Part shown: piece by piece, positions 1-64,000 of the stretch
Position numbering within the stretch: the stretch's first letter is position 1
Layout of the letters: every line of letters begins with the position of its first letter
Origin: Balneolaceae bacterium
GTDB lineage: Bacteria; Bacteroidota; Rhodothermia; Balneolales; Balneolaceae
DNA length: 64,000 bases
NCBI GenBank assembly: GCA_006969905.1
Contig: CP030887.1
Coordinates: 2,090,001 to 2,154,000 of the forward strand
Direction: 5' to 3'
Notes under the pieces: model-generated
Databases searched by the model: none
What the model was told of the DNA's origin: nothing
Seen by the model: the letters and a program-made list of their open reading frames with translations, nothing else
Translations under genes and position numbers: made by a program

Positions 1-2
1 CA

Positions 3-995
3 TCAGGTGATCGTCCTTTTCAGGAGCTTATTCGCAGAGAAGATACAGCACAACTAATTCAGGTATATAATCAAACCAGATTTGAGTTGTTACCTGGATT
101 AACACTTTCAGCAGGGTTGCGTGGCCAGTGGTTTTCAATAAACGAGGAATTCAACTTAGAGCCAAGGGTTTCGTTAAATATGGAAGTGAATTCTAAGTCA
201 TCATTCCACCTTGGGTACGGGTTACATAGCCAAATTGAGCAACTTGGAATTTATTACGTTAAGGCTCAATCGGCATTTCCAAATCAAAATCTCGAAATGG
301 CAAAAGCACATCACCTGGTATTGGGCTGGAATCAAAGTATCGGAACACAACATCATTTAAAGGCCGAGGTCTTTGCACAAAAACTATTTGATGTGCCTGT
401 AATTGCAGACAGTAGTTTTTCGATGCTGAATTTTGTACAGGATTTTACTTTTAGCGATGCTTTGGTAAATGAAGGAAAAGGTGAAAACTATGGCTTGGAA
501 CTGAGCCTGGAGAGATTTTTGAATAAAGGGTACTACTATTTGTTAACAGGAACATTTTACTCATCAAGGTATAAAGGTGGGGATGGTATTTGGAGAAAAG
601 GAAGGTTTGATCAAAGAATAGCCGCTAATGCTCTTTTTGGAAAAGAGTATTTCTTAAAAGAAGGCCGGAACGTAATAGGCATTAATTCGAGAATAAGTGT
701 AACAGGAGGAGAGAGATATAGCCCCATTCTTCAAAATGAATCAAAAATCAATGAAGAAGTTACGTTTGATGAAAAAAATCCCTTTACTGAACAATTTGAC
801 ATGCAAATAGTTCTTGACCTTACATTAACTTTTCGAACTAACCGGAAAGATTATTCAACATTGTGGAGTTTGCAAATCAAGAACTTGTTGGCTGCCAAAG
901 ATCAGTCCTTTGATTATAACTTTCGCACTGAACAGGTTGATCGTATAGAAGAAGGGACAATCCTTCCAATATTGAGTTGGAAGGTTGAATTTTGA
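3..995 (+). CDS. Outer-membrane beta-barrel protein, C-terminal part (TonB-dependent receptor type), 5' end outside window
   Basis: The frame is open from base 3 to the stop at 993-995, so about 330 C-terminal residues of a longer protein are visible; the TTG at 87 is internal, not a true start. The protein is made of alternating polar and aromatic strands (for example KGYYYLLTGTFYSS) and ends SWKVEF; a terminal Phe is the usual barrel-assembly signature of outer-membrane proteins. Strand style and size fit the barrel half of a TonB-dependent receptor as found in Bacteroidota and Balneolota. Plug domain, signal peptide and substrate cannot be judged from this fragment. Confidence 0.75.
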   Translation, partial: SGDRPFQELIRREDTAQLIQVYNQTRFELLPGLTLSAGLRGQWFSINEEFNLEPRVSLNMEVNSKSSFHLGYGLHSQIEQLGIYYVKAQSAFPNQNLEMAKAHHLVLGWNQSIGTQHHLKAEVFAQKLFDVPVIADSSFSMLNFVQDFTFSDALVNEGKGENYGLELSLERFLNKGYYYLLTGTFYSSRYKGGDGIWRKGRFDQRIAANALFGKEYFLKEGRNVIGINSRISVTGGERYSPILQNESKINEEVTFDEKNPFTEQFDMQIVLDLTLTFRTNRKDYSTLWSLQIKNLLAAKDQSFDYNFRTEQVDRIEEGTILPILSWKVEF

Positions 996-1079
996 GTAAT
1001 TTTGGATTGTAATAACAAGCCCGATATAAATGAAAGGTGATTTTTGTTGAGTAAGGAATACTTTACTTTTAAGCTAAAT

Positions 1080-1142
1080 CTGGATTCCGGCTTTCGCCCG
1101 CCTTCCGAAGTCTCGTACGGACGGCAGGCCGCGGAATGACAT
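1080..1142. repeat. Intergenic palindromic repeat
   Basis: A GC-rich island in an AT-rich spacer between two convergent genes. Outer arms ATTCCG (1084-1089) and CGGAAT (1132-1137) enclose a second inverted pair, 1100-1107 against 1118-1125 with one mismatch. The boundary words TGGATTCCGG and GGAATGAC resemble dispersed intergenic repeats I recall from many bacterial genomes; membership of such a family is inference. It could also end transcription of the flanking genes. Confidence 0.55.
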
Positions 1143-1187
1143 TTCTTTAGTATTCAAAGAGTGTTTCTTATCTCGAATTGTCGTTAT

Positions 1188-2501
1188 CTATGTAATCCCA
1201 AGCACGGATGCGAGTGCAGTAGCTAATCCCAAAAAGCTCAGGAAACCACAGATATCAGTTACAGTGGTTAATATGATGGAAGAGGAAGTGGCTGGGTCTT
1301 GCCCTATTGCTTTTAATGCCATTGGGATTACTGCTCCTGAAAAACCTGCGATCATCATTGACACTACCATAGAGATAGCAATTACTATTGCAATACCAAA
1401 TGATGAAGCCCAAAAGTAAACGATTATGCCGGTGGTAACTGCTACCGCGATCCCATTAATTAACCCCACAAGAATCTCTTTTCTTGCTACTTTAAACCAT
1501 TGCGAAATTCTTACCTCGCGCAATGCAAGGCCCCGCATAGTTACTGCCAAAGCCTGGGAACCTGTATTGCCTGACTGACCGGCTACTACCGGTAAAAAAA
1601 CTGCCAGTATTGTTATCCTGGCAATAGTGTCTTCAAAAAAACCTACAACCATAGAGGCAAGAAATGCTGTAGCCAGGTTAACTTGAAGCCAGGGGAGTCT
1701 TTTTTTTACTGCTAATGAAATCTTTGACAAAGCTTGTTCTTCTCTTCCCGCACCGAACATAGCTTGCATGTCTACAATAGATTCTTGCTTCGCCACACTA
1801 ATCAAAGTGTCATTTCTGATTACACCCAGGAGTTTATTGTTAATATCGGTTACAGGCACCTGTAAGAGTTTTTCTTTCTCCAGGAGGTCCAAAACTTCGT
1901 CAATAGAAGCGAATGCTGTTACGGCAAATGCAGGCAACACTAAATTTATTAATTTTTCTTCCGGCTGAGATATGGCTATTAACTGAATTGGTATTCTCCC
2001 CGCAAAAACCCCGGATTCTTCTATTACATAAATTACGGTGACCCTTCTGTCGCGTACCTTTCTTATCTTTTCCAGAACATCACCAACTGTGTTTTCTGTA
2101 TAAAAAGTAATTACTGATGTTTCCATGAAATAACCGGCAGTTTCGGGGCCATAACTCATGAACTCAGCCAGTTCTTTCGATTCGAGGGAGGGTAGTATTG
2201 ATAATTTGTGTTTTATAATTTCCTTATCTAATCGCGATAATATTCTTGCCCCTAAGTGGGTATCAAGACCGGAATAGATTTGAATAAACAAGTCATCTTC
2301 CATTTCACTCAGAACTTCGGATGCAACATCAGGATTAAGTCGTGCAAAAACTTCTTTTGCAGTAGTTAAAGGGGCCTCATTCAAGTATTGCAGAATCTTG
2401 TCGACAGGGAAAGTGTCTAACAGCAAAGCTGCTTTCATAGGAAACTTTTCCAAATACTCTTTAACGAGACTGTCCTTAACTTTTGCTGCCGTACCTTTCA
2501 T
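1188..2501 (-). CDS. mgtE: Magnesium transporter MgtE
   Basis: Inner-membrane Mg2+ channel/transporter of the MgtE family; 437 residues, close to the usual 450. Order of domains: MgtE N-terminal helical domain (about 30-130), CBS pair (about 135-255), then the membrane domain (about 275-437). The membrane part carries the family motif GQSGNTGSQ and the pore aspartate in TTVTDICGF (Asp416, equivalent to the Mg2+-binding Asp of Thermus MgtE). In the family the cytosolic N and CBS domains bind Mg2+ and close the pore when Mg2+ is plentiful. It is the last gene of a three-gene operon with a membrane-free MgtE-like protein and an MscS-type channel; 24 nt separate it from the upstream stop. Confidence 0.95.
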   Translation of the reverse strand: MKGTAAKVKDSLVKEYLEKFPMKAALLLDTFPVDKILQYLNEAPLTTAKEVFARLNPDVASEVLSEMEDDLFIQIYSGLDTHLGARILSRLDKEIIKHKLSILPSLESKELAEFMSYGPETAGYFMETSVITFYTENTVGDVLEKIRKVRDRRVTVIYVIEESGVFAGRIPIQLIAISQPEEKLINLVLPAFAVTAFASIDEVLDLLEKEKLLQVPVTDINNKLLGVIRNDTLISVAKQESIVDMQAMFGAGREEQALSKISLAVKKRLPWLQVNLATAFLASMVVGFFEDTIARITILAVFLPVVAGQSGNTGSQALAVTMRGLALREVRISQWFKVARKEILVGLINGIAVAVTTGIIVYFWASSFGIAIVIAISMVVSMMIAGFSGAVIPMALKAIGQDPATSSSIILTTVTDICGFLSFLGLATALASVLGIT

Positions 2502-2525
2502 GAATAGGTTTTTATAAGATTGTTT

Positions 2526-3344
2526 TTAATCTGAATTAGTAATGCTTTGCAATAAGCCCGTTAAACCTATCCAATAGAGTTCCCCAAGGGCACTTGCTGT
2601 TTCCACCATCTGTTTATTTAGCCCGGCATCTTTTTTTAGATTTTTCTTGCTTATATCTTCAAAATGAAGGGAGCCGATCAATGCCCCAGAGCGTTGTATA
2701 ACCGGAAGCGTTCTATATGTTAACCATGCAGGGTGATCGCTGATATCATGAATAGAATCGTCAGCGAAAAAGTTTGGGGCATCTTTAGTCAAGATAGAAG
2801 AAATCTGATCTTTACCTTCCGCAAGCACAAGTTGTGCAAGCTGTACAATTCCTTCTAATTTGCCTGTCTCATCTGTTACAAAAATTTCCGAAGCTATTAA
2901 TTCTTTTTCCTTTTTCATGAGTTCCTTCGTTTCGGTAACGGTAAGGCTTTTTTGTAATGAAAAAACTTTCGGCTTCATATATGCTCCTACAGAATTTTCT
3001 GTATAGTTCAGTTTTTTACGAATTACGGCTGCCTTTTTTTGCGCAACTTTATCTAACAAAGTGTTTCGAAACTTTTTATCACATTGCCTTAGCAATAACT
3101 CAGCTGACAACAGATCAATACTCTCTATAAATTCTACAGCCAAATTCATATTTAATAACTCAAGGCATTTAGCGGCCTTGTAGTTATTCATTTGCAGCAG
3201 AATTTTAATGGCAAGATCAAGTGGGATTTTATGGATGAAATCAGCAATGTCTTCATATTCAAGTTTTTCAATTGCCTGAATTGCCTCCAGAGTATGAGAA
3301 TTAATAAAGTCTTCGGCAATGATCTGGTCTGTATCCATGGTCAT
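2526..3344 (-). CDS. MgtE-like soluble protein (MgtE N domain plus CBS-like region, no membrane domain)
   Basis: About 272 residues that follow the layout of the cytosolic half of MgtE: a helical N domain (about 10-130), then a CBS-pair-like region (about 135-245), including an SVGAYMKPKVFSL stretch where MgtE enters its first CBS. The protein then stops; no run of membrane helices is present. I chose ATG at 3344, which forms a TGATG overlap with the stop of the channel gene; a TTG at 3347 and an ATG at 3338 are alternatives. Since a complete mgtE follows, this looks like a duplicated sensor half and not a broken transporter. Role unknown; it could sense Mg2+ or nucleotides for MgtE or for the channel (inference). 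Confidence 0.75.
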   Translation of the reverse strand: MTMDTDQIIAEDFINSHTLEAIQAIEKLEYEDIADFIHKIPLDLAIKILLQMNNYKAAKCLELLNMNLAVEFIESIDLLSAELLLRQCDKKFRNTLLDKVAQKKAAVIRKKLNYTENSVGAYMKPKVFSLQKSLTVTETKELMKKEKELIASEIFVTDETGKLEGIVQLAQLVLAEGKDQISSILTKDAPNFFADDSIHDISDHPAWLTYRTLPVIQRSGALIGSLHFEDISKKNLKKDAGLNKQMVETASALGELYWIGLTGLLQSITNSD

Positions 3345-4165
3345 CAACTATTGTGTTTAATTAAATGAGACTTTGATTCATTAAACGTTTTTGCAGGAAT
3401 TATAGCCTGACCGGTTTCGGTATCGAGTATTACGGAAGTAGTATCGATTTTAGTGATCCTTCCCTGAGTGTCATCAATTTTGATGTAATCGCCTACTTTA
3501 AACATTTTTCGTACATAAAAGGCAGCTAAAATATTACTCACCGAAGTTCTGGCCCCTAAGCTGAAAGCGAGTGCTGCACCAAATAACAAGGCGGCTAAAG
3601 CTACATCGATCATGTTAATAAGAACAGTCACTTCCATGCCAAGCTGGTCAATAGCAATGATGATGGCGGTTATTAAGATCAGGTAATGAGCAATTCTTCC
3701 GAGTGTTTTGCTGTAAGTTAAACCAACTTTACTACCAACGGAGATGATGACACCAGAGGTTATTCTTCCAACGATAACAGCCAGAAAAACAATGAGTATA
3801 GCAGCCATTGCATTAGGAGAGTACTGAAGAATGCTTTCCATGCCAGTGGCTATGATGGTTAAACCCAGTATATCGGATATTAAAAGAAGTGCAAATATCA
3901 GAATTAGCCAAAAAAATGCAGTTCCAATAAAATTGGCCGACTGCCCAATATTGACATATTGAATGGAATTACTGAATCTTTGGGTTAAGAGCTTATGTAG
4001 ATAACGTATTAACTTAATAATGAGGAACTTTACCAAACGCCCTGCCAGGTATCCGATAGTTAATACAATTATTGAGTAAACCATATCGGGAGTTAATTCG
4101 ATAAGTGCATCCATAAAGGTTGCTAACATATCCTGTAATTTTTGGGTCAGCGAATTATCATCCAT
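3344..4165 (-). CDS. MscS-family mechanosensitive channel, short form
   Basis: 273 residues with about five hydrophobic helices (roughly 28-50, 80-105, 118-142, 158-175, 183-205). The last is Gly/Ala-rich (FGAALAFSLGARTSVSNILA), as in the pore helix of MscS, and is followed by the MscS beta domain (about 219-262: FKVGDYIKI, ending IPAKTFNES). The C-terminal alpha/beta cage of E. coli MscS is absent. Predicted to sit in the inner membrane and release osmolytes or ions under tension. It starts the operon and overlaps the MgtE-like gene by 1 nt of stop/start sequence. Confidence 0.85.
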   Translation of the reverse strand: MDDNSLTQKLQDMLATFMDALIELTPDMVYSIIVLTIGYLAGRLVKFLIIKLIRYLHKLLTQRFSNSIQYVNIGQSANFIGTAFFWLILIFALLLISDILGLTIIATGMESILQYSPNAMAAILIVFLAVIVGRITSGVIISVGSKVGLTYSKTLGRIAHYLILITAIIIAIDQLGMEVTVLINMIDVALAALLFGAALAFSLGARTSVSNILAAFYVRKMFKVGDYIKIDDTQGRITKIDTTSVILDTETGQAIIPAKTFNESKSHLIKHNS

Positions 4166-4296
4166 TTTTAAATTGAGTCTATATTATTCCTGGTACTAAT
4201 AAGTATAATGTGATCGGAGTAGATTTACTAACAAAGCACGAACATCATCTTGCTCAATTTTCTTAATCTTCACGCAATCAACTACTTTAGTAGTTA

Positions 4297-4872
4297 TCAT
4301 CGGTACTGGTTTGCCCTGATATTGTCTTCTGCTAAACGGGCCGTTTCCTTAATTCGCTTTTTTCGGGTTTCTTCACGCTTTGCATTGAAAATCCATTCAA
4401 GAATACCTCTTTTTGCTGATCTCGGAAAAGCTTCAAAGTTGGAAAAAGCATCTGTATAGGCTTTAAGTTCAGTTTCTAAATCATCGGGTATTACAAGATT
4501 TTCTACATCATCCAAAGCTGTCCAGGTGCCGGTTTCTTTAGCAATGCGGATCATATCATATCCCGGCTTTGCGATCTTTCCTTCTTTTTCTAAACGGGCA
4601 ATCCTGGCTTTGTTTACCCGGCTCCAGTTACTTTTTGGGTTTCTTGGCGAGAATAAAACCTTAAATCTACTGTCATCTACTTTATTGGGTACACTATCAA
4701 TCCATCCAAAACACAGAGCCTCATCAATGGCTTCATCGGGAGTGATTCCCTGGAGTCCACTGGCCTTTTTTGGGAAAATAACCCAAATGCTTTTTGTAGC
4801 AGAATAATGATCGATGAGCCAATTCCTCCACTCAATTACTGTTTTAGGGTAAAGTTCATAAGTAACTGTCAT
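4297..4872 (-). CDS. YdeI/OmpD-associated (OmdA) family protein
   Basis: 191 residues. The N-terminal part (TVIEWRNWLIDHYSATKSIW, then a conserved EALCFGWIDS) and the basic C-terminal part (PRSAKRGILEWIFNAKREET) are the two recognisable blocks of the YdeI/OmdA family, whose members have been linked to protection against peptides and bacteriocins in enterobacteria but whose biochemical activity is not established. No signal peptide, so it should be cytosolic. It stands alone, divergent from the histidine kinase downstream in coordinates. Confidence 0.8.
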   Translation of the reverse strand: MTVTYELYPKTVIEWRNWLIDHYSATKSIWVIFPKKASGLQGITPDEAIDEALCFGWIDSVPNKVDDSRFKVLFSPRNPKSNWSRVNKARIARLEKEGKIAKPGYDMIRIAKETGTWTALDDVENLVIPDDLETELKAYTDAFSNFEAFPRSAKRGILEWIFNAKREETRKKRIKETARLAEDNIRANQYR

Positions 4873-4966
4873 TTTTTCACCGATCAGGATTAAATTGTTT
4901 TTATAAAAAGGTTTTTCAGTCGAAAAATAGGTTTATTAGTGCCTTAAATAAATTAGGACAGCTAAG

Positions 4967-6124
4967 ATGATTATTATCGTTTTTATAGATTTTATTGCAA
5001 ACATTTTTTCTAACAACTACATGCCGCACGGTGCCTGCTATTTGTGGGAACCGGGTATACTATGGTCTAATGTTTTCGGTGATGGATTAACTTCTCTTTC
5101 ATATTTCATGATTCCGGGTCTTTTAATTTACTTTGTAAAGAATCGGAAAGATGTCGAAGTTAATTCACTGCTACTTGCATTTTCCTTTTTTATAATAGCA
5201 TGTGGTTTAGTTCATTCACTTGCCATTGTAAATGTTTGGAGGCCATATTATAATATTTCAGGTTTTTTGAAATCATTAACAGCAATCATATCTGCAGGTA
5301 CGGTTTTTATGTTATACCGAAGTATGCCGGAATTGATAAAAATACCAAGTCCCGCTTCTTTAGAGAAAGCAAACAAAGAAATTCTTGAACTGAATGAGAA
5401 TCTTGAGCAGAAAGTTGAAGAAAGAACGGCAGAATTAATTGAAATAAACAAGGAACAAGAGAGCTTTAGCTATTCTATATCCCATGATTTACAGATTCCA
5501 ATACGAGCTATTCTTGGTTTCTCGTCAATGATCAAAGAGGATCATGCCAGCCAGTTGGATGATGAAGGATTAAGAAAACTGGATACAATCTCTGAGAGTG
5601 CCAACAAAATGAATGAATTGGTGCAGGGTATATTAGAGTTTTCAAGGTTAGGTAGGGCGGGCGTAAGTATGAAGCCTTTGGATATGAATCAACTATTCAG
5701 GGATAGTTTTAATGAGGTGGTGGATTCAAAAAGCATTGAAGAGGAAATAGACTTTGAGGTTGCAGATTTACCGGAAGCTTTAGGTGATGAATTGATGATT
5801 AAAAGTGTAATCAATAATATTATCGATAATTCGGTTAAGTATCGAAATATTGATTCCAAGCTCAAGATTAAAGTACATGCAAAAGAAGAAGGCTCGCATA
5901 TTGTTTATAGTGTTTCAGATAATGGAATTGGTTTTAACATGAACTATAAACCAAAAATGTTTGAAGTATTTCACCAGCTGCATAATGAGAAAACTATCAA
6001 AGGCAGCGGGGTCGGATTGGCAATTGTTCATCGCATTATCAGTAAGCACTCAGGAATAGCTGATGCCTATTCTGATGGAGAAGGAAAAGGAGCTACTATA
6101 CACTTCTCATTACCTAAAGTTTAA
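4967..6124 (+). CDS. Sensor histidine kinase with ethylene-receptor-like (ETR1_N-type) membrane domain
   Basis: 385 residues. The N-terminus contains MPHGACYLW, then three membrane helices (about 34-58, 68-88, 98-118), a short coiled linker (130-163), a HisKA domain (phospho-acceptor His173 in SISHDL) and an ATPase domain with N-box Asn288 (NIIDNSVKY), G1 DNGIGF (318-323) and G2 GSGVGLAI (346-353). In the membrane part Asp39, Tyr46, Ile49, Pro50, Cys79 and His83 correspond to Asp25, Tyr32, Ile35, Pro36, Cys65 and His69 of plant ETR1 at a constant offset of 14; Cys65 and His69 are its copper ligands. No receiver domain or response regulator gene is next to it, so it is an orphan kinase. The ligand could be ethylene or another small molecule (inference). 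Confidence 0.9.
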   Translation: MIIIVFIDFIANIFSNNYMPHGACYLWEPGILWSNVFGDGLTSLSYFMIPGLLIYFVKNRKDVEVNSLLLAFSFFIIACGLVHSLAIVNVWRPYYNISGFLKSLTAIISAGTVFMLYRSMPELIKIPSPASLEKANKEILELNENLEQKVEERTAELIEINKEQESFSYSISHDLQIPIRAILGFSSMIKEDHASQLDDEGLRKLDTISESANKMNELVQGILEFSRLGRAGVSMKPLDMNQLFRDSFNEVVDSKSIEEEIDFEVADLPEALGDELMIKSVINNIIDNSVKYRNIDSKLKIKVHAKEEGSHIVYSVSDNGIGFNMNYKPKMFEVFHQLHNEKTIKGSGVGLAIVHRIISKHSGIADAYSDGEGKGATIHFSLPKV

Positions 6125-6131
6125 GGTACAT

Positions 6132-6164
6132 AAAAAAGCCCCTCCGGGTGTCGTCCCGAAGAGG
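6132..6164 (-). terminator. Rho-independent terminator of the cupredoxin gene
   Basis: On the minus strand a GC-rich stem (CCTC and CGGG arms with a two-base bulge, six-base loop) is followed by a run of six T. It lies about 45 bases after the cupredoxin stop and also just after the kinase stop on the other strand, where it lacks a T run. Confidence 0.8.
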
Positions 6165-6207
6165 CCATCTAATGGGCTGTATATATTTCTATATTACAGT
6201 GTGACTT

Positions 6208-6669
6208 TTATTCTACTATGAACTTACCATTCATCAACGCGTAATGGCCCGGGAAGCTACAAAGGAATGTATATTCTCCTTTAGCAGGAGCTTCAAATTC
6301 AATCGTTGTAGACTCACCGCCACCAATTACAATCGTATGTGCAATAACGTCTTCTGTCCCCTCAGGAATGTAGTCGTTGTCACGCGCTTTAATGGCTTCC
6401 ATAGCAAAGTCTTTTAGTACTACATCTTTTTTAAGTAGTACAAAATTATGTCCCATTGCCTGCTTTGGTAATTTACCAACATGCTTTAGTGTAAGTTTTA
6501 TAGTTGCTCCCGCTTCTACTTTGATTTCAGACAAATCGAACTTCATCTGATCGTTAGATTCGATTACAACTTCAATAACTTTTTGTTCGCCTTTTTCAAC
6601 CACGGCTGTGGCCTTTTCGGCTGGGTTTGAAATGAATAGAAAGAATAGTAAGTATATAAAATACTGCAT
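6208..6669 (-). CDS. Azurin-like cupredoxin
   Basis: 153 residues with a hydrophobic N-terminal signal sequence (about 1-20) and a blue-copper domain. The type 1 copper ligands are visible: His74 in MGHNF, and Cys137, His142 and Met146 in CSFPGHYALM, spaced as in azurin. Azurins are small periplasmic electron carriers. The mature part is azurin length, so this is a stand-alone carrier; there is no fused oxidase or reductase. It has its own terminator. The redox partner cannot be read from this region. Confidence 0.9.
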   Translation of the reverse strand: MQYFIYLLFFLFISNPAEKATAVVEKGEQKVIEVVIESNDQMKFDLSEIKVEAGATIKLTLKHVGKLPKQAMGHNFVLLKKDVVLKDFAMEAIKARDNDYIPEGTEDVIAHTIVIGGGESTTIEFEAPAKGEYTFLCSFPGHYALMNGKFIVE

Positions 6670-6809
6670 AAGTATAGTATGTCAATTAGATTTTGAATTA
6701 GTATTTAAAACTAGGGGTGGAATGTGAAGGAATTGTGAAGAATTGTCTTAACAATCAAAAAATACCGAGAAAAAGCAGGGCTTAAATCATATTTAATTTT
6801 AATAAAAAT

Positions 6810-6859
6810 AATATTAACCGAATAGTTCAACCATTTGGTTGAACTATTCGGTTAATATT
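6810..6859. promoter_or_regulatory. Perfect 50-bp palindrome, probable TetR operator
   Basis: Two 24-base arms (6810-6833 and 6836-6859) are exact reverse complements around a two-base TT centre. It ends 32 bases before the tetR start codon and no gene overlaps it. TetR-family regulators bind palindromes in front of their own operons, so autoregulation of the efflux operon is the natural reading. The length suggests room for two dimers. Operator function is inferred. Confidence 0.75.
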
Positions 6860-6891
6860 CGTACTATTACCACATCAAAAAAAGGAATGCT

Positions 6892-7497
6892 ATGCCGATT
6901 GAAAAAGAAACCGAACAGAAAATCTTTGAAGCTGCTCAGAAAATATTTCAAAAAAGTGGCTTTGAAGGGGCCAGGATGCAGGAGATAGCTGATGAGGCTG
7001 GAATTAACAAGTCTATGTTGCATTATTATTATCGAAACAAAGACACGCTTTTTATGACTGTATTCCAGTCAAGTGTTAAAAAAATAATGCCTCAATTGTT
7101 TGGGACGCTTGCTTCAGATATACCCCTTCGGGAAAAGGTAGAGCAGATTGTTGAGTTTTATCATGACATGTTTTTGAAAAACCCACAACTCCCTGCTTTT
7201 GTGATTTATGAGATGAATCAGCACCCGCAACGATTTAAAGATTTTATAGGATCAATGGGGGTACAATTACCGGAAGTTTTTATTGACCAGGTAGAAGATG
7301 CTGTAGATTCTGGTAAACTGCGAAGTATCACTGGTGATCAGTTTTTTATGAATGTAGTTAGCATGTGTATGATGCCAATGATTGCCAGAAATATGGTGCA
7401 AACCGTCCTGCAACTTACTGATGATGAGTACATCGACTTTCTGAATGAAAGAAGGAAAATTATACCAAGTGTAATTTTTAACGGATTAATTATATGA
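6892..7497 (+). CDS. TetR/AcrR-family transcriptional regulator
   Basis: 201 residues. The N-terminal helix-turn-helix (about 10-55) reads IFEAAQKIF, MQEIADEAGINKSMLHYYY and RNKDTLF, the standard TetR order; the rest (60-200) is the variable helical ligand and dimer domain. It is the first gene of the efflux operon and its stop overlaps the tolC start (ATGA). It is preceded by the 50-bp palindrome, so it probably represses the whole operon, including itself, until an effector binds. The position matches CecR (YbiH) with ybhGFSR in E. coli. The effector is unknown. Confidence 0.92.
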   Translation: MPIEKETEQKIFEAAQKIFQKSGFEGARMQEIADEAGINKSMLHYYYRNKDTLFMTVFQSSVKKIMPQLFGTLASDIPLREKVEQIVEFYHDMFLKNPQLPAFVIYEMNQHPQRFKDFIGSMGVQLPEVFIDQVEDAVDSGKLRSITGDQFFMNVVSMCMMPMIARNMVQTVLQLTDDEYIDFLNERRKIIPSVIFNGLII

Positions 7498-8789
7498 AGA
7501 AGATAGTAGCATTAATTATCCTGACTGGATTTATCTGGCAGGATGTTTCTTCACAATCAGTGGAGAACACTTTTTCACTCAGCGAAGCCTATGAGAAGAT
7601 TCACAGCGACTACCCTGTTGCTGAAAAAATAGAAATTCAAAGAAGGATTACTGAATTCAATTTGAAGATTCGCCAATCGGGTTTGTACCCTAACATAATG
7701 GTCAATGCGAGTACAAGTTACCAGTCGGATGTAACCGAAGTTCCCTTTGCTGCTCCGGGTACCATGCCTCCTACCTTTAGTAAAGATCATTACAACTTTT
7801 CAGTGGATGTTACACAACCCATATTTGACGGAGGTAAGGTAAATGCCCTCAAAAAGATCGAGCAAAAAGCCGAAGAGGTTGGGCTGGCAAGCATAGAAGT
7901 GGAATTGCACAGAGTAAGAAGCCAGGTTGACCAGGTTTTCTTTGGAATTCTTCTTCTGAAAAAGCAAATCTCATCTTTTAATCTTTTGATAGAGGATATA
8001 GAAAACCAGCTGAAGTTGGTTACAGCAAGAGTAGAGAACGGAGTTTTGCTCCCCGGAAATGAACTCACACTTAAAGCAGAGTCGCTCAAAGTTAAACAAC
8101 AACATCTTGAGACAAGCGAGTCTTTAAAAAATGGATATCAGATTTTAGGCGAACTGGTTGGTGTGGACCTGTCTTCAGAACCTGAATTGATTGTGATAAA
8201 TACAGAATTAGGTGATGAATCAGGCTGGCATGCTAAGAATCGCGCTGAGTACATGCTCTTGGACTCCAGGAAAAAAGTTTTAGAGAACCAAAAAGGCCTT
8301 TTAGATACAGATAAATTACCGGTACTATCTGCTTTCGCTAAAACAGCCTATGGCAGGCCCGGCCTGAATGCTTTTGATGATGATTTACAGTTTTTCTGGG
8401 TTGTCGGCCTTAAAGCTCAATGGAATTTCAGGAATTGGAGAAACTCAGCAAAACAGAAAGAAGTACTCACCCTTGAGCAGAAAAATATAGACGCAGATAA
8501 AGATGCCTTTACGCGCCAGCTGAACTCATCTCTTCTGCAAACAGAGAACAAGATCAATGTTCTTGAGCAGCAGATACAATTGGATAAAGAAGTACTGGGA
8601 CTGCGGGAGCAGGTTGTAACCGAGAAGAAAAACCTGCTTGATGAAGGAGCTATTACATCCACAGAATGGCTGATTGAATTAAATGAAGAACACCGTGCAC
8701 GCCTGAATTTAGAAATCCATGAAGTTCAGTTAGCACAGGCCAAAATAGAATATCAAACAAAAAGAGGAATCTCATGGAATCAAAAGTAA
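7494..8789 (+). CDS. TolC-family outer-membrane efflux protein
   Basis: 431 residues with a signal peptide (1-20, cleaved near VSSQS) and two tandem OEP repeats made of long helices and short strands. The second repeat contains the leucine- and glutamine-rich helix around LLQTENKINVLEQQIQLDKE. Trimeric TolC-type channels carry substrate across the outer membrane. The start forms an ATGA overlap with tetR, and the end overlaps the adaptor gene by 16 nt, so the parts are translationally linked. Unlike E. coli, where TolC is encoded elsewhere, this pump brings its own outer-membrane duct. Confidence 0.92.
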   Translation: MKKIVALIILTGFIWQDVSSQSVENTFSLSEAYEKIHSDYPVAEKIEIQRRITEFNLKIRQSGLYPNIMVNASTSYQSDVTEVPFAAPGTMPPTFSKDHYNFSVDVTQPIFDGGKVNALKKIEQKAEEVGLASIEVELHRVRSQVDQVFFGILLLKKQISSFNLLIEDIENQLKLVTARVENGVLLPGNELTLKAESLKVKQQHLETSESLKNGYQILGELVGVDLSSEPELIVINTELGDESGWHAKNRAEYMLLDSRKKVLENQKGLLDTDKLPVLSAFAKTAYGRPGLNAFDDDLQFFWVVGLKAQWNFRNWRNSAKQKEVLTLEQKNIDADKDAFTRQLNSSLLQTENKINVLEQQIQLDKEVLGLREQVVTEKKNLLDEGAITSTEWLIELNEEHRARLNLEIHEVQLAQAKIEYQTKRGISWNQK

Positions 8790-9661
8790 ACTTCATCATC
8801 CTGCTACTTGCATTGGTAGGTATTTCCTGCTCGGATGATTCTAAATCGGATGCCTACGGCCAATTTGAAGCAGATAAGATTACCATATCAGCAGAGGTTT
8901 CAGGCAAATTGCTTTGGTTTAAAGCCAATGAAGGTTCAACGCTTGGTAAAGGTAACTATATTGGATTGATTGATACGGTTCAACACCATCTTCGAAAAAC
9001 AGAATTACAGTCTGCGATTCAATCAGTACGAACAAATATTGCAAAGCTTGATGCTCAGGCAGAAGTGTACCGCGCCCAGCTTTCAACTGTTGATAAAGAG
9101 CTAAAAAGACTGAGCACGTTAAAGGAAAATAATGCAGCTACCGATCAGCAATTAGATGCAATAACAGGCCAGGTTAACACGCTGGAAAAGCAGATAGCCA
9201 GTGTGCAGGTTCAAAAAAGGTCGGTTTATGCCGAGATCGAAACTTTGAAAAGCAGAATTGCCCAGGTAGATGACCAGTTAAACAGGGCACGTATTATAAA
9301 TCCGGTTGAGGGAGTAGTTTTGAATGTGTTTGCAGAACCAAACGAGTTGGTAATGCAAGGCCGCCCATTGTACGAAATAGCAAACCTGGATGAAATGACT
9401 CTTAAAGTTTATGTATCAGGTGCCCAGCTTCCCTCTGTTGTGCTTGATCAAAACGTGGAAGTTTTTATTGATAAAGATGAAAGTACAAATGAGCGATTCT
9501 CCGGTAGCGTAAGCCGTATTTCTGCTGAGGCCGAATTCACTCCAAGAATGATCCAAACCAAGGAAGAACGGGTTACACAAGTATATGCTATCGAGATAAA
9601 AGTGCCTAACCCGGATGGTAAAATTAAGATAGGGATGCCCGGCGAGATAAATTTTAATTAA
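8774..9661 (+). CDS. HlyD/YbhG-type periplasmic adaptor lipoprotein
   Basis: 295 residues. The N-terminus ends in a lipobox (VGISC, Cys19), so it should be an inner-membrane or periplasm-anchored lipoprotein. A biotinyl-lipoyl-like half (about 32-72) is followed by a long coiled coil (about 75-180), the second lipoyl half (VVLNVFAEPNELVMQGRPLY region) and a beta-barrel domain. That is the membrane-fusion protein order. It should bridge the two permeases and the TolC-type channel. The 16-nt overlap with tolC means its start lies inside the upstream gene. Confidence 0.9.
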   Translation: MESKVNFIILLLALVGISCSDDSKSDAYGQFEADKITISAEVSGKLLWFKANEGSTLGKGNYIGLIDTVQHHLRKTELQSAIQSVRTNIAKLDAQAEVYRAQLSTVDKELKRLSTLKENNAATDQQLDAITGQVNTLEKQIASVQVQKRSVYAEIETLKSRIAQVDDQLNRARIINPVEGVVLNVFAEPNELVMQGRPLYEIANLDEMTLKVYVSGAQLPSVVLDQNVEVFIDKDESTNERFSGSVSRISAEAEFTPRMIQTKEERVTQVYAIEIKVPNPDGKIKIGMPGEINFN

Positions 9662-9666
9662 GCGCA

Positions 9667-10590
9667 ATGCCTGCAGTTGAAGTTCATAGCATTTATAAAT
9701 CCTTTGAAGATGTAAAAGCTTTAAAGGATATCAGCTTTTCGGTTGAAGAAGGCGAGCTTTATGGTTTTATCGGACCCGATGGAGCCGGTAAAACCACGCT
9801 TTTTCGAATCCTGAATACGCTGTTGATACCTGATGAAGGAACAGCTACCGTACTTGGATTGGATGTAGTTGATGACTACAAAACTATTCGGCCCATGCTG
9901 GGCTACATGCCTGGGCGGTTCTCTCTTTACCAGGATTTGAGTGTGCAGGAGAACCTGGAATTTTTTGCATCTGTATTTGGTACCACAATATCTGAAAACT
10001 ACGAGTTGGTAGCTCCCATTTATAGCCAGCTGGAGCCGTTTAAAAACCGGTATGCCGGAAAACTATCTGGAGGGATGAAGCAAAAACTTGCCCTTAGTTG
10101 TGCCCTTATTCACAAGCCCAAACTTCTGCTATTGGATGAACCCACAACAGGTGTGGATGCGGTATCAAGAAAAGAGTTTTGGGAAATGCTGGTTGACCTT
10201 AAAAAACAGGGTATCGCTATAATTGTTTCAACTCCATATATGGATGAAGCCAAACTTTGTGACCGTGTTGCACTTATCCAGGAGGGAAGCCTTATGCAGA
10301 TTGATACTCCCCTGAACATCGTTAATGGGTATGATCGTCCTATTCTTGGCATTAAATCCAGGAATACCTACAAACTTCTGCAAGCCCTTAAGCTATACGA
10401 ATGGACTCATTCAGCACATCCATTTGGTGAGTTCATTCATTTCACAGAAAAAAGGGAAAAGCCTGATATGATTGCTTTAGAAGCTTTCCTTTTAGACAAC
10501 GGAATTGATGACGCAGTTATTAAAGAAGTGGAACCGGGGATTGAAGACAGTTTCATGGCCTTAATGAGAAAGGAGGTGGCGAGTGACTGA
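9667..10590 (+). CDS. ABC transporter ATPase 1 (counterpart of YbhF N-terminal half)
   Basis: 307 residues. Walker A is GPDGAGKTT (36-44), the signature is canonical LSGG (133-136), and Walker B is LLLLDEP with Glu158. The switch histidine is replaced: where ABC ATPases have THYMDEA this one has STPYMDEA (Pro190). The C-terminal 75 residues are an extra domain seen in drug-export ATPases. GPDGAGKTT instead of GPNGAGKTT and the altered H-loop are, as I recall, also features of the first half of E. coli YbhF. It should pair with the next gene's product. Confidence 0.93.
   Translation: MPAVEVHSIYKSFEDVKALKDISFSVEEGELYGFIGPDGAGKTTLFRILNTLLIPDEGTATVLGLDVVDDYKTIRPMLGYMPGRFSLYQDLSVQENLEFFASVFGTTISENYELVAPIYSQLEPFKNRYAGKLSGGMKQKLALSCALIHKPKLLLLDEPTTGVDAVSRKEFWEMLVDLKKQGIAIIVSTPYMDEAKLCDRVALIQEGSLMQIDTPLNIVNGYDRPILGIKSRNTYKLLQALKLYEWTHSAHPFGEFIHFTEKREKPDMIALEAFLLDNGIDDAVIKEVEPGIEDSFMALMRKEVASD
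10571..10576 (+). promoter_or_regulatory. Strong ribosome binding site inside the upstream gene
   Basis: A full AGGAGG lies six bases before the GTG start of the second ATPase gene, inside the end of the first ATPase gene. It supports the GTG start and an eight-base overlap. Full-strength sites like this are uncommon among the genes of this window. Confidence 0.75.
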
Positions 10591-11326
10591 TCCGGCTATT
10601 TTTACGAAAGATTTAACGCGGACTTTTGGCGCTTTCACTGCGGTAGAAAATATCAGTTTTGATGTGAAGAAAGGAGAGATTTTCGGGTTTCTGGGAGCAA
10701 ATGGCGCGGGTAAAACTACAGCCATGAAAATGCTTACCGGGTTGCTTGCTCCCAGTTCGGGAGAGGCTTCTGTAAATGGTTTTGATGTATATACCGAATC
10801 CGAAGAAATCAAAAAAAGCATCGGCTACATGAGCCAGAAGTTTTCTTTATATGACGATTTAACCGTTTCTGAAAATATTGAGTTTTATGGCGGAGTGTAT
10901 GGGTTACCTACAAAAGCTCTTAAGCAGAAAATAGAAGAGATTCTTTATACTATAAAATTAACAGAGGTAAAAGATGCATTGGTAGTTTCACTTCCTTTGG
11001 GATGGAAACAGAAGCTTGCCTTCTCAGTTTCGATCCTTCATAACCCAAGCGTAGTTTTTTTAGATGAGCCAACGGGAGGGGTTGATCCTGTAACACGCAG
11101 GCAATTTTGGGAGCGAATTTATGAGGCTGCTGATAAGGGTATTACCGTATTTGTGACTACCCATTATATGGATGAAGCCGAATACTGTGATCGCGTTTCC
11201 ATTATGGTTGATGGGAAAATTGAAGCATTGGATAGCCCTGAAAATCTGAAGAGAAGTTTCTCCACAGATTCAATCGAAGATGTGTTTATCAGGTTGGCGC
11301 GCGGAGCAAAAAGGAGCGATACATGA
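10583..11326 (+). CDS. ABC transporter ATPase 2 (counterpart of YbhF C-terminal half)
   Basis: 247 residues starting at GTG. Walker A is GANGAGKTT (38-46), Walker B is VVFLDEP, and the H-loop is canonical (VTTHYMDEAE, His194). The signature is degenerate: LPLG (137-140) stands where LSGG is expected, followed by the usual WKQKLAFS. Together with ATPase 1, which has LSGG but no H-loop His, this gives one complete and one degenerate ATP site. It overlaps ATPase 1 by 8 nt and the first permease by ATGA. Confidence 0.93.
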   Translation: MTDPAIFTKDLTRTFGAFTAVENISFDVKKGEIFGFLGANGAGKTTAMKMLTGLLAPSSGEASVNGFDVYTESEEIKKSIGYMSQKFSLYDDLTVSENIEFYGGVYGLPTKALKQKIEEILYTIKLTEVKDALVVSLPLGWKQKLAFSVSILHNPSVVFLDEPTGGVDPVTRRQFWERIYEAADKGITVFVTTHYMDEAEYCDRVSIMVDGKIEALDSPENLKRSFSTDSIEDVFIRLARGAKRSDT

Positions 11327-12432
11327 GTTCATTCAGGGGCTTTATAATTAAAGAGTTTAAACAGATCTACCGCGATACCCGGACTCTGATTGTTCTGTTC
11401 GGTATGCCCGTCATTATGCTGGTTCTTTTTGGTTTTGCGATCCGGAATGAAGTGGATGATGTGAAAATCGCTGTTCTGGATTTTTCAAAGGATGAGGTAA
11501 CCAGGGAAATAACTCACAAACTTTCAGCCTCACCTTCTTTTGAGTTAAGTGCCTACCTGAATACATATGATGAAGTTCGCGATATTTTTAAAGCAGGGGA
11601 GATTAAAGAAGTAGTAGTATTTGAGGATGACTTTGGAAGGAAACTGGTTCGCGATGGTGTGGCTGATGTCCAGATTATAACCGATGCTACCGATCCGAAC
11701 CTGGCCAATATTGTTCAGTCTTACACTTCCAATATTCTGAGAGATTATACAAACTCTAAGAATTCACGGCTGCAAATAGAAGCCTCAGGAATTACCCCTG
11801 AGATCCGGATGATGTACAATCCCGAACTAAAAAGTGTGAATCTTTTCGTTCCGGGTATTATAGCAGTAATCCTTATGCTGGTTTCTGCTCTAATGACTTC
11901 TATTTCCATTACCCGGGAAAAAGAAATGGGGAATATGGAAATTCTGCTGGTTTCCCCCCTTAAACCCATTCATATCATACTTGGCAAAGTGCTCCCATAC
12001 CTGGCTTTATCCATAGCGAATGTGGTTGTAATTCTTATTCTGGCACGTTTTATTTTTCAAGTACCTTTTGAGGGTTCTTATCTCTTTTTCTTCTTGGAAG
12101 CTGGCCTTTTTATTATGACCGCTCTCTCTTTGGGGGTCCTCATTTCTTCCAGCGCAAATAACCAGCAAACTGCCATGATGATTTCTCTGGCCGGTTTGTT
12201 GCTACCAACGGTATTGCTTTCCGGCTTTATTTTTCCGGTTGAAAGTATGCCCGTGCCCCTGCAAATGATAAGCCATGCCATTCCCGCTAAGTGGTTTCTC
12301 ATTATCGTACGTGATATCATGCTCAAAGGAAGCGGTATTCTTCTGCTCTGGAAAGAGACATTTATATTGTTGGTAACTACAGCTGTTTTGATAGCGATAA
12401 GCCTGAAGAAATTTAAAGTGAGGCTGCAATGA
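11323..12432 (+). CDS. ABC-2 type permease 1 (YbhS/YbhR family)
   Basis: 369 residues: one N-terminal membrane helix (about 20-42), a large periplasmic domain (about 45-170), then five helices (about 175-369), the ABC-2 membrane type 3 arrangement used by YbhS/YbhR drug exporters. A typical cytosolic coupling segment, EKEMGNMEILLVSPLKP, follows helix 2. The start overlaps the ATPase stop and the end overlaps permease 2 by ATGA. Confidence 0.92.
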   Translation: MSSFRGFIIKEFKQIYRDTRTLIVLFGMPVIMLVLFGFAIRNEVDDVKIAVLDFSKDEVTREITHKLSASPSFELSAYLNTYDEVRDIFKAGEIKEVVVFEDDFGRKLVRDGVADVQIITDATDPNLANIVQSYTSNILRDYTNSKNSRLQIEASGITPEIRMMYNPELKSVNLFVPGIIAVILMLVSALMTSISITREKEMGNMEILLVSPLKPIHIILGKVLPYLALSIANVVVILILARFIFQVPFEGSYLFFFLEAGLFIMTALSLGVLISSSANNQQTAMMISLAGLLLPTVLLSGFIFPVESMPVPLQMISHAIPAKWFLIIVRDIMLKGSGILLLWKETFILLVTTAVLIAISLKKFKVRLQ

Positions 12433-13553
12433 AACCACTTCGCTTCTTACTTAAAAAAGAGTTTCTTCAAATTTTCCGGAATAAGGGGATGCTTCCAATC
12501 ATTTTTGTAATGCCGGTAATTCAGCTTCTTCTTCTTTCATTTGCGGCAACTTATGAACTTAAGCAGGTGCGGTTCGGATTGGTTGATTTTGATCAGTCTT
12601 ATGCTTCACGGAAATTGGTATCCAAGTTACAATCTACCGGTTACTTCAAACTGGAAAGCGAAGGTTTTACGATGGAGCAAGCGCTAAATCATTTAGATGC
12701 CGGTACTATAAAAATGATCCTCCAGATACCACCGGATTTTGATAAAAAACTCAATACCGGAGAAGCTTCACCCGTTCAAATCCTGATTGATGCAGTAGAT
12801 GGCAGCACAGCAGGGCTTATACAGTCTTATACTGCTTCCATCATTGCAGATTTTAACAGGGAGCGCATGTCGGAAGTTATGATAGTATCCAATGCTCCTC
12901 GAAAGGCGACAGCACTAAAGATCATTCCTGTAAACTGGTACAACCCAGACCTGGATTATATTACCTATATGGTGCCGGGCATTCTGGTAGTCTTGGTATC
13001 CATGATCGGTTTGTTTTTGTCTGGAATGAATGTTGTACGGGAATATGAGATAGGCACGATTGAGCAGTTAAATGTTGCTCCTTTACAAAAATCACATTTT
13101 ATGATCGGCAAGCTGCTTCCTTTCTGGTTGATCGGGATGTTTGATTTATGCATCGGTCTTGCCCTGGCCCGTTTTGGGTTTCATATTCCTTTTTTAGGCA
13201 GCTTGTTTACTATCCTGGTTATTGCCGGCATTTACCTGATTGTTGTTCAGGCTTTAGGTCTTTTCATCTCCACCATTACTCATACCCAGCAGCAAGCTAT
13301 GTTTATAGCATGGTTTATTATGGTGGTGTTCATCTTAATGGGAGGCTTGTTTACGCCTATTGAAAGTATGCCTAAATGGGCTCAGGACCTGACCCTTGTA
13401 AATCCCGTAGCCTACTTTATAGAAATAATGCGAATGGTACTTCTGAAAGGAGCCGGGTGGAAAGAGGTATATAAAATGGTGCTCATTTTAGTAACTATGG
13501 GATTTGGTTTAATGGCCCTTTCTATTAATCGATACAAAAAAACTTCCGCTTAG
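12429..13553 (+). CDS. ABC-2 type permease 2 (YbhS/YbhR family)
   Basis: 374 residues with the same plan as permease 1: helix at about 22-42, periplasmic domain to about 175, then five helices; coupling segment YEIGTIEQLNVAPLQKS. The two permeases are clearly paralogous but diverged, so a heterodimeric channel is likely. It closes the seven-gene operon; only 52 bases separate it from the sigma-factor gene and no clear terminator is seen between them. Confidence 0.92.
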   Translation: MKPLRFLLKKEFLQIFRNKGMLPIIFVMPVIQLLLLSFAATYELKQVRFGLVDFDQSYASRKLVSKLQSTGYFKLESEGFTMEQALNHLDAGTIKMILQIPPDFDKKLNTGEASPVQILIDAVDGSTAGLIQSYTASIIADFNRERMSEVMIVSNAPRKATALKIIPVNWYNPDLDYITYMVPGILVVLVSMIGLFLSGMNVVREYEIGTIEQLNVAPLQKSHFMIGKLLPFWLIGMFDLCIGLALARFGFHIPFLGSLFTILVIAGIYLIVVQALGLFISTITHTQQQAMFIAWFIMVVFILMGGLFTPIESMPKWAQDLTLVNPVAYFIEIMRMVLLKGAGWKEVYKMVLILVTMGFGLMALSINRYKKTSA

Positions 13554-13605
13554 CTTTTCATTTCTATTTGAACCTTTTCATTGTTGGGCCGACCTTAATA
13601 GCTGA

Positions 13606-14163
13606 ATGAGTAGTCGACGAGAACATAAAATCAACGAATCTCTGGTACGCAGGTACCTGGAGGGGGATCAACAGGCATTAAAAGTTCTGATTAAACGATT
13701 TCATCCCCGAATCAGTAATAAGATTTATTATTACACTAAAAACAGGGACTGCGTAGGGGATCTTGCCCAGGAAAGCTGGCTCGTAATTATTAATGGCCTG
13801 GAGGGGGTAAAATTCCAGGTTGGTTTTGATGCCTGGGCGCTCACTATTGCCCGAAACAAGGCGGTAGACTGGGTACGTGAACAACAAAGGCAGCGAAGGA
13901 AAAAAGCCAGCTTACAGCAGGAATTTCAGGACAACTTAGAAGATACTGATGGGGAAGATGCGGAATTAAGAAGCGAGCAGATCAAAAAGCTTAAAAAAGC
14001 TATTTCATTACTTCCTGGTACCCAGCGCATGGTGTTGAGCCTTTTTTACCTTGAAAACTATTCGTTAAAGGAAATCAGTTACATCCTGGACATTTCTGAA
14101 GGAACCGTGAAATCACGCCTGTTCAATGCCAGGGAACACTTAAAAGAAACTTTACAACTCTAA
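13606..14163 (+). CDS. ECF-type RNA polymerase sigma factor
   Basis: 185 residues. Region 2 (about 24-95) includes a YYYTKNRDCVGDLAQESWL helix and FDAWALTIARNKAVDW; an acidic linker (105-125) leads to region 4 (about 130-182) with the helix-turn-helix YSLKEISYILDISEGTVKSR. No region 1 or 3, so it belongs to the small ECF group that reads special promoters. The gene four bases downstream encodes a membrane protein of the DUF6768 type, a likely partner or anti-sigma factor by position. Confidence 0.92.
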   Translation: MSSRREHKINESLVRRYLEGDQQALKVLIKRFHPRISNKIYYYTKNRDCVGDLAQESWLVIINGLEGVKFQVGFDAWALTIARNKAVDWVREQQRQRRKKASLQQEFQDNLEDTDGEDAELRSEQIKKLKKAISLLPGTQRMVLSLFYLENYSLKEISYILDISEGTVKSRLFNAREHLKETLQL

Positions 14164-14179
14164 ACCATTGAGGTTTATC

Positions 14180-14569
14180 ATGAAAATGAACAAAGAACAT
14201 ATCGATGATCTGATTGCAGAATCACTCAGTAAAGATGAAGCAGAATTTTATTATACCCTTGACGAAGAAGGGTTCTTGAAACAATGGGGAGGGCTATACA
14301 AAGGCAAATTGAAAGGATGGGCAATATATGTCACCATTGTGCAATTGATTTTTACGGTTATCACATTTTATTTGGGATATAAGTTTTTTACGGTGGAAGA
14401 TATAAGAGAGATTATACTTTATGGCGGTGGTTTTTTTATTGCATTTATAACCGTCTCAATGTTAAAGCTATGGCACTGGATGCAAATGGACAAAAATTCA
14501 ATAATAAGAGAAATAAAACGGCTTGAATTCCAGGTAGCTGTGCTATCCGAAAAAAGTAACGAGAGGTAG
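14180..14569 (+). CDS. DUF6768-type membrane protein, possible anti-sigma partner
   Basis: About 129 residues from the ATG at 14180 (MKMNKEHIDDLIAESLSKDE); the TTG at 14168 is less likely. It has a conserved cytosolic N-terminal part (DEEGFLKQWGGLYKGKLKGW), two membrane helices (about 48-68 and 78-98) and a short charged helical tail (MQMDKNSIIREIKRLEFQ). This matches, from memory, the DUF6768 family that accompanies ECF sigma factors in Bacteroidota. There is no zinc anti-sigma motif (HxxxCxxC). The function is not established; sigma-factor control is inferred from gene order. Confidence 0.75.
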   Translation: MKMNKEHIDDLIAESLSKDEAEFYYTLDEEGFLKQWGGLYKGKLKGWAIYVTIVQLIFTVITFYLGYKFFTVEDIREIILYGGGFFIAFITVSMLKLWHWMQMDKNSIIREIKRLEFQVAVLSEKSNER

Positions 14570-14698
14570 TTGTTACAACTACGGAAAGGCAGGAACCTCG
14601 CCGGAGAATCGCTGAGGCTTATAAAAGTGATATAAACTTCTTCGCTTTAGTTTTCTACTAAATTCTCTACCTTCCCGTCTCACAACTCACTCACATAT

Positions 14699-15838
14699 AT
14701 GAAGAAAGAACTGGAATCTATCCGGGAGCGGCTGGATGAGATTGACAAAACTATTATTAAGGCATTGGCCGAAAGGCAGGATGTAGTAAAAGAGGTTGCA
14801 TCTCTTAAAATAGATAAAGAAGCGGGTATTCGTGATCTTGAAAGGGAGGAAAGGCTGCTTAATCGTATCCGCCAGTTTGCACATGAATTCGGGCTGGATC
14901 GTTATTATGCGGAGCATCTTTTCCGCGAGATCATTAATAATTCAGTACGCTTTCAAACACATTCTTTGGTTGATCACCAGAACAAGAACAATGGTGATAC
15001 CATAAAAGTAAGTTACCAGGGTACAGATGGTGCGTATAGTCACCTGGCCATACAAAGACACTTTGGTGAGCGGTTTGGTAAGGTTGAAAGTTACGGATAC
15101 GATACGTTTTTGCAGGCGGCACAAGCTGTAAATGCCGGAGAAGTGGATATGGCATGCCTACCCATTGAAAATACCACAGCAGGTTCTATTAATGATACCT
15201 ATGATATTTTAGGCAAATCAAAACTTCACATTGTTGGGGAAGAGATCCTGAAAATTGTTCACTGCCTGTTAACGGTTGAGGATGTGGAAGTTTCTCAAAT
15301 AAGAAGGATTTTATCCCATCCGCAGGCTATCGCCCAGTGTTCCAATTTTCTTTCAAAGCTACCGAGAAGCAGGGTGGAGTCATACCTGGATACTGCAATT
15401 TCAGCGCGAAAAGTTTTAGAAGATAGCGACCTGTCCCAGGCAGCGATAGCCGGGGCTCATACAGCTGATCATTACGGCTTGAAAGTAATTGCACACGATA
15501 TTGCCAACCAGAAAGAGAATTATACCCGGTTTGTAATTGTATCCCCTGAACCTGTGCAGGTAGACCTTCAACTTCCTTGTAAAACCTCCCTGATGATGGT
15601 TACTTCTAACGAGGAAGGTTCTCTCATCGAGTGTTTGAATGTACTGCATCAGCATGGAATCAACATGAGTAAGCTGGAATCGCGCCCAAGGATAAATGAA
15701 CCCTGGAAATACTCATTCTATCTTGATATAGAAGCAAATACAGAAGATGCCGGCACAAAAAAAGCCCTGCAGCAATTAAAAAGTAAATCTGCAGAGCTTA
15801 AAGTATTAGGTTGCTACCCGAAGCAAGTGAGTTCTTAA
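14699..15838 (+). CDS. pheA: Bifunctional chorismate mutase / prephenate dehydratase
   Basis: 379 residues. Chorismate mutase domain (about 1-85), prephenate dehydratase (about 103-285; opening VSYQGTDGAYSHLA, catalytic Thr-Arg-Phe in NYTRFVIV) and a C-terminal ACT domain (about 295-375) with the ESRP phenylalanine-binding motif. It converts chorismate to phenylpyruvate, with feedback by phenylalanine through the ACT domain. It stands alone; its TAA directly abuts the stop of the convergent gene with no spacer. Confidence 0.96.
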   Translation: MKKELESIRERLDEIDKTIIKALAERQDVVKEVASLKIDKEAGIRDLEREERLLNRIRQFAHEFGLDRYYAEHLFREIINNSVRFQTHSLVDHQNKNNGDTIKVSYQGTDGAYSHLAIQRHFGERFGKVESYGYDTFLQAAQAVNAGEVDMACLPIENTTAGSINDTYDILGKSKLHIVGEEILKIVHCLLTVEDVEVSQIRRILSHPQAIAQCSNFLSKLPRSRVESYLDTAISARKVLEDSDLSQAAIAGAHTADHYGLKVIAHDIANQKENYTRFVIVSPEPVQVDLQLPCKTSLMMVTSNEEGSLIECLNVLHQHGINMSKLESRPRINEPWKYSFYLDIEANTEDAGTKKALQQLKSKSAELKVLGCYPKQVSS

Positions 15839-16909
15839 TTAGAAAGCGTAGGTAGCTCTGATGAATGTTGAGTAAACATTTACCCGATTATCAGCTCGGA
15901 AGTCTCTGATTCTGTAACGAGCATCAAATGCCCATTTTGCAGAATAGAAAAATCGGTATCTGATTTCAAACTCATCAGCACCAGCTCTATAAATATTTCT
16001 TGGTAGAAACCACTCATCGTCAGTTTTTGCAAATTCGATCATGATTTCATGCTTACCAGCAAAGTTATTTATACCAACAGATGTAACCAGGCTTGTCCCA
16101 TTATCGAAACTTGTATTCAGATTTTGACCGAATTCGCCAGCAACCCTTATTGAACCACCACGCAGTGCCTCACCTTGAGGGAAATCTAAAGTAATGCGTG
16201 AAGTAAATGCGACATAGTCAGCTAAATCATTCCCTTTAACATAAATGCCGGGAATATACATGACACCAAAACCTTTTTGAATTACATTATTAGATACTTC
16301 ACGGCTTTCAGCACCTGCATAGAAAGTGAAATTGTGATCATTCTCGGAAAAATTTAAACCGGCTTGATCGTACTGGAAAGAAGGGTGATTTTTTGGGTGA
16401 TATTCTACAATCCCCTCACCGTACCAGCTATTATCATTATCCAGATATCTTTTATAATAAATGCCATCAGACCAATGTACATTATTACTGTTACTTGAAT
16501 AGCGAGAATGAGATCGTTTTGCATTTGTAAGAGTATTGAGTGATTTTTGGAATCGACCAACTCTAAGCTCATTTTTTTCATCCTTAAAATGATAGAAGAA
16601 CTCATCGAAACTAACAGATCCCCAGGCTAACCTACCTGCTCCATCTGCTTCGATTGTAGCTTTTAATGGTTCAAACTCTTTCGATAATAAGTAGGCTATT
16701 CTAGCATGAAAGCTATGGTTTTCAGAATGATAATAACGTATACCAGGGCGTAATCTCATTGTATAATTATCACCACCTAATCCGTCACGGTTAGTATCTG
16801 AACCGATGTGTGCAAAGCGAACGTTTCCATAAATCTCCCATTTTTCTTTTTCCTGCCCCTGTGTGATTAACGGAATTAGAAGAAAAACAATAAGCAATCT
16901 AAAATTCAT
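15839..16909 (-). CDS. Porin-like outer-membrane beta-barrel protein
   Basis: 356 residues with a signal peptide (MNFRLLIVFLLIPLITQGQ). The mature protein is a string of amphipathic strands, opening WEIYGNVRFAHIGSD and ending FIRATYAF with a terminal Phe. Motifs such as NELRVGRFQKSL and WSDGIYYKRY resemble phosphate- or alginate-type porins, but I cannot assign a family. No TonB plug. Probably a passive outer-membrane channel or a structural barrel; substrate unknown. Confidence 0.7.
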   Translation of the reverse strand: MNFRLLIVFLLIPLITQGQEKEKWEIYGNVRFAHIGSDTNRDGLGGDNYTMRLRPGIRYYHSENHSFHARIAYLLSKEFEPLKATIEADGAGRLAWGSVSFDEFFYHFKDEKNELRVGRFQKSLNTLTNAKRSHSRYSSNSNNVHWSDGIYYKRYLDNDNSWYGEGIVEYHPKNHPSFQYDQAGLNFSENDHNFTFYAGAESREVSNNVIQKGFGVMYIPGIYVKGNDLADYVAFTSRITLDFPQGEALRGGSIRVAGEFGQNLNTSFDNGTSLVTSVGINNFAGKHEIMIEFAKTDDEWFLPRNIYRAGADEFEIRYRFFYSAKWAFDARYRIRDFRADNRVNVYSTFIRATYAF

Positions 16910-17182
16910 AATAGGTCCTTAATGGTTTATTTTTACAGCATTGAATAACCTGTCACCGAGGCCAAGCATTCGTTTTTTATACAAATTACATAGGTTTTTA
17001 AAAGTTTTTACTTTTGCCCGGATAATGGGAAAGTCGATATAAAGGCTTTTCCCTTTGTTAAAGAAAGATCAAATCACGCGCAAGTAAACCTAAGCAGTTA
17101 ATGAACAGTCATCACTGGAAGGCTGGAATCTATTGATGGAGATTTACTAAAACGATGAAATAATCTCACGATGTGGAAAACC

Positions 17183-17210
17183 GGAGATCACTTCGCTTCG
17201 CTCGTGAATG
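17183..17210 (-). repeat. Decayed intergenic repeat, copy 1
   Basis: The words GGAGATCA, CTTCGCTTCGCTCG and TGAATG look like a mutated form of the common dispersed element GAGATTGCTTCGCTTCGCTCGC with AATGACG, reading here in the minus orientation. Family assignment is from memory and inferential. Confidence 0.45.
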
Positions 17211-17275
17211 TTCTTCGATACTAATATCTTAACTTTTCATATTATTATCTGACTTCTACAAGGATGGTATGAATA

Positions 17276-17337
17276 CGTCTTTGCGAGGAGTATAAAGTGT
17301 TGGTTAGAATTGCTAACTAAGACGACGAAGCAATCCC
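17276..17337 (+). repeat. Decayed intergenic repeat, copy 2
   Basis: Begins CGTCTTTGCGAGGAG and ends GACGACGAAGCAATCCC, matching the two ends of the same dispersed element as copy 1 but in the opposite orientation. It encloses a small hairpin with arms GTTAG (17303-17307) and CTAAC (17313-17317). Confidence 0.5.
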
Positions 17338-17401
17338 ATTTTACTAACACTTACTTCTTTTTCCTCTGTCATCAAATTACCAGTCTTCTACAATCCGGCT
17401 T

Positions 17402-18604
17402 TTATTTCCTGTTATTAATCATAATTTGGTCATCTGCCCATTGTAATTCAGCTGCTTCTTCTTTTGAAAACGAACCAGCTTTCCGGATCCAGGAACCTTC
17501 CTGCCAAACACGGACAAAGCCTTTTTCAAGAGGCTCGTTTGGATTTTGTTTATCCAACCTGTGGGTTAAATCAAGCAATACATCTTTATACTTACTTCTT
17601 GAAAGTACGCTTTGGTTGATTAACTGCTGATTAAGATGCCGGACGGTATTTCTTGCAGTGCCTATTTTTTGCTGAACGGCTAAAAGTGCATGCGACCTGG
17701 CAATGTTCTCTACCTTTTCTTTGTAGTATTGAAGGGCTCCACTGGTATTCAGTTCCAGTCTTCGATATAAATCCTCCACATACATCCGAACCTCATTGAT
17801 ATCGGGTGTGGCGAGTACAGCGGCCTGTGTAGGGGTGGCTGCCCTGGCATCGGCTGTAAAGTCAGCAATTGAAAAATCTACCTCGTGCCCGACACCACTT
17901 ATGATTGGAACCTCACAATTAAAAACAGCCCTGGCTACGGCTTCCTCATTAAAGGCCCATAAATCTTCCAGTGATCCGCCACCTCTGCCGGTAATTACTA
18001 AGTCTACATTTTTATGATTTGAGAAATAATTAATTCCATTAACAATTTCAGGTGCTGCATTTACCCCTTGTACGCTGGCATGATAAAGCTTTATCTCAGC
18101 AAGCGGCCATCTTTTTTCAAGGGTTGAGCGAATATCCTGGAAAGCTGCCGTGGTTTTTGAAGTAACAACACCAATAGCCTGAGGGAATTTTGGTAATGGT
18201 TTTTTATGAATATCATCAAAAAGCCCCTCCGCTTTTAATTTGGCTTTTAGCTGTTCAAATGCCTGCTGAAGCTTGCCAATGCCTGCTTGTTGTACTAAGG
18301 TTACAATCATCTGGTACCGCCCGTGAGGTGCATAAACCTGTATGTCGCCACCTACCACAATTTGCTGTCCGTCTGTTAGTTTTATCCCAGATCGCTGTAC
18401 GGTACTTCTCCAAATCACACAAGGCAGTTGTGCCCCCGAATCTTTTAGGGTAAAATAAATATGCCCGTTTGCACTTTGCTTTACATTACTGGCTTCGCCT
18501 TCCACCAGGATGTCCAGAAAGTTTTGTTCCAGCAACTCTTTTATTTTTCCGGTAAGCTGGCTTACCGTTGGTATATCAAAAAGAAAAGGGGTTTGATTGG
18601 CCAT
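17402..18604 (-). CDS. xseA: Exodeoxyribonuclease VII large subunit
   Basis: About 400 residues from the ATG at 18604 (MANQTPFLFDIPTVSQLTGK); a TTG eight codons upstream is possible but less likely. The OB-fold DNA-binding domain (about 15-105) contains FLDILVEGEASNVK and GHIYFTLKD; the catalytic core contains the family motifs FPQAIGVVTSKTTAAFQDI and VDLVITGRGGGSLEDLWAFN, followed by a helical C-terminal part. The enzyme degrades single-stranded DNA together with the small subunit XseB, whose gene is not visible here. Confidence 0.95.
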   Translation of the reverse strand: MANQTPFLFDIPTVSQLTGKIKELLEQNFLDILVEGEASNVKQSANGHIYFTLKDSGAQLPCVIWRSTVQRSGIKLTDGQQIVVGGDIQVYAPHGRYQMIVTLVQQAGIGKLQQAFEQLKAKLKAEGLFDDIHKKPLPKFPQAIGVVTSKTTAAFQDIRSTLEKRWPLAEIKLYHASVQGVNAAPEIVNGINYFSNHKNVDLVITGRGGGSLEDLWAFNEEAVARAVFNCEVPIISGVGHEVDFSIADFTADARAATPTQAAVLATPDINEVRMYVEDLYRRLELNTSGALQYYKEKVENIARSHALLAVQQKIGTARNTVRHLNQQLINQSVLSRSKYKDVLLDLTHRLDKQNPNEPLEKGFVRVWQEGSWIRKAGSFSKEEAAELQWADDQIMINNRK

Positions 18605-18686
18605 AGTTTGCTGAAATTTCGGGTTCAAAACATACGGGATTTATTGCTTCTTATCTGTTATAATAAGATGAGGCAAAAAATCTTTT

Positions 18687-19439
18687 ATGGTTCGGACAGT
18701 TTTCATTTTTATATGGGCACTGGTTTTTTTTACTATTGCCGGGGCACAGGACAGGAACAGGTACCTGCTGGATTTATATGATTACGAGCAGGAACTAAAA
18801 GGTGTGGTTAATAAAACCACCCAAGCACTTGGAGGGCTTGCAGCCAATCGAAAGGTGAGATCTTATAAGTCGGAAGGATATATTGTTTACCGCAATGGGG
18901 ATGTAGGCAAGTTCGATTTATATTTCTTAAAAGAAAACTGGGCACGGATAGATTATAACAGGGACCAGGAACAACATACCTTTGCCATTCACGGGAAAAA
19001 GGGTTGGTTAAAGGTTAGTTCGGACTCAGGTTCAACCATCAAAAAACTAAAACGAAAGCCACTTAATGAAGCCGAGTACCTTCATTTATATGAAAATAAC
19101 CTGTTCGATTATAAATGGAGAGGATTGGATATCTATTTTGAAGGAGAAATTACATCAGGTGCAACAGATGCTTATGTAATCAGGCTTACCGGTTTTGATT
19201 ATGGTGAAGAAGTGTACTATATCTCCAAGGCCGATCACAGGCCATTCATGAAACAGGTGTATTTATTAAAGGGAAAAAATGACACCGTGATTAACTACGT
19301 GATTGAGGATTATATAAAGGTTGATAATGTTTGGCTGCCCAAAACAGTAACTATAGAGGGAGACACTACCTTTTTTGTTCTTAACTTTGTAGACTATCGC
19401 TTAGGTACGCCCCTGGAAAAAAGTATTTTTACTCAATAA
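18687..19439 (+). CDS. LolA-like periplasmic protein
   Basis: 250 residues with a signal peptide (cleavage near IAGAQ). The rest is mostly beta strand: VVNKTTQALGG near the start, then a half-barrel with KSEGYIVYRNGDVGKFDLYF, ARIDY and KKGWLKV, the layout of LolA/LolB-type outer-membrane lipoprotein-sorting and lipid-binding proteins. The family has many uncharacterised members in Bacteroidota, so a role in carrying lipoproteins or lipids is only suggested. The thioesterase gene starts 11 bases downstream, so the two are probably cotranscribed. Confidence 0.65.
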   Translation: MVRTVFIFIWALVFFTIAGAQDRNRYLLDLYDYEQELKGVVNKTTQALGGLAANRKVRSYKSEGYIVYRNGDVGKFDLYFLKENWARIDYNRDQEQHTFAIHGKKGWLKVSSDSGSTIKKLKRKPLNEAEYLHLYENNLFDYKWRGLDIYFEGEITSGATDAYVIRLTGFDYGEEVYYISKADHRPFMKQVYLLKGKNDTVINYVIEDYIKVDNVWLPKTVTIEGDTTFFVLNFVDYRLGTPLEKSIFTQ

Positions 19440-19450
19440 AATCATCAATT

Positions 19451-19891
19451 TTGGACGCTAAAAAACTTCAGGACTATTTATATGAGCACATCCCTATCAC
19501 GAAAGCGTTAGGGATTGTTGTTCTGCAGGCAGACGAACAGGGAGTAAGGCTCACTGCTCCTCTTTCTAATAATATAAACCACCGGGATACAGCTTTTGGT
19601 GGCAGTGTAAGCAGTTTATTGATTACTGCTTGCTGGGGATATTTGCGAATTTTGTTCGATGCTGAGCCCAGCATTCCAACCATTGTTGTAGGCAGAAGCG
19701 GTACTGACTTTATGAAGCCGATTCATTCCGATATAACTGCAGAACTTATACTCCCCTCCGAAAAAGAGGTGACTCATTTAAGAGATATGTACGAACGATT
19801 CGGCAAAGGGAGAATTACCCTTCGGGCTGCCGTTCAGATTAACTCTGAACTGTGCGCGTATTTTGACGGGGATTTTGTTGTTTTTAGATAA
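19451..19891 (+). CDS. YiiD-C-type hot-dog thioesterase
   Basis: 146 residues from a TTG start; no ATG is available before the conserved region, so the TTG is needed. The fold signature is hot-dog: an N-terminal helix, GIVVLQADEQGVRLTAPL, then NINHRDTAFGGSVSSLL, where the conserved Asn/His and FGGS sit in the active-site loop. This matches the putative thioesterase domain found at the C-terminus of YiiD. It probably hydrolyses an acyl-CoA or acyl-ACP; the substrate is unknown. Confidence 0.75.
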   Translation: MDAKKLQDYLYEHIPITKALGIVVLQADEQGVRLTAPLSNNINHRDTAFGGSVSSLLITACWGYLRILFDAEPSIPTIVVGRSGTDFMKPIHSDITAELILPSEKEVTHLRDMYERFGKGRITLRAAVQINSELCAYFDGDFVVFR

Positions 19892-19901
19892 GTCTGAGTA
19901 T

Positions 19902-20222
19902 TCAAATCACAGGCCGTACAATAATCTCGAAGAATTCCAGCAGCGGGCATGTTTTTGCCAGGAAAATGGCATCTTCTAAATCTTTGGCAGCTATAATGGT
20001 AAAACCAAGAATGATTTCTTTGTCCTCTATAAATGCTCCGTCTGTTGTCATAATATTATGATCTATAATATGAGCGCCAATAGAATCCAACCTCTGCGAA
20101 TCGATGTGTTGGTCGCCAAGTTTTTCAATCCAGTTTAAATGCAGGGAAATACGCTCTCTTAGGGCCTCTTCGGAAGGATCAACGCCTTCCTGCCCCCGAA
20201 AAATCAACATATATTTATTCAT
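19902..20222 (-). CDS. YCII-related domain protein
   Basis: 106 residues. It opens MNKYMLIFRG and contains HLNWIEKLGDQHIDSQRL and an ILGFTIIAAKDLEDAIFLAK segment, the usual layout of YCII-like proteins, which have a ferredoxin-like fold and no settled function. Its start overlaps the DUF2461 gene by 8 nt, making it the last gene of a four-gene operon. Confidence 0.8.
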   Translation of the reverse strand: MNKYMLIFRGQEGVDPSEEALRERISLHLNWIEKLGDQHIDSQRLDSIGAHIIDHNIMTTDGAFIEDKEIILGFTIIAAKDLEDAIFLAKTCPLLEFFEIIVRPVI

Positions 20223-20877
20223 GCAAAGCCTTGTTTAAGAATGAATGCAAAGGTTGAACCACTTTATAATAGTCCATAAGTGCCTCAACCTGGTTATCAC
20301 TCTTAATAAACTGAGAAGTTGGCATTTTTGCCATAGCATAAAATTGTTTGTTTGCTATATAGGGATTCTGTTCAAATGCAGCTTGCAAATCCGGGGAAAT
20401 CCGTTTGTTTTTGTCTCCCTTAAGCCCCCCGAGCACTTTTTTGAAATCCAGTGCTTCAACAATTTGCAGGAATTCCTGTGAATGTGTAGCGATATAATAC
20501 CGAACGCGTTTCAGTGCTTTTGTACTTAACTGGTACAAGCCGCCACCTATATGAACATAATCAGATCCGATCCCGAGATAAAAGCCAGGTAGTTCAGATT
20601 TCTTTCCACCGGGAGAAAGACTGGCTTTCATTAACACATTATATGGGGTTTTGTCTTTTGAAAAACGAATATCCCTGTTAATCCTGAACAGTGCTTTTTT
20701 AGCATCAGGGAGAATAGAAGGTTCAATCTCCATGAGCGATGGAATCAAGTTTTCAATCAGTTGTATAAAAGGAGCGCGAACATGTTGTTCATATTCTTTG
20801 CGATGCTCATCGAACCATTCCTTGTAATTATTCTTTTCAAGTGATTTAAAAAAATTGATATAGTTTTGATCTACCAT
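20215..20877 (-). CDS. DUF2461 family protein
   Basis: About 220 residues from the ATG at 20877 (MVDQNYINFFKSLEKNNYKE); an upstream extension to 20955 overlaps the previous gene and is not conserved in style. Family blocks are visible: NYKEWFDEHRKEYE, LFRINRDIRFSKDKTPYN and FYLGIGSDYVHIGGGLY. DUF2461 proteins are common in bacteria, cytosolic and of unknown activity. Four bases separate it from the TfoX-type gene upstream. Confidence 0.88.
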   Translation of the reverse strand: MVDQNYINFFKSLEKNNYKEWFDEHRKEYEQHVRAPFIQLIENLIPSLMEIEPSILPDAKKALFRINRDIRFSKDKTPYNVLMKASLSPGGKKSELPGFYLGIGSDYVHIGGGLYQLSTKALKRVRYYIATHSQEFLQIVEALDFKKVLGGLKGDKNKRISPDLQAAFEQNPYIANKQFYAMAKMPTSQFIKSDNQVEALMDYYKVVQPLHSFLNKALHE

Positions 20878-20881
20878 GGTA

Positions 20882-21214
20882 TCATTTCTTTTTGGATCGT
20901 AAGGCAGCTTCAAATGATTTTGAAGCCCATTTTTTGAGGAGTTCTTTGTCATCAATTACTTCAGCAGGTACCGTCCAGTAGGGCATTCCTTTTCCTCTTT
21001 TCGGGTGATCAAAAGCGCTCATTCCTGCATCTTCGAAATCTGGTTTGTTGAGTTCATCTACTTTTAAGTAGAACTGGTTTTCTGAGCTTACCATCGCAAA
21101 CATGAGTCCTTCCTTAAAAAAGCCTACCCCGCCAAACATTTTTTTGAAGATTACACCCTCCAAACCGGAAAGCTGTTCGTGTAGAAATTCAACATAAGTC
21201 ACATTGATAGCCAT
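20882..21214 (-). CDS. TfoX/Sxy N-terminal domain protein
   Basis: About 110 residues from the ATG at 21214 (MAINVTYVEFLHEQLSGLEG). The TfoX-N core is clear: KKMFGGVGFFKEGLMFAMV, then FYLKVDELNKPDFEDAGMSAF and MPYWTVPAEVIDD. In gammaproteobacteria TfoX turns on competence genes, but stand-alone TfoX-N proteins like this one are widespread and of unknown role. It sits between a second TfoX-like gene and DUF2461 with four-base gaps on both sides. Confidence 0.85.
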   Translation of the reverse strand: MAINVTYVEFLHEQLSGLEGVIFKKMFGGVGFFKEGLMFAMVSSENQFYLKVDELNKPDFEDAGMSAFDHPKRGKGMPYWTVPAEVIDDKELLKKWASKSFEAALRSKKK

Positions 21215-21218
21215 TATT

Positions 21219-21542
21219 TTATGCCCGTTTTTTGAAGAGGGTGAGGGCTTCTTGTGTGAGAGACTCCCAAAGGTGATCTTCAGTGCAGGGAACTTCAAAC
21301 CATCCCGCAAGAGCCCCTTTTTTCTTGAAAGGATTGAAAGGAGTTACTTCAAAACTTTGATCCGATGGGTCAAATTCTTTCCCGAATTTGAAAACCATAG
21401 CTCCCGTTTTAGATAAAAAAGCGAATACTTTCCCATGATAGGTTATTGCCGGGGAACTCATCATTTTGCCAGGTTCTATTCCGGTTTCTTTTCCGGTAAT
21501 TTTTTCCCGTATATCTTCAAATAGTTTAATCTCAGAATTCAT
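21219..21542 (-). CDS. Small TfoX/YjbR-like protein
   Basis: About 107 residues from the ATG at 21542 (MNSEIKLFEDIREKI). The middle, GKMMSSPAITYHGKVFAFLS followed by AMVFKFG, aligns in pattern with the KKMFGG...GLMFAMVSS...FYLKV core of the neighbouring TfoX-type protein. I infer a distant paralogue with the same fold. It heads the four-gene operon. No specific function can be given. Confidence 0.65.
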   Translation of the reverse strand: MNSEIKLFEDIREKITGKETGIEPGKMMSSPAITYHGKVFAFLSKTGAMVFKFGKEFDPSDQSFEVTPFNPFKKKGALAGWFEVPCTEDHLWESLTQEALTLFKKRA

Positions 21543-21631
21543 GGCTTTTTTATAATAACAAACAAGTTTTCCAAAAAGAGACAGTATGTTAAACAATATG
21601 CCATTATAAAAGAAAGAATGTACTTTCCTGT

Positions 21632-22615
21632 ATGACTTCTCAGCTCGAAAATATCCGTGTTCAAAAATATATCGTACTCATCGCACTGGTTCTTTTTGCA
21701 ATTAAAATAGTGGGCTGGGTCCTTACAGGTTCCATTGCAATCCTGACAGACGGGCTGGAAAGTGTGGTAAATGTAATCAGTGGTTTTATCGGGCTTTTTA
21801 GCCTGTGGCTGGCCGCCAAGCCCAGGGACAGAAACCACCCTTACGGGCATGGAAAGGTGGAGTTTATTTCTGCCGGGATTGAAGGTACACTGATCACAGT
21901 TGCCGGGCTGTTCATCATTTATGAAGCGGTAAACAGTTTTTTCGATCCTCCGGAGCTTAAACAACTGGAAATCGGGATTTGGATTGTGAGCGTTTCTGCA
22001 ATAGTTAATTACGGTTTTGGCAGCTGGGCACTGAAAACGGGTAGGAAAAACAAGTCGCTGGCATTACAGGCCAGTGGCAGGCACCTGCAAACAGATACCT
22101 ATACTACCATTGGTATTGTGATAGGATTATTACTGATACAGTTCACTGGATTTGTATGGCTGGATGGTGCCGTTGCTATCGTATTTGCTCTGCTCATTAT
22201 CCGGATGGGGTACAAAATTCTCAGACGATCTGTTGCCGGGATAATGGATGAATCTGACCAGCAGCTGCTGGAAGAAATGGTAAGCTATCTACAGGAAAAC
22301 CGGCAAACAAACTGGGTGGACCTGCATAACCTGCGGATAGTGAAATATGGTAGTGTTCTTCATATTGATGCTCACCTGACCCTTCCGTGGTACTTTACGG
22401 TTAAACAAGGCCATGATGAAACCGATAAACTGGCAGAACTTATCCATGATCGGTTTGGGGACAGAATTGAGTTGAATATCCACAGTGACTACTGCCACAA
22501 TTTTTCGTGTCCGCTATGTACCATTGAAAATTGTGATGTGCGAAAGGCCCCATTCAAAGAACAAATAGAATGGACAGTAGATAATGTGGTTTCCAAAGAA
22601 AAGCACCGGTTGTAA
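21632..22615 (+). CDS. Cation diffusion facilitator (CDF) transporter
   Basis: 327 residues. Six membrane helices fill roughly residues 10-205, with the metal site motif LTDGLESVVN in helix 2 (Asp40) and GRHLQTDTYT in helix 5 (HxxxD). A conserved HPYGHGKVEF loop lies between helices 2 and 3. The cytosolic CDF dimerisation domain follows (about 210-290). The C-terminal tail is Cys-rich (YCHNFSCPLCTIENC), a likely extra metal site. CDFs exchange Zn, Fe, Mn or Co for protons; the motif does not settle which metal. Confidence 0.92.
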   Translation: MTSQLENIRVQKYIVLIALVLFAIKIVGWVLTGSIAILTDGLESVVNVISGFIGLFSLWLAAKPRDRNHPYGHGKVEFISAGIEGTLITVAGLFIIYEAVNSFFDPPELKQLEIGIWIVSVSAIVNYGFGSWALKTGRKNKSLALQASGRHLQTDTYTTIGIVIGLLLIQFTGFVWLDGAVAIVFALLIIRMGYKILRRSVAGIMDESDQQLLEEMVSYLQENRQTNWVDLHNLRIVKYGSVLHIDAHLTLPWYFTVKQGHDETDKLAELIHDRFGDRIELNIHSDYCHNFSCPLCTIENCDVRKAPFKEQIEWTVDNVVSKEKHRL

Positions 22616-22688
22616 GGAAATTTCACATCAATCGAATCCTTCAAAACCCCTATATTAAATCCCGAACAAAAAGCTCAAAGAATAAATT

Positions 22689-23969
22689 ATGCTCCTCAAA
22701 AACCTGCGCCCCGTAAGTAAAGATCATAAAGGAAAAGAAACAGTTGATATTCGGATTAAAGACGGGGTGATTGATGAAATAGGAAGCGGGCTAAATGCAA
22801 AAAAAAGAGAGGATGTTCACGATTTTGGAGGTGCTTATGTAAGTCCTGGCTGGATGGATATGCACATCCATTTAAGGGAACCAGGTTACGAGCATAAAGA
22901 AACAATTAAGACAGGATGTGACGCAGCAGCTTTCGGAGGGTTTACTGCTGTAGCCTGCATGCCAAACACCAACCCTCCAATCCATACAAGGGATGTAGTT
23001 GAGTACATCATCAAAAAAGCAGAAAAACTTCCGGTGGATGTTCACCCGATTGCCTGTGTTACCAAAGACAGGGCAGGGAAGTCAATCGCCGAAATGGGAG
23101 ATATGAAAGACGGTGGAGCAATTGCCTTTAGCGATGATGGTGACCCGGTGTATAATTCCCAGGTAATGCGTGTGGCTTTGGAGTATTCTTCTATGCTGGA
23201 GATGCCCATTATTAATCATGAAGAAGATCTGGCTCTTTCACGTCCGGGGCACATGAATGAAGGAAGGGTTTCAACTCGCCTGGGTTTGGACGGGACACCC
23301 AGCATTGCAGAGGAAACTATGATAGCCCGCGACATTCTGCTAGCTGAATATACCGGAGGCCATATTCATGTGGCTCATATCAGTACAAAGAATGCCGTTG
23401 ACCTGGTACGCCAGGCCAAGAAAAAAGGGATCAATGTAACCACAGAGGTTTGTACACATCATTTTGATTTAACCGATGAAGAAATAGACCGCCAGAAGTT
23501 TGATACCAACTTCAAAATGCACCCGCCATTGAGAACTCAAGAGGATGTGGATGCTATGATTGAAGGCCTGGTAGACGGTACCATTGATGTGATTTGTACC
23601 GATCACGCTCCCCATTCCATTGAAGAAAAGGAAGTGGAGTTTATTTACGCTCCGAATGGAATTATAGGTCTGGAAACAGCCTGGCCAATTTCAAATATGC
23701 GTTTGTATAAAACCAAGAAGCTTGACCTTCAGCAGTTGGTTGAAAAACTGTGCTATAACCCCCGAAGCATCCTGAAACTGGAAGAACTTAAACTGGAAAA
23801 GGGAGTTAAAGCCAATCTTACCTTCTTCAATACAGATGAAGAATGGATTTTTGATCCCAAAAACGTCCGGTCAAAATCAAAAAATTCGCCGTATCTGAAC
23901 CAGAAGTTAACCGGGCGGGCGGTAGGTATTTACAACAAAGGTCATTTAGTACTTAATGAGCTAAGATAA
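22689..23969 (+). CDS. pyrC: Dihydroorotase
   Basis: 426 residues, the length of class I dihydroorotases. Metal ligands are in DMHIHLREPG; a GGFTAVACMPNTNPP block and the catalytic Asp in CTDHAPHS are also present. It closes carbamoyl aspartate to dihydroorotate in pyrimidine synthesis; pyrE, for a later step, lies 21 kb away on the other strand. It is followed by an unrelated lipoprotein nuclease after 34 bases. Confidence 0.95.
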   Translation: MLLKNLRPVSKDHKGKETVDIRIKDGVIDEIGSGLNAKKREDVHDFGGAYVSPGWMDMHIHLREPGYEHKETIKTGCDAAAFGGFTAVACMPNTNPPIHTRDVVEYIIKKAEKLPVDVHPIACVTKDRAGKSIAEMGDMKDGGAIAFSDDGDPVYNSQVMRVALEYSSMLEMPIINHEEDLALSRPGHMNEGRVSTRLGLDGTPSIAEETMIARDILLAEYTGGHIHVAHISTKNAVDLVRQAKKKGINVTTEVCTHHFDLTDEEIDRQKFDTNFKMHPPLRTQEDVDAMIEGLVDGTIDVICTDHAPHSIEEKEVEFIYAPNGIIGLETAWPISNMRLYKTKKLDLQQLVEKLCYNPRSILKLEELKLEKGVKANLTFFNTDEEWIFDPKNVRSKSKNSPYLNQKLTGRAVGIYNKGHLVLNELR

Positions 23970-24003
23970 AGCCCTTTATAAAAACTATTCCCTGAAAGCT
24001 GAT

Positions 24004-25521
24004 ATGAAAAGATTATTGCTGTTCTCACTATTGCTGGGTTTTACTATGAGTTGTACAGCTCAACAAACTGAAACCGAGGAGTACACACTGGTTACTTATA
24101 ATATTGAAAACCTTTTTGATGCTGACGGTGAAGCGGTATTCAATGATTATAAACCTACAGACCGTAACGGGAGCCCACAATACACCAAAGAAGACGTATT
24201 TACTAAAATCGGGAATGCCATCCGGGTATTGAAGCAATACAATGAAGGAAAAGGTCCGGATATTATTGCAATGGTGGAACTGGAAAGTGATTTCACAAAA
24301 TCAGTAAACAATTCTTACGCTGACGCAGGTGATTTCCTGGGAAAGTTTGCTCATACTACCCTAACGGAAATGCTGACTACAGGATTTAATGAGCAAGTCG
24401 CAGATCTTCCCTCCGAGTGGCTACTACTAAAAGGTATGGTAGATGCAGGTATGTGGAATTACCAGGTTGAAGTTGGGTACAGTCCGATAGGGGATGAGGG
24501 CAGGCCGGAAAACGTACAGAAAGTAGCTACCTATTCGCGATTTCCGATACTCAGGGAGAAAACGCAAATCTATCCATTAGAAAGAGCCCGTCCCATTTTA
24601 GAAAGCTGGATTGATGTAAATGGGAATGAACTGGTGGTATTCAACAATCACTGGAAATCGGGAGCCAGCAGCTGGGAGATGGAACAAATTCGCCTGGGAA
24701 ATGCGGAAATATTACGAGCAAGATTAGACCAGCTTATTGAAGAAAACCCTGAAATTGATTTCGTATTAGCCGGAGATTTTAACTCAGATTACAATCAAAA
24801 AGCGCGTTATGAATTTGAGAAAACAGCGGTTAATGACGTGTTAAAATCAGTTGGAGATGAAGCGGCTGTTGCTTCTGGAAGTGAAGGGAGTGTGTATAAT
24901 TTGTGGTATGATTACCCTATAGATCAAAGAGGCTCGGATACCTATCGGGGGTATTGGGGAACTTTAATGCAGCTGATGATTTCCGGTACAATGTATGACG
25001 GAAAGGGATTGGATTATGTAGACAACTCGGTTTCGAGGGGAAGTTTTGGTTTTAATGTGCACAGTACTTCAGGAGAGCCCAAACGATGGAGCTCCACCTT
25101 TGATGGAAGCGGGTATTCAGATCATTTACCGGTCAGTATGAAGTTCTCAGTTGCCACAAAAGCAAATAATCTGGCGAGTACAAGCACAAATGACGACGCA
25201 CTTTGGGAACCCATCCCGGTTCAATACTCCCGGCCTTCCACATTTATGACGGAAGTGGAATTTTCAAACGGAGATCCTACCACCAAACCGGAGTTTTTCA
25301 ATGAATATTTCTACCTGACTGCTACCGTAACTGACAACTATGATTTCGTTGTCAACGGTACTACTTTTGATGTATACACCCCTTCATTCAGGTTAAATGA
25401 GGTATTATCAGATATTGCGGGTACCCAAACTCCGATAGAATTTTATGGCCGTTTTTCCCAGTTCAGGGGCAACTGGCAATTTGTAGTAGAAAGTAAAGAG
25501 TTCATCGAGATTTCAGAATGA
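24004..25521 (+). CDS. Endonuclease/exonuclease/phosphatase family lipoprotein
   Basis: 505 residues. The N-terminus is a lipoprotein signal with lipobox FTMSC, so it is exported and lipid-anchored. The EEP core (about 27-380) shows LVTYNIENLFD (metal-binding Asn and Glu of the family), a VFNNHWKSGASSW block, the catalytic AGDFNSD and a closing YSDHLPVSMKF. About 110 extra residues after it form a beta-rich domain without a T9SS sorting motif. Probably an extracytoplasmic nuclease or phosphodiesterase. It overlaps tsaB by ATGA. Confidence 0.88.
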   Translation: MKRLLLFSLLLGFTMSCTAQQTETEEYTLVTYNIENLFDADGEAVFNDYKPTDRNGSPQYTKEDVFTKIGNAIRVLKQYNEGKGPDIIAMVELESDFTKSVNNSYADAGDFLGKFAHTTLTEMLTTGFNEQVADLPSEWLLLKGMVDAGMWNYQVEVGYSPIGDEGRPENVQKVATYSRFPILREKTQIYPLERARPILESWIDVNGNELVVFNNHWKSGASSWEMEQIRLGNAEILRARLDQLIEENPEIDFVLAGDFNSDYNQKARYEFEKTAVNDVLKSVGDEAAVASGSEGSVYNLWYDYPIDQRGSDTYRGYWGTLMQLMISGTMYDGKGLDYVDNSVSRGSFGFNVHSTSGEPKRWSSTFDGSGYSDHLPVSMKFSVATKANNLASTSTNDDALWEPIPVQYSRPSTFMTEVEFSNGDPTTKPEFFNEYFYLTATVTDNYDFVVNGTTFDVYTPSFRLNEVLSDIAGTQTPIEFYGRFSQFRGNWQFVVESKEFIEISE

Positions 25522-26180
25522 TCCTGGCCTACGAAACATCTACTGATGTATGTTCGGTTGCTTTTCAAAATGAACAGGGGGAGATTTTCGAGAAGCGTAT
25601 TCGGGGAAAGGGGATACACTCCGATCATGTATTCCTGTTTACCAAAGAATTGATGGGTGAGCATGGCTTTAAAATTAAGGATCTGGGTGCTGTTTTAATC
25701 AGTACTGGACCGGGTTCTTATACCGGGTTGAGGATAGGTGCTAGTGCCATTAAAGGATTGTTGTTTAAAACCCATGTCCCACTTTATGCTGTTGGTACTC
25801 TTGCTGGTTTTTCAGCAGCGGCAAACAAACCCGGCAGGATTCATGCTATTCTTGATGCACGAAGAACTCATTTATACCATCAGCTTTTTTTGAACGAAGA
25901 AAACAGATGGCTTTCTAAGACGGATGCTGTGGTAAAAGAAATTCAGGATTTCGAAAAAGAAGTTGACCCGGAAGATAGTATTATTGGTACAGGGCTTAAT
26001 CGCCTGGGAAAAGAAACTCTTAAAAAGGCAGAGGTATTTGGCCCTGATTATATTTCAGCAAAAAACCTGTTGGTTCTTTTTAACAGTAAATCGAGAGATT
26101 CTTTCTTTGAAAAAACACCTGTTGAAGAGTTAGACCCCGTTTACCTGAGTAATCACCAGGTAAATAATTCAAAATTGTAA
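25518..26180 (+). CDS. tsaB: tRNA threonylcarbamoyladenosine biosynthesis protein TsaB
   Basis: 220 residues of the ASKHA fold: ILAYETSTDVCSVAF at the start, HSDHVFLF, and STGPGSYTGLRIGASAIKGL, the best-kept block of TsaB. TsaB lacks its own activity and scaffolds TsaD and TsaE in making the t6A base of ANN-decoding tRNAs. It is translationally coupled to the nuclease lipoprotein gene and followed after 58 bases by accD. Confidence 0.93.
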   Translation: MILAYETSTDVCSVAFQNEQGEIFEKRIRGKGIHSDHVFLFTKELMGEHGFKIKDLGAVLISTGPGSYTGLRIGASAIKGLLFKTHVPLYAVGTLAGFSAAANKPGRIHAILDARRTHLYHQLFLNEENRWLSKTDAVVKEIQDFEKEVDPEDSIIGTGLNRLGKETLKKAEVFGPDYISAKNLLVLFNSKSRDSFFEKTPVEELDPVYLSNHQVNNSKL

Positions 26181-26238
26181 AGGGATTCAGATTTAAGCGT
26201 CAGAATCTTTATTTTCATCAAAATTATAATTGAAGTTT

Positions 26239-27084
26239 ATGTCCTGGTTTAAGCGAAAAGACGACAATATTCAAACAGACAAACGTAAAGAAATGCCCGA
26301 AGGCGTTTGGGTGAAGGTGCCTCCCACAGGCGAAACCATCCACCGGCGCGAACTGGAAGATAACCTTTGGGTTGACCCTCTGAGCGGTTACCATTTTCGG
26401 GTAGGGAGTAAACAATATTTTTCCATCATATTTGATGACGAAAAGTTTGAGGAAATAGGACAGAATATCATGCCTACTGATCCTCTGAACTTTGTTGATC
26501 GAAAGAAATATGCGGAACGGATAAAGGATACTCAAAAGAAATCAGGGCTTTCTGATGCTGCCCGGGTTGCTGTAGGAAAAATGAACGGCATTGACCTGGT
26601 GGTTGGCTGTATGGATTTCAGTTTTATTGGGGGTAGTATGGGTTCCGTTGTGGGCGAACGACTCACCCAAGGTGTGAACTATGCCCTTGAGCATAAAATC
26701 CCCTATATGATTATTTCTCAATCCGGTGGGGCGAGAATGATGGAAAGTGTATTAAGTTTGATGCAATTAGCTAAGATTTCGTCAAAACTGGCTCTCCTTG
26801 AAGAAGCAGGAATTCCATATATCTCGTATATCACAAACCCGACTACAGGTGGGGTAACAGCAAGTTTTGCTATGCTGGGCGATTTTAATGTGGCTGAACC
26901 GGGTGCATTGATCGGCTTTGCCGGGCCGAGAGTAATACGGCAAACTATAGGAAGAGACTTACCGGAAGGATTTCAGACCTCGGAGTACTTATTGGAGCAT
27001 GGTTTTCTGGATTTCATTATTCCCCGGACAAAAATGAAATCAAAACTTACCCAGTTACTTAAGATTATTCTTCATAAGAAATAG
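26239..27084 (+). CDS. accD: Acetyl-CoA carboxylase carboxyltransferase subunit beta, zinc ribbon lost
   Basis: About 281 residues from the ATG at 26239 (MSWFKRKD); a TTG three codons earlier is possible. The carboxyltransferase core is intact: GGSMGSVVGER, ISQSGGARM, TNPTTGGVTASFAMLGD and AEPGALIGFAGPRVI. With AccA (not in the window) it transfers carboxyl from biotin to acetyl-CoA, the first step of fatty-acid synthesis. The N-terminal ribbon aligns without gaps to E. coli AccD (PEGVW...), yet its four zinc cysteines are replaced by Val27, Thr30, Asp46 and Ser49. Confidence 0.96.
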   Translation: MSWFKRKDDNIQTDKRKEMPEGVWVKVPPTGETIHRRELEDNLWVDPLSGYHFRVGSKQYFSIIFDDEKFEEIGQNIMPTDPLNFVDRKKYAERIKDTQKKSGLSDAARVAVGKMNGIDLVVGCMDFSFIGGSMGSVVGERLTQGVNYALEHKIPYMIISQSGGARMMESVLSLMQLAKISSKLALLEEAGIPYISYITNPTTGGVTASFAMLGDFNVAEPGALIGFAGPRVIRQTIGRDLPEGFQTSEYLLEHGFLDFIIPRTKMKSKLTQLLKIILHKK

Positions 27085-27148
27085 CACACTTATCATGGAA
27101 GTATTTCGGCTTCCTGTTTTACCTTCTTTCTAACCAATCAAGATCAAG

Positions 27149-29323
27149 ATGAAAAGGATATCTGCACTTATAATTCTATTGGTATTATGTTCGCTGAATA
27201 TTTCTGCGCAAGAGAAAAAACCAATTAATTTTGAACATATTTTTGACGGTACATTTTCACCCAATAATGTGCAGAATGTACGGTGGATGAATGACGGAAG
27301 GTTTTATACGGCAAGCAGGGGGCAGCAGGTTGTGCGTTTCAATATTCTGGATGGGAGTGAATTGGTACTTTTTGATGGCTCGGAATTTGTAAGTGATGAT
27401 ATGCCTTCCGGTTTTCTGTTACAGGGTTACGAGTTTTCAGCGGATGAAAAAAAGCTTTTCATGAGAACGAATGTGGAACAGATTTGGAGGAGAAGCACCC
27501 GCGAAGATTACTATGTATATGATATTGCTTCAAAAAGCCTGGATAAGCTCACTTCCACAGGAGGAAAGCAGCAATTTGCAGAACTTTCTCCAAAGGGAAA
27601 CCGAGCAGCATTTGTAAGAGATAATAATCTTTTTTGGATTGATCTTGCTTCAGGTACGGAAACCCGGATTACTGATGACGGAGAGTTCAATAAGATTATA
27701 AATGGTGCTGCTGACTGGGTGTATGAAGAAGAATTTGGCTTTGCAAAAGCGTGGTTTTGGTCACCCGATGGTAATAAAATAGCTTTCTACCGGTTTGATG
27801 AAGAACGGGTTAAAGAATTTTTTATGACGGAATGGGGTGAGCTTTATCCGGGGCTAACCCGCTTCAAATACCCTAAAGCCGGAGAAGAAAATGCCATTGT
27901 TTCCATCCATGTTTATGACCTTGAAACAGGGCAAACAACTTCTATGGATGTTGGGGAAGAAGAGGATCAATACATCCCACGCATAAACTGGACGAATAGC
28001 ATTAATACGCTGGCGATCCGGAGAATGAATCGATTGCAGAATCAACAGGATTTACTGTTTGCTGATGTTTCAACCGGGGAGACGAGAATCATTATGACTG
28101 AAAAAAGTGAAGGTTGGCTGGATGTTCATGATGACCTGGTTTTTCTCAAAAACGGAAAACAGTTTCTGTACACCAGCGAAAAGGACGGATACAACCATGT
28201 ATATCTTTATGATATGGATGGCAAGGAATTGAACCAGGTAACAAAAGGAGAATGGGAGGTTACCAATGTGGTAGGCTTCAATGAAAGAAGGCATACACTT
28301 TACTTTGTAAGTACCGAAGAATCTCCGTTGCAACGGCATTTATATCAAATCCGGGTTGATGGGAAGCGTAAGAAGCAGCTTTCTGAGGGGGAAGGCTGGC
28401 ACAACATCAACATGAGTCGTGATTATAAATACTACATTGATACGTACTCCAACTTTGATAAACCACCCGTGGTAACCCTTCATCGTTCAAACGGAAAAGT
28501 ACAACGTACCATAGAAGATAACAGCGAATTGGAAGCCCGGCTTGATGAGTACTCTTTCGGTACTAAAGAATTCAAGCAATTTGAGGTAAATGGCACTTCT
28601 TTGAACGGCTATATGATTAAGCCTTATGATTTTGATGAGAGTAAAAAATACCCGGTTTTGATGTATGTATATGGTGGTCCTGGAAGCCAAACAGTCACCT
28701 CCCGGTTCGAAAGCGGCCAGCGCCCCATGTGGCATCAATATTTAGCTAACCAGGGCTACATTATTGTTTCGGTAGATAATCGCGGAACAGGAGCCAGGGG
28801 CAGGGATTTTGAACAGCAGACATACTTAAAGCTTGGGCAGTACGAAACTGAAGATCAGGTAGATGTGGCCCGGGAGCTAGCAGGATTACCTTTTGTAGAT
28901 GCCAGGCGTATTGGTATTTGGGGATGGAGTTACGGTGGATATATGTCATCATTGGGCATAACCGTTGGTAATGATGTATTCAGTACAGCAATAGCCGTAG
29001 CCCCCGTTACTTATTGGGGATTTTATGATACGATTTATACAGAACGGTTTATGCGTACTCCGCAAACAAACCCTGAAGGGTACAGGGAAGGGTCTCCTTT
29101 ATATAAAACAGATCAATTAGAAGGGAATTACCTGATCATTCATGGCACTGGGGATGATAATGTACATTTTCAGAATGCAGTAGAAATGATAGACGCACTG
29201 GTAAAAAGCGATGTGCAGTTCGAATCTATGTACTATCCCAATCGGAACCATGGGATTTTCGGGGGTAATACACGTCAGCACCTGTACCGTTTAATGACAG
29301 ATTTTATCCAGGAGCATCTTTAG
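27149..29323 (+). CDS. S9B family peptidase, dipeptidyl-peptidase IV type
   Basis: 724 residues with a signal peptide (cleavage near LNISAQ). An N-terminal beta-propeller (about 30-470) contains DWVYEEEFGF, the double-Glu motif that holds the substrate amino terminus in DPP-IV, followed by the alpha/beta-hydrolase domain with Ser594 in GWSYGGYMS, Asp670 in GTGDDNVHF and His701 in NRNHGIF. It should remove dipeptides with Pro or Ala second from peptides outside the cytoplasm, in peptide scavenging. Monocistronic. Confidence 0.95.
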   Translation: MKRISALIILLVLCSLNISAQEKKPINFEHIFDGTFSPNNVQNVRWMNDGRFYTASRGQQVVRFNILDGSELVLFDGSEFVSDDMPSGFLLQGYEFSADEKKLFMRTNVEQIWRRSTREDYYVYDIASKSLDKLTSTGGKQQFAELSPKGNRAAFVRDNNLFWIDLASGTETRITDDGEFNKIINGAADWVYEEEFGFAKAWFWSPDGNKIAFYRFDEERVKEFFMTEWGELYPGLTRFKYPKAGEENAIVSIHVYDLETGQTTSMDVGEEEDQYIPRINWTNSINTLAIRRMNRLQNQQDLLFADVSTGETRIIMTEKSEGWLDVHDDLVFLKNGKQFLYTSEKDGYNHVYLYDMDGKELNQVTKGEWEVTNVVGFNERRHTLYFVSTEESPLQRHLYQIRVDGKRKKQLSEGEGWHNINMSRDYKYYIDTYSNFDKPPVVTLHRSNGKVQRTIEDNSELEARLDEYSFGTKEFKQFEVNGTSLNGYMIKPYDFDESKKYPVLMYVYGGPGSQTVTSRFESGQRPMWHQYLANQGYIIVSVDNRGTGARGRDFEQQTYLKLGQYETEDQVDVARELAGLPFVDARRIGIWGWSYGGYMSSLGITVGNDVFSTAIAVAPVTYWGFYDTIYTERFMRTPQTNPEGYREGSPLYKTDQLEGNYLIIHGTGDDNVHFQNAVEMIDALVKSDVQFESMYYPNRNHGIFGGNTRQHLYRLMTDFIQEHL

Positions 29324-29365
29324 AATCTTGGTGCTTGCAATAGCAACAACAGTTAGGTTCGAAAA

Positions 29366-30361
29366 ATGAGATTCGCAGATTATGCAAAGATATATATTAC
29401 AGCTGGAAAAGGAGGCGATGGGTCTGCACATTTCAGAAGAGAGAAGTACGTACCCAAAGGAGGGCCGGATGGAGGTGACGGGGGTACCGGGGGCAGCATA
29501 ATCCTTAAAGGGAATGCACAGCTGAATACTATTCTTGATCTCCGTTACAAGAAATACATAAAAGCCAAACCCGGAGAAAATGGTTCAGGCAGCCGGTCTA
29601 CGGGTAAAGATGGTGAATCCATCATACTTAATGTTCCTTTAGGTACCGTTGCTTTTGATGCGGAAACAAGAGAGCGATTAGGGGAAATCACAGATGACGA
29701 GCAAGAGCTTATTATTGCAAAGGGTGGAAAGGGTGGTTTAGGAAACTGGCATTTTAAAAGTTCTACCAACCAGACTCCCCAGTTTGCACAAGAGGGGAAA
29801 CCGGGTGAAGAAAGAGTAGTGGAACTGGAACTCAAGCTGATTGCGGATGTAGGTTTGGTTGGATTCCCTAATGCGGGAAAGAGTACCCTTCTTTCTGCGC
29901 TTTCTCATGCTAAACCGAAGATCGCAGACTACCCATTTACTACTTTAGAACCAAATCTCGGGGTAGTGAAGTTCTCTGATTACAGAAGTTTTGTGATGGC
30001 TGATATCCCGGGAATTATTGAAGAAGCACACCAGGGAAAAGGGCTTGGAATCCAGTTTTTGCGGCATATCGAGAGGAATAATGTGCTTCTATTCATGGTC
30101 AGTTCAGATACTGATATTGAGTACGAGTACAAGGCTTTGGTGGCAGAGCTGGAAGCCTATCGAAAAGATTTATTGGATAAGCCACGTGTTTTAGCTATTA
30201 CTAAGATGGATTTAAAACAAGGGTTTAAGTTGGATAAAGAATTTCATATTGATGATGAAATTCCCGTAATTCCTATTTCCTCGGCTACAGGTCATGGTAT
30301 TGATGAGCTGAGAGAAAAGTTATGGGAGAAAATCCAACATGCAAAACAAGCAGATACTTAG
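29366..30361 (+). CDS. obgE: GTPase Obg/CgtA
   Basis: 331 residues. Glycine-rich Obg fold (1-157; KGGDGSAHFRREKYVPKGGP and related repeats) followed by the GTPase domain: G1 GFPNAGKST, G3 DIPGI, G4 TKMD, G5 SSATG. No C-terminal OCT domain, as in many Bacteroidota. It takes part in 50S ribosome assembly and growth control. The dprA gene starts inside its last 23 bases. Confidence 0.96.
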   Translation: MRFADYAKIYITAGKGGDGSAHFRREKYVPKGGPDGGDGGTGGSIILKGNAQLNTILDLRYKKYIKAKPGENGSGSRSTGKDGESIILNVPLGTVAFDAETRERLGEITDDEQELIIAKGGKGGLGNWHFKSSTNQTPQFAQEGKPGEERVVELELKLIADVGLVGFPNAGKSTLLSALSHAKPKIADYPFTTLEPNLGVVKFSDYRSFVMADIPGIIEEAHQGKGLGIQFLRHIERNNVLLFMVSSDTDIEYEYKALVAELEAYRKDLLDKPRVLAITKMDLKQGFKLDKEFHIDDEIPVIPISSATGHGIDELREKLWEKIQHAKQADT

Positions 30362-31475
30362 AAACTTAGTTGCCCTTAGCATTATACCCGGATTGGGTGC
30401 ACGCCGGTTGCGTAACCTGGTTCACAAGAAAGAACAACTCGAAAAAGTATTCAATCTTAGTAAATCCCAACTAAGAAGTTTTGAGGGTATTGGGGAAGCA
30501 TCTACACTTTCTATTCTTTCTTTTGACAGATGGGAGGAAGTAGATACGATACTTTCTGATACAGAGAACATTGGCTCCGAGATTGTTACAATAACAGATA
30601 CTTACTATCCGGAACTGCTGAAACAGATATACGACCCTCCGTTATTATTTTGGATGAAAGGGAACCCGGAGGTACTTAACACATCCGGGGTTGCGGTTAT
30701 TGGCACCAGGAACCCAACTCCGTATGGTAAAAAACAGGCTCATAAGCTGAGTTATGATCTCGCCTCGAAAGGTCTCACTATTTTCAGCGGATTGGCTTAT
30801 GGGATAGATGCCATTGCCCATAAAGCGGCTTTGGAAGCTAATTCCGGAACGGTAGCAGTATTGGGATCGGGGATTGATAACCTTTATCCAAAGCGAAATG
30901 CTTCTATAGCTAACGAGATCATAAAGAATAACGGTGCAGTAATCTCCGAATTTCCTTTGGGTACAAATCCTGATGCTGGCAATTTTCCTATCCGAAATAG
31001 AATTGTAAGCGGAATGAGTCTCGGAGTCTTAATCGTTGAGTCCGGTATCCAGGGAGGCAGCATGATTACAGCAGAACTTGGATTGGACCAGAACAGGGAA
31101 GTGTTTGCAGTACCCCATTCCCTGGAAAATGTAGCCGGCTCAGGCGGTAATTACCTGATTAAGAGAGGAGCTGCAAAGCTTGTACAAACGGTGGATGATA
31201 TTTTGGAAGAGCTGCCGATGTATAGCCAGCCAGATGATAAAGAAAAGGAAATTTCACAAGTTCAGGAACAAGAGCCCTCAAAAGGCTGGAGAGACCTTGA
31301 GCTTAATGATTTAAGTAAAAAAGTGTGTGAGTTACTGGAACATAAACCTGCCCAAATAGATGATTTGGGAGATGAGCTTGGTGTAAGTACTAGCCAACTA
31401 TTAGTATGTTTACTACAACTTGAGATGCAAGGAGTGGTCAGCCAAAAAGCAGGTAAAATATTCTCAATAGAATAA
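30339..31475 (+). CDS. dprA: DNA-processing protein DprA
   Basis: 378 residues. N-terminal SAM-like region (about 1-70), a Rossmann-type DprA core (about 80-295) with VIGTRNPTPYGK, SGLAYGIDAIAHKAAL, VLGSGIDNLYPKRN and EFPLGTNPDAGNFPIRNRI, and a C-terminal winged helix (about 320-378). DprA loads RecA on incoming single-stranded DNA during natural transformation. The gene overlaps obgE by 23 nt. Its stop is two bases from the stop of the convergent phosphohexomutase gene. Confidence 0.95.
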   Translation: MQNKQILRNLVALSIIPGLGARRLRNLVHKKEQLEKVFNLSKSQLRSFEGIGEASTLSILSFDRWEEVDTILSDTENIGSEIVTITDTYYPELLKQIYDPPLLFWMKGNPEVLNTSGVAVIGTRNPTPYGKKQAHKLSYDLASKGLTIFSGLAYGIDAIAHKAALEANSGTVAVLGSGIDNLYPKRNASIANEIIKNNGAVISEFPLGTNPDAGNFPIRNRIVSGMSLGVLIVESGIQGGSMITAELGLDQNREVFAVPHSLENVAGSGGNYLIKRGAAKLVQTVDDILEELPMYSQPDDKEKEISQVQEQEPSKGWRDLELNDLSKKVCELLEHKPAQIDDLGDELGVSTSQLLVCLLQLEMQGVVSQKAGKIFSIE

Positions 31476-31477
31476 TA

Positions 31478-33214
31478 TTAGCCAACCAGGTCCTTAATTA
31501 TTTCATCAATCTTCTGGTCAAGTTTGTTTGCTACAAAATCATATTCCCGGGGAGTAGCAATAGTATCATTTACACTGCAATAAAATTTGATCTTGGGCTC
31601 TGTTCCGGAAGGGCGGGCCGAAATTATCGCCCCATCTTCCGTAATAAATTGCAATACGTTTGATTTTGGCAGGTCAACAGGAGTGATATCTCCGGTCGTA
31701 AAATCTTTCTTTTTACTTGATTGATAATCGATGAGGGTAACTACATTTGAACCACCTAGTGATTTGGGTGTATCAGCCCTGAAATCAGCCATCATCTGCT
31801 GAATTTCTTCTGCCCCGGCCTTTCCCTTTTTGGTAATAGAGATGAGTTTTTCCCTGAAAATACCGTGATCGACATACATTTCAAGAAGTGCTTCATACAG
31901 ACTGCTTCCCTGATCTTTATAATAAGCAGCCATTTCTGCAATTATAACTGCAGATACTATGGCATCTTTATCCCTTACATGTTCACCGATTAGGTAACCA
32001 TAGCTTTCCTCTCCTCCGCAAATAAACGTTTTCTTTCCCTCAAACTTGGTCATCAACTCACCGATATATTTGAATCCGGTGAGTGTATTGAAACACTCTA
32101 CCCCATAAGACTCTGCAATGCGGTCAATCAGGTAAGAGGTAACAATAGTTTTAACGATGTATTCATTTCCGGTTAGTTTACCGGCTTTCTCCCATGCGGT
32201 TAGCATGTAATTGATAATCAACGTTCCGGTTTGATTACCATTCAACAGTACCCAATCGTTTTGGTTATTCTTCACGGCAATTCCAATCCTGTCCGCATCG
32301 GGATCCGTAGCCATTACCAGTTCAGCATCGATTTCTTTGGCCTTTTCAAGAGCCATTGCCAAAGCATCTTCTTCTTCAGGATTAGGGTAAACAACAGTGG
32401 GGAAGTCACCATCAACAACCATTTGTTCCTCAACCAAGGTTACATTTTCAAAACCATATTGTTTGAGAGCGGGCGGAACTAAAACCCCGGCTGTTCCATG
32501 GATAGGGGAAAACACAATACTCAAATCCTTTTGGCGGACAATTGCATCCCTGGAAACCGAAAGGCTGGCAAGTTCATCCAGGTACATTCTATCAATATCT
32601 TCGCCAATTACTTCGATGAGGTCATTGTTGCCTTTAAAGTTAATCTCATCAACAGATGTGATATTCTTTACCTCATCCATTACGGCAGTATCATACGGAG
32701 TTACCAACTGGCCGCCATCTGCTCCATAGGCTTTAAATCCATTGTACTCTTTGGGGTTATGTGAAGCCGTTAAAACCACGCCACCCTGGCAACCCAATTC
32801 ACGAACGGCATACGAAAGCTCCGGCGTTGGGCGCAGACCCTCAAAGAAATACACCTTAATTCCGTTAGCAGAAAATACATTAGCCACAACCCGGGCCAGT
32901 GTATCTGAATTATTACGGCAATCGTGTGCTATTGCAACTTTAACAGTTTCATTCGGATAAGTTTTCTTCAGGAAATTGGAAAACCCTTGTGTTGCAATTC
33001 CAAATGTATATTTATTTACCCTGTTTGAGCCTACACCCATGATCCCTCTTAAACCACCTGTGCCAAATTCCAGGTCTTTGTAAAAGGCGTCCGTCAATTC
33101 GGTGAATTTTTCTTCCTGAAGCATATTCCGAATTTCTTCTTTTGTTTCGGAATCATAATTACCGTTTAACCAGGAATCGATTTTTTGCTGAACAGAGGGT
33201 TCTAAATTAGACAT
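31478..33214 (-). CDS. Alpha-phosphohexomutase (phosphoglucomutase/phosphomannomutase)
   Basis: 578 residues with all four family sites: phosphoserine loop TASHNPKEYNGFK, metal loop ATDPDADRIGIAV, sugar loop CGGEESYGYLIG and phosphate loop RPSGTEPKIKFY. Length and motif wording fit the PgcA-type phosphoglucomutases of Firmicutes and Bacteroidota. It interconverts hexose 1- and 6-phosphates (glucose and/or mannose) for wall, storage and exopolysaccharide synthesis. Single gene. Confidence 0.93.
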   Translation of the reverse strand: MSNLEPSVQQKIDSWLNGNYDSETKEEIRNMLQEEKFTELTDAFYKDLEFGTGGLRGIMGVGSNRVNKYTFGIATQGFSNFLKKTYPNETVKVAIAHDCRNNSDTLARVVANVFSANGIKVYFFEGLRPTPELSYAVRELGCQGGVVLTASHNPKEYNGFKAYGADGGQLVTPYDTAVMDEVKNITSVDEINFKGNNDLIEVIGEDIDRMYLDELASLSVSRDAIVRQKDLSIVFSPIHGTAGVLVPPALKQYGFENVTLVEEQMVVDGDFPTVVYPNPEEEDALAMALEKAKEIDAELVMATDPDADRIGIAVKNNQNDWVLLNGNQTGTLIINYMLTAWEKAGKLTGNEYIVKTIVTSYLIDRIAESYGVECFNTLTGFKYIGELMTKFEGKKTFICGGEESYGYLIGEHVRDKDAIVSAVIIAEMAAYYKDQGSSLYEALLEMYVDHGIFREKLISITKKGKAGAEEIQQMMADFRADTPKSLGGSNVVTLIDYQSSKKKDFTTGDITPVDLPKSNVLQFITEDGAIISARPSGTEPKIKFYCSVNDTIATPREYDFVANKLDQKIDEIIKDLVG

Positions 33215-33307
33215 GGATATATATGAAGATAGTTCAATTGAGTTTGGTTGTGAATATAAAGAAAATGGCAGCTTTATTGGCTTACCAAATTATGAAGATT
33301 TCAGTAT

Positions 33308-33820
33308 TCAGCGGGTAAATCTGCGGATAAGATGCTCATGCTTTGGAAAGGAGAGTATCAGTTTTTCAGGATCAGCCAGCTCAAAATCAGCGAAATCAAA
33401 ACCGGGGGATACCGTGCAACCTACCAAAGTGTAAGAATCAGCTTCATTTACATTGGCTGCGAACCATAATCCTGCAGGAACAGTGGATTGAGGTTGTTCA
33501 CCTTCTTCGATATTTAAACCCAGCTTTTGTGAATGATAAACTCCTTCGTTATCAATCATGTGTATAGTGATGGGGCTTCCTTCATAATAATGCCACATTT
33601 CATCCTGGTTGATCTTATGAAATGCAGAGAAAGTATCTGAAGTAAGCAGGAAGTAGATACCGGTGGAATAATTCCTGTCTCCTGAGAAGTTACCGGGTAA
33701 CGATGATTTTGATATTAATCCCTTACTGCGATAGGTTTCTTTAAAAAAGCCACCTTCAGGGTGGCCTTCAAGTTCATAAAAATCTATAAGCTCCTTTATC
33801 CTTGAACTGATTGGATTCAT
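33308..33820 (-). CDS. DUF985 cupin (Cupin_5) protein
   Basis: 170 residues with the family blocks EGHPEGGFFKETYRS, STGIYFLLTSDTFSAFHKI, DEMWHYYEGSPI and QSTVPAGLWFAA, then the GCTVSPGFDFADFELAD end. Cupin_5 proteins are small cytosolic jelly-rolls, probably sugar-binding or sugar-modifying, without an established reaction. It lies eight bases downstream of the trypsin-like gene and may be cotranscribed with it. Confidence 0.9.
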   Translation of the reverse strand: MNPISSRIKELIDFYELEGHPEGGFFKETYRSKGLISKSSLPGNFSGDRNYSTGIYFLLTSDTFSAFHKINQDEMWHYYEGSPITIHMIDNEGVYHSQKLGLNIEEGEQPQSTVPAGLWFAANVNEADSYTLVGCTVSPGFDFADFELADPEKLILSFPKHEHLIRRFTR

Positions 33821-33827
33821 CTGAATA

Positions 33828-35192
33828 TTACTTAGTCGTAATAATGTATATGTAATTTCGAACCTGGCTTACTTTGGCAGCTATTCCTATTTCTTCGCTG
33901 GATTCTTCATCAGGTACTGAAACTCCACTAGGAAGTACGTCAAAGAGATTTGTTAAATATGTAGATTTTACCGCATAGGTAACATTTTCTGCATCTTTGT
34001 GCACTGCATTTATAATACCTATAACATTTCCATATCTATCAAAAAGAGGCCCACCACTATTTCCAGGTTGGATAGGAGCTGAAACTTGGTAGCTGGTAAT
34101 ATCACCGTTATATCCCGTTTTCGAACTAATAATTCCATTCGTAATCTTTAACTCATCTCCCATAGTTGATCGTAAAGGATATCCAAGCGTAAATATATCT
34201 TCGCCAACTAAAGTGTTTGATTTAGAAGAAATGCTATACTTGGGGGTATCCAGAGCTAATGAATCACCATTGATTACCTGTATGATAGCTAAGTCGTTAT
34301 TTTCATCTCTTGCTACTACTTTTGCCTCATATTCATTATTAAAATCGCCATTAAGGCCTCTTACAAAAATACGATCTGCATTTTCTATAACATGATTATT
34401 TGTAGCTATATAGCCATTTTCAGCTATGGCAAAACCAGTACCTGAGCCTAGGGTCAGATCATTCTCTGTTGGATATATTTTTAAAAAAATTTCAGAATAA
34501 TCCGCATCACTATTAACAAATGTCATCACTGCAGGACCAACTGATACCATAAAATCTTGATTTAAGGTCCGATTACTATTAATCCAGTCAATTTTAAATA
34601 ATTGTTTGGAAGCAGAGTTTTTAAAAATAGCTTTAAGCTGCCCTTCCTTCCATATTGGTTCTAAGTAGCCTTCTACCCCTGAAAGATAAATAAGTCTGTA
34701 AGTTCCATTTTTCTGCTTATCTATTGCTAAACGTAAAGTGAACTCATTTGGGTCCTTACCTTCATAGATCCCTTCTATGGGATCCATTCTATTACTCCAT
34801 TTCTCTTTTAATTCATCCTCAGTTGATAGTATATCATAATAATCATAATCAACCTTTAATAACTTTCCAGAAAAGCTGGTGCATGGTATATAACTTGAGT
34901 TAAGTTCTAAATCTATTGAGGTAATATAAAAACCATTTCCACCAGATGATTTTACTATATCAAGTGCTTTGTCATAGATTGCTTCAGGGTCGCATTTTGA
35001 AGTGTTTGCGGTTTTAACTTGTAGAGTACCAAGTGTATCCGCTAAGCCAAGTATTTTTTGACCTCCATAGAACGTAGTTACTATTTCTTCTTCAGGAAGA
35101 GGAGGTACATTTTTATCGACTTTTAGTTTATAAGTAGTGCTACAAGCTAAAGTTAAAGCAGAAAATAGAATAAGGAAAAATAATCGAATCAT
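33828..35192 (-). CDS. Trypsin-like serine peptidase lipoprotein with unknown N-terminal domain, no PDZ
   Basis: 454 residues. Lipobox LTLAC (Cys17) predicts a lipid anchor. Residues 20-240 form an unrecognised beta-rich region. The peptidase domain (about 245-425) has the triad His267 (YIATNNHVIE), Asp300 (ENNDLAII) and Ser379 (IQPGNSGGPLFD), in DegP/HtrA style, but no PDZ domain follows. The stretch is visibly more AT-rich than its neighbours, a possible sign of separate history. An unusual hairpin sits directly before the start codon (listed separately). Substrate unknown. Confidence 0.87.
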   Translation of the reverse strand: MIRLFFLILFSALTLACSTTYKLKVDKNVPPLPEEEIVTTFYGGQKILGLADTLGTLQVKTANTSKCDPEAIYDKALDIVKSSGGNGFYITSIDLELNSSYIPCTSFSGKLLKVDYDYYDILSTEDELKEKWSNRMDPIEGIYEGKDPNEFTLRLAIDKQKNGTYRLIYLSGVEGYLEPIWKEGQLKAIFKNSASKQLFKIDWINSNRTLNQDFMVSVGPAVMTFVNSDADYSEIFLKIYPTENDLTLGSGTGFAIAENGYIATNNHVIENADRIFVRGLNGDFNNEYEAKVVARDENNDLAIIQVINGDSLALDTPKYSISSKSNTLVGEDIFTLGYPLRSTMGDELKITNGIISSKTGYNGDITSYQVSAPIQPGNSGGPLFDRYGNVIGIINAVHKDAENVTYAVKSTYLTNLFDVLPSGVSVPDEESSEEIGIAAKVSQVRNYIYIITTK

Positions 35193-35194
35193 AT

Positions 35195-35224
35195 TAGTAG
35201 CATTGTATTGCTAACAATGTACTA
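35195..35224 (-). promoter_or_regulatory. Hairpin abutting the peptidase start codon
   Basis: In the minus-strand transcript 11 bases (35214-35224) pair with 35195-35206, leaving one bulged base and a 7-base loop. The 3' arm ends two bases before the ATG at 35192, in the space where a ribosome binding site would be; no purine-rich site is visible otherwise. It may limit ribosome entry (inference). Confidence 0.45.
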
Positions 35225-35274
35225 AATTCTTCCGATTTGTTCTTCAAAAGAGATGGCTAGTGCCCTATTATTTA

Positions 35275-38100
35275 TCAATTTCCTTCTTTAAAAATACCGT
35301 TTATGAGTTCCGGTTCACCAAAGCCCAGTGCCTCCAATCTGTTCAGCTGGGTTTTAGCATCCCCAACCACAACATAAATCATACGATTCGGATCGGCATA
35401 CTTTTCAGCCAGTTCACTGATCCGGTCTTTGGTAATATCCTTAACTATTTGTTCTCTGTCTTTTATGTAACTAGGAGACCAGTCATACTCACTGATGTTT
35501 TGTAACATATTGAGCTTAGCACCCAGGGTTTCAAAACGTCGGGCATTACTCTTAAGCAGAAACCCTTTTGTAGTTTCCAGGTCCTGATCGGTAAAGGTAG
35601 AAGGGTATTCTTCCATAATCTGCTTTACAAGTGAGGCAGCTTCATACGTAACATTGGTTCTGATACCACTGGAGATGGTAAAAGGCCCGGAAATGCTGCT
35701 TCCGGAAAACCCGGAACCAATGCCATAGGTATAGCCTTTGCCTTCACGAAGCTCTTGTGTAAACCTGGATGCAAAACCTCCACCCCCAAGAATATAGTTC
35801 ATAACAGTAGCGGGATAATAATCTGGATCAGTTTCCGGCATAGCCAAATACCCAAAACGGATAACAGATTGCTTTGCATTTGGTACATCATAGAAATACA
35901 CTTTTGAGCTTTCGATTGGCTCAGGATTACTAAGTTCAGGCAGCGTGGCCGATGTTTTTTCCCAATTACTTTCAAGGTCGGATAAGGATCGTACCACTTC
36001 ATTTTTCTTTATTGCTCCTACAATATGGAAATCAGCCAGGGAAGGGGTGAAGTAATTTTCGTAATAAGTCTTAAGGTCTTCAAGGGTGATAGATTCGACA
36101 CTGTTTGATGTACCGTTGGGATTGTAGGAAAGAATATGATCATCTCCGTAGAGCAGCTTGTAGTAAGCGTTTGTTGCAATAGCATTTGGGTTTGCGGTTT
36201 GTTGTGCTATTTGGCTAAGGGTACTTTGCTTGGCCAGGTCAAATTCCGATTCATCCCATCGGGGGCTTAATAATATTTCTTCTACCAGGTCAAGGGTTTG
36301 CTGGTAATTCCTGGATAGTGTGGTTCCCGAAATGGTTATTTGCTCCCTTCCCGAGTTAATAGAAATAGAAGCTCCCAGTTCATCAATGGCTTCTTCCAGT
36401 TCCTCGGGGGTTTTATTTGCCGTTCCCCTCATCATACTTTGAGCGAGCAGATTAGAAACCCCGGTTTTCGAGATATCTTCCATTAATAAACCGCCATCTA
36501 TTTCGAGCCTGAATTGTACCAAAGGAAGTTCATTATTCTCTATTCCATATACTCCCATTCCATTTGCCAGCTCATGCTCCCAAACATCAGGTACGGAAAC
36601 ATCAGCGCTTTCACCATAAGGAGGCTCTACTGACCGGTCAAAACTGGATGGGGTTCTTTCATAGTCCGTAGCTTCAGGCAGAACGAAGTCTTCTCCCTCA
36701 GCTCCCTGAACAATCTCCTCTTCGGCTACTTCGGCCAGCATAGAACCTTCTAAAACTAGGTCTTTTTGGCCCCTGGGAACAAAACTGGTCGATACGTAAT
36801 GCTGATCTTTAATGTACTTTTCGTAAACCTGCATTACGTCTTCTTTGGTAACCGCCAGGAACTTTTTGATATCTTCGTTCACGTATCCGGGGTTATCTGC
36901 AAAGATATTGTATTGAGCCAATTGAAAGGCTTTTCCCAACACACTGGATAACCCGTTGTAAAAATCAGTTTCGATACCTGCCTTAATTTTATTCAGATCA
37001 TCTTCGGTAAAACTTTCTGTTTCGAATCGCGCAAAAGCTTCATCTACCACTGACCGAACCTGATCCAGATCGGTATTAGGATATGCCCGAACCAGTAATG
37101 TAAGTTCGCCGGCTATTTCTGAGTTGTTACTGAACATAAACACATTTGAAGTGACTTGTTCCTCATCAACCAGCACTTGTGTAAAAGGAGCCTTTTTCCC
37201 ATCCACTAATAACTGGGTAAGTATCTCAAGCGGATAGGCATCGGGATGGTAAATTTCAACTGTAGGCCAGGTCATTCTCAGCTCCGGTAAACGAGCAAAA
37301 TTATCCTCGTAATATAAATTTTTAGTTTCACTCAACTCAATTCTCTGTACAGGAAGCGGTTCAATTTCTTCGCCCCTGGGTATTTCATCAAAATACTTAT
37401 GGATCCATTCTTTTGCCTGTTCAGAATCAAAATCACCGGCAATAACTAATGTGGCATTGTTTGGAACATACCACCGGTTATAGAACTCTTTCACATCCGC
37501 CAAAGTCGCGTTTTGGAGATCTTCCAAAGAACCAATTACCTGCCAGTTGTAGGGATGTGTTTCGGGATACAGGTTTTTTCCAATAACATAATTAGCATGT
37601 CCGTAAGGCTGATTATCTACTCCCTGTCGTTTTTCATTTTTTACTACTTGTTTTTCCTTGGCAACCACATTTTCAGTTACCGTATTAATGAAGAAACCAA
37701 GCTTATCAGCCTCAGCCCAGATCATTTTCTCCAATGCATCTTTGGGTACTGTTTGAAAGTAGTTTGTTCGGTCACGGCTGGTAGAACCGTTAGCCCCTGA
37801 GCCTCCTATTCGGCTGCTCATTTTATCCAGCCCTCCTTTTCCCAGGTTTTCAGATTCCAGGAACAGTAGGTGTTCAAATAAGTGGGCAAAGCCCGTTTTC
37901 CCTTCCTTTTCCCTGGCCGAGCCCACATGAAAAGTAAGGGCTACTGCTGTTACGGGATCAGAATAATCTTTATGAAAAATCACTTCAAGCCCGTTATCAA
38001 GAGTAAATTTTTCATACTCAACATTAAACTCATTTTGAGGGGTAGAACAAGAAAGAGTAATAAGCCCAATGGCTAACAAAAATGAAAGAAATCTAAACAT
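35275..38100 (-). CDS. M16 family zinc metallopeptidase lipoprotein, two-domain
   Basis: 941 residues. A signal with lipobox LSCS leads into two tandem M16 halves. The first has the inverted zinc motif HLFEH (His73, Glu76, His77) and the downstream Glu in VVKNEKRQ; the second half (about 510-930) lacks HxxEH and provides the substrate clamp, as in pitrilysins. It contains the GGGGFASRFTQELREGKGYT block (Arg/Tyr) that completes the active site. It probably digests oligopeptides in the periplasm or at the envelope. Single gene. Confidence 0.94.
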   Translation of the reverse strand: MFRFLSFLLAIGLITLSCSTPQNEFNVEYEKFTLDNGLEVIFHKDYSDPVTAVALTFHVGSAREKEGKTGFAHLFEHLLFLESENLGKGGLDKMSSRIGGSGANGSTSRDRTNYFQTVPKDALEKMIWAEADKLGFFINTVTENVVAKEKQVVKNEKRQGVDNQPYGHANYVIGKNLYPETHPYNWQVIGSLEDLQNATLADVKEFYNRWYVPNNATLVIAGDFDSEQAKEWIHKYFDEIPRGEEIEPLPVQRIELSETKNLYYEDNFARLPELRMTWPTVEIYHPDAYPLEILTQLLVDGKKAPFTQVLVDEEQVTSNVFMFSNNSEIAGELTLLVRAYPNTDLDQVRSVVDEAFARFETESFTEDDLNKIKAGIETDFYNGLSSVLGKAFQLAQYNIFADNPGYVNEDIKKFLAVTKEDVMQVYEKYIKDQHYVSTSFVPRGQKDLVLEGSMLAEVAEEEIVQGAEGEDFVLPEATDYERTPSSFDRSVEPPYGESADVSVPDVWEHELANGMGVYGIENNELPLVQFRLEIDGGLLMEDISKTGVSNLLAQSMMRGTANKTPEELEEAIDELGASISINSGREQITISGTTLSRNYQQTLDLVEEILLSPRWDESEFDLAKQSTLSQIAQQTANPNAIATNAYYKLLYGDDHILSYNPNGTSNSVESITLEDLKTYYENYFTPSLADFHIVGAIKKNEVVRSLSDLESNWEKTSATLPELSNPEPIESSKVYFYDVPNAKQSVIRFGYLAMPETDPDYYPATVMNYILGGGGFASRFTQELREGKGYTYGIGSGFSGSSISGPFTISSGIRTNVTYEAASLVKQIMEEYPSTFTDQDLETTKGFLLKSNARRFETLGAKLNMLQNISEYDWSPSYIKDREQIVKDITKDRISELAEKYADPNRMIYVVVGDAKTQLNRLEALGFGEPELINGIFKEGN

Positions 38101-38220
38101 GTTATTCTTTTTGGAGTAAAGGTTTATCAGGAATATAAACGGACTTGAATCGTCTGTTTGTTAAAGAATGCTTCCGTTTTAAATAAATTAAAAAAAAGCA
38201 TAGGGCTATGATATTCAAGT

Positions 38221-38237
38221 TTGGCACAGTATTTGTA
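38221..38237 (+). promoter_or_regulatory. Sigma-54-like promoter element before DUF3109-rpoN
   Basis: TTGGCAC, five bases, then TTGTA: GG and the second G have sigma-54 (-24/-12) spacing, but the -12 GC is GT. It lies 11 bases before the DUF3109 start, which would make a nearly leaderless transcript. A weak candidate for control of the rpoN operon by its own product. Confidence 0.3.
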
Positions 38238-38247
38238 TTTTAGGCAC

Positions 38248-38826
38248 ATGATAAAAGTGAGAGATACTATAATATCAGACGATATTGCTACAGCTAAGTT
38301 TGCCTGTGACCTTCCAAAATGCAAGGGTGCATGTTGTGTAGTAGGTGATGCGGGAGCCCCTGTTTCGAAAGAAGAAATTCCTATTTTGCACAAAGCATAT
38401 CACTTACTTAAAGATGAACTTCGTCCCGAAGCTGTGGCAGTTGCAGAACGGGAAGGTGTAGTTGTAGGAAGCGAAAAGGCCGGTTATGAAATAAGTTGTG
38501 TAAATAATGCTGAATGCATCTTTGTACAATACGGAAAGAATGATGTAGCTTATTGTTCCATTCAAAACGCATATTTTGACGGCAGGATAAGTTGGGAGAA
38601 GCCGCTAAGCTGCCATCTTTTTCCTGTCCGGTTAAAGAGAATTGCCGGTTTTGATTACGCAAACTTTGAATATGTGCCAAAGCTATGCTCAGCCGCTTGT
38701 TCAAAAGGAGAAGAAGAAGGTGTTTACCTTGCAGAGTTTTTAGAAAAACCATTAGTGCGTAGGTATGGCCTGGATTGGTACGAGGAATTTTTAGCAGCAT
38801 GTAAATATATCAGAGAGAATGAGTGA
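38248..38826 (+). CDS. DUF3109 Cys-rich protein
   Basis: 192 residues from the ATG at 38248 (MIKVRDTIISDDIATAKFAC); the upstream in-frame TTG at 38221 overlaps a promoter-like element and is less likely. Cysteines are conserved in CDLPKCKGACCVVGD, ISCVNNAECIF, SCHLFPVRL and KLCSAAC, the DUF3109 pattern related to YkgJ-type zinc or iron-sulfur proteins. Function unknown. Its stop overlaps the rpoN start (TGATG), so the two are coupled. Confidence 0.88.
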   Translation: MIKVRDTIISDDIATAKFACDLPKCKGACCVVGDAGAPVSKEEIPILHKAYHLLKDELRPEAVAVAEREGVVVGSEKAGYEISCVNNAECIFVQYGKNDVAYCSIQNAYFDGRISWEKPLSCHLFPVRLKRIAGFDYANFEYVPKLCSAACSKGEEEGVYLAEFLEKPLVRRYGLDWYEEFLAACKYIRENE

Positions 38827-40334
38827 TGCTAAGAAACCAACAAAACCTAAGCCAGAAACAACAGCAAAGCCTTCAGCAAAAGCTTTCTCCTCAGCAACTT
38901 CAATTTATCAAACTGTTGCAACTGCCTACTATAGGCTTGGAACAACGCATTAAAGAAGAACTCGAATTAAACCCTATTCTGGAAGAAGTAGATACTTTTG
39001 AAATTACCCAGGAGAGGGTTGAGGCGGAAGAGACTCGTGAAAGTTCTGACGAAAAAGAAGATGGCCTGGAAAGCCTTGAAGATCATAATGTGGATTGGGA
39101 TGAATTCGATTCCAATACAGAGTATGATGGTGAAAATTATAGTTCCGGGTATCAACCTGAGCAAGAGGAATGGAGAGATTTACCTAATCCATATAATGCT
39201 TCTTTACTGGAACAGCTTGAAAACCAGGTTTCTTTGCTGGATTTGAGCGAAGAAGAAGAACTTATTGCCGATCAAATACTGGGATCACTGGATGAGTATG
39301 GTTATTTCCGTCGCGAGCTTGAAGCCGTTGCAGATAATATTGCTTTTAATCACAGTTTGTATGTAGAAGCTGAGGATGTGGATCGTGTCCGAAAGCAAAT
39401 CCAGTTGCTGGATCCAATAGGAATTGCCTCAAAGGATTTACAGGATTGCTTACTCATTCAGTTGCAGCAATCGCCTGATGAACTGGCCGGAAAAGAACTG
39501 GCTATCCGGATGATAAGGGATGAATGGGACGCGTTTGAAAAAAAGCATTTCACTAAGCTGATTCAAAAGCTCAATACGGATGAAGAAAAATTAAAAAGCG
39601 CATTTGAAGCAGTAAGGCACATGGATCCACGCCCAGGAGCAGTGGCATCAGATATGGAGGCGACTTCTAACTACATTGAGCCCGACTTTGAAGTATATTG
39701 GCAAAACAGGGATGAGGGAGAAAACAATCGGGGCGAGTTTATAATCAACCTGAACCAGCGTAATTCACCTTCACTAAGGATATCCCCGGAATACAAACAA
39801 ATGTGGGAGGAGATTAAAGAGAAGAAATCAAAACCTGATGCCCGGACACAGGCTTTTATAAAAGGAAAGATTGATTCTGCAAATTGGTTTATGGAATCCA
39901 TTCGCCAGCGCCAGAATACTTTGATGAATGTAATGAAGACCATAGTGGCGCTGCAAGAAGATTTTTTCAAGTATGGCGACAGCTTAAAGCCAATGATCCT
40001 TAAGGATATTGCTGAGCGAATTGGGATGGATATTTCAACGATTTCGCGAGTCGTAAATGGGAAATATGTACAAACCCATTTTGGAGTGTATGAACTGAAA
40101 TACTTTTTTAATGAAGGCCTGGAAACAGAAAGTGGAGAAGAAGTCTCGAACAGGGAGGTCAAGAATATCCTTCAAACCCTGATTGACAATGAAGACAAAA
40201 GAAATCCTTTAAGTGACCAGGAATTAGCGGAGCAGTTGAACGATCAGGGATATAAAGTAGCGAGGCGTACCATTAGTAAATACCGGGAGCAATTAAATGA
40301 GCCTGTAGCCCGGTTACGAAAGCAGATTATTTGA
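38826..40334 (+). CDS. rpoN: RNA polymerase sigma-54 factor
   Basis: About 502 residues from the ATG at 38826. Region I is Gln- and Leu-rich (SLQQKLSPQQLQFIKLLQLP), region II is strongly acidic (about 50-105), region III binds core, and the C-terminal DNA-binding part ends with the RpoN box ARRTISKYREQ. A DMDISTISRVVNGKY-type helix-turn-helix precedes it. Sigma-54 reads -24/-12 promoters with the help of AAA+ activators, none of which is in the window. Confidence 0.96.
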   Translation: MLRNQQNLSQKQQQSLQQKLSPQQLQFIKLLQLPTIGLEQRIKEELELNPILEEVDTFEITQERVEAEETRESSDEKEDGLESLEDHNVDWDEFDSNTEYDGENYSSGYQPEQEEWRDLPNPYNASLLEQLENQVSLLDLSEEEELIADQILGSLDEYGYFRRELEAVADNIAFNHSLYVEAEDVDRVRKQIQLLDPIGIASKDLQDCLLIQLQQSPDELAGKELAIRMIRDEWDAFEKKHFTKLIQKLNTDEEKLKSAFEAVRHMDPRPGAVASDMEATSNYIEPDFEVYWQNRDEGENNRGEFIINLNQRNSPSLRISPEYKQMWEEIKEKKSKPDARTQAFIKGKIDSANWFMESIRQRQNTLMNVMKTIVALQEDFFKYGDSLKPMILKDIAERIGMDISTISRVVNGKYVQTHFGVYELKYFFNEGLETESGEEVSNREVKNILQTLIDNEDKRNPLSDQELAEQLNDQGYKVARRTISKYREQLNEPVARLRKQII

Positions 40335-40355
40335 TTTTCTAATCAATTTCTTTTT
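40329..40355 (+). terminator. Possible weak terminator after rpoN
   Basis: TTGATT and AATCAA arms around a TTCT loop, followed by TTTCTTTTT. The stem is short and AT-only, so its strength is doubtful. Confidence 0.35.
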
Positions 40356-40462
40356 ATCAAAACGGATAGATTTTTGTGATTTATTAAAATCTTTGGTTCT
40401 TATTGCTTCGGTACCAACTAATTAGTTTTTTATAGCAATACAACTAACACGGGCAAACAACC

Positions 40463-40747
40463 ATGACAAAAACAGAAAGGGTTAAGCAAATTGCTTCAAA
40501 ACTTGATTTTACCCAGAGCGAAACCGAAGTTTATTTTGACACCTGGGTAGATATACTCAGTGATCATTTGGCAAAGGAAGAAGGCTTCAGTATTCCCGGT
40601 TTTGGGACATTCAGTTCAGGTATCAGAGAAGCATATCGTTCCTATAATCCCCACTATAAGCAGAACGTGATGAATCCCAAAAAGAGAGTTGTATACTTCT
40701 CGCAAAGCACATCCATCAAAAAAGACATTGATGAGGTGACGTTATGA
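40463..40747 (+). CDS. HU-family DNA-binding protein (plain, 94 residues)
   Basis: 94 residues with the HU/IHF fold: helical N-terminal half (MTKTERVKQIASKLDF, DTWVDILSDHL), then the beta arm FSIPGFGTFSSG, NPHYKQNVMNPKKRVVYFSQ. Arm residues differ from classic HU, so it belongs to a divergent HU group. HU proteins bend and compact DNA. Its stop overlaps the start of the HU-LysM gene (ATGA), suggesting they act together. Confidence 0.85.
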   Translation: MTKTERVKQIASKLDFTQSETEVYFDTWVDILSDHLAKEEGFSIPGFGTFSSGIREAYRSYNPHYKQNVMNPKKRVVYFSQSTSIKKDIDEVTL

Positions 40748-41811
40748 GTGATAAGGTGACACTGAATGAGTTGATAAAAGAATTTTCTGAAAAAACGGGC
40801 CTGTCAGAAACAAAAAGCAGAGAGTTTGTGCATCTTTTTTTCAAACAGGTACTGGATGAACTCAAGGAAGAAGGAAAATCATCTATCACCAACTTTGGTA
40901 GTTTTGAAATTCAAAAAGTTGCAGAAAGGGAAGGAGTGAATCCCCAAACCGGGGAACCGCTGGTAATCCCTGAACATAACCGGGTTTCTTTTTCAGCTTT
41001 CAAGTATCTGGAAGAAAAAGTGAATGCAGAATTTTCAGATCTTGAGATCACCTTTTTAGAGAAAAAGGAGCCGGAGAAAAAGACAGTCCAGGTAACCGAA
41101 ATAAAAAGCAGCTATCAGCCCGAGCCTATACCAAAGGCAGTAAACGAAGAAGAGGTAGATGAGCCTGTTGAAAAGGAAGTTGTACCAACGCCACCTGTAC
41201 AACCTGTATTCTCACAAAGAAGGGATACAACATCTTCAAAGAATACAGGATGGCTATATCTTGTACCAGTTCTCATTATCGCAGCCATAGCAGCAGTGTA
41301 CTTTTTATGGCCGGAGGGGGATCAAAAGCCAGTTGCAAGCGAGTATGCGGAACAACCTAAAAGTGAGGAACAGCCTGCAAGCGCAATTGATAATGAAACC
41401 GAAGCTTCTGACCCTGTAGCAACTCAACCTTCCGAAGGAAATGAGGCTGCAGTAGCAGAAGAAGTAGTTGATGAAGCCACACCTTCCGGTTTAGAAGATC
41501 AGTTATCGGAATACTCGATAGAGAAGGACGATTGGTTCTGGGATATTTCTGAAAAAGTGTACGGAGTTTCCTGGCTTTGGCCATTGATTTTTGAGGCTAA
41601 CCGTTCTGAAGCTGATGATCCTGATCAATTGTTTCCTAACAGGGAATTGGTGATTCCTTCAATCAAGGGTACTGCATCCAATTTGACTGAAGAGGATAGA
41701 TCCAGGCTCAAAGAGGCTTACATGATGGTCTCTAATGCTTATAAGAGTGCAGGTAAACCTGATAAGTCAGAGGGTTATAGACGTCTTTCGGAGCGGCTCG
41801 GCAATAATTAA
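40744..41811 (+). CDS. HU domain - transmembrane - LysM-like fusion protein
   Basis: 355 residues. An HU domain (about 4-92; TNFGSFEIQKVA, NPQTGEPLVIPEHNRVSF) is followed by an acidic, Pro-rich linker (95-165), one membrane helix (169-189, WLYLVPVLIIAAIAAVYFLW), a second acidic linker (190-252) and a LysM-like domain (about 255-307; SIEKDDWFWDISEKVYG, SWLWPLIFEANR, PNRELVIP). This predicts DNA binding in the cytosol and peptidoglycan binding in the periplasm by a single-pass protein. Comparable in logic to HU-SPOR proteins of Bacteroidota, but with LysM. Two-gene unit with plain HU. Confidence 0.88.
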   Translation: MSDKVTLNELIKEFSEKTGLSETKSREFVHLFFKQVLDELKEEGKSSITNFGSFEIQKVAEREGVNPQTGEPLVIPEHNRVSFSAFKYLEEKVNAEFSDLEITFLEKKEPEKKTVQVTEIKSSYQPEPIPKAVNEEEVDEPVEKEVVPTPPVQPVFSQRRDTTSSKNTGWLYLVPVLIIAAIAAVYFLWPEGDQKPVASEYAEQPKSEEQPASAIDNETEASDPVATQPSEGNEAAVAEEVVDEATPSGLEDQLSEYSIEKDDWFWDISEKVYGVSWLWPLIFEANRSEADDPDQLFPNRELVIPSIKGTASNLTEEDRSRLKEAYMMVSNAYKSAGKPDKSEGYRRLSERLGNN

Positions 41812-41833
41812 GCTCATTTTCAGAATTGCTACA

Positions 41834-43258
41834 TCAAATATGAACTGCCAAATCCAGTACTTCCAGCCAGCCGTCAAAGATCAGTAGAAAAGCAACGACC
41901 AACGCAAAGGCAAGTGTATGCAAAGCAATGGTTTTGAATAGATAACGGGTTCGGTTCATTCCCAATCGTTTGGAACTGTCTAAAGCTGTAGTATTAAAAC
42001 TGGAAAACCAGATGATCACATACAGCACCGAAAGAACGGACAAAACAATCGGTGAGCTTCCTGCAAAGAATAGCACTACAATGAGTGTTACAAGAAGAAA
42101 ATCGAGATGGAAAGTCCAGGTAAAAAGATTCAAAGCCTGGTTAAGGTGGCTTAGCGAAGGATTAGGGATATAAATCCATGCAACAGCAATAACTTCTATC
42201 AAAAGTACAATGATGCTGCCCAATACAAATAAAGAAAAATAATTTTGTCCCATAAATCCCAGTGCTGGCAGGTAACTGTACAGTGCTTCTAAACCGGTTT
42301 CAGTAAGAAAAGTTCTGGCCATTACGTATGTAACCAGGCCTCCAAAAAAAGCATGCTGGAAAAAAAGAAAGATGGCGCTTAGTGAAGAGCGTTCCCTGTA
42401 GCTTAAAATATCATCAACAAAAAAGCGGTGAGAGGTGAAATAGCGAAAAATGGTTTCTTTGTAAGTCGGGCTGATGACAATATTTACTGCAAGGCTGATC
42501 CAAAGTAAGAGTAAAACAATCACTGACCAGTGTAGAAGAGGGGTTTCTTCGGGGAGTTTGGGGAGCGGAATAACCGCTTCATTTAATGAAGCAGAATTTT
42601 GTAGAGCTAGTTCAATATCAGGGAAATCCCCCAACGTATTCTTTAACCAACTATACTCTACAATCAGTAAATCCCCTGCATCTCCTATCAAATCATGAAA
42701 CTTGTGAACAGTTCCGGCACCCGGTTTTTGAGTTAAGAAAAATGAACCCGTTTTCTTGCTTTCAGAAAGGTTTCCCAGCTGATTGTTTTTGAACTCATAA
42801 AAAGAGAGTGAATCTCCGAAATTACTTGCCTGAGCCAGGGATCGAAAGATGAATTTAAAGGAATCACTATGTGTTTGGCTGTGTGAAAAAATCAGAATGC
42901 CCAGGAAAGAAGAATACTTACGGTTCGCAGAATAAATCTCATTAACCTGCCTGAGAATAGCATCTTTCTGATCACTAAATTTGGAAGCTGTATAAAACTC
43001 ATTGCCTGCATCAATCAGAAAAGGTATCTGTAGCCTGTCAAGTTCAGTTATGATATATGGGTTCCTGGGCTTTTTGAGGATAACAAGCTTTGTTGAGTAG
43101 CTTTTTAAAGTGCGTAATTCATCTGAAGCCTGTAATTCGTTAGGGGGTGGATTCCAGACAACCCCAAGTGAAGCTTGTGCTGAAACGAGGTCAGAAGCAA
43201 AAAATATCCATAGAAGTAAACCGGAGAAAAGACAAAGGTATTTACTTTTGGATTTCAC
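41834..43258 (-). CDS. Orphan protein: secreted N-terminal domain plus six membrane helices
   Basis: 474 residues, family not recognised. Signal peptide (about 1-28), an extracytoplasmic alpha/beta-looking domain (about 29-240; ASLGVVWNPPPNELQASDE, PYIITELDRLQIPFLIDAG), then about six hydrophobic helices (about 245-265, 297-320, 335-360, 375-400, 403-425, 440-465). It starts directly after the miaB stop with no gap, so it is very likely translated from the same message. The rhythm of the N-terminal domain recalls a glycoside-hydrolase-type barrel, but this is speculation. Confidence 0.75.
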   Translation of the reverse strand: MKSKSKYLCLFSGLLLWIFFASDLVSAQASLGVVWNPPPNELQASDELRTLKSYSTKLVILKKPRNPYIITELDRLQIPFLIDAGNEFYTASKFSDQKDAILRQVNEIYSANRKYSSFLGILIFSHSQTHSDSFKFIFRSLAQASNFGDSLSFYEFKNNQLGNLSESKKTGSFFLTQKPGAGTVHKFHDLIGDAGDLLIVEYSWLKNTLGDFPDIELALQNSASLNEAVIPLPKLPEETPLLHWSVIVLLLLWISLAVNIVISPTYKETIFRYFTSHRFFVDDILSYRERSSLSAIFLFFQHAFFGGLVTYVMARTFLTETGLEALYSYLPALGFMGQNYFSLFVLGSIIVLLIEVIAVAWIYIPNPSLSHLNQALNLFTWTFHLDFLLVTLIVVLFFAGSSPIVLSVLSVLYVIIWFSSFNTTALDSSKRLGMNRTRYLFKTIALHTLAFALVVAFLLIFDGWLEVLDLAVHI

Positions 43259-44617
43259 TTAGGCTTCTACAGCAGCTCCATAAAATTCTGTTATACTGCT
43301 CAGTTGAATAGGCCGCGCCAGTAAAGTGGCCGAAGTACAATCGGTGATTTCAACCTCCACATATTGTCCAGGCTTGAAGTCCCATGCATCAAATACCACC
43401 ATTTTGTTGGTATCGGTGCGTCCCTGTAATTGTTCATCAGAGCGTTTACTGGTACCCTCAACCAGAACCAGGTGCCTTTTGCCAATCTCAGCTTTATTTC
43501 GTTGAAGCTGGATATCCATTTGCTGCTGGATGATCTCTGTAAGGCGCCGTTTCTTTATTTCTTCGGGAACATCATCTTCAAACTTACGATAAGCGAGAGT
43601 TCGCTCACGTTCCGAGTAGGCAAACATGTAGGCCAAATCATAACCCACTTCTTTCATAAGTGTCATGGTGCCCTGGTGCTCTTCTTCAGTTTCGCCGCAA
43701 AACCCAGCAATAATATCAGTAGATAATGAGAGCCCGGGGATAATAGAGCGCATTTTATCGATCAGGTTGAGATATTGTTCACGGGTATAAGGCCTTCTCA
43801 TCCTTTCCAGCATGGTATCACTTCCTGCCTGTGCCGGGATGTGAATATAATTACACAAATTTGGTTGCTCGGCAATTATATGCAGTAAATCATCCGGGAA
43901 ATCCTTTGGATGAGGAGAGGAGAACCGGAATCTCATTTCGGGATCTACCTGGCTGGCTTCATACATCAGCTTCGAAAAGGTATGCTCACCGTCTTTGTAG
44001 GAGTTTACATTTTGCCCCAGCAAAGTTACTTCTTTGTAGCCATCATCACTAAGCTGTTTAATTTCTTTAAGGATGCTTTCCATGGGGCGGCTGCGTTCAC
44101 GGCCTCTCGTAAAAGGAACTACACAAAAAGAGCACATATTGTCACAGCCGCGCATAATGGAAACAAAGGCAGTGACCCCATTACCCGTAGTACGTACAGG
44201 GGCAATATCAGCGTAAGTCTCTTCAAGGGAGAGTAATACATTTACTGCTTTTCGCCCATCATCCACTTCTTTGAGAAGGCGGGGGATATCCCGATAAGCA
44301 TCAGGACCGACTACAATATCAACCAGGTGTTCCTGTTCAATGATACGGTCTTTAATCCGCTCGGCCATGCAGCCCAAAACCCCGACAGTAAGCCCTTCGT
44401 TAGACTTTTTTAGCTTTCGAAGCTCTTTTAGCCGATTCCAGACTTTAGTTTCTGCATTTTCGCGGATTGAGCATGTGTTGACAAGTACCACATCTGCTGA
44501 TTCAACTTCCATCGCAGGGACCATGCCATCTTCTAACAGAATGGAGTTCACAATCTCCGAATCTGCAAAGTTCATTTGGCATCCGTAAGTCTCGATATAA
44601 AATTTCTTGGTACTCAA
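43259..44617 (-). CDS. miaB: tRNA-2-methylthio-N6-dimethylallyladenosine synthase MiaB
   Basis: 452 residues. The N-terminal cluster ligands are Cys13, Cys49 and Cys83 (YGCQMNFADSE, VNTCSIRENA, LGCMAERI); the radical-SAM motif is Cys158, Cys162, Cys165 (RGCDNMCSFCVVPF); a TRAM domain ends the protein. It adds the methylthio group at A37 of tRNAs reading UNN codons. The wording GCQMN and NTCS..NAE fits MiaB instead of MtaB or RimO. Its stop immediately precedes the start of the orphan membrane protein. Confidence 0.96.
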   Translation of the reverse strand: MSTKKFYIETYGCQMNFADSEIVNSILLEDGMVPAMEVESADVVLVNTCSIRENAETKVWNRLKELRKLKKSNEGLTVGVLGCMAERIKDRIIEQEHLVDIVVGPDAYRDIPRLLKEVDDGRKAVNVLLSLEETYADIAPVRTTGNGVTAFVSIMRGCDNMCSFCVVPFTRGRERSRPMESILKEIKQLSDDGYKEVTLLGQNVNSYKDGEHTFSKLMYEASQVDPEMRFRFSSPHPKDFPDDLLHIIAEQPNLCNYIHIPAQAGSDTMLERMRRPYTREQYLNLIDKMRSIIPGLSLSTDIIAGFCGETEEEHQGTMTLMKEVGYDLAYMFAYSERERTLAYRKFEDDVPEEIKKRRLTEIIQQQMDIQLQRNKAEIGKRHLVLVEGTSKRSDEQLQGRTDTNKMVVFDAWDFKPGQYVEVEITDCTSATLLARPIQLSSITEFYGAAVEA

Positions 44618-44665
44618 AACAGCTTGGTTACTTTAGGGCGAAAAATATAAGAAAAGTGAAGGTTA

Positions 44666-45310
44666 TTAACTATTAGGCCACGTATTGGGTGCGCTTCTCC
44701 AACTGGAAAGTAAATCCAGGTCATCACCATCAACTACACCTTTTTCAAGGGCCACATTGATCAATGTGTTGTAATCAGTGAGACTGTATACCGGAACACT
44801 TACTTTATTGAATTTTTCATCTGCTTTATCAAATCCATAGGTAAAAATAGAAACTACACCTTCCACTTTTGCCCCGACAAACTGCAGTGCCTCAATTACA
44901 GAAATAGCGGAACCTCCTGTAGAAATCAGATCCTCAATCACAACAGTTGACTGGCCTTTATCCACTCCCCCTTCAATTTGGTTACCCATTCCATGGGCTT
45001 TTGCTTTGGCGCGTACATAGGCCATGGGCTTGTCCAGTGACTGTGCCACCCAGGCAGCATGGGGTATCCCGGCTGTGGCGGTTCCTGTTATTACATCAAT
45101 ATTGGGAAACTTCCCCTCAACAAATTGTGTGAAATTTTGAGCAATTTTTTTCCGGATCTCAGGATAGCGAAGGGTAAGCCGGTTATCACAGTAGATAGGG
45201 GAATTCCATCCCGAAGACCAAACAAAAGGTTCATTTGGCCTTAGAATTACCGCATTAATATCCAATAAATCAGCGGCGAGTTCACGCGCAAATTTGGGTT
45301 CAATAATCAT
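44666..45310 (-). CDS. pyrE: Orotate phosphoribosyltransferase
   Basis: 214 residues. The PRPP motif is VVIEDLISTGGSA; GTATAGIPHAAW and AYVRAKAKAHGMGN (active-site Lys loop) are also as in PyrE. It makes orotidine monophosphate from orotate and PRPP. It sits in a minus-strand run but 60 bases from pgpA and 48 from miaB, so linkage is uncertain. Confidence 0.95.
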   Translation of the reverse strand: MIIEPKFARELAADLLDINAVILRPNEPFVWSSGWNSPIYCDNRLTLRYPEIRKKIAQNFTQFVEGKFPNIDVITGTATAGIPHAAWVAQSLDKPMAYVRAKAKAHGMGNQIEGGVDKGQSTVVIEDLISTGGSAISVIEALQFVGAKVEGVVSIFTYGFDKADEKFNKVSVPVYSLTDYNTLINVALEKGVVDGDDLDLLSSWRSAPNTWPNS

Positions 45311-45370
45311 ATTCTCAATAAGTACTTAATTAGTTTACCGTCGTGATGAGTAAATGGAAAGCCATATCGT

Positions 45371-45841
45371 TTATTGTGGCCACACAAAAATAAGGCTTTT
45401 CAGGGAGATTAGCGCATACAATCCTGCAAGGAGGTCATCAGCCAGGATACCCATTCCACCGCCTGATTTTTGCAGTTTATCAATACCCAGGGGTTTCAGT
45501 ATGTCAAAAATGCGAAACAGTATAAACCCGGTTGCTAACGTTATGAAATCCATTTGAAGGTGACCGGAAAAGAAGATGCTGATGAAAACCACAGCTTGCC
45601 CGGCCCATTCGTCCATAACCAGCTTACCCGGATCTTCGCCCCATTCTTCTTCACAGGTTTTGCTTACCCACAGGGTTAATATCGAAGTGACAAGCACAAA
45701 TGCAGGAACAGCATACCAATTACCCAGTTTTATAAGGTAGTAAATGGGAATAAGCGCAAACAAGCTGCCCCAGGTTCCCGGAAATTTAGGCAGGTAGCCG
45801 CTGCCAAAACCTGACCCAATAAACAGTTTAAGCGTTTTCAA
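45371..45841 (-). CDS. pgpA: Phosphatidylglycerophosphatase A
   Basis: 156 residues with the PgpA opening GSGFGSGYLPKFPGTWGSL and the conserved acidic blocks WVSKTCEEEWGEDPGKLVMD and EWAGQ; four hydrophobic helices. It removes phosphate from phosphatidylglycerol phosphate. The stop/start overlap (ATGA) with pgsA directly couples it to the enzyme that makes its substrate. Confidence 0.94.
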   Translation of the reverse strand: MKTLKLFIGSGFGSGYLPKFPGTWGSLFALIPIYYLIKLGNWYAVPAFVLVTSILTLWVSKTCEEEWGEDPGKLVMDEWAGQAVVFISIFFSGHLQMDFITLATGFILFRIFDILKPLGIDKLQKSGGGMGILADDLLAGLYALISLKSLIFVWPQ

Positions 45842-46428
45842 CTTCGGTTGGTTTTTGAGAATAGCGTACGATTAACGTACACATACTCAAGGCCTGAATA
45901 CAAGGTAAGGCCGGTTACAAAAAGCATCAGGATAAACATAATGCCACTTTGCAGTATCCAGTCTGCATAGGTTGAGAGTATAAACCCTTTTTTAGCAAAA
46001 GCCCCAACCAATAGCCCGATGTAAAGAAAAACCATTTGCACCGTTGTTTTGGTTTTGGCCGTCATCCGGGTTTTCATAGTAATATTTTGCTTCTTTGAAT
46101 AAATACGGAGAAGGGTAACGAAAACATCCCTGGCAATAATTGCGATAACTGCCCACCAGGGGAACTGGCTTTCATCCACAAAAGGCAGAACAATAAAAGC
46201 ACTGAATGTGAGAACCTTATCAGCGAGAGGATCTAAAAAAACTCCCATTTGGGATTCTATCTCGTGTTTACGCGCAATATGTCCGTCAAAGTAATCTGTA
46301 ATAGCAGCAATCGTAAAAATGACGATACTGATTAGTTGTAAAATCAGCTGGTCTTGCAGGTATAGGTAAAGAAAAATTGGTGCCAGAACGATACGAACCG
46401 CACTGAGAATGTTTGGGACATTTTTCAT
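45838..46428 (-). CDS. pgsA: CDP-diacylglycerol-glycerol-3-phosphate 3-phosphatidyltransferase
   Basis: 196 residues with five to six membrane helices and the CDP-alcohol phosphotransferase motif at 45-70: Asp45, Asp48, Gly49, Ala52, Arg53, Gly62, Asp66, Asp70 (DYFDGHIARK ... GVFLDPLAD). It makes phosphatidylglycerol phosphate from CDP-diacylglycerol. It forms a two-gene unit with pgpA and is divergent from cinA. Confidence 0.95.
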   Translation of the reverse strand: MKNVPNILSAVRIVLAPIFLYLYLQDQLILQLISIVIFTIAAITDYFDGHIARKHEIESQMGVFLDPLADKVLTFSAFIVLPFVDESQFPWWAVIAIIARDVFVTLLRIYSKKQNITMKTRMTAKTKTTVQMVFLYIGLLVGAFAKKGFILSTYADWILQSGIMFILMLFVTGLTLYSGLEYVYVNRTLFSKTNRS

Positions 46429-46506
46429 CCTTCAAAGATAGGGAATAGTTTAAGATAATGTGATAGAAACTGGCTTTTGGAGGAAGGAATTAAGAATTTA
46501 GCTTTC

Positions 46507-47793
46507 ATGAACGTACAGATCATTTCTATCGGTAATGAATTGCTTATTGGTGATACCGTTAACACCAATGCTGCCTGGATGGGGCAGTTTATGACGGAAT
46601 TGGGTTTTGAAGTACACAAGGTGCTTACTATTTCGGATAACCTGGACGATATCAAATCAACCATATCGTCCGCAATGAGTGAAAGCGATGTTGTGTTATG
46701 TACGGGGGGATTGGGGCCTACCCACGATGATATGACCAAAAAAGCAGTAGCTGATCTTCTGGGGGTTGGGATGAGGCTGGACCAGAAAGTATTGGATTAC
46801 ATACAGGCTCTATTTGAAAAAAGAAGCCTGCCTTTTTCAAAATCGAATTATGAACAAGCTGAAGTTCCCGAAAATTGTGAAGTGCTGTTCAATAAAATGG
46901 GTACGTCACCCGGTATGTGGTTTAATCAGTCAGGAAAATTTCTGGCAGTTATGCCGGGCGTTCCTTACGAAATGCAATACCTGATGAAGAAACAGGTACT
47001 ACCAAGATTACAGGAGGCATTTAAAGGGGTAGGCGCATTGTACTCCCGTTATATCAAAACAGCAGGGGTTGGAGAAAGCACGTTAAGTGATGAAGTATTG
47101 GGGGATATGTCGGCTATGTTAATGAACGGCGTAAGCCTGGCTTTTTTACCGTTGCCGGGCGGGGTTACCCTGCGATTAAATGGGCACGGTAACTCCGTAG
47201 AAGATGCAAAAGAAAGTGTGAGCAACCTCGCGGATTTTATCTACCGGAAAGCAGGTAATTACATTATTGGAGAAGGAAAAGAACTGACGCTTTCCGAAGT
47301 GTTAGGAAACATTCTCAGGCAGAAACAGCTCACTATAGCCACAGCTGAAAGCTGTACAGGCGGGCTGATTGCAGATAAACTGACCGATATACCGGGGAGC
47401 AGTGATTACATGCTTGGGGGAATCGTTTCGTACTCCAACCAGGTAAAGGTAAATCAGTTGGGAGTTTTGCGGTCCGATCTGGAAAGGGTGGGAGCTGTAA
47501 GTAAAGAAGTTGCTTTGCAGATGGCTAAAGGAGTTGCCCAAAACCTGGATGCAGATATCGGGATTTCCACTACGGGTGTGGCAGGACCCGGTGGAGGAAC
47601 GAAAGAAAAGCCGGTGGGCACCGTTTGGATTGGATATTGGAGTAAAGGCGAGCACTTTGCAGTAAAAGCCCGGCTAACCAAAGACCGGTTACTAAATAAA
47701 GAACGAAGCATGCGTATAGCTCTCGAAATTGTACGACGAAGCCTTCTTGGAATTACTGAAATGCCTTATAACCTGGAGAAACAGCTTCCTTGA
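46507..47793 (+). CDS. cinA: CinA-like protein (competence/damage inducible)
   Basis: About 428 residues from the ATG at 46507 (MNVQIISIGNELLIGDT); the upstream TTG at 46477 is unlikely. The N-terminal MoCF/COG1058 domain (about 1-170) has IGNELLIGDTVNTNAAW and GGLGPTHDDMTK; the C-terminal CinA domain (about 260-420; nicotinamide-nucleotide amidase) has TAESCTGGLIADKLTDIPG and STTGVAGPGGGT. Known roles are recycling NMN and ADP-ribose compounds. It overlaps the next gene by TTGA. Confidence 0.95.
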   Translation: MNVQIISIGNELLIGDTVNTNAAWMGQFMTELGFEVHKVLTISDNLDDIKSTISSAMSESDVVLCTGGLGPTHDDMTKKAVADLLGVGMRLDQKVLDYIQALFEKRSLPFSKSNYEQAEVPENCEVLFNKMGTSPGMWFNQSGKFLAVMPGVPYEMQYLMKKQVLPRLQEAFKGVGALYSRYIKTAGVGESTLSDEVLGDMSAMLMNGVSLAFLPLPGGVTLRLNGHGNSVEDAKESVSNLADFIYRKAGNYIIGEGKELTLSEVLGNILRQKQLTIATAESCTGGLIADKLTDIPGSSDYMLGGIVSYSNQVKVNQLGVLRSDLERVGAVSKEVALQMAKGVAQNLDADIGISTTGVAGPGGGTKEKPVGTVWIGYWSKGEHFAVKARLTKDRLLNKERSMRIALEIVRRSLLGITEMPYNLEKQLP

Positions 47794-49751
47794 AAAAACT
47801 TATCCTGTTTAATATTGTATTGGTTTTTTGCTCCATAAATGGCCTGGCCCAGGTTCGGGATTCCCTGGTGGTTGATTCGGTGACAGTTCCGATTATACAA
47901 GATGCCGATACTCTACAGCCGGTAATTCAGCTGCCTGAAAATGAGAAACCGGTTATAAAAAAAGTAAGCATCTGGGAGCAGGATCAAAGTTTTTTTGCAA
48001 GACAGGTTACGAATGACAGTTTGCTTCGCTGGCAAATCTGGCCTGATTGGGGCGATTTTTATGCCTACCGTAATGATGTCCTCAGTTTCCGGCAGGGTAC
48101 CATTGGCAGGGTAGATGCTTTTCATATTAACGGTTACACGGCATATGAGCAAAAGGTGTATTTAGATGATGTGAACCTCAATAATGCAGTTACGGGATTG
48201 GTGAATTACAATTTCATTCCTCACCACAAAATTGAAAATGTGCAGGAGGTGTATGAAGATGATTTAATCTCCTATATAAATACAAAGGATTATTATATCA
48301 CAAAGCCCCTAAGCTATCTCAATTACGATGAGAGTTCGAACAATTACCGGAATCTGGAATTTATGTTGTCTCAGAATACAAGCCCCGGTACAAATATTGA
48401 AATTTCTTATTGGGATCGGAGGGACGGAGGTTTTTATCCGAATAATACAATCCAGGGAAGCCAGGTGTTTGGGAAAGTATATCACTATTTAGGAGATCGT
48501 TACCAGTTGCAGGCTATGATTCTCAGAAACCAGTTTGAAAATGAAGAGCCGGGAGGATACCAGGTGGGCAACCCTGCGAACTTTAGCTTCGGAGAATTTA
48601 CATCCGTTCCAAAAAGCAGTTCCGGTTCATCTGATATGCTTCGCACAGATATAAAACTGGGCATTTACGAACGTGCAGACAGCAATAGTACAGAACGCTC
48701 AGGATTGATTATTTACCGAACAAAAGATGATTTTGAACGAAAGATTTTTTCAGACACTCTTTCCTGGGAAAATAACACGTGGCGGGCAAAAGCTTTTCGT
48801 AAGATTGACCTCAGTAGGCTATCATTAAACGCTGACGCAGATGCTTCCATCACTTCCAATTCCGGGAACTCAATAATTAGAAAAAGCTCCTGGTCTGAAC
48901 TAAATGGCTCATTAGCGGCAGAATTCAAGGCTACCTCTGTACTGGGTTTAAAAGCAGTTACCCGGTTTAATTATAGAAGTGATGATTATACAGGTACCTC
49001 TGTGTATTTCGGTATGAATATGAAAAAGAAAAAGGGATTAAATGCTGATATTGGTGTTTCGGTAGCAAGTAGCATACCTGCCATCCAATCGCTGTACTGG
49101 CAATCAAGAAACTACTCAGGAAACTCAAATCTTAAGAATGAGGAAGAGAGAGCAATAATTGGCAACATAATCTATAACGGGAATAAAATTTATGCAGGCA
49201 TTACCGGGCGATTTCAAGCCATTGAGAATGCTGTGCTGCTTTCATCCGACAGTTCTTTTGTAAATGCAAATACTTATGAAGTTGTAAATGGTACTTTTTT
49301 TGCGAGGTATTTTTCTGAGCGACTGGAAATTGAGAGTTCTGTAACAACCGAGCATACACTTAATCAGCAACTTTCGGATGAAGTGGAAGCTTTTTCATTT
49401 AGAGATACAAAGCTTTTAATCAGGAATTCTATTTTCTACAAAAATTATGCTTTTGATCGCGCTGCCTTTATAAAACTGGGAATCAGAACAACTTTATCAC
49501 CTTTTTTAACTGAAAGCCAATTCTATAATGCTGAGCTTGATTACTGGCAGTTTAATTCAAACGAGCAGGCAATTCCTTCTTATTTCAGAATGGATGCAGA
49601 ACTTTCTGCCCGGGTGCGGGCTATAATGGTAGTGATGAGATGGGAAAATGTACTTGACGGTCTTGGCCAGGCAGGGTACTTTGAAGCGGCTGCTTTTCCT
49701 ATGCCGCCCCGAAGATTAATTGTTGGAATCAGAGCTCAATTCAGAAACTAA
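47790..49751 (+). CDS. Outer-membrane plug/barrel protein (TonB-receptor-like)
   Basis: 653 residues from a TTG that forms a TTGA overlap with the cinA stop; the signal peptide (KKLILFNIVLVFCSINGLAQ) begins right there, so the TTG is required. A short plug-like part (about 95-165; GRVDAFHINGYTAYEQK, VYLDDVNLNNAVTG) is followed by a long series of amphipathic strands to IVGIRAQFRN. No TonB box or carboxypeptidase-regulatory domain is evident, and at 653 residues it is smaller than typical receptors. Substrate unknown. Confidence 0.75.
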   Translation: MKKLILFNIVLVFCSINGLAQVRDSLVVDSVTVPIIQDADTLQPVIQLPENEKPVIKKVSIWEQDQSFFARQVTNDSLLRWQIWPDWGDFYAYRNDVLSFRQGTIGRVDAFHINGYTAYEQKVYLDDVNLNNAVTGLVNYNFIPHHKIENVQEVYEDDLISYINTKDYYITKPLSYLNYDESSNNYRNLEFMLSQNTSPGTNIEISYWDRRDGGFYPNNTIQGSQVFGKVYHYLGDRYQLQAMILRNQFENEEPGGYQVGNPANFSFGEFTSVPKSSSGSSDMLRTDIKLGIYERADSNSTERSGLIIYRTKDDFERKIFSDTLSWENNTWRAKAFRKIDLSRLSLNADADASITSNSGNSIIRKSSWSELNGSLAAEFKATSVLGLKAVTRFNYRSDDYTGTSVYFGMNMKKKKGLNADIGVSVASSIPAIQSLYWQSRNYSGNSNLKNEEERAIIGNIIYNGNKIYAGITGRFQAIENAVLLSSDSSFVNANTYEVVNGTFFARYFSERLEIESSVTTEHTLNQQLSDEVEAFSFRDTKLLIRNSIFYKNYAFDRAAFIKLGIRTTLSPFLTESQFYNAELDYWQFNSNEQAIPSYFRMDAELSARVRAIMVVMRWENVLDGLGQAGYFEAAAFPMPPRRLIVGIRAQFRN

Positions 49752-49754
49752 ATT

Positions 49755-50636
49755 ATGGGTCTTAAATACGTTATTAAGGAAGGAACTGCTGGTATAAAAC
49801 GGGCAAAGCTCGCTGCCACCACATCCATTTTTTCATTATTCATTGCCATCCTTCTTTTGGGCATCCTTACCCGCATATCCTATAATGTGTACTTCCAGGC
49901 AATGAGTTTAAAGGTGATAGAACTTGAAGTCTTCCTTTTTGATATGGACGATCGTTCTACGGATGAAGTAAGATCAGCTCTTGAGCAGGAAGAATTGGTA
50001 CAGGAAGTCGTTTACATCTCAAAAGACAGTGCATCCGTAATTGCATCCAGAGAGTTGGGAGCAGGTGTTGAAGAGCTTATTGAGCTCGACTTTTTACCTG
50101 CATCATTCAAGGTTATGGTGAACACCGATTCGGGGGCAGAACTAGTTGAGAATCTTGCATCAAGGATTCAGAATATTCGCGGGGTTGACGAGGTAGAATA
50201 TAATGCAGCGCTACTTCGGGCTTTAGAATCTAACCTAAGTGTATTCAGCCTGATTGGCGGGGGACTGGGTATATTAATTCTATTGGCAGCAGTAATACTG
50301 GTTTATAATACGATCCGCTTAACAATTTATGCGAAAAAGGATTTAATTCGTGCAATGAAGCTGGTTGGCGCTACCAATAGCTTTATCCGAAGTCCATTTG
50401 TGGTTGAAGGTATTATCCAGGGACTATTGGCGGGTACGCTGGCAGTATTATGCATGTTTGCTGTGTTTGAATTTTTTGTGCCTATGTACCTTCCTGATAT
50501 TGGGGTAATTTCATGGCCTTTAGGTCGATGGTACTTCCTGGTACTGGGAATGATAGGTGTGGCCATCCTGATGGGATGGTGGGGAAGCCGTTGGGCATCC
50601 AGGAAATTTATCGCTGAAACCTATATCTCCGGGTAA
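49755..50636 (+). CDS. ftsX: Cell division protein FtsX
   Basis: 293 residues: an N-terminal membrane helix (about 23-45), a periplasmic domain (about 48-165) containing SDDST-type FtsX blocks (VVYISKDSASVIASREL, DFLPASFKV), then three helices (about 170-290) with the conserved IYAKKDLIRAMKLVGATNSFIRSPF loop. With the ATPase FtsE it links division to peptidoglycan hydrolase activation. ftsE is not adjacent. It begins three bases after the outer-membrane protein stop. Confidence 0.92.
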   Translation: MGLKYVIKEGTAGIKRAKLAATTSIFSLFIAILLLGILTRISYNVYFQAMSLKVIELEVFLFDMDDRSTDEVRSALEQEELVQEVVYISKDSASVIASRELGAGVEELIELDFLPASFKVMVNTDSGAELVENLASRIQNIRGVDEVEYNAALLRALESNLSVFSLIGGGLGILILLAAVILVYNTIRLTIYAKKDLIRAMKLVGATNSFIRSPFVVEGIIQGLLAGTLAVLCMFAVFEFFVPMYLPDIGVISWPLGRWYFLVLGMIGVAILMGWWGSRWASRKFIAETYISG

Positions 50637-50666
50637 TATATACCCCGGTTTAGTATCCCTGACTGT

Positions 50667-51173
50667 TCAGACTTCAGCCCTTTCGGAAAGCTTGCCGGAC
50701 TGGTTTTGTCTTTCTTTACAGGCCTCTTCATCAGTACAGGTACCGTAAAAGTGCAGGGAATGAGATTCGATATTCATTCCATGGAGCTTACCCAACATAT
50801 CCTGTATTTCCCCAATCCGGGGGTCACAAAACTCTAAAACATGCCCGCAATCGTTGCAAATAATATGATCGTGTTGCTGGTACGCGTATGCTCTTTCGTA
50901 GTAATACTGGCTTTTCCCGAATTGCTGGCGCTGTACTAAGCCGCATTCAACCAAAACATCCAGAGTGTTATAAACCGTTGCACGCGAAACCCTTGTGCCG
51001 CCCTCTTTCATTCGGTAAAAAATATCGTCTGCATCAAAATGCCCATCGGCACGGTATATTTCTTCCAGCACCATGAAACGTTCAGGGGTCTGTCTCTGGT
51101 TATGTTCTTTTAAATACGTGCGAAAGATTTCTTTTACAAGATGAATAGTTTCTTCGTGTGCCGGATGTGCCAT
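50667..51173 (-). CDS. Fur-family transcriptional regulator
   Basis: 168 residues. A winged helix (about 10-90; RQTPERFMVLEEIYR, FDADDIFYRMKEGGTRVSRA, TVYNTLDVLVECGLV) is followed by the dimerisation/metal domain with QHDHIICNDCGHVLEFCDP (Cys-X2-Cys plus His ligands) and a second Cys pair in GTCTDEEACKER. Fur-like proteins sense iron, zinc or peroxide. The subtype cannot be fixed: Fur is the best guess by C-terminal wording, Zur or PerR remain possible. Confidence 0.9.
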   Translation of the reverse strand: MAHPAHEETIHLVKEIFRTYLKEHNQRQTPERFMVLEEIYRADGHFDADDIFYRMKEGGTRVSRATVYNTLDVLVECGLVQRQQFGKSQYYYERAYAYQQHDHIICNDCGHVLEFCDPRIGEIQDMLGKLHGMNIESHSLHFYGTCTDEEACKERQNQSGKLSERAEV

Positions 51174-51287
51174 AATATTCGGATTTTCGATAAATATAAT
51201 ACTTGTAAAGAACCTTTTATAGTCTCGTGGAATTCATTTCAGGAATTGTATATTCCACCGGGGTAACCAATAACCAATTTTTACAAA

Positions 51288-53171
51288 ATGCCTACAGTTG
51301 TTGCTTTTGAAACACTAGCTGAATTGCCAAAAAACCTGGCAAAAAAATACATTGGGAAAAATAAGGCTGCATTTCACTTCAAACCCGATCCAAATACCGA
51401 ATACCAACCTATTTACTGGGACCAGGTAGAAGAAGATGTAAAATCTGTTGCTTCTTATTTATTGGAACGTGGAATAGAGCACGGAGACCGGGTAGGCATT
51501 TTAAGTGAAAACAGGTATGAATGGGCTGTGGTGGATCTTGCTACCCAAATGATTGGTGCGATTAACGTTTCGCTTTATACTACACTTCCCGCAGGCCAGT
51601 GTGAGTATATTCTTAAAGATTCAGGAACCCGCTTGTTTTTTGTATCCACAGGCATACAACTCAAAAAAGCCATTGAGGTATTTGATAACTGCAAAGATTT
51701 GCTTGAGGTAGTGGCTTTTGATCCCCCAAAAAGAAAAGAGCATGCAGAGTTAGAGTATGTTAACCTGTTTGAGGATATACTAAATGAAGGTGCCAAGCAT
51801 TTGTCCAAGCAAGAAAAAGATATCAAGAAGCGTTGCCAAGCGGTAAAACCGGAAGATATTTCTACGCTGATTTACACCTCGGGTACAACAGGAAATCCTA
51901 AAGGAGCCATGCTTACACATCATAACATTGTAAGTAATGTTAAGGCAGCTGTACAGCATATTTATTGGGATGATACTGACCGTTTACTCTCTTTCTTGCC
52001 TCTTTGTCATTCTTTTGAGAGAACTGGCGGGTACTATGCCATGATATCCAGCGGTGTGGAAATCTATTATGCGGAAAGCGTGGATACGGTTTCAAAAAAT
52101 ATGCCTGAGGCCAAACCTACAGTAATGATAAGCGTTCCTCGTTTATTTGAAAAGATGTACAATCTTATTGTAAAGAGTGTGGAAGAAGGGAGTGACACAA
52201 AGAAAAAGATATTTAACTGGGCGATTGAAACAGGAAGAAAATACTCGGAAGGCAAGAGAGGGATTGTAAGCTTACAAAAAAAGATTGCTGACAAGCTTGT
52301 TTTTGACAAACTTAAACAGCGTACTGGTGGGCATATCCGATTATTTGTGTCCGGGGGTGCTGCGCTTCCGCCTGAGATTGATGATTTTTTCAAATCAGCA
52401 GGTATGACCATTTTGCAGGGCTACGGATTAACAGAAACCTCCCCGGTTATGGCAGCCAACAAAGTAGGGCAGGAAGTTACGGGTGTTGTTGGTTCGGTAA
52501 TTCCGGGAGTTACAGTGGGTATTATGGATCTAGAGACCCGCGAGGTGATTGCTGAGATAAGTGGTGAGGATTACCCAACTGATTTGAGCTCCGAGACAGG
52601 AGAAATTCTTTGTAAAGGCCCTAACGTAATGAAGGGGTATTGGAACAACGAAGAAGCCACTAAGGAGATGATTGATGAGGATGGTTGGTTACATACCGGT
52701 GATGTAGGCCGGTTTGTTAAAGGAAACCTTCAAATAACAGATCGTATTAAACACATGATTGTAAATGCTGGTGGTAAAAATATTTACCCGGGGCCCATTG
52801 AGGACATGTTCAAAACCAGCAAGTGGATTGATCAGTTGGTTGTTATAGGGGAAGCCCAGAGTTTCATGGCTGCACTCATAGTTCCTGACTTTGAAGCATT
52901 AGCTAAATTTGCGAAGCAAAACGGGCTTGATGCCTCTTCTAATAAAGTGCTTATCAGCCATAAAGAAGTACAGGATCTCTACAAAAAAGAGATGAGGGCT
53001 TTCTCTAAAGAGTTAGCTTCCCACGAAAAAATCAGGGATTTCCGTTTATTACCTGATGAGTTTACCGTGGAAACAGGTGAGATTACACCTACCCTAAAGG
53101 TGAAACGCAGGGTTATATCTGAAAAATATGCAGAGCATATTTCTAATGTATTTGAAGGAGATACAGCTTAA
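51288..53171 (+). CDS. Long-chain acyl-CoA synthetase (AMP-dependent)
   Basis: 627 residues. The AMP-binding loop is IYTSGTTGNPKGAMLTHHN (about 195-213); QGYGLTETSPVM, GWLHTGDVGRF and TDRIKHMIVNAGGKNIYPGP are the other adenylate-forming motifs. Length and wording match bacterial FadD15-type long-chain fatty acid CoA ligases. It activates fatty acids for oxidation or lipid synthesis at the inner membrane. Its stop is two bases from that of the convergent gene. Confidence 0.94.
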   Translation: MPTVVAFETLAELPKNLAKKYIGKNKAAFHFKPDPNTEYQPIYWDQVEEDVKSVASYLLERGIEHGDRVGILSENRYEWAVVDLATQMIGAINVSLYTTLPAGQCEYILKDSGTRLFFVSTGIQLKKAIEVFDNCKDLLEVVAFDPPKRKEHAELEYVNLFEDILNEGAKHLSKQEKDIKKRCQAVKPEDISTLIYTSGTTGNPKGAMLTHHNIVSNVKAAVQHIYWDDTDRLLSFLPLCHSFERTGGYYAMISSGVEIYYAESVDTVSKNMPEAKPTVMISVPRLFEKMYNLIVKSVEEGSDTKKKIFNWAIETGRKYSEGKRGIVSLQKKIADKLVFDKLKQRTGGHIRLFVSGGAALPPEIDDFFKSAGMTILQGYGLTETSPVMAANKVGQEVTGVVGSVIPGVTVGIMDLETREVIAEISGEDYPTDLSSETGEILCKGPNVMKGYWNNEEATKEMIDEDGWLHTGDVGRFVKGNLQITDRIKHMIVNAGGKNIYPGPIEDMFKTSKWIDQLVVIGEAQSFMAALIVPDFEALAKFAKQNGLDASSNKVLISHKEVQDLYKKEMRAFSKELASHEKIRDFRLLPDEFTVETGEITPTLKVKRRVISEKYAEHISNVFEGDTA

Positions 53172-53173
53172 TA

Positions 53174-53614
53174 TTAAAACCATCCGGCACCTAAATCTCT
53201 GAAAGGCCAGGGAATTCCGGCTAATATCAGCAGTAATCCAATTCCATAGAACACGGCTATTTTCTTGAATTTAGCTGTGTGATCTTCAAGTCTTTTTGCT
53301 GTTGAAAAACCAATAGTAATTAAGACAATTGCCAATAGCATGGTTACAAGATGTTCTATAGCATAGAACCGGAGCATAGTAATTTTCATAAAACCCTCTG
53401 TGAAAGCCACTTTTGGGCTGATGAAATAAAGCCATAGTCCAAGCACCAGCTGGATATGTGTGAAAATGAGGGTAAAAAGAAAGATTTTTCTGTCTCCTTC
53501 TTTAAACTCCTTTTTATTCACCCAACCTGAAACAGCTTTATAAATGGCGATGATTAAAAGGATTAAAACGACCCATCTTAAACCTGAATGAGCATGAACC
53601 AAACCACTGTACAT
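53174..53614 (-). CDS. Four-helix membrane protein with intramembrane histidines
   Basis: 146 residues, about four membrane helices (about 10-28, 43-65, 80-100, 115-138). Histidines fall at helix ends or inside: GLVHAHSGLRW, LIFTHIQLVLGLW and FYAIEHLVTMLLAI. Similar small Bacteroidota proteins are sometimes labelled cytochrome b-like; the histidine positions would allow heme binding, but no signature proves it. It follows the DUF1499 gene by two bases, as last gene of a four-gene operon. Confidence 0.75.
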   Translation of the reverse strand: MYSGLVHAHSGLRWVVLILLIIAIYKAVSGWVNKKEFKEGDRKIFLFTLIFTHIQLVLGLWLYFISPKVAFTEGFMKITMLRFYAIEHLVTMLLAIVLITIGFSTAKRLEDHTAKFKKIAVFYGIGLLLILAGIPWPFRDLGAGWF

Positions 53615-53616
53615 GA

Positions 53617-54057
53617 TTAATTATCTTTTAGAGTTTTATTTATGATTTTTAAAAGCTTTTTTACCCGGCGCTTGTTTACACCCAAATCAGAATAACCAAC
53701 GCGGCTTGCACTTCTTACATGGATGATAGAGTTTTTTTTATTGGCTTGTAACATAATGTTTACATCATCTTTCCAACCAAAAACCGGAATTTTAAACACA
53801 GCATGAAAACTTAAACTATCGATATTCTTTTCTGTAGAATAAGGTTTCATTTTACTTAGGGATTTACTGACAACTGAGAATAATGTATCTGCAGAGATAT
53901 TAAACTCCTCAGAAACCCTAATGCAGTTTGGCGAGTCAGGGCAAGGAGGCAGAGGATTATTGGAGTATGACATTCCTGTTTTAATATCTGTTGAGCTTGA
54001 TCCGCAAGCCGATAGAAAAATTAAGAGCATTGCGGTAAATACCGTTATCAATTTCAT
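53617..54057 (-). CDS. DUF1499 lipoprotein
   Basis: 146 residues with a signal and lipobox LSAC. The family blocks are PPCPDSPNCIRVSEE near the start and RSASRVGYSDLGVNKRRV near the end. DUF1499 proteins are small, exported and of unknown function. It lies 11 bases downstream of the LOG-type gene and two bases before the four-helix membrane protein. Confidence 0.88.
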   Translation of the reverse strand: MKLITVFTAMLLIFLSACGSSSTDIKTGMSYSNNPLPPCPDSPNCIRVSEEFNISADTLFSVVSKSLSKMKPYSTEKNIDSLSFHAVFKIPVFGWKDDVNIMLQANKKNSIIHVRSASRVGYSDLGVNKRRVKKLLKIINKTLKDN

Positions 54058-54068
54058 ACAAAGCTAAA

Positions 54069-54617
54069 CTAGAAATAGGTGTCCAGCAGTTCCAGGGTTT
54101 CGTTAGAATCCTTAGTTATTTGAAAGAGTGAGCGATTTGTTTCTTTAATAAAATCCAGCCCGATAGCCGTATCAAGAAATTGAGTGAGTCCATCAAAATA
54201 CTCTGATTGATTTACCAGGATGATAGGCTTTGAGTGAAACCCAAGCTGTTTCCATGTAAGTATCTCAAAAAATTCATCCAGCGTCCCAAACCCACCTGGA
54301 AGAATCACAAAAGCATCAGATAGTTTTTCCATTTTGGCCTTTCGGGAATGCATATCAGGGGTTTCGATAACTTGCGTAACCCCTGTATGAACAACCTCTG
54401 CTTTTTTTAGGGCAGTTGGTATAATTCCGATTACTTCCCCATTCTGCTCTAATACTGAATCTGCAATTACTCCCATTATCCCTACTTTACCACCACCATA
54501 AACCAATCCCCAATTTCTTTTTGCAATTTCATCACCTACTTGTTTTGCAAGACTAATAATTCCTGTGCTTTCAGGAAGTCGTGATCCGCAGTAAACACAT
54601 ATCCGGGTTTTCGTCAT
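54069..54617 (-). CDS. LOG-family phosphoribohydrolase (cytokinin-activating type)
   Basis: 182 residues of a Rossmann-like fold with the family motif PGGFGTLDEFFE, preceded by VYGGGKVGIMG and MHSRKAKM. LOG enzymes release free base from cytokinin or purine nucleoside monophosphates; bacterial members act as nucleotide 5'-monophosphate nucleosidases. The start overlaps the cysteine desulfurase stop (54614-54617). Confidence 0.9.
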   Translation of the reverse strand: MTKTRICVYCGSRLPESTGIISLAKQVGDEIAKRNWGLVYGGGKVGIMGVIADSVLEQNGEVIGIIPTALKKAEVVHTGVTQVIETPDMHSRKAKMEKLSDAFVILPGGFGTLDEFFEILTWKQLGFHSKPIILVNQSEYFDGLTQFLDTAIGLDFIKETNRSLFQITKDSNETLELLDTYF

Positions 54618-55774
54618 GCCAGAGCAAACATCCTGTTTAAAACAGATTCCAGTTTTTCAACAAAGAATAATACATCATGCTTAGTACTGGGGCGGCCAAA
54701 ACTAACCCGTATACTCGATTTAGCAAGGCCTTCTTCCATACCAATGCCGGAAAGTACATGTGAAGGCTCTACTGCCCCTGAAGTACATGCCGAACCATTT
54801 GAAACACAAATCCCTTCGATATCCAGGTTCAACAAAAGCATTTCTCCGTCAATCACTTTTCCTGATTTGTCTTCAAACGATAGGTTCAGGATATGAGGCA
54901 CTCCGGTATCTTCACTTCCATTTATGGTAAAATCAAGCGGTAAAGACTCTTTCATTTTTTCGAGAAGAAGGCTTCTGAGTTCTTTATAGTGGTTCATGTC
55001 TTCCTGCATTCTCGAAACACTGATTTCCAGGGCTTTTGCCAAACCTACTATTCCCGGAACATTTAAGGTGCCGCCTCTGCGTCTCATTTCCTGGGAACCA
55101 CCCGTCAACCATGGAATCCATGGAGCTCCATTCCGGAGGTACATGATCCCAATTCCTTTGGGGCCGTAAATTTTATGGGCACTTGCACTTAGTAAGTCGA
55201 TTCCAAGCTCTTTAACATTAATCGGAATTTTGCCAAATCCCTGAACGGCATCTGTATGAAAAGGAATATTGTTTTCTTTGCAAGCTTCAGCTATTTGGGC
55301 AATATGGTTAATATTTCCAATTTCATTATTAACCTGCATAATGCTGACTAAAGCTGTTTTATCTGAGATAAGCTCTGCAACAGCTTCTTTCGTAATAGTT
55401 CCACATTCAATAGGTTTTGCAAAAAGATTTATGTATCCATGCATTTTAGACATCTGGACCGGGTGCAGTACAGCATGATGTTCCAGTTCTGAAGTAACGA
55501 TCTCATTCTTTTCACCTGAAACGGCTAAAACACCTTTTATGGCCGCATTGTTGCTTTCTGTTCCGCCACTGGTAAAAACTATTTCTGAAGGTTCTGCACC
55601 TATAGCTGATGCTATATATTCTCGGGAGTCTTCAACAACTACTTTTGATTTTTGCCCCAGATGGTGAACTGAATTGGCATTGCCATAATTTTCTTTCAGG
55701 TAAGGCAACATTGCATCCAGCACCTCAGGGTCAATGGGGGTAGTAGCTGCATAATCAAAATAAACAGTTTGCAT
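54614..55774 (-). CDS. Cysteine desulfurase (IscS/NifS type)
   Basis: 386 residues of fold-type I PLP enzyme. It opens VYFDYAATTPIDP; the PLP-binding lysine is Lys201 (SASAHKIYGPKG), a conserved His pair lies in SELEHHAVLHP, and the sulfur-accepting Cys330 is in CVSNGSACTSG. It takes sulfur from cysteine for Fe-S clusters or tRNA thiolation. There is no IscU, IscA or MnmA gene next to it. First gene of the operon ending with the four-helix protein. Confidence 0.94.
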   Translation of the reverse strand: MQTVYFDYAATTPIDPEVLDAMLPYLKENYGNANSVHHLGQKSKVVVEDSREYIASAIGAEPSEIVFTSGGTESNNAAIKGVLAVSGEKNEIVTSELEHHAVLHPVQMSKMHGYINLFAKPIECGTITKEAVAELISDKTALVSIMQVNNEIGNINHIAQIAEACKENNIPFHTDAVQGFGKIPINVKELGIDLLSASAHKIYGPKGIGIMYLRNGAPWIPWLTGGSQEMRRRGGTLNVPGIVGLAKALEISVSRMQEDMNHYKELRSLLLEKMKESLPLDFTINGSEDTGVPHILNLSFEDKSGKVIDGEMLLLNLDIEGICVSNGSACTSGAVEPSHVLSGIGMEEGLAKSSIRVSFGRPSTKHDVLFFVEKLESVLNRMFALA

Positions 55775-55831
55775 ACTGGGATTTTTAAAATTCGCCCGAA
55801 AATATTCAAATTATGAACGAATATCAGGTAT

Positions 55832-55869
55832 AAAAAAGCCCCGCACATAATTATGTGCGGGGCTTTTTT
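55832..55869. terminator. Perfect bidirectional terminator
   Basis: A perfect 38-base palindrome: GCCCCGCACATAA and its complement flanked by A6 and T6. It ends the T9SS-protein gene on the minus strand and stands before the cysteine desulfurase operon; it would work on either strand. Confidence 0.92.
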
Positions 55870-55872
55870 GAT

Positions 55873-58800
55873 CTACTTAATAAGCATCAGTTTTCGGGTT
55901 TGTACTACATCGCCAGCTTTTAGCTGGTAGATGTACATTCCGCTTGCCATACTGGATGCATCCCATTGCAGGGTATGTGCACCTGCCGGAAATACTTCAT
56001 TTGCGAGAGTGGTCACTTTTTGCCCCAACATATTATAAATAGTCAGGGTGACTGAAGTGGATTTATTCAACTCAAACGGAATATTGGTAGAAGGGTTGAA
56101 TGGGTTTGGGTAGTTTTGTTTAAGGGCGATATGTTCAGGCAACTCAGATTGTACTTCATTTGAAGTAACAATATCCTGGCTTATAACAGTACCCGTTTCT
56201 GCATCAATAACAAAGCGAGCATACTCCATCGAAGCAATGTCAGTTTCTATACCAACGGTGTGCCTGCGATAGTTTACGGCCCAAGCAATTGTACTGGAAC
56301 TCACGGCATCAGGATATTCCCAAAACAGGTTAGCCAGGATGACATCAAGTTCGAGTGAAACAAGTTCAAACCCGGGATGCGGGTCATTCCTGAAACCTTC
56401 TCCGCCATTTGTTTCTGCTATCTTCATTACAGAATCGCTGTCAATTACCAACTCGGCATTTATAGCTATCATGTCTCCGAATGTAGTATTATCGGGCAGG
56501 AAGTTATTTGGAAAGTCATTGACAAAGGGTTCTTCATTTCCATCCACCAGAATAGAAACGCTTTGCTCTGTAGTGGTAGAATAGAAGTTGTAATCGAATC
56601 CAAAGAATTCGCCATTTATTCCGCTTTCTTCGTCCACCATTTTTTGTTTTAGCTTTTGATCATCACCGAACTCCGGATTAGAATAGAGTACAGAATAACC
56701 CAGGATAGCATATAGTTCATTGGTGCTTTCCATACTCTTTGCGTAATTCAGTGCAGCGTCAAGTCCTTCTAAAGCCGTAATCGGTTCAGGTTTGAATATT
56801 TCTGAATCCAGAAAACTTCCATCAGACATATCTATATAGGCAGCAAAATCTTCATAAATGTGATTTTGGGTTTGCTGGTTAAAATATTCAATGGAGTATT
56901 CTACAATCCAGAGGTTTGTTTCTTCTGAAACGCCTTCAGGTGCTTCGAAGAATGCATTTGCACCTACAATAGAAACTTCAATTCTATCAATCGGATAATC
57001 ACGGGCTAAGAATGCGGCTCCTCCATTCATGTTAGCTACGTTTGCTGCTGAATCAGAGTCAACAAAAGTCTCCGGGAGTATATTTAAGTCATTGAGGGAA
57101 ACATCCTCAGGAAATTCAAATCCTTCTTCTGCCTCTTCCTGGCTGAGCTCCCATTTACCTAAAATTCCGAATTGCCCTACAGGTATTATGACAACTTGTT
57201 GCAGGCTGGCTGAAAAGAAGGTATAGTTCCATTGCTCACTTCGGCCATCCGGAAGCGGCAAAAAAGGAGGCTCAAATGTAAGCTTGGGTTTATCTTCATG
57301 ATCGTCTTCATAATCATATTTATCGAAGTGATCATACTCTGTGTCAATGGCGATTAACTCGTAGGTAGCGCTAAGCTCTTCTGCCGCTGCTTTGGCAATA
57401 TCCAAAGCTACCCTGGCAGTGATAGGATTGAATTCTATAAATTCGAGATCTATATTCGTTAAATCTCCTCCTGAAACGGTAATCGGATCAGGGATTCCGT
57501 CTCCATCAGAGTCATATATAGCAAGTTCAGAAGGTTCTTCTCTGAAGCTGTTTTCAAAAAGGTTAATACCGAAAATAAAGTATTCACCATCACGAATTCC
57601 CTCCATTACATAATCCCCGTTTTGCGGGTTAACTACGCCTGCTCCACCTAGCGCAAAATCAGGACCTCCATCATCATCTCCGCCTCCATTACCATCCCCG
57701 TTGTCACAACAATCATCATCAAAACTAAAATCTTCAGGGTCTTGTTCAAACGGATTGGAAGTAAACAGAAGAACAACAGTACCATTTAACGAAGATTCAG
57801 CAATTTTAGCAACGGGTTCGGGTTCTGATACTGTTCCCCAGACTACATGATCACCATCTGTAGCACTGGTTGTATAATTTATTACGTGAGGTGCTGCAAG
57901 CTTTCCACCGGTAGCACTTTTTGCATCCCCTATAATCCACGTAAAATCTGTATCTGTGGTATGAACTGCACTAATTGTAAGTTCAGTTTTCAGATCATTG
58001 AGTTCAACAGAAACAATCTCAATCGAATCAGGTGGAAAAACATTTATATCAAAATCAGGGCCTGGATTACCTTCTTCTTCATCCCCAAAAAGGATAGGGG
58101 CATCGAAGGTGAAGGTAATATCCGAAGATAAAGCAACACCAGTTGCACCCTCTACAGGAGAGCTGTCTATTACGTTGAAGGGTGGCCCGTCAGCGAGGGT
58201 GCTTCCTTCTTTATAAAGCACTGTTCCGTCAGAAACATCAATGAAAATAGTGAGGTAATCATAGTTGAATTCTCCCTCCATGAAATCAAAACCACCACGC
58301 TGATATTTTACCTTCCAAAAAACAGGAGCTGTTGGAGTAGCATCGGGGGGATACATCCAATATTCATGTAATGCCTGAAGTTCAACTTCCCAGAAATCGG
58401 GCTGGGAATCAGGATTTCTAAAATCAAAACCGCCTTCCATCTCAGCAATGGTCATTGCGGAATCACTATCTATATATGTTTCAGGAAAGGTATTGATTGT
58501 ACTGAAGTCAACGGGTATTTCAGCATCTTCCTCACTTACATATTCATCAATTTGAGGGCCAAATGGGGAGACATAGACTACTAAAGCGGAGTCTTTTACA
58601 GAGTCATAATAAAATAATTGCCAAATGATATTATCTCCATTGGGTTCCATCATAAATGGAGGACCAGGTTCATCCTCCTGTATAACAGAACCGGTTTTCA
58701 TCTTTAGACTTATTCCCTCATTAGTAAACTCGGGTTGATAATTTGAATAAGCATAAAAAGTACCTCCGCCCACCAAAGTTGGATTATTATCCAAACCTGA

Positions 58801-59658
58801 GACAAAAGTACCGGCTCTGTTAATAGCCTCAGAAAAAGGAAAGGGATCAAATCGCAATAAATCTAAATCAATGCCGGTCAGCGTATCTTCGCTAAAATTA
58901 GCTGCATTTACGTCCAGTTCATCAGCTAAATAATCACCATTAAGATCATAAATATATACTTCGGGGAAAAAGCCCTCGTCATCCATATCTTCCTGGAAAA
59001 TGTTGATAGCGAAAGGATAGTAGATATTTTCCCTGATTCCCGAGATCGTATACTCCCCTGTAACCGGGTCTACAACGGAAGCATAAACAGGAATGATTTC
59101 ATCTTCATCTGATTCTTCTTCCGATCCATTATCCTCTTCATTATCACCAAAATCTAAACTAAGGTTGAGCGACTCATAGGAAAGAATGGCAATAGTTCCT
59201 TTAAAGCCCTCCTGAAGAATGGTTTTTGTTTGTGCTTCGTCATTTTTATGTAACTGGCCTTTTACCGTATAAGGACCGGGATTTTGATAGGTAGTAAACT
59301 GAAAAACATAAGGCGCTTCCAAAGGCTCACCATTAGCACCTTCAACCCTGGCAAGTATTGCGACAAAATCAGTGCTGTCGGCAAGCTCAATAGGAATAAC
59401 CAGCCGTGTGTCATTGTCTTTAAGTTCGCCGCCAAAAATTGAGACTGAGTCTTCGGGCAAAATAATTAGCTCAATACCACTCGAGTCAGGATACATTGAA
59501 TTAAACTTTACAGGAACATTGAATACAACTTCAATAGAATCCTGATCCACCGCACTTTCACCAGCCATTGGGCTGGTTGAAACTACCTGTACTGTTTGGG
59601 CAACAGATACCATACATAACGAACTCACCAAGAAGGTGAACAGTAGCCTTTTAAACAT
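55873..59658 (-). CDS. Large modular T9SS-secreted protein with repeated Ig-like and DSDS modules
   Basis: 1,261 residues. Signal peptide (about 1-21). SbsA-type Ig domain (23-125) plus carboxypeptidase-regulatory-like domain (130-270), then module B1 (about 280-485), a second Ig plus regulatory-like pair (495-745), modules B2 (750-955) and B3 (960-1165), and a T9SS sorting domain (about 1175-1261; QNYPNPFNPSTNIPFEL, MYIYQLKAGD). Each B module contains a DSDS motif (397, 867, 1073). An acidic Asp/Gly-rich loop with a Cys pair (647-667) and a calcium-type DSDGDGIPD (716-724) are notable. Surface-attached or released; function unknown. The start has a strong AAAGGAG (59664-59670). Confidence 0.9.
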   Translation of the reverse strand: MFKRLLFTFLVSSLCMVSVAQTVQVVSTSPMAGESAVDQDSIEVVFNVPVKFNSMYPDSSGIELIILPEDSVSIFGGELKDNDTRLVIPIELADSTDFVAILARVEGANGEPLEAPYVFQFTTYQNPGPYTVKGQLHKNDEAQTKTILQEGFKGTIAILSYESLNLSLDFGDNEEDNGSEEESDEDEIIPVYASVVDPVTGEYTISGIRENIYYPFAINIFQEDMDDEGFFPEVYIYDLNGDYLADELDVNAANFSEDTLTGIDLDLLRFDPFPFSEAINRAGTFVSGLDNNPTLVGGGTFYAYSNYQPEFTNEGISLKMKTGSVIQEDEPGPPFMMEPNGDNIIWQLFYYDSVKDSALVVYVSPFGPQIDEYVSEEDAEIPVDFSTINTFPETYIDSDSAMTIAEMEGGFDFRNPDSQPDFWEVELQALHEYWMYPPDATPTAPVFWKVKYQRGGFDFMEGEFNYDYLTIFIDVSDGTVLYKEGSTLADGPPFNVIDSSPVEGATGVALSSDITFTFDAPILFGDEEEGNPGPDFDINVFPPDSIEIVSVELNDLKTELTISAVHTTDTDFTWIIGDAKSATGGKLAAPHVINYTTSATDGDHVVWGTVSEPEPVAKIAESSLNGTVVLLFTSNPFEQDPEDFSFDDDCCDNGDGNGGGDDDGGPDFALGGAGVVNPQNGDYVMEGIRDGEYFIFGINLFENSFREEPSELAIYDSDGDGIPDPITVSGGDLTNIDLEFIEFNPITARVALDIAKAAAEELSATYELIAIDTEYDHFDKYDYEDDHEDKPKLTFEPPFLPLPDGRSEQWNYTFFSASLQQVVIIPVGQFGILGKWELSQEEAEEGFEFPEDVSLNDLNILPETFVDSDSAANVANMNGGAAFLARDYPIDRIEVSIVGANAFFEAPEGVSEETNLWIVEYSIEYFNQQTQNHIYEDFAAYIDMSDGSFLDSEIFKPEPITALEGLDAALNYAKSMESTNELYAILGYSVLYSNPEFGDDQKLKQKMVDEESGINGEFFGFDYNFYSTTTEQSVSILVDGNEEPFVNDFPNNFLPDNTTFGDMIAINAELVIDSDSVMKIAETNGGEGFRNDPHPGFELVSLELDVILANLFWEYPDAVSSSTIAWAVNYRRHTVGIETDIASMEYARFVIDAETGTVISQDIVTSNEVQSELPEHIALKQNYPNPFNPSTNIPFELNKSTSVTLTIYNMLGQKVTTLANEVFPAGAHTLQWDASSMASGMYIYQLKAGDVVQTRKLMLIK

Positions 59659-59878
59659 GATAACTCCTTTATTTTTTACAGATGGGACAAGTAAAAAGAA
59701 AACTCCATAAATCCTTCATATTGTACCATTATCATAATATGTAATTGTTTATACCATTAAAGTCCAATAGGAAATTCTAATAAGATAAGACCATCTCAGA
59801 GACAACTCCTTACAGCTTTTTTGCTATTCATTTATAGTCAACAAGATGGGCATTATTATTTATTGAAAATAAGATGTT

Positions 59879-61033
59879 ATGAGAACGAAGAGAGTTTATA
59901 AAACATGTTTGATGCTCATTATTTTAACCATAGGCATTAACTACACGAGCTACTCCCAAGTCGGTATAACAGGTGTCCCTTTTCTTGAGATCAATAATGA
60001 TGCCCGAAGTATGGGCATGGCAGGGGCAAATATGGCTCAAAAAGGAATTAAGAATGGCATTCATTTAAATCCGGCTTCAATGGGAATGAAGAATCAAATT
60101 GAGATTTCCTCGCCAATAGATATTTCAGGTTCAAAGATATTCTTTAGTACAGAATGGCTTCCGGATTTTAATACAGATATAAGACTATATACCCCGCAGG
60201 TAATAGTGGGTTTAGATAAGTTCACAATAGGTTACCAGCACACTTATATTGATCTGGGGCAACAATTCTCAAACCTTGGAGAACCTATTAATTTTAAGAG
60301 TTATGAATTTGCTCACACATTGGCAGTTTCCTACCCACTTAACGAATATTTCTCTATTGGAGCAGGGTTAAGTTACTTCAAAAGTTCTCTGGCTACAGGT
60401 ATGGTAATTAATGCTGATACAATAAGAGATGCCAAAGGGCTTACCCTGGATTTGGGTTTCCTGGGGCACTACAGGTATGAGACTTATTGGCTAATTACAC
60501 GACCTTCTTTTGGACTATCTTTAACTGATATAGGTCAGCCAATAGCTTATACTAAAAATGCATCAGAAGAATCAAAAGACCCACTACCTACTTTGATGAG
60601 AGCCGGCCTGGGACTGGAAATTGACCTTAACAGGGAACTGGCTGGACTAACCATATTAAGTTTCAATATTTTTGGTTCTTTGGAAAAAATAATGGCCAGG
60701 AGAGAGAGTGATCGGGAACCTTATGGACCGCTGAAAGCGATTTTTAGTTCTTGGGGGCCTTATGAAAGGCCTGATAATGAAGTAGTGATTTCCTTGTGGG
60801 ACCAAATGAGAAGGCAGATAGGAGGGGAATTAGTTTTATTTGAAATATTAAGCTTCAGAAGAGGGTTATATTACGAACATCCTCAAAATGGAGATCGGCA
60901 ATATACAACTACGGGTATTGGGATAAAGTATAAGTCTTTCTCTTTTGATTATACAAAACTGGATACTAAAGAAAGAAATCATTCTATGACGGGAACAGAA
61001 TTTTACCAGTTTACTGTACACCTTCCACTTTAA
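59879..61033 (+). CDS. PorV/PorQ-like outer-membrane protein
   Basis: 384 residues with a signal peptide (cleavage near YTSYSQ). The conserved start of the family is present: VGITGVPFLEINNDARSMGM followed by AGANMA and HLNPASMG; amphipathic barrel strands fill the rest. In T9SS, PorV and related FadL-like barrels collect substrates after outer-membrane passage. It is divergent from the large T9SS substrate gene, 220 bases away, so a link is plausible but not proven. Could also be a general PorV/PorQ-family barrel with no T9SS role. Confidence 0.82.
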   Translation: MRTKRVYKTCLMLIILTIGINYTSYSQVGITGVPFLEINNDARSMGMAGANMAQKGIKNGIHLNPASMGMKNQIEISSPIDISGSKIFFSTEWLPDFNTDIRLYTPQVIVGLDKFTIGYQHTYIDLGQQFSNLGEPINFKSYEFAHTLAVSYPLNEYFSIGAGLSYFKSSLATGMVINADTIRDAKGLTLDLGFLGHYRYETYWLITRPSFGLSLTDIGQPIAYTKNASEESKDPLPTLMRAGLGLEIDLNRELAGLTILSFNIFGSLEKIMARRESDREPYGPLKAIFSSWGPYERPDNEVVISLWDQMRRQIGGELVLFEILSFRRGLYYEHPQNGDRQYTTTGIGIKYKSFSFDYTKLDTKERNHSMTGTEFYQFTVHLPL

Positions 61034-61189
61034 ACTTTTAAGTGAGATTAAAATGCTTAAAAGTTTACAACAAATTCATAATCAGTTCTTAGTATTAGGA
61101 CTAAATCAATTGGTGGCAGAATGGTATATTAAACCATCATCAATTTTGAATTAAAAACTTTGTTTTTTAAGGAATAAAAGAATTTATCC

Positions 61190-62383
61190 ATGGCAAAACT
61201 CACACTCACAGACATCGAACTAAAAGGAAAAAAAGTACTTATGCGCGTTGATTTTAACGTGCCTTTAAAAGAGGGAGTAATCACTGACGATAACCGTATT
61301 GTTCAGGCTCTTCCTTCCATCAACTATGTAATTGAAAATGGTGGTTTATTGATCCTGACCAGCCATTTGGGAAGGCCGGGTGGGGAACCTAATCCCGAGT
61401 TTTCTTTGAAGCCTGTTGCTGATTATCTGGCACAAAAGGTGGAAACAAAAGTTTATTTTGCAAATGATTGTATTGGAGATGAAGCTAAGCAAGTTATTGA
61501 TCAGGCAGATTTTGGTGAAATTGTAGTTTTGGAGAATGTCAGGTTCTACAAAGAAGAAACAAAAAACGATGAGGATTTTTCAAAGGCATTAGCTTCTCAT
61601 GCTGATGTTTTTATCAATGATGCTTTTGGCAGCAGCCACCGTGCACATGCCTCAGTTGCCGGAGTAACCAGGTATTTACAGCCTGCCGCTTCCGGGTTTT
61701 TACTTGAGAAGGAAATAAAGTATTTGAGTGAAAGCGTAAACAATCCTGAGAAGCCTTTTGTAGCCATTTTGGGCGGGGCAAAGGTTTCTGATAAAATCGG
61801 TGTTATCGAAAACCTGTTGGATAAAGTCGATTCGATAATTATTGGCGGTGGAATGACCTACACCTTCTATAAAGCGAAAGGGTTACCTATTGGTAGTTCG
61901 TTATTAGAAGATGATAAAGTGGATTTGGCAAAGTCTTTACTCGAGAAAGCAGAGCAGGCAGGAGTAAAAATTATGTTGCCTGTTGATTCGGTAGTAGCAA
62001 CCAAATTTGATAACGAAGCTGAAAACAAGGTAGTGGACGAAGATGGGATAGAAGATGGCTGGATGGCACTGGATATAGGGCCGCAATCAGCCATTGCCTT
62101 TGGTAATGTAATTAAAAGCGCGAAAACAGTTCTTTGGAATGGGCCTATGGGCGTTTTTGAAATGAGTAATTTTGCTGAAGGTACGTTCGCTGTTGCTGAA
62201 GCCCTTGCTGAAGCTACTAAGTTTGGTGCAACTACCATTATTGGCGGTGGAGATTCTGCCTCAGCGATTAAGAAATCCGGGTTAAGCGATCAGGTTTCCC
62301 ACGTTTCAACCGGTGGGGGGGCAAGCCTCGAATATTTGGAAGGTAAAGACCTGCCCGGTGTAAGTTCTTTAACGGATAGATAA
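61190..62383 (+). CDS. pgk: Phosphoglycerate kinase
   Basis: 397 residues, standard Pgk length. N-domain blocks: [24 protein letters not shown] and [15 protein letters not shown]; hinge and nucleotide blocks: [22 protein letters not shown] and GGGDSASAI. It makes ATP and 3-phosphoglycerate in glycolysis, or runs backwards in gluconeogenesis. Single gene, followed by a terminator. Confidence 0.97.
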
Positions 62384-62392
62384 GCAGGACAT

Positions 62393-62427
62393 AAAGAAAA
62401 GCTGGTTTTATAAAACCAGCTTCTTTG
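62393..62427. terminator. Bidirectional terminator between pgk and the nuclease gene
   Basis: A perfect 24-base palindrome (62399-62422, arms AAGCTGGTTTTA) with A-rich left and T-rich right flank, in the space of a convergent gene pair. Confidence 0.85.
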
Positions 62428-62438
62428 TGCAGTATTTA

Positions 62439-63371
62439 TTAGTCTCCAAAAATATCATTCAAGAATTTAGCCGTTCTGTAACCGGAAAGGGCAATTCGCT
62501 TTTCTGCAATCTTATAGGAATCTTTTAGATAGCTCTCAGGCGGCATTTCATCTTGTTTTAAACCTTCCGGGTAAACAGAAGATCGTGTGATCATTTGTCC
62601 TTCAACATTCCAGGATTCAGAACTTTGTATCGCAATTTCTTTATCGAGTTCACTCGCCGGGTGTTTAAGCATAATCTGCTTTGCTACCGCTTTGTAGTAC
62701 TCGTATTGTTCAACATCGTCCGACTTTGGCTTAGCAAGGTCTATTATTCCGTCCCAATAAGCATGAAGGTTTCGGGGCCATTCACTTCCCAACCTGAAAT
62801 CGTTTCCTCCCCGGTCGCCATCTGGGGTTTCTTCTGTAACCCGGGATGTATTGTGCAACGGCATGTGTATATCACCTATAAGATGCAGAATCCATGCGAT
62901 CTGAACAGCCTTTTCTTCATCAGAAACATTTGGGTCTGAAAGGGTTTTCTGAAAAGTGGTGATTCGTTCAACTATATTTTCATCATCGGTTTGGCCTTCT
63001 GCATCCACCGGGCCATTTTCGGTTTGTTTCCAGTAAGTACCAATATAATGCCAGTTTCCGCGATGGTACTTTTGGTTACGCTCAGGCTTACTTCGATCTC
63101 TTACTATATCCGGCCAGTATCCGGCATTCATGACAAAATATTTCTCAGGATGCTTTGATTCAGGATCAAATTCATCTGTAAGATCAGAATCAGCAGGGGC
63201 GTTTTTAAGGATCTCAATTATCCTTTCTTTTGCAACAGGTGTCAGGTATTCCCAGGCAATTGCTCCGATAACTCTGTGCCCGGTCGAGTTCCAGGCATAG
63301 ATTTGTTTTGAAGGAATAAAAATGGGAAACAATAACGAAAGGATGAGAATCTTAGAGACAATTTTTTTCAT
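62439..63371 (-). CDS. S1/P1-type zinc nuclease
   Basis: 310 residues with a signal peptide cleaved just before Trp27, which becomes the mature N-terminus that binds zinc in this family. All nine zinc ligands fit P1 nuclease spacing: Trp27, His32, Asp88, His108, His163, Asp167, His173, His203 and Asp207 (WNSTGH, WPDIV, NWHYIG, HLIGDIHMPLH, LHAYWDG). It should cut single-stranded nucleic acids or release 3'-phosphates outside the cytoplasm. Single gene. Confidence 0.95.
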   Translation of the reverse strand: MKKIVSKILILSLLFPIFIPSKQIYAWNSTGHRVIGAIAWEYLTPVAKERIIEILKNAPADSDLTDEFDPESKHPEKYFVMNAGYWPDIVRDRSKPERNQKYHRGNWHYIGTYWKQTENGPVDAEGQTDDENIVERITTFQKTLSDPNVSDEEKAVQIAWILHLIGDIHMPLHNTSRVTEETPDGDRGGNDFRLGSEWPRNLHAYWDGIIDLAKPKSDDVEQYEYYKAVAKQIMLKHPASELDKEIAIQSSESWNVEGQMITRSSVYPEGLKQDEMPPESYLKDSYKIAEKRIALSGYRTAKFLNDIFGD

Positions 63372-63444
63372 AAAGTAAGATTTGTTGAACTTTAAGATAC
63401 TAAGCTTTTTTATTCAGAAGTTTAAAAGCGCATTAAAAAATGGT

Positions 63445-63472
63445 TATAAAAAAAGGGCTCATAAAGCCCTTT
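63445..63472 (-). terminator. Rho-independent terminator of the DinB-like gene
   Basis: AAAGGGCT (63452-63459) and AGCCCTTT (63465-63472) around a five-base loop; on the minus strand the stem is followed by a T run (complement of 63445-63454). Confidence 0.85.
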
Positions 63473-63477
63473 AAAAG

Positions 63478-64000
63478 TTACATGGCATTTAGCTCACCTA
63501 AAACTTCCTGCATTTGGAATAAATGCCTTTGGCTATGGGCACTTATAATCAAAAAAAGTTGATAGATATCAACTTCGCCAAAGGGTAGGGCAGTTTTATA
63601 AGCTCTTAAATTCTGATCCATATTTATGTAGTCGATCAGTTTCTTTCTGGAAGATTCAAGTTCATCCAGCATAGCTTTGCGAGAATCCCATTTGCCTGTG
63701 GGTTCAAATGGCGCAGCAGTTTTTACCTTAGTTCCCCTGTTAGCAAGTATCCCAATATAAACACCATCCATTCCTGACAAATCCAGATTTGGGTCTTCTT
63801 CACCTGAAGCCACGGTCTGTTGCGCTATACCAAAGAAAGTCACTTCTGTAACAAGTATGTGTTCTAATGCATTGGCAACTGACCAACCTCCGTTTTCCGG
63901 TTGAGTAGACCATTGTTCTTCAGTAAGATTTGAAACAGTTTCTACAATTTGATTATGAGTAGCTTCTAAATATTTAACGGCAAATTCTTTTTCTGCATCT
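63478..64000 (-). CDS. DinB-like four-helix protein, 5' end outside window
   Basis: The frame continues upstream beyond the GTG at 63843 to the window edge (KYLEATHNQIVETVSNLTEE, NGGWSVANALEHILVTE), so the GTG is internal. At least 174 residues are visible. The helices, the GGWSVANALEHIL motif with a conserved histidine, and the C-terminal LIISAHSQRHLFQMQEV (two more conserved histidines) fit the DinB/DUF664 metal-binding fold, often used for thiol chemistry. Substrate unknown. Confidence 0.8.
   Translation of the reverse strand, partial: DAEKEFAVKYLEATHNQIVETVSNLTEEQWSTQPENGGWSVANALEHILVTEVTFFGIAQQTVASGEEDPNLDLSGMDGVYIGILANRGTKVKTAAPFEPTGKWDSRKAMLDELESSRKKLIDYINMDQNLRAYKTALPFGEVDIYQLFLIISAHSQRHLFQMQEVLGELNAM

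Follow-up and report, generated by a model that had tools for sequence, protein, structure and literature searches.

What does a small membrane-bound histidine kinase of a Balneolaceae bacterium sense, and to which partner does it hand its phosphate? The gene lies in a 64,000-nucleotide stretch of contig CP030887.1, called the window below. The first-pass annotation had placed at positions 4967 to 6124 a kinase with an ETR-type membrane part, and an open reading frame encoding 385 residues is indeed present there. We scanned the translation against Pfam and found that residues 31-125 match the ethylene-receptor N-terminal domain ETR1_N (PF25487) over profile positions 2-96 of 97. The match scores 103 bits (cut-off 27; E-value 1e-29) and is not a chance one, and the profile search proposed for the membrane part thus placed it in the expected family. 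The statement that the kinase half is complete was borne out as well: HisKA (residues 164-229, 45 bits, 8e-12) and HATPase_c (residues 273-384, 75 bits, 6e-21) both scored over cut-off, the phospho-acceptor H173 lies within the H-box SISHDLQIP, and the N, G1, F and G2 boxes are legible in the translation. The same scan gave no PAS, GAF or receiver domain in the 385 residues. The membrane kinase is a member of a family already known in bacteria. The features referred to in the text are the following.

4967..6124, plus strand: ETR1_N-HisKA-HATPase_c histidine kinase, 385 aa (open reading frame; Pfam)
5021..5047, plus strand: N-terminal motif MPHGACYLW, aa 19-27, with H21 and C24 (alignments)
5057..5341, plus strand: ethylene-binding transmembrane domain, aa 31-125 (PF25487 match)
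5081..5083, plus strand: D39 codon, equivalent to ETR1 D25, which sets ETR1 ethylene affinity (alignment)
5201..5215, plus strand: C79 to H83, equivalent to ETR1 C65 and H69, copper ligands by ETR1 equivalence (alignment)
5270..5272, plus strand: K102 codon, equivalent to ETR1 K91, covarying partner of D39 (covariation)
5456..5653, plus strand: HisKA dimerisation and phospho-acceptor domain, with H173 (Pfam; H-box)
5783..6118, plus strand: HATPase_c catalytic domain (Pfam)
6208..6669, minus strand: azurin/plastocyanin-family cupredoxin (PF00127, 4.7e-18; synteny)

The ETR1_N domain is present as a single copy in the window's genome. A scan of contigs from named genomes with the full-length kinase returned matches in the kinase half only. 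Three long helices (29-59, 65-89 and 93-123) were predicted for the membrane part in a low-confidence model (pLDDT 63) built from three sequences only. The distance between Cys and His had been suggested as a structural means of refuting the assignment; it is a weak test, because the two residues lie four positions apart on one helix. A profile search of the solved structures in the PDB found no ethylene-binding transmembrane domain, and the minimal size of this kinase makes it a good subject for structure determination.

We then asked whether the binding site itself is intact. The six residues named in the first-pass annotation (D39, Y46, I49, P50, C79 and H83) correspond exactly, at an offset of 14, to D25, Y32, I35, P36, C65 and H69 of ETR1. 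The seventh residue essential in ETR1 is also kept (I76, equivalent to I62), and the kinase carries all seven residues required for ethylene binding in ETR1, D39 Y46 I49 P50 I76 C79 H83 (DYIPICH). The alignment had been described as free of gaps, which is correct for helices 1 and 2 and incorrect ahead of helix 3, where the loop is three residues shorter; the offset in helix 3 is consequently 11, and K102 is the counterpart of ETR1 K91. Identity with ETR1 over the domain is only about 20%. The Pfam match is independent of the ETR1 sequence used in this residue alignment. Ahead of helix 1 the kinase has the motif MPHGxCYxW, most of which is common to the window genus and its family, to the Azospirillum receptor AzoEtr1 and to two viral contigs, and which plant ETR1 lacks. 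It is possible that its H21 and C24 provide an extra copper ligand or a disulphide site. The motif is lost in the copper-ATPase fusions described below.

The conservation of the site was measured with a profile built from 20 relatives and run on all loci of the comparison set, which yielded 63 distinct ETR1_N domains. Among these 63, C65 is kept in 61, H69 in 62, I62 in 61, Y32 in 61 and P36 in 58. Position 25 (ETR1 numbering) is complete in 62 of the domains, of which 55 have Asp there and seven have Asn. The identity of position 91 follows this choice throughout: all 55 Asp25 domains have a basic residue there (Lys in 33, Arg in 22), and none of the seven Asn25 domains has Lys or Arg (Asp in five, Leu in two). 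The covariation spans at least three separate groups, namely the copper-ATPase fusions, the Maribacter phages and the L023/L123 type, and the window kinase, like ETR1 itself, is of the D/K type. So complete a pattern agrees with the proposed D25-K91 bridge and gives evolutionary support to a salt bridge that has so far been deduced from models. In ETR1, according to the account of Aman et al. 2025 given in PMC13012798, the Asp-to-Asn change lowers affinity about 100-fold and does not abolish function. The 25/91 pair divides the domains into two natural classes, D with K or R and N with a non-basic residue, whose affinities can be compared. Among nearer relatives, the canonical site is intact wherever the domain was found: in six species of the genus and in three further species of the family. 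Altogether, the intact site and the family membership are supported by the profile, the residues, the relatives and the covariation.

The domain is far from confined to this lineage. Over the cut-off, it was found in 9 of 92 genomes of the family, 12 of 245 of the class and 20 of 394 of the phylum; in the order of genome G311 it reaches 69 of 341 (about 20%). Of the nine family carriers, six belong to the window genus, which has eight species, and the remaining three are spread over two other genera. Since the distribution is patchy, with two of the eight genus species and most of the family lacking it, the receptor is not essential. ETR1_N also occurs on named plasmids of Azospirillum, Novosphingobium, Blastomonas, Rhizobium, Eleftheria, Rhodovastum, Acaryochloris, Pseudanabaena and Kovacikia, and is a widespread bacterial module. 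Kinases with an ethylene-binding domain have been reported across proteobacteria and cyanobacteria (PMC11819568, PMC7700396). The earlier view, that ethylene is established as a bacterial cue in a few cyanobacteria only and that a marine heterotroph of this lineage would be new ground, has been overtaken: in the heterotroph Azospirillum brasilense, AzoEtr1 shows saturable ethylene binding and biofilm formation is under its control (PMC11819568).

AzoEtr1 is a bacterial kinase of a heterotrophic host with the same domain, about 40% identical over the domain to that of the window kinase; its residues D35 and C75 have been tested (PMC11819568). Unlike the window kinase, it contains PAS and has a regulator gene beside it, and the two kinase cores are far apart. 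SynEtr1 of Synechocystis (slr1212) likewise joins an ethylene-binding domain to a bacterial histidine kinase that signals to a response regulator (PMC11819568, PMC7700396), but it is bifunctional, with a light-sensing GAF domain for which the Pfam scan of the window kinase gave no counterpart. With plant ETR1 and ERS1 the kinase shares the seven essential residues and K91, together with ETR1_N, HisKA and HATPase_c, whereas it lacks their GAF and receiver domains. The plant receptors signal mainly via CTR1, in a way that does not depend on kinase activity (PMC11819568). If ethylene is bound, plant hormone receptor chemistry would be at work in a bacterial lineage without evident plant association.

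To which regulator, then, could the kinase be coupled? The single-domain regulator that adjoins AzoEtr1 (135 aa, PMC11819568), as one does the sister-genus kinases discussed here, is absent at the window kinase. A whole-genome scan found 44 receiver domains, the nearest about 142 kb away, in line with the first-pass remark that no response regulator sits nearby; this distance counts against the reading proposed below. The lack of a neighbour does not mean the lack of a partner, however, because a candidate sits at 396 kb. In the sister genera represented by G031, G032 and G040, the ETR1_N kinase gene lies directly upstream of a gene for a 139-146 aa receiver-only protein, between conserved PdxJ/Era-like genes on one side and a GlmS-like gene on the other (named by eye). 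In G031 and G040 a further receiver protein follows, whose counterpart in the window's genome is a receiver joined to HisKA_2. The ortholog of the receiver-only protein in the window's genome (contig C1 of G000, 396075-396503; 55% identity, E-value 9e-44, next best 5e-18) lies in a locus with the same synteny. There, a PilJ-PAS-kinase of 1113 aa (L048:6451-11868 for the locus) occupies the slot taken by the ETR1_N kinase in G031 and G032, and G040 has at this locus both a kinase-less PilJ-PAS protein and an ETR1_N kinase. The gene order looks like an exchange of sensors above a conserved pair of response regulators, and its simplest reading is that ETR1_N and PilJ inputs swap over one conserved output module, and the window kinase, now unlinked, may use the 396 kb regulator. 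A tree of kinase cores unites the kinases of the window genus in a single group with full support, next to these ETR1_N kinases of the family, the deeper forks being weakly supported.

Two kinds of gene arrangement bear on a link between the domain and copper. The first is a fusion. ETR1_N is joined directly to a kinase in the window genus, to PAS and a kinase at L032 and L033, to a hybrid kinase with receiver at L035 and L036, and to PAS and a HisKA_2 kinase at L044 and L050; in G252 a single protein of 1532 aa contains HMA, an E1-E2 ATPase with a CPC motif, ETR1_N, PAS, HisKA and HATPase_c. G421 has a 1532 aa frame that is assigned to the same type by its start, length and flanks, and in G505 the contig ends inside the same fusion, HMA to ETR1_N being present.

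L038:7340-11938, plus strand: copper P1B-ATPase-ETR1_N-PAS-kinase fusion, followed by a receiver protein
L049:5389-9987, minus strand: the same arrangement, as judged by length and flanks
L051:1-3078, minus strand: partial copper P1B-ATPase-ETR1_N fusion

The three carriers belong to one genus (g123), and since the fusion is seen in three genomes an assembly artefact is unlikely. Plant ETR1 receives its copper from a copper ATPase, RAN1 (PMC13012798). Judged by its domains, the fusion would be a one-protein bacterial version of the RAN1 and ETR1 pair, and the covalent link between a copper pump and ETR1_N argues strongly, though circumstantially, for the use of copper by the bacterial domain as well. 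It offers a direct handle on how the receptor obtains copper, an open question of the RAN1-ETR1 field; the literature searched, which left out most subscription journals, contained no report of a copper-ATPase-ETR1_N-kinase fusion. The second arrangement concerns an azurin-type cupredoxin gene. Wherever the genus has the receptor, in six species, this gene adjoins it, convergently in the window and in G007 and divergently in G001-G004. As a co-occurring partner azurin was rejected, being present in 88 of 92 family genomes. Because it is near-universal, only its repeated adjacency counts, and this modest evidence makes a link with the receptor only suggestive.

We propose as the probable function a minimal Cu(I)-dependent sensor kinase of the ethylene-receptor type, with ethylene or a small alkene as putative ligand and an output via the unlinked 396 kb regulator. 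The protein would consist of the ethylene-binding membrane domain, a coiled-coil linker and the kinase, without PAS, GAF or receiver. Within a homodimer, Cu(I) would be held by the helix-2 residues C79 and H83, and D39 with its helix-3 partner K102 would tune the affinity. On binding, ethylene or a related small alkene would shift the helices and alter the autophosphorylation of H173, most likely lowering it, by analogy with ETR1 and with indirect evidence from SynEtr1 (PMC11819568). The phosphate would then pass, probably, to the single-domain regulator near 396 kb, which may be shared with the adjacent PilJ-type kinase.

Could copper itself be the signal, so that the membrane-site Cu(I) reports on redox state or copper loading and no organic molecule is involved? 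The ATPase fused to ETR1_N in genus g123, the copper P-type ATPases encoded in the window's genome and the cupredoxin beside the receptor in two arrangements all point in this direction. But azurin is near-universal in the family, with the receptor or without it, and the positions that give the alkene site its shape (I, P and the D-K pair) have been kept. Moreover, true ethylene receptors need copper as their cofactor (PMC13012798); links with copper therefore cannot separate a copper sensor from an ethylene receptor, and we regard direct copper sensing as rather unlikely.

A different question is whether the Cu(I) site receives some other small molecule, such as carbon monoxide, acetylene, propene or an algal volatile. 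The Cu(I) sites of plant receptors bind several such ligands, and no ethylene source is known for this organism or its habitat. All seven residues and the K91 equivalent are nevertheless of the high-affinity ethylene type, and such a ligand seems to us quite improbable. It is more improbable still, to the point of being hardly credible, that the input is vestigial or repurposed and that the domain merely anchors and dimerises the kinase. The genus kinases do lack PAS and GAF modules and a neighbouring regulator, and the distribution is patchy, as this would have it; yet the copper and affinity residues are invariant across genus and family while domain identity falls to 47-68%, and true degeneration is seen elsewhere, in the two of 63 domains without the Cys.

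The domain is also carried by phages, in proteins devoid of a kinase. A search of IMG/VR returned two contigs with such proteins. A relative of 289 aa, annotated as hypothetical, is encoded by Colly_1 and Molly_1-5, marine phages of Maribacter that are in culture.

L087:3788-4597: kinase-less ETR1_N protein (PF25487, 9e-30), with MazG-like and RusA neighbours
L088:3941-4336: kinase-less ETR1_N protein, 131 aa (PF25487, 2e-21)
L091:4935-5804: Colly1_63 of Maribacter phage Colly_1 (PF25487, 3e-16)
L092:2935-3804: the relative in Molly_1 (PF25487, 1.5e-16)

The Maribacter phage proteins are of the N25/D91 type, and Ser replaces P36. At L088, the ETR1_N gene has tail-region genes on one side and a gene for a peptidase-like protein on the other, and two small one-TM-like proteins are encoded next to it; a neighbour matches the PHROGs family 'baseplate hub subunit and tail lysozyme', and PHROGs gave no family for the viral-contig ETR1_N copy tested. 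In Colly_1 and Molly_1-5 an N-acetylmuramoyl-L-alanine amidase gene (Colly1_64 in Colly_1) is directly downstream of the ETR1_N gene. This position suggests a role in a lysis cassette, the contexts of L087 and L088 differing in detail. Kinase-less ETR1_N in marine phages was not reported in the literature searched. Taking phylum and phages together, one may tentatively, and with some doubt, picture ETR1_N as an all-purpose membrane module for Cu(I)-based sensing that was shuffled onto kinases, fused to a pump for cofactor loading and carried by phages without a kinase, for gas or copper sensing or for lysis; the window kinase would be its minimal member, sharing a regulator with the PilJ kinase.

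A stand-alone form of the domain also exists in the Bacteroidota-level family f36, and no counterpart of it was found in phage records. In f36, the same membrane domain is not fused to the kinase, unlike that of the window kinase: ETR1_N is a 159 aa protein of its own, and its gene overlaps or abuts the start codon of the next gene in the operon, whose product is a kinase-like membrane protein. At most of these split loci (L103, L105, L108, L111 and L112, read by eye), a receiver gene follows the kinase-like gene in the cluster.
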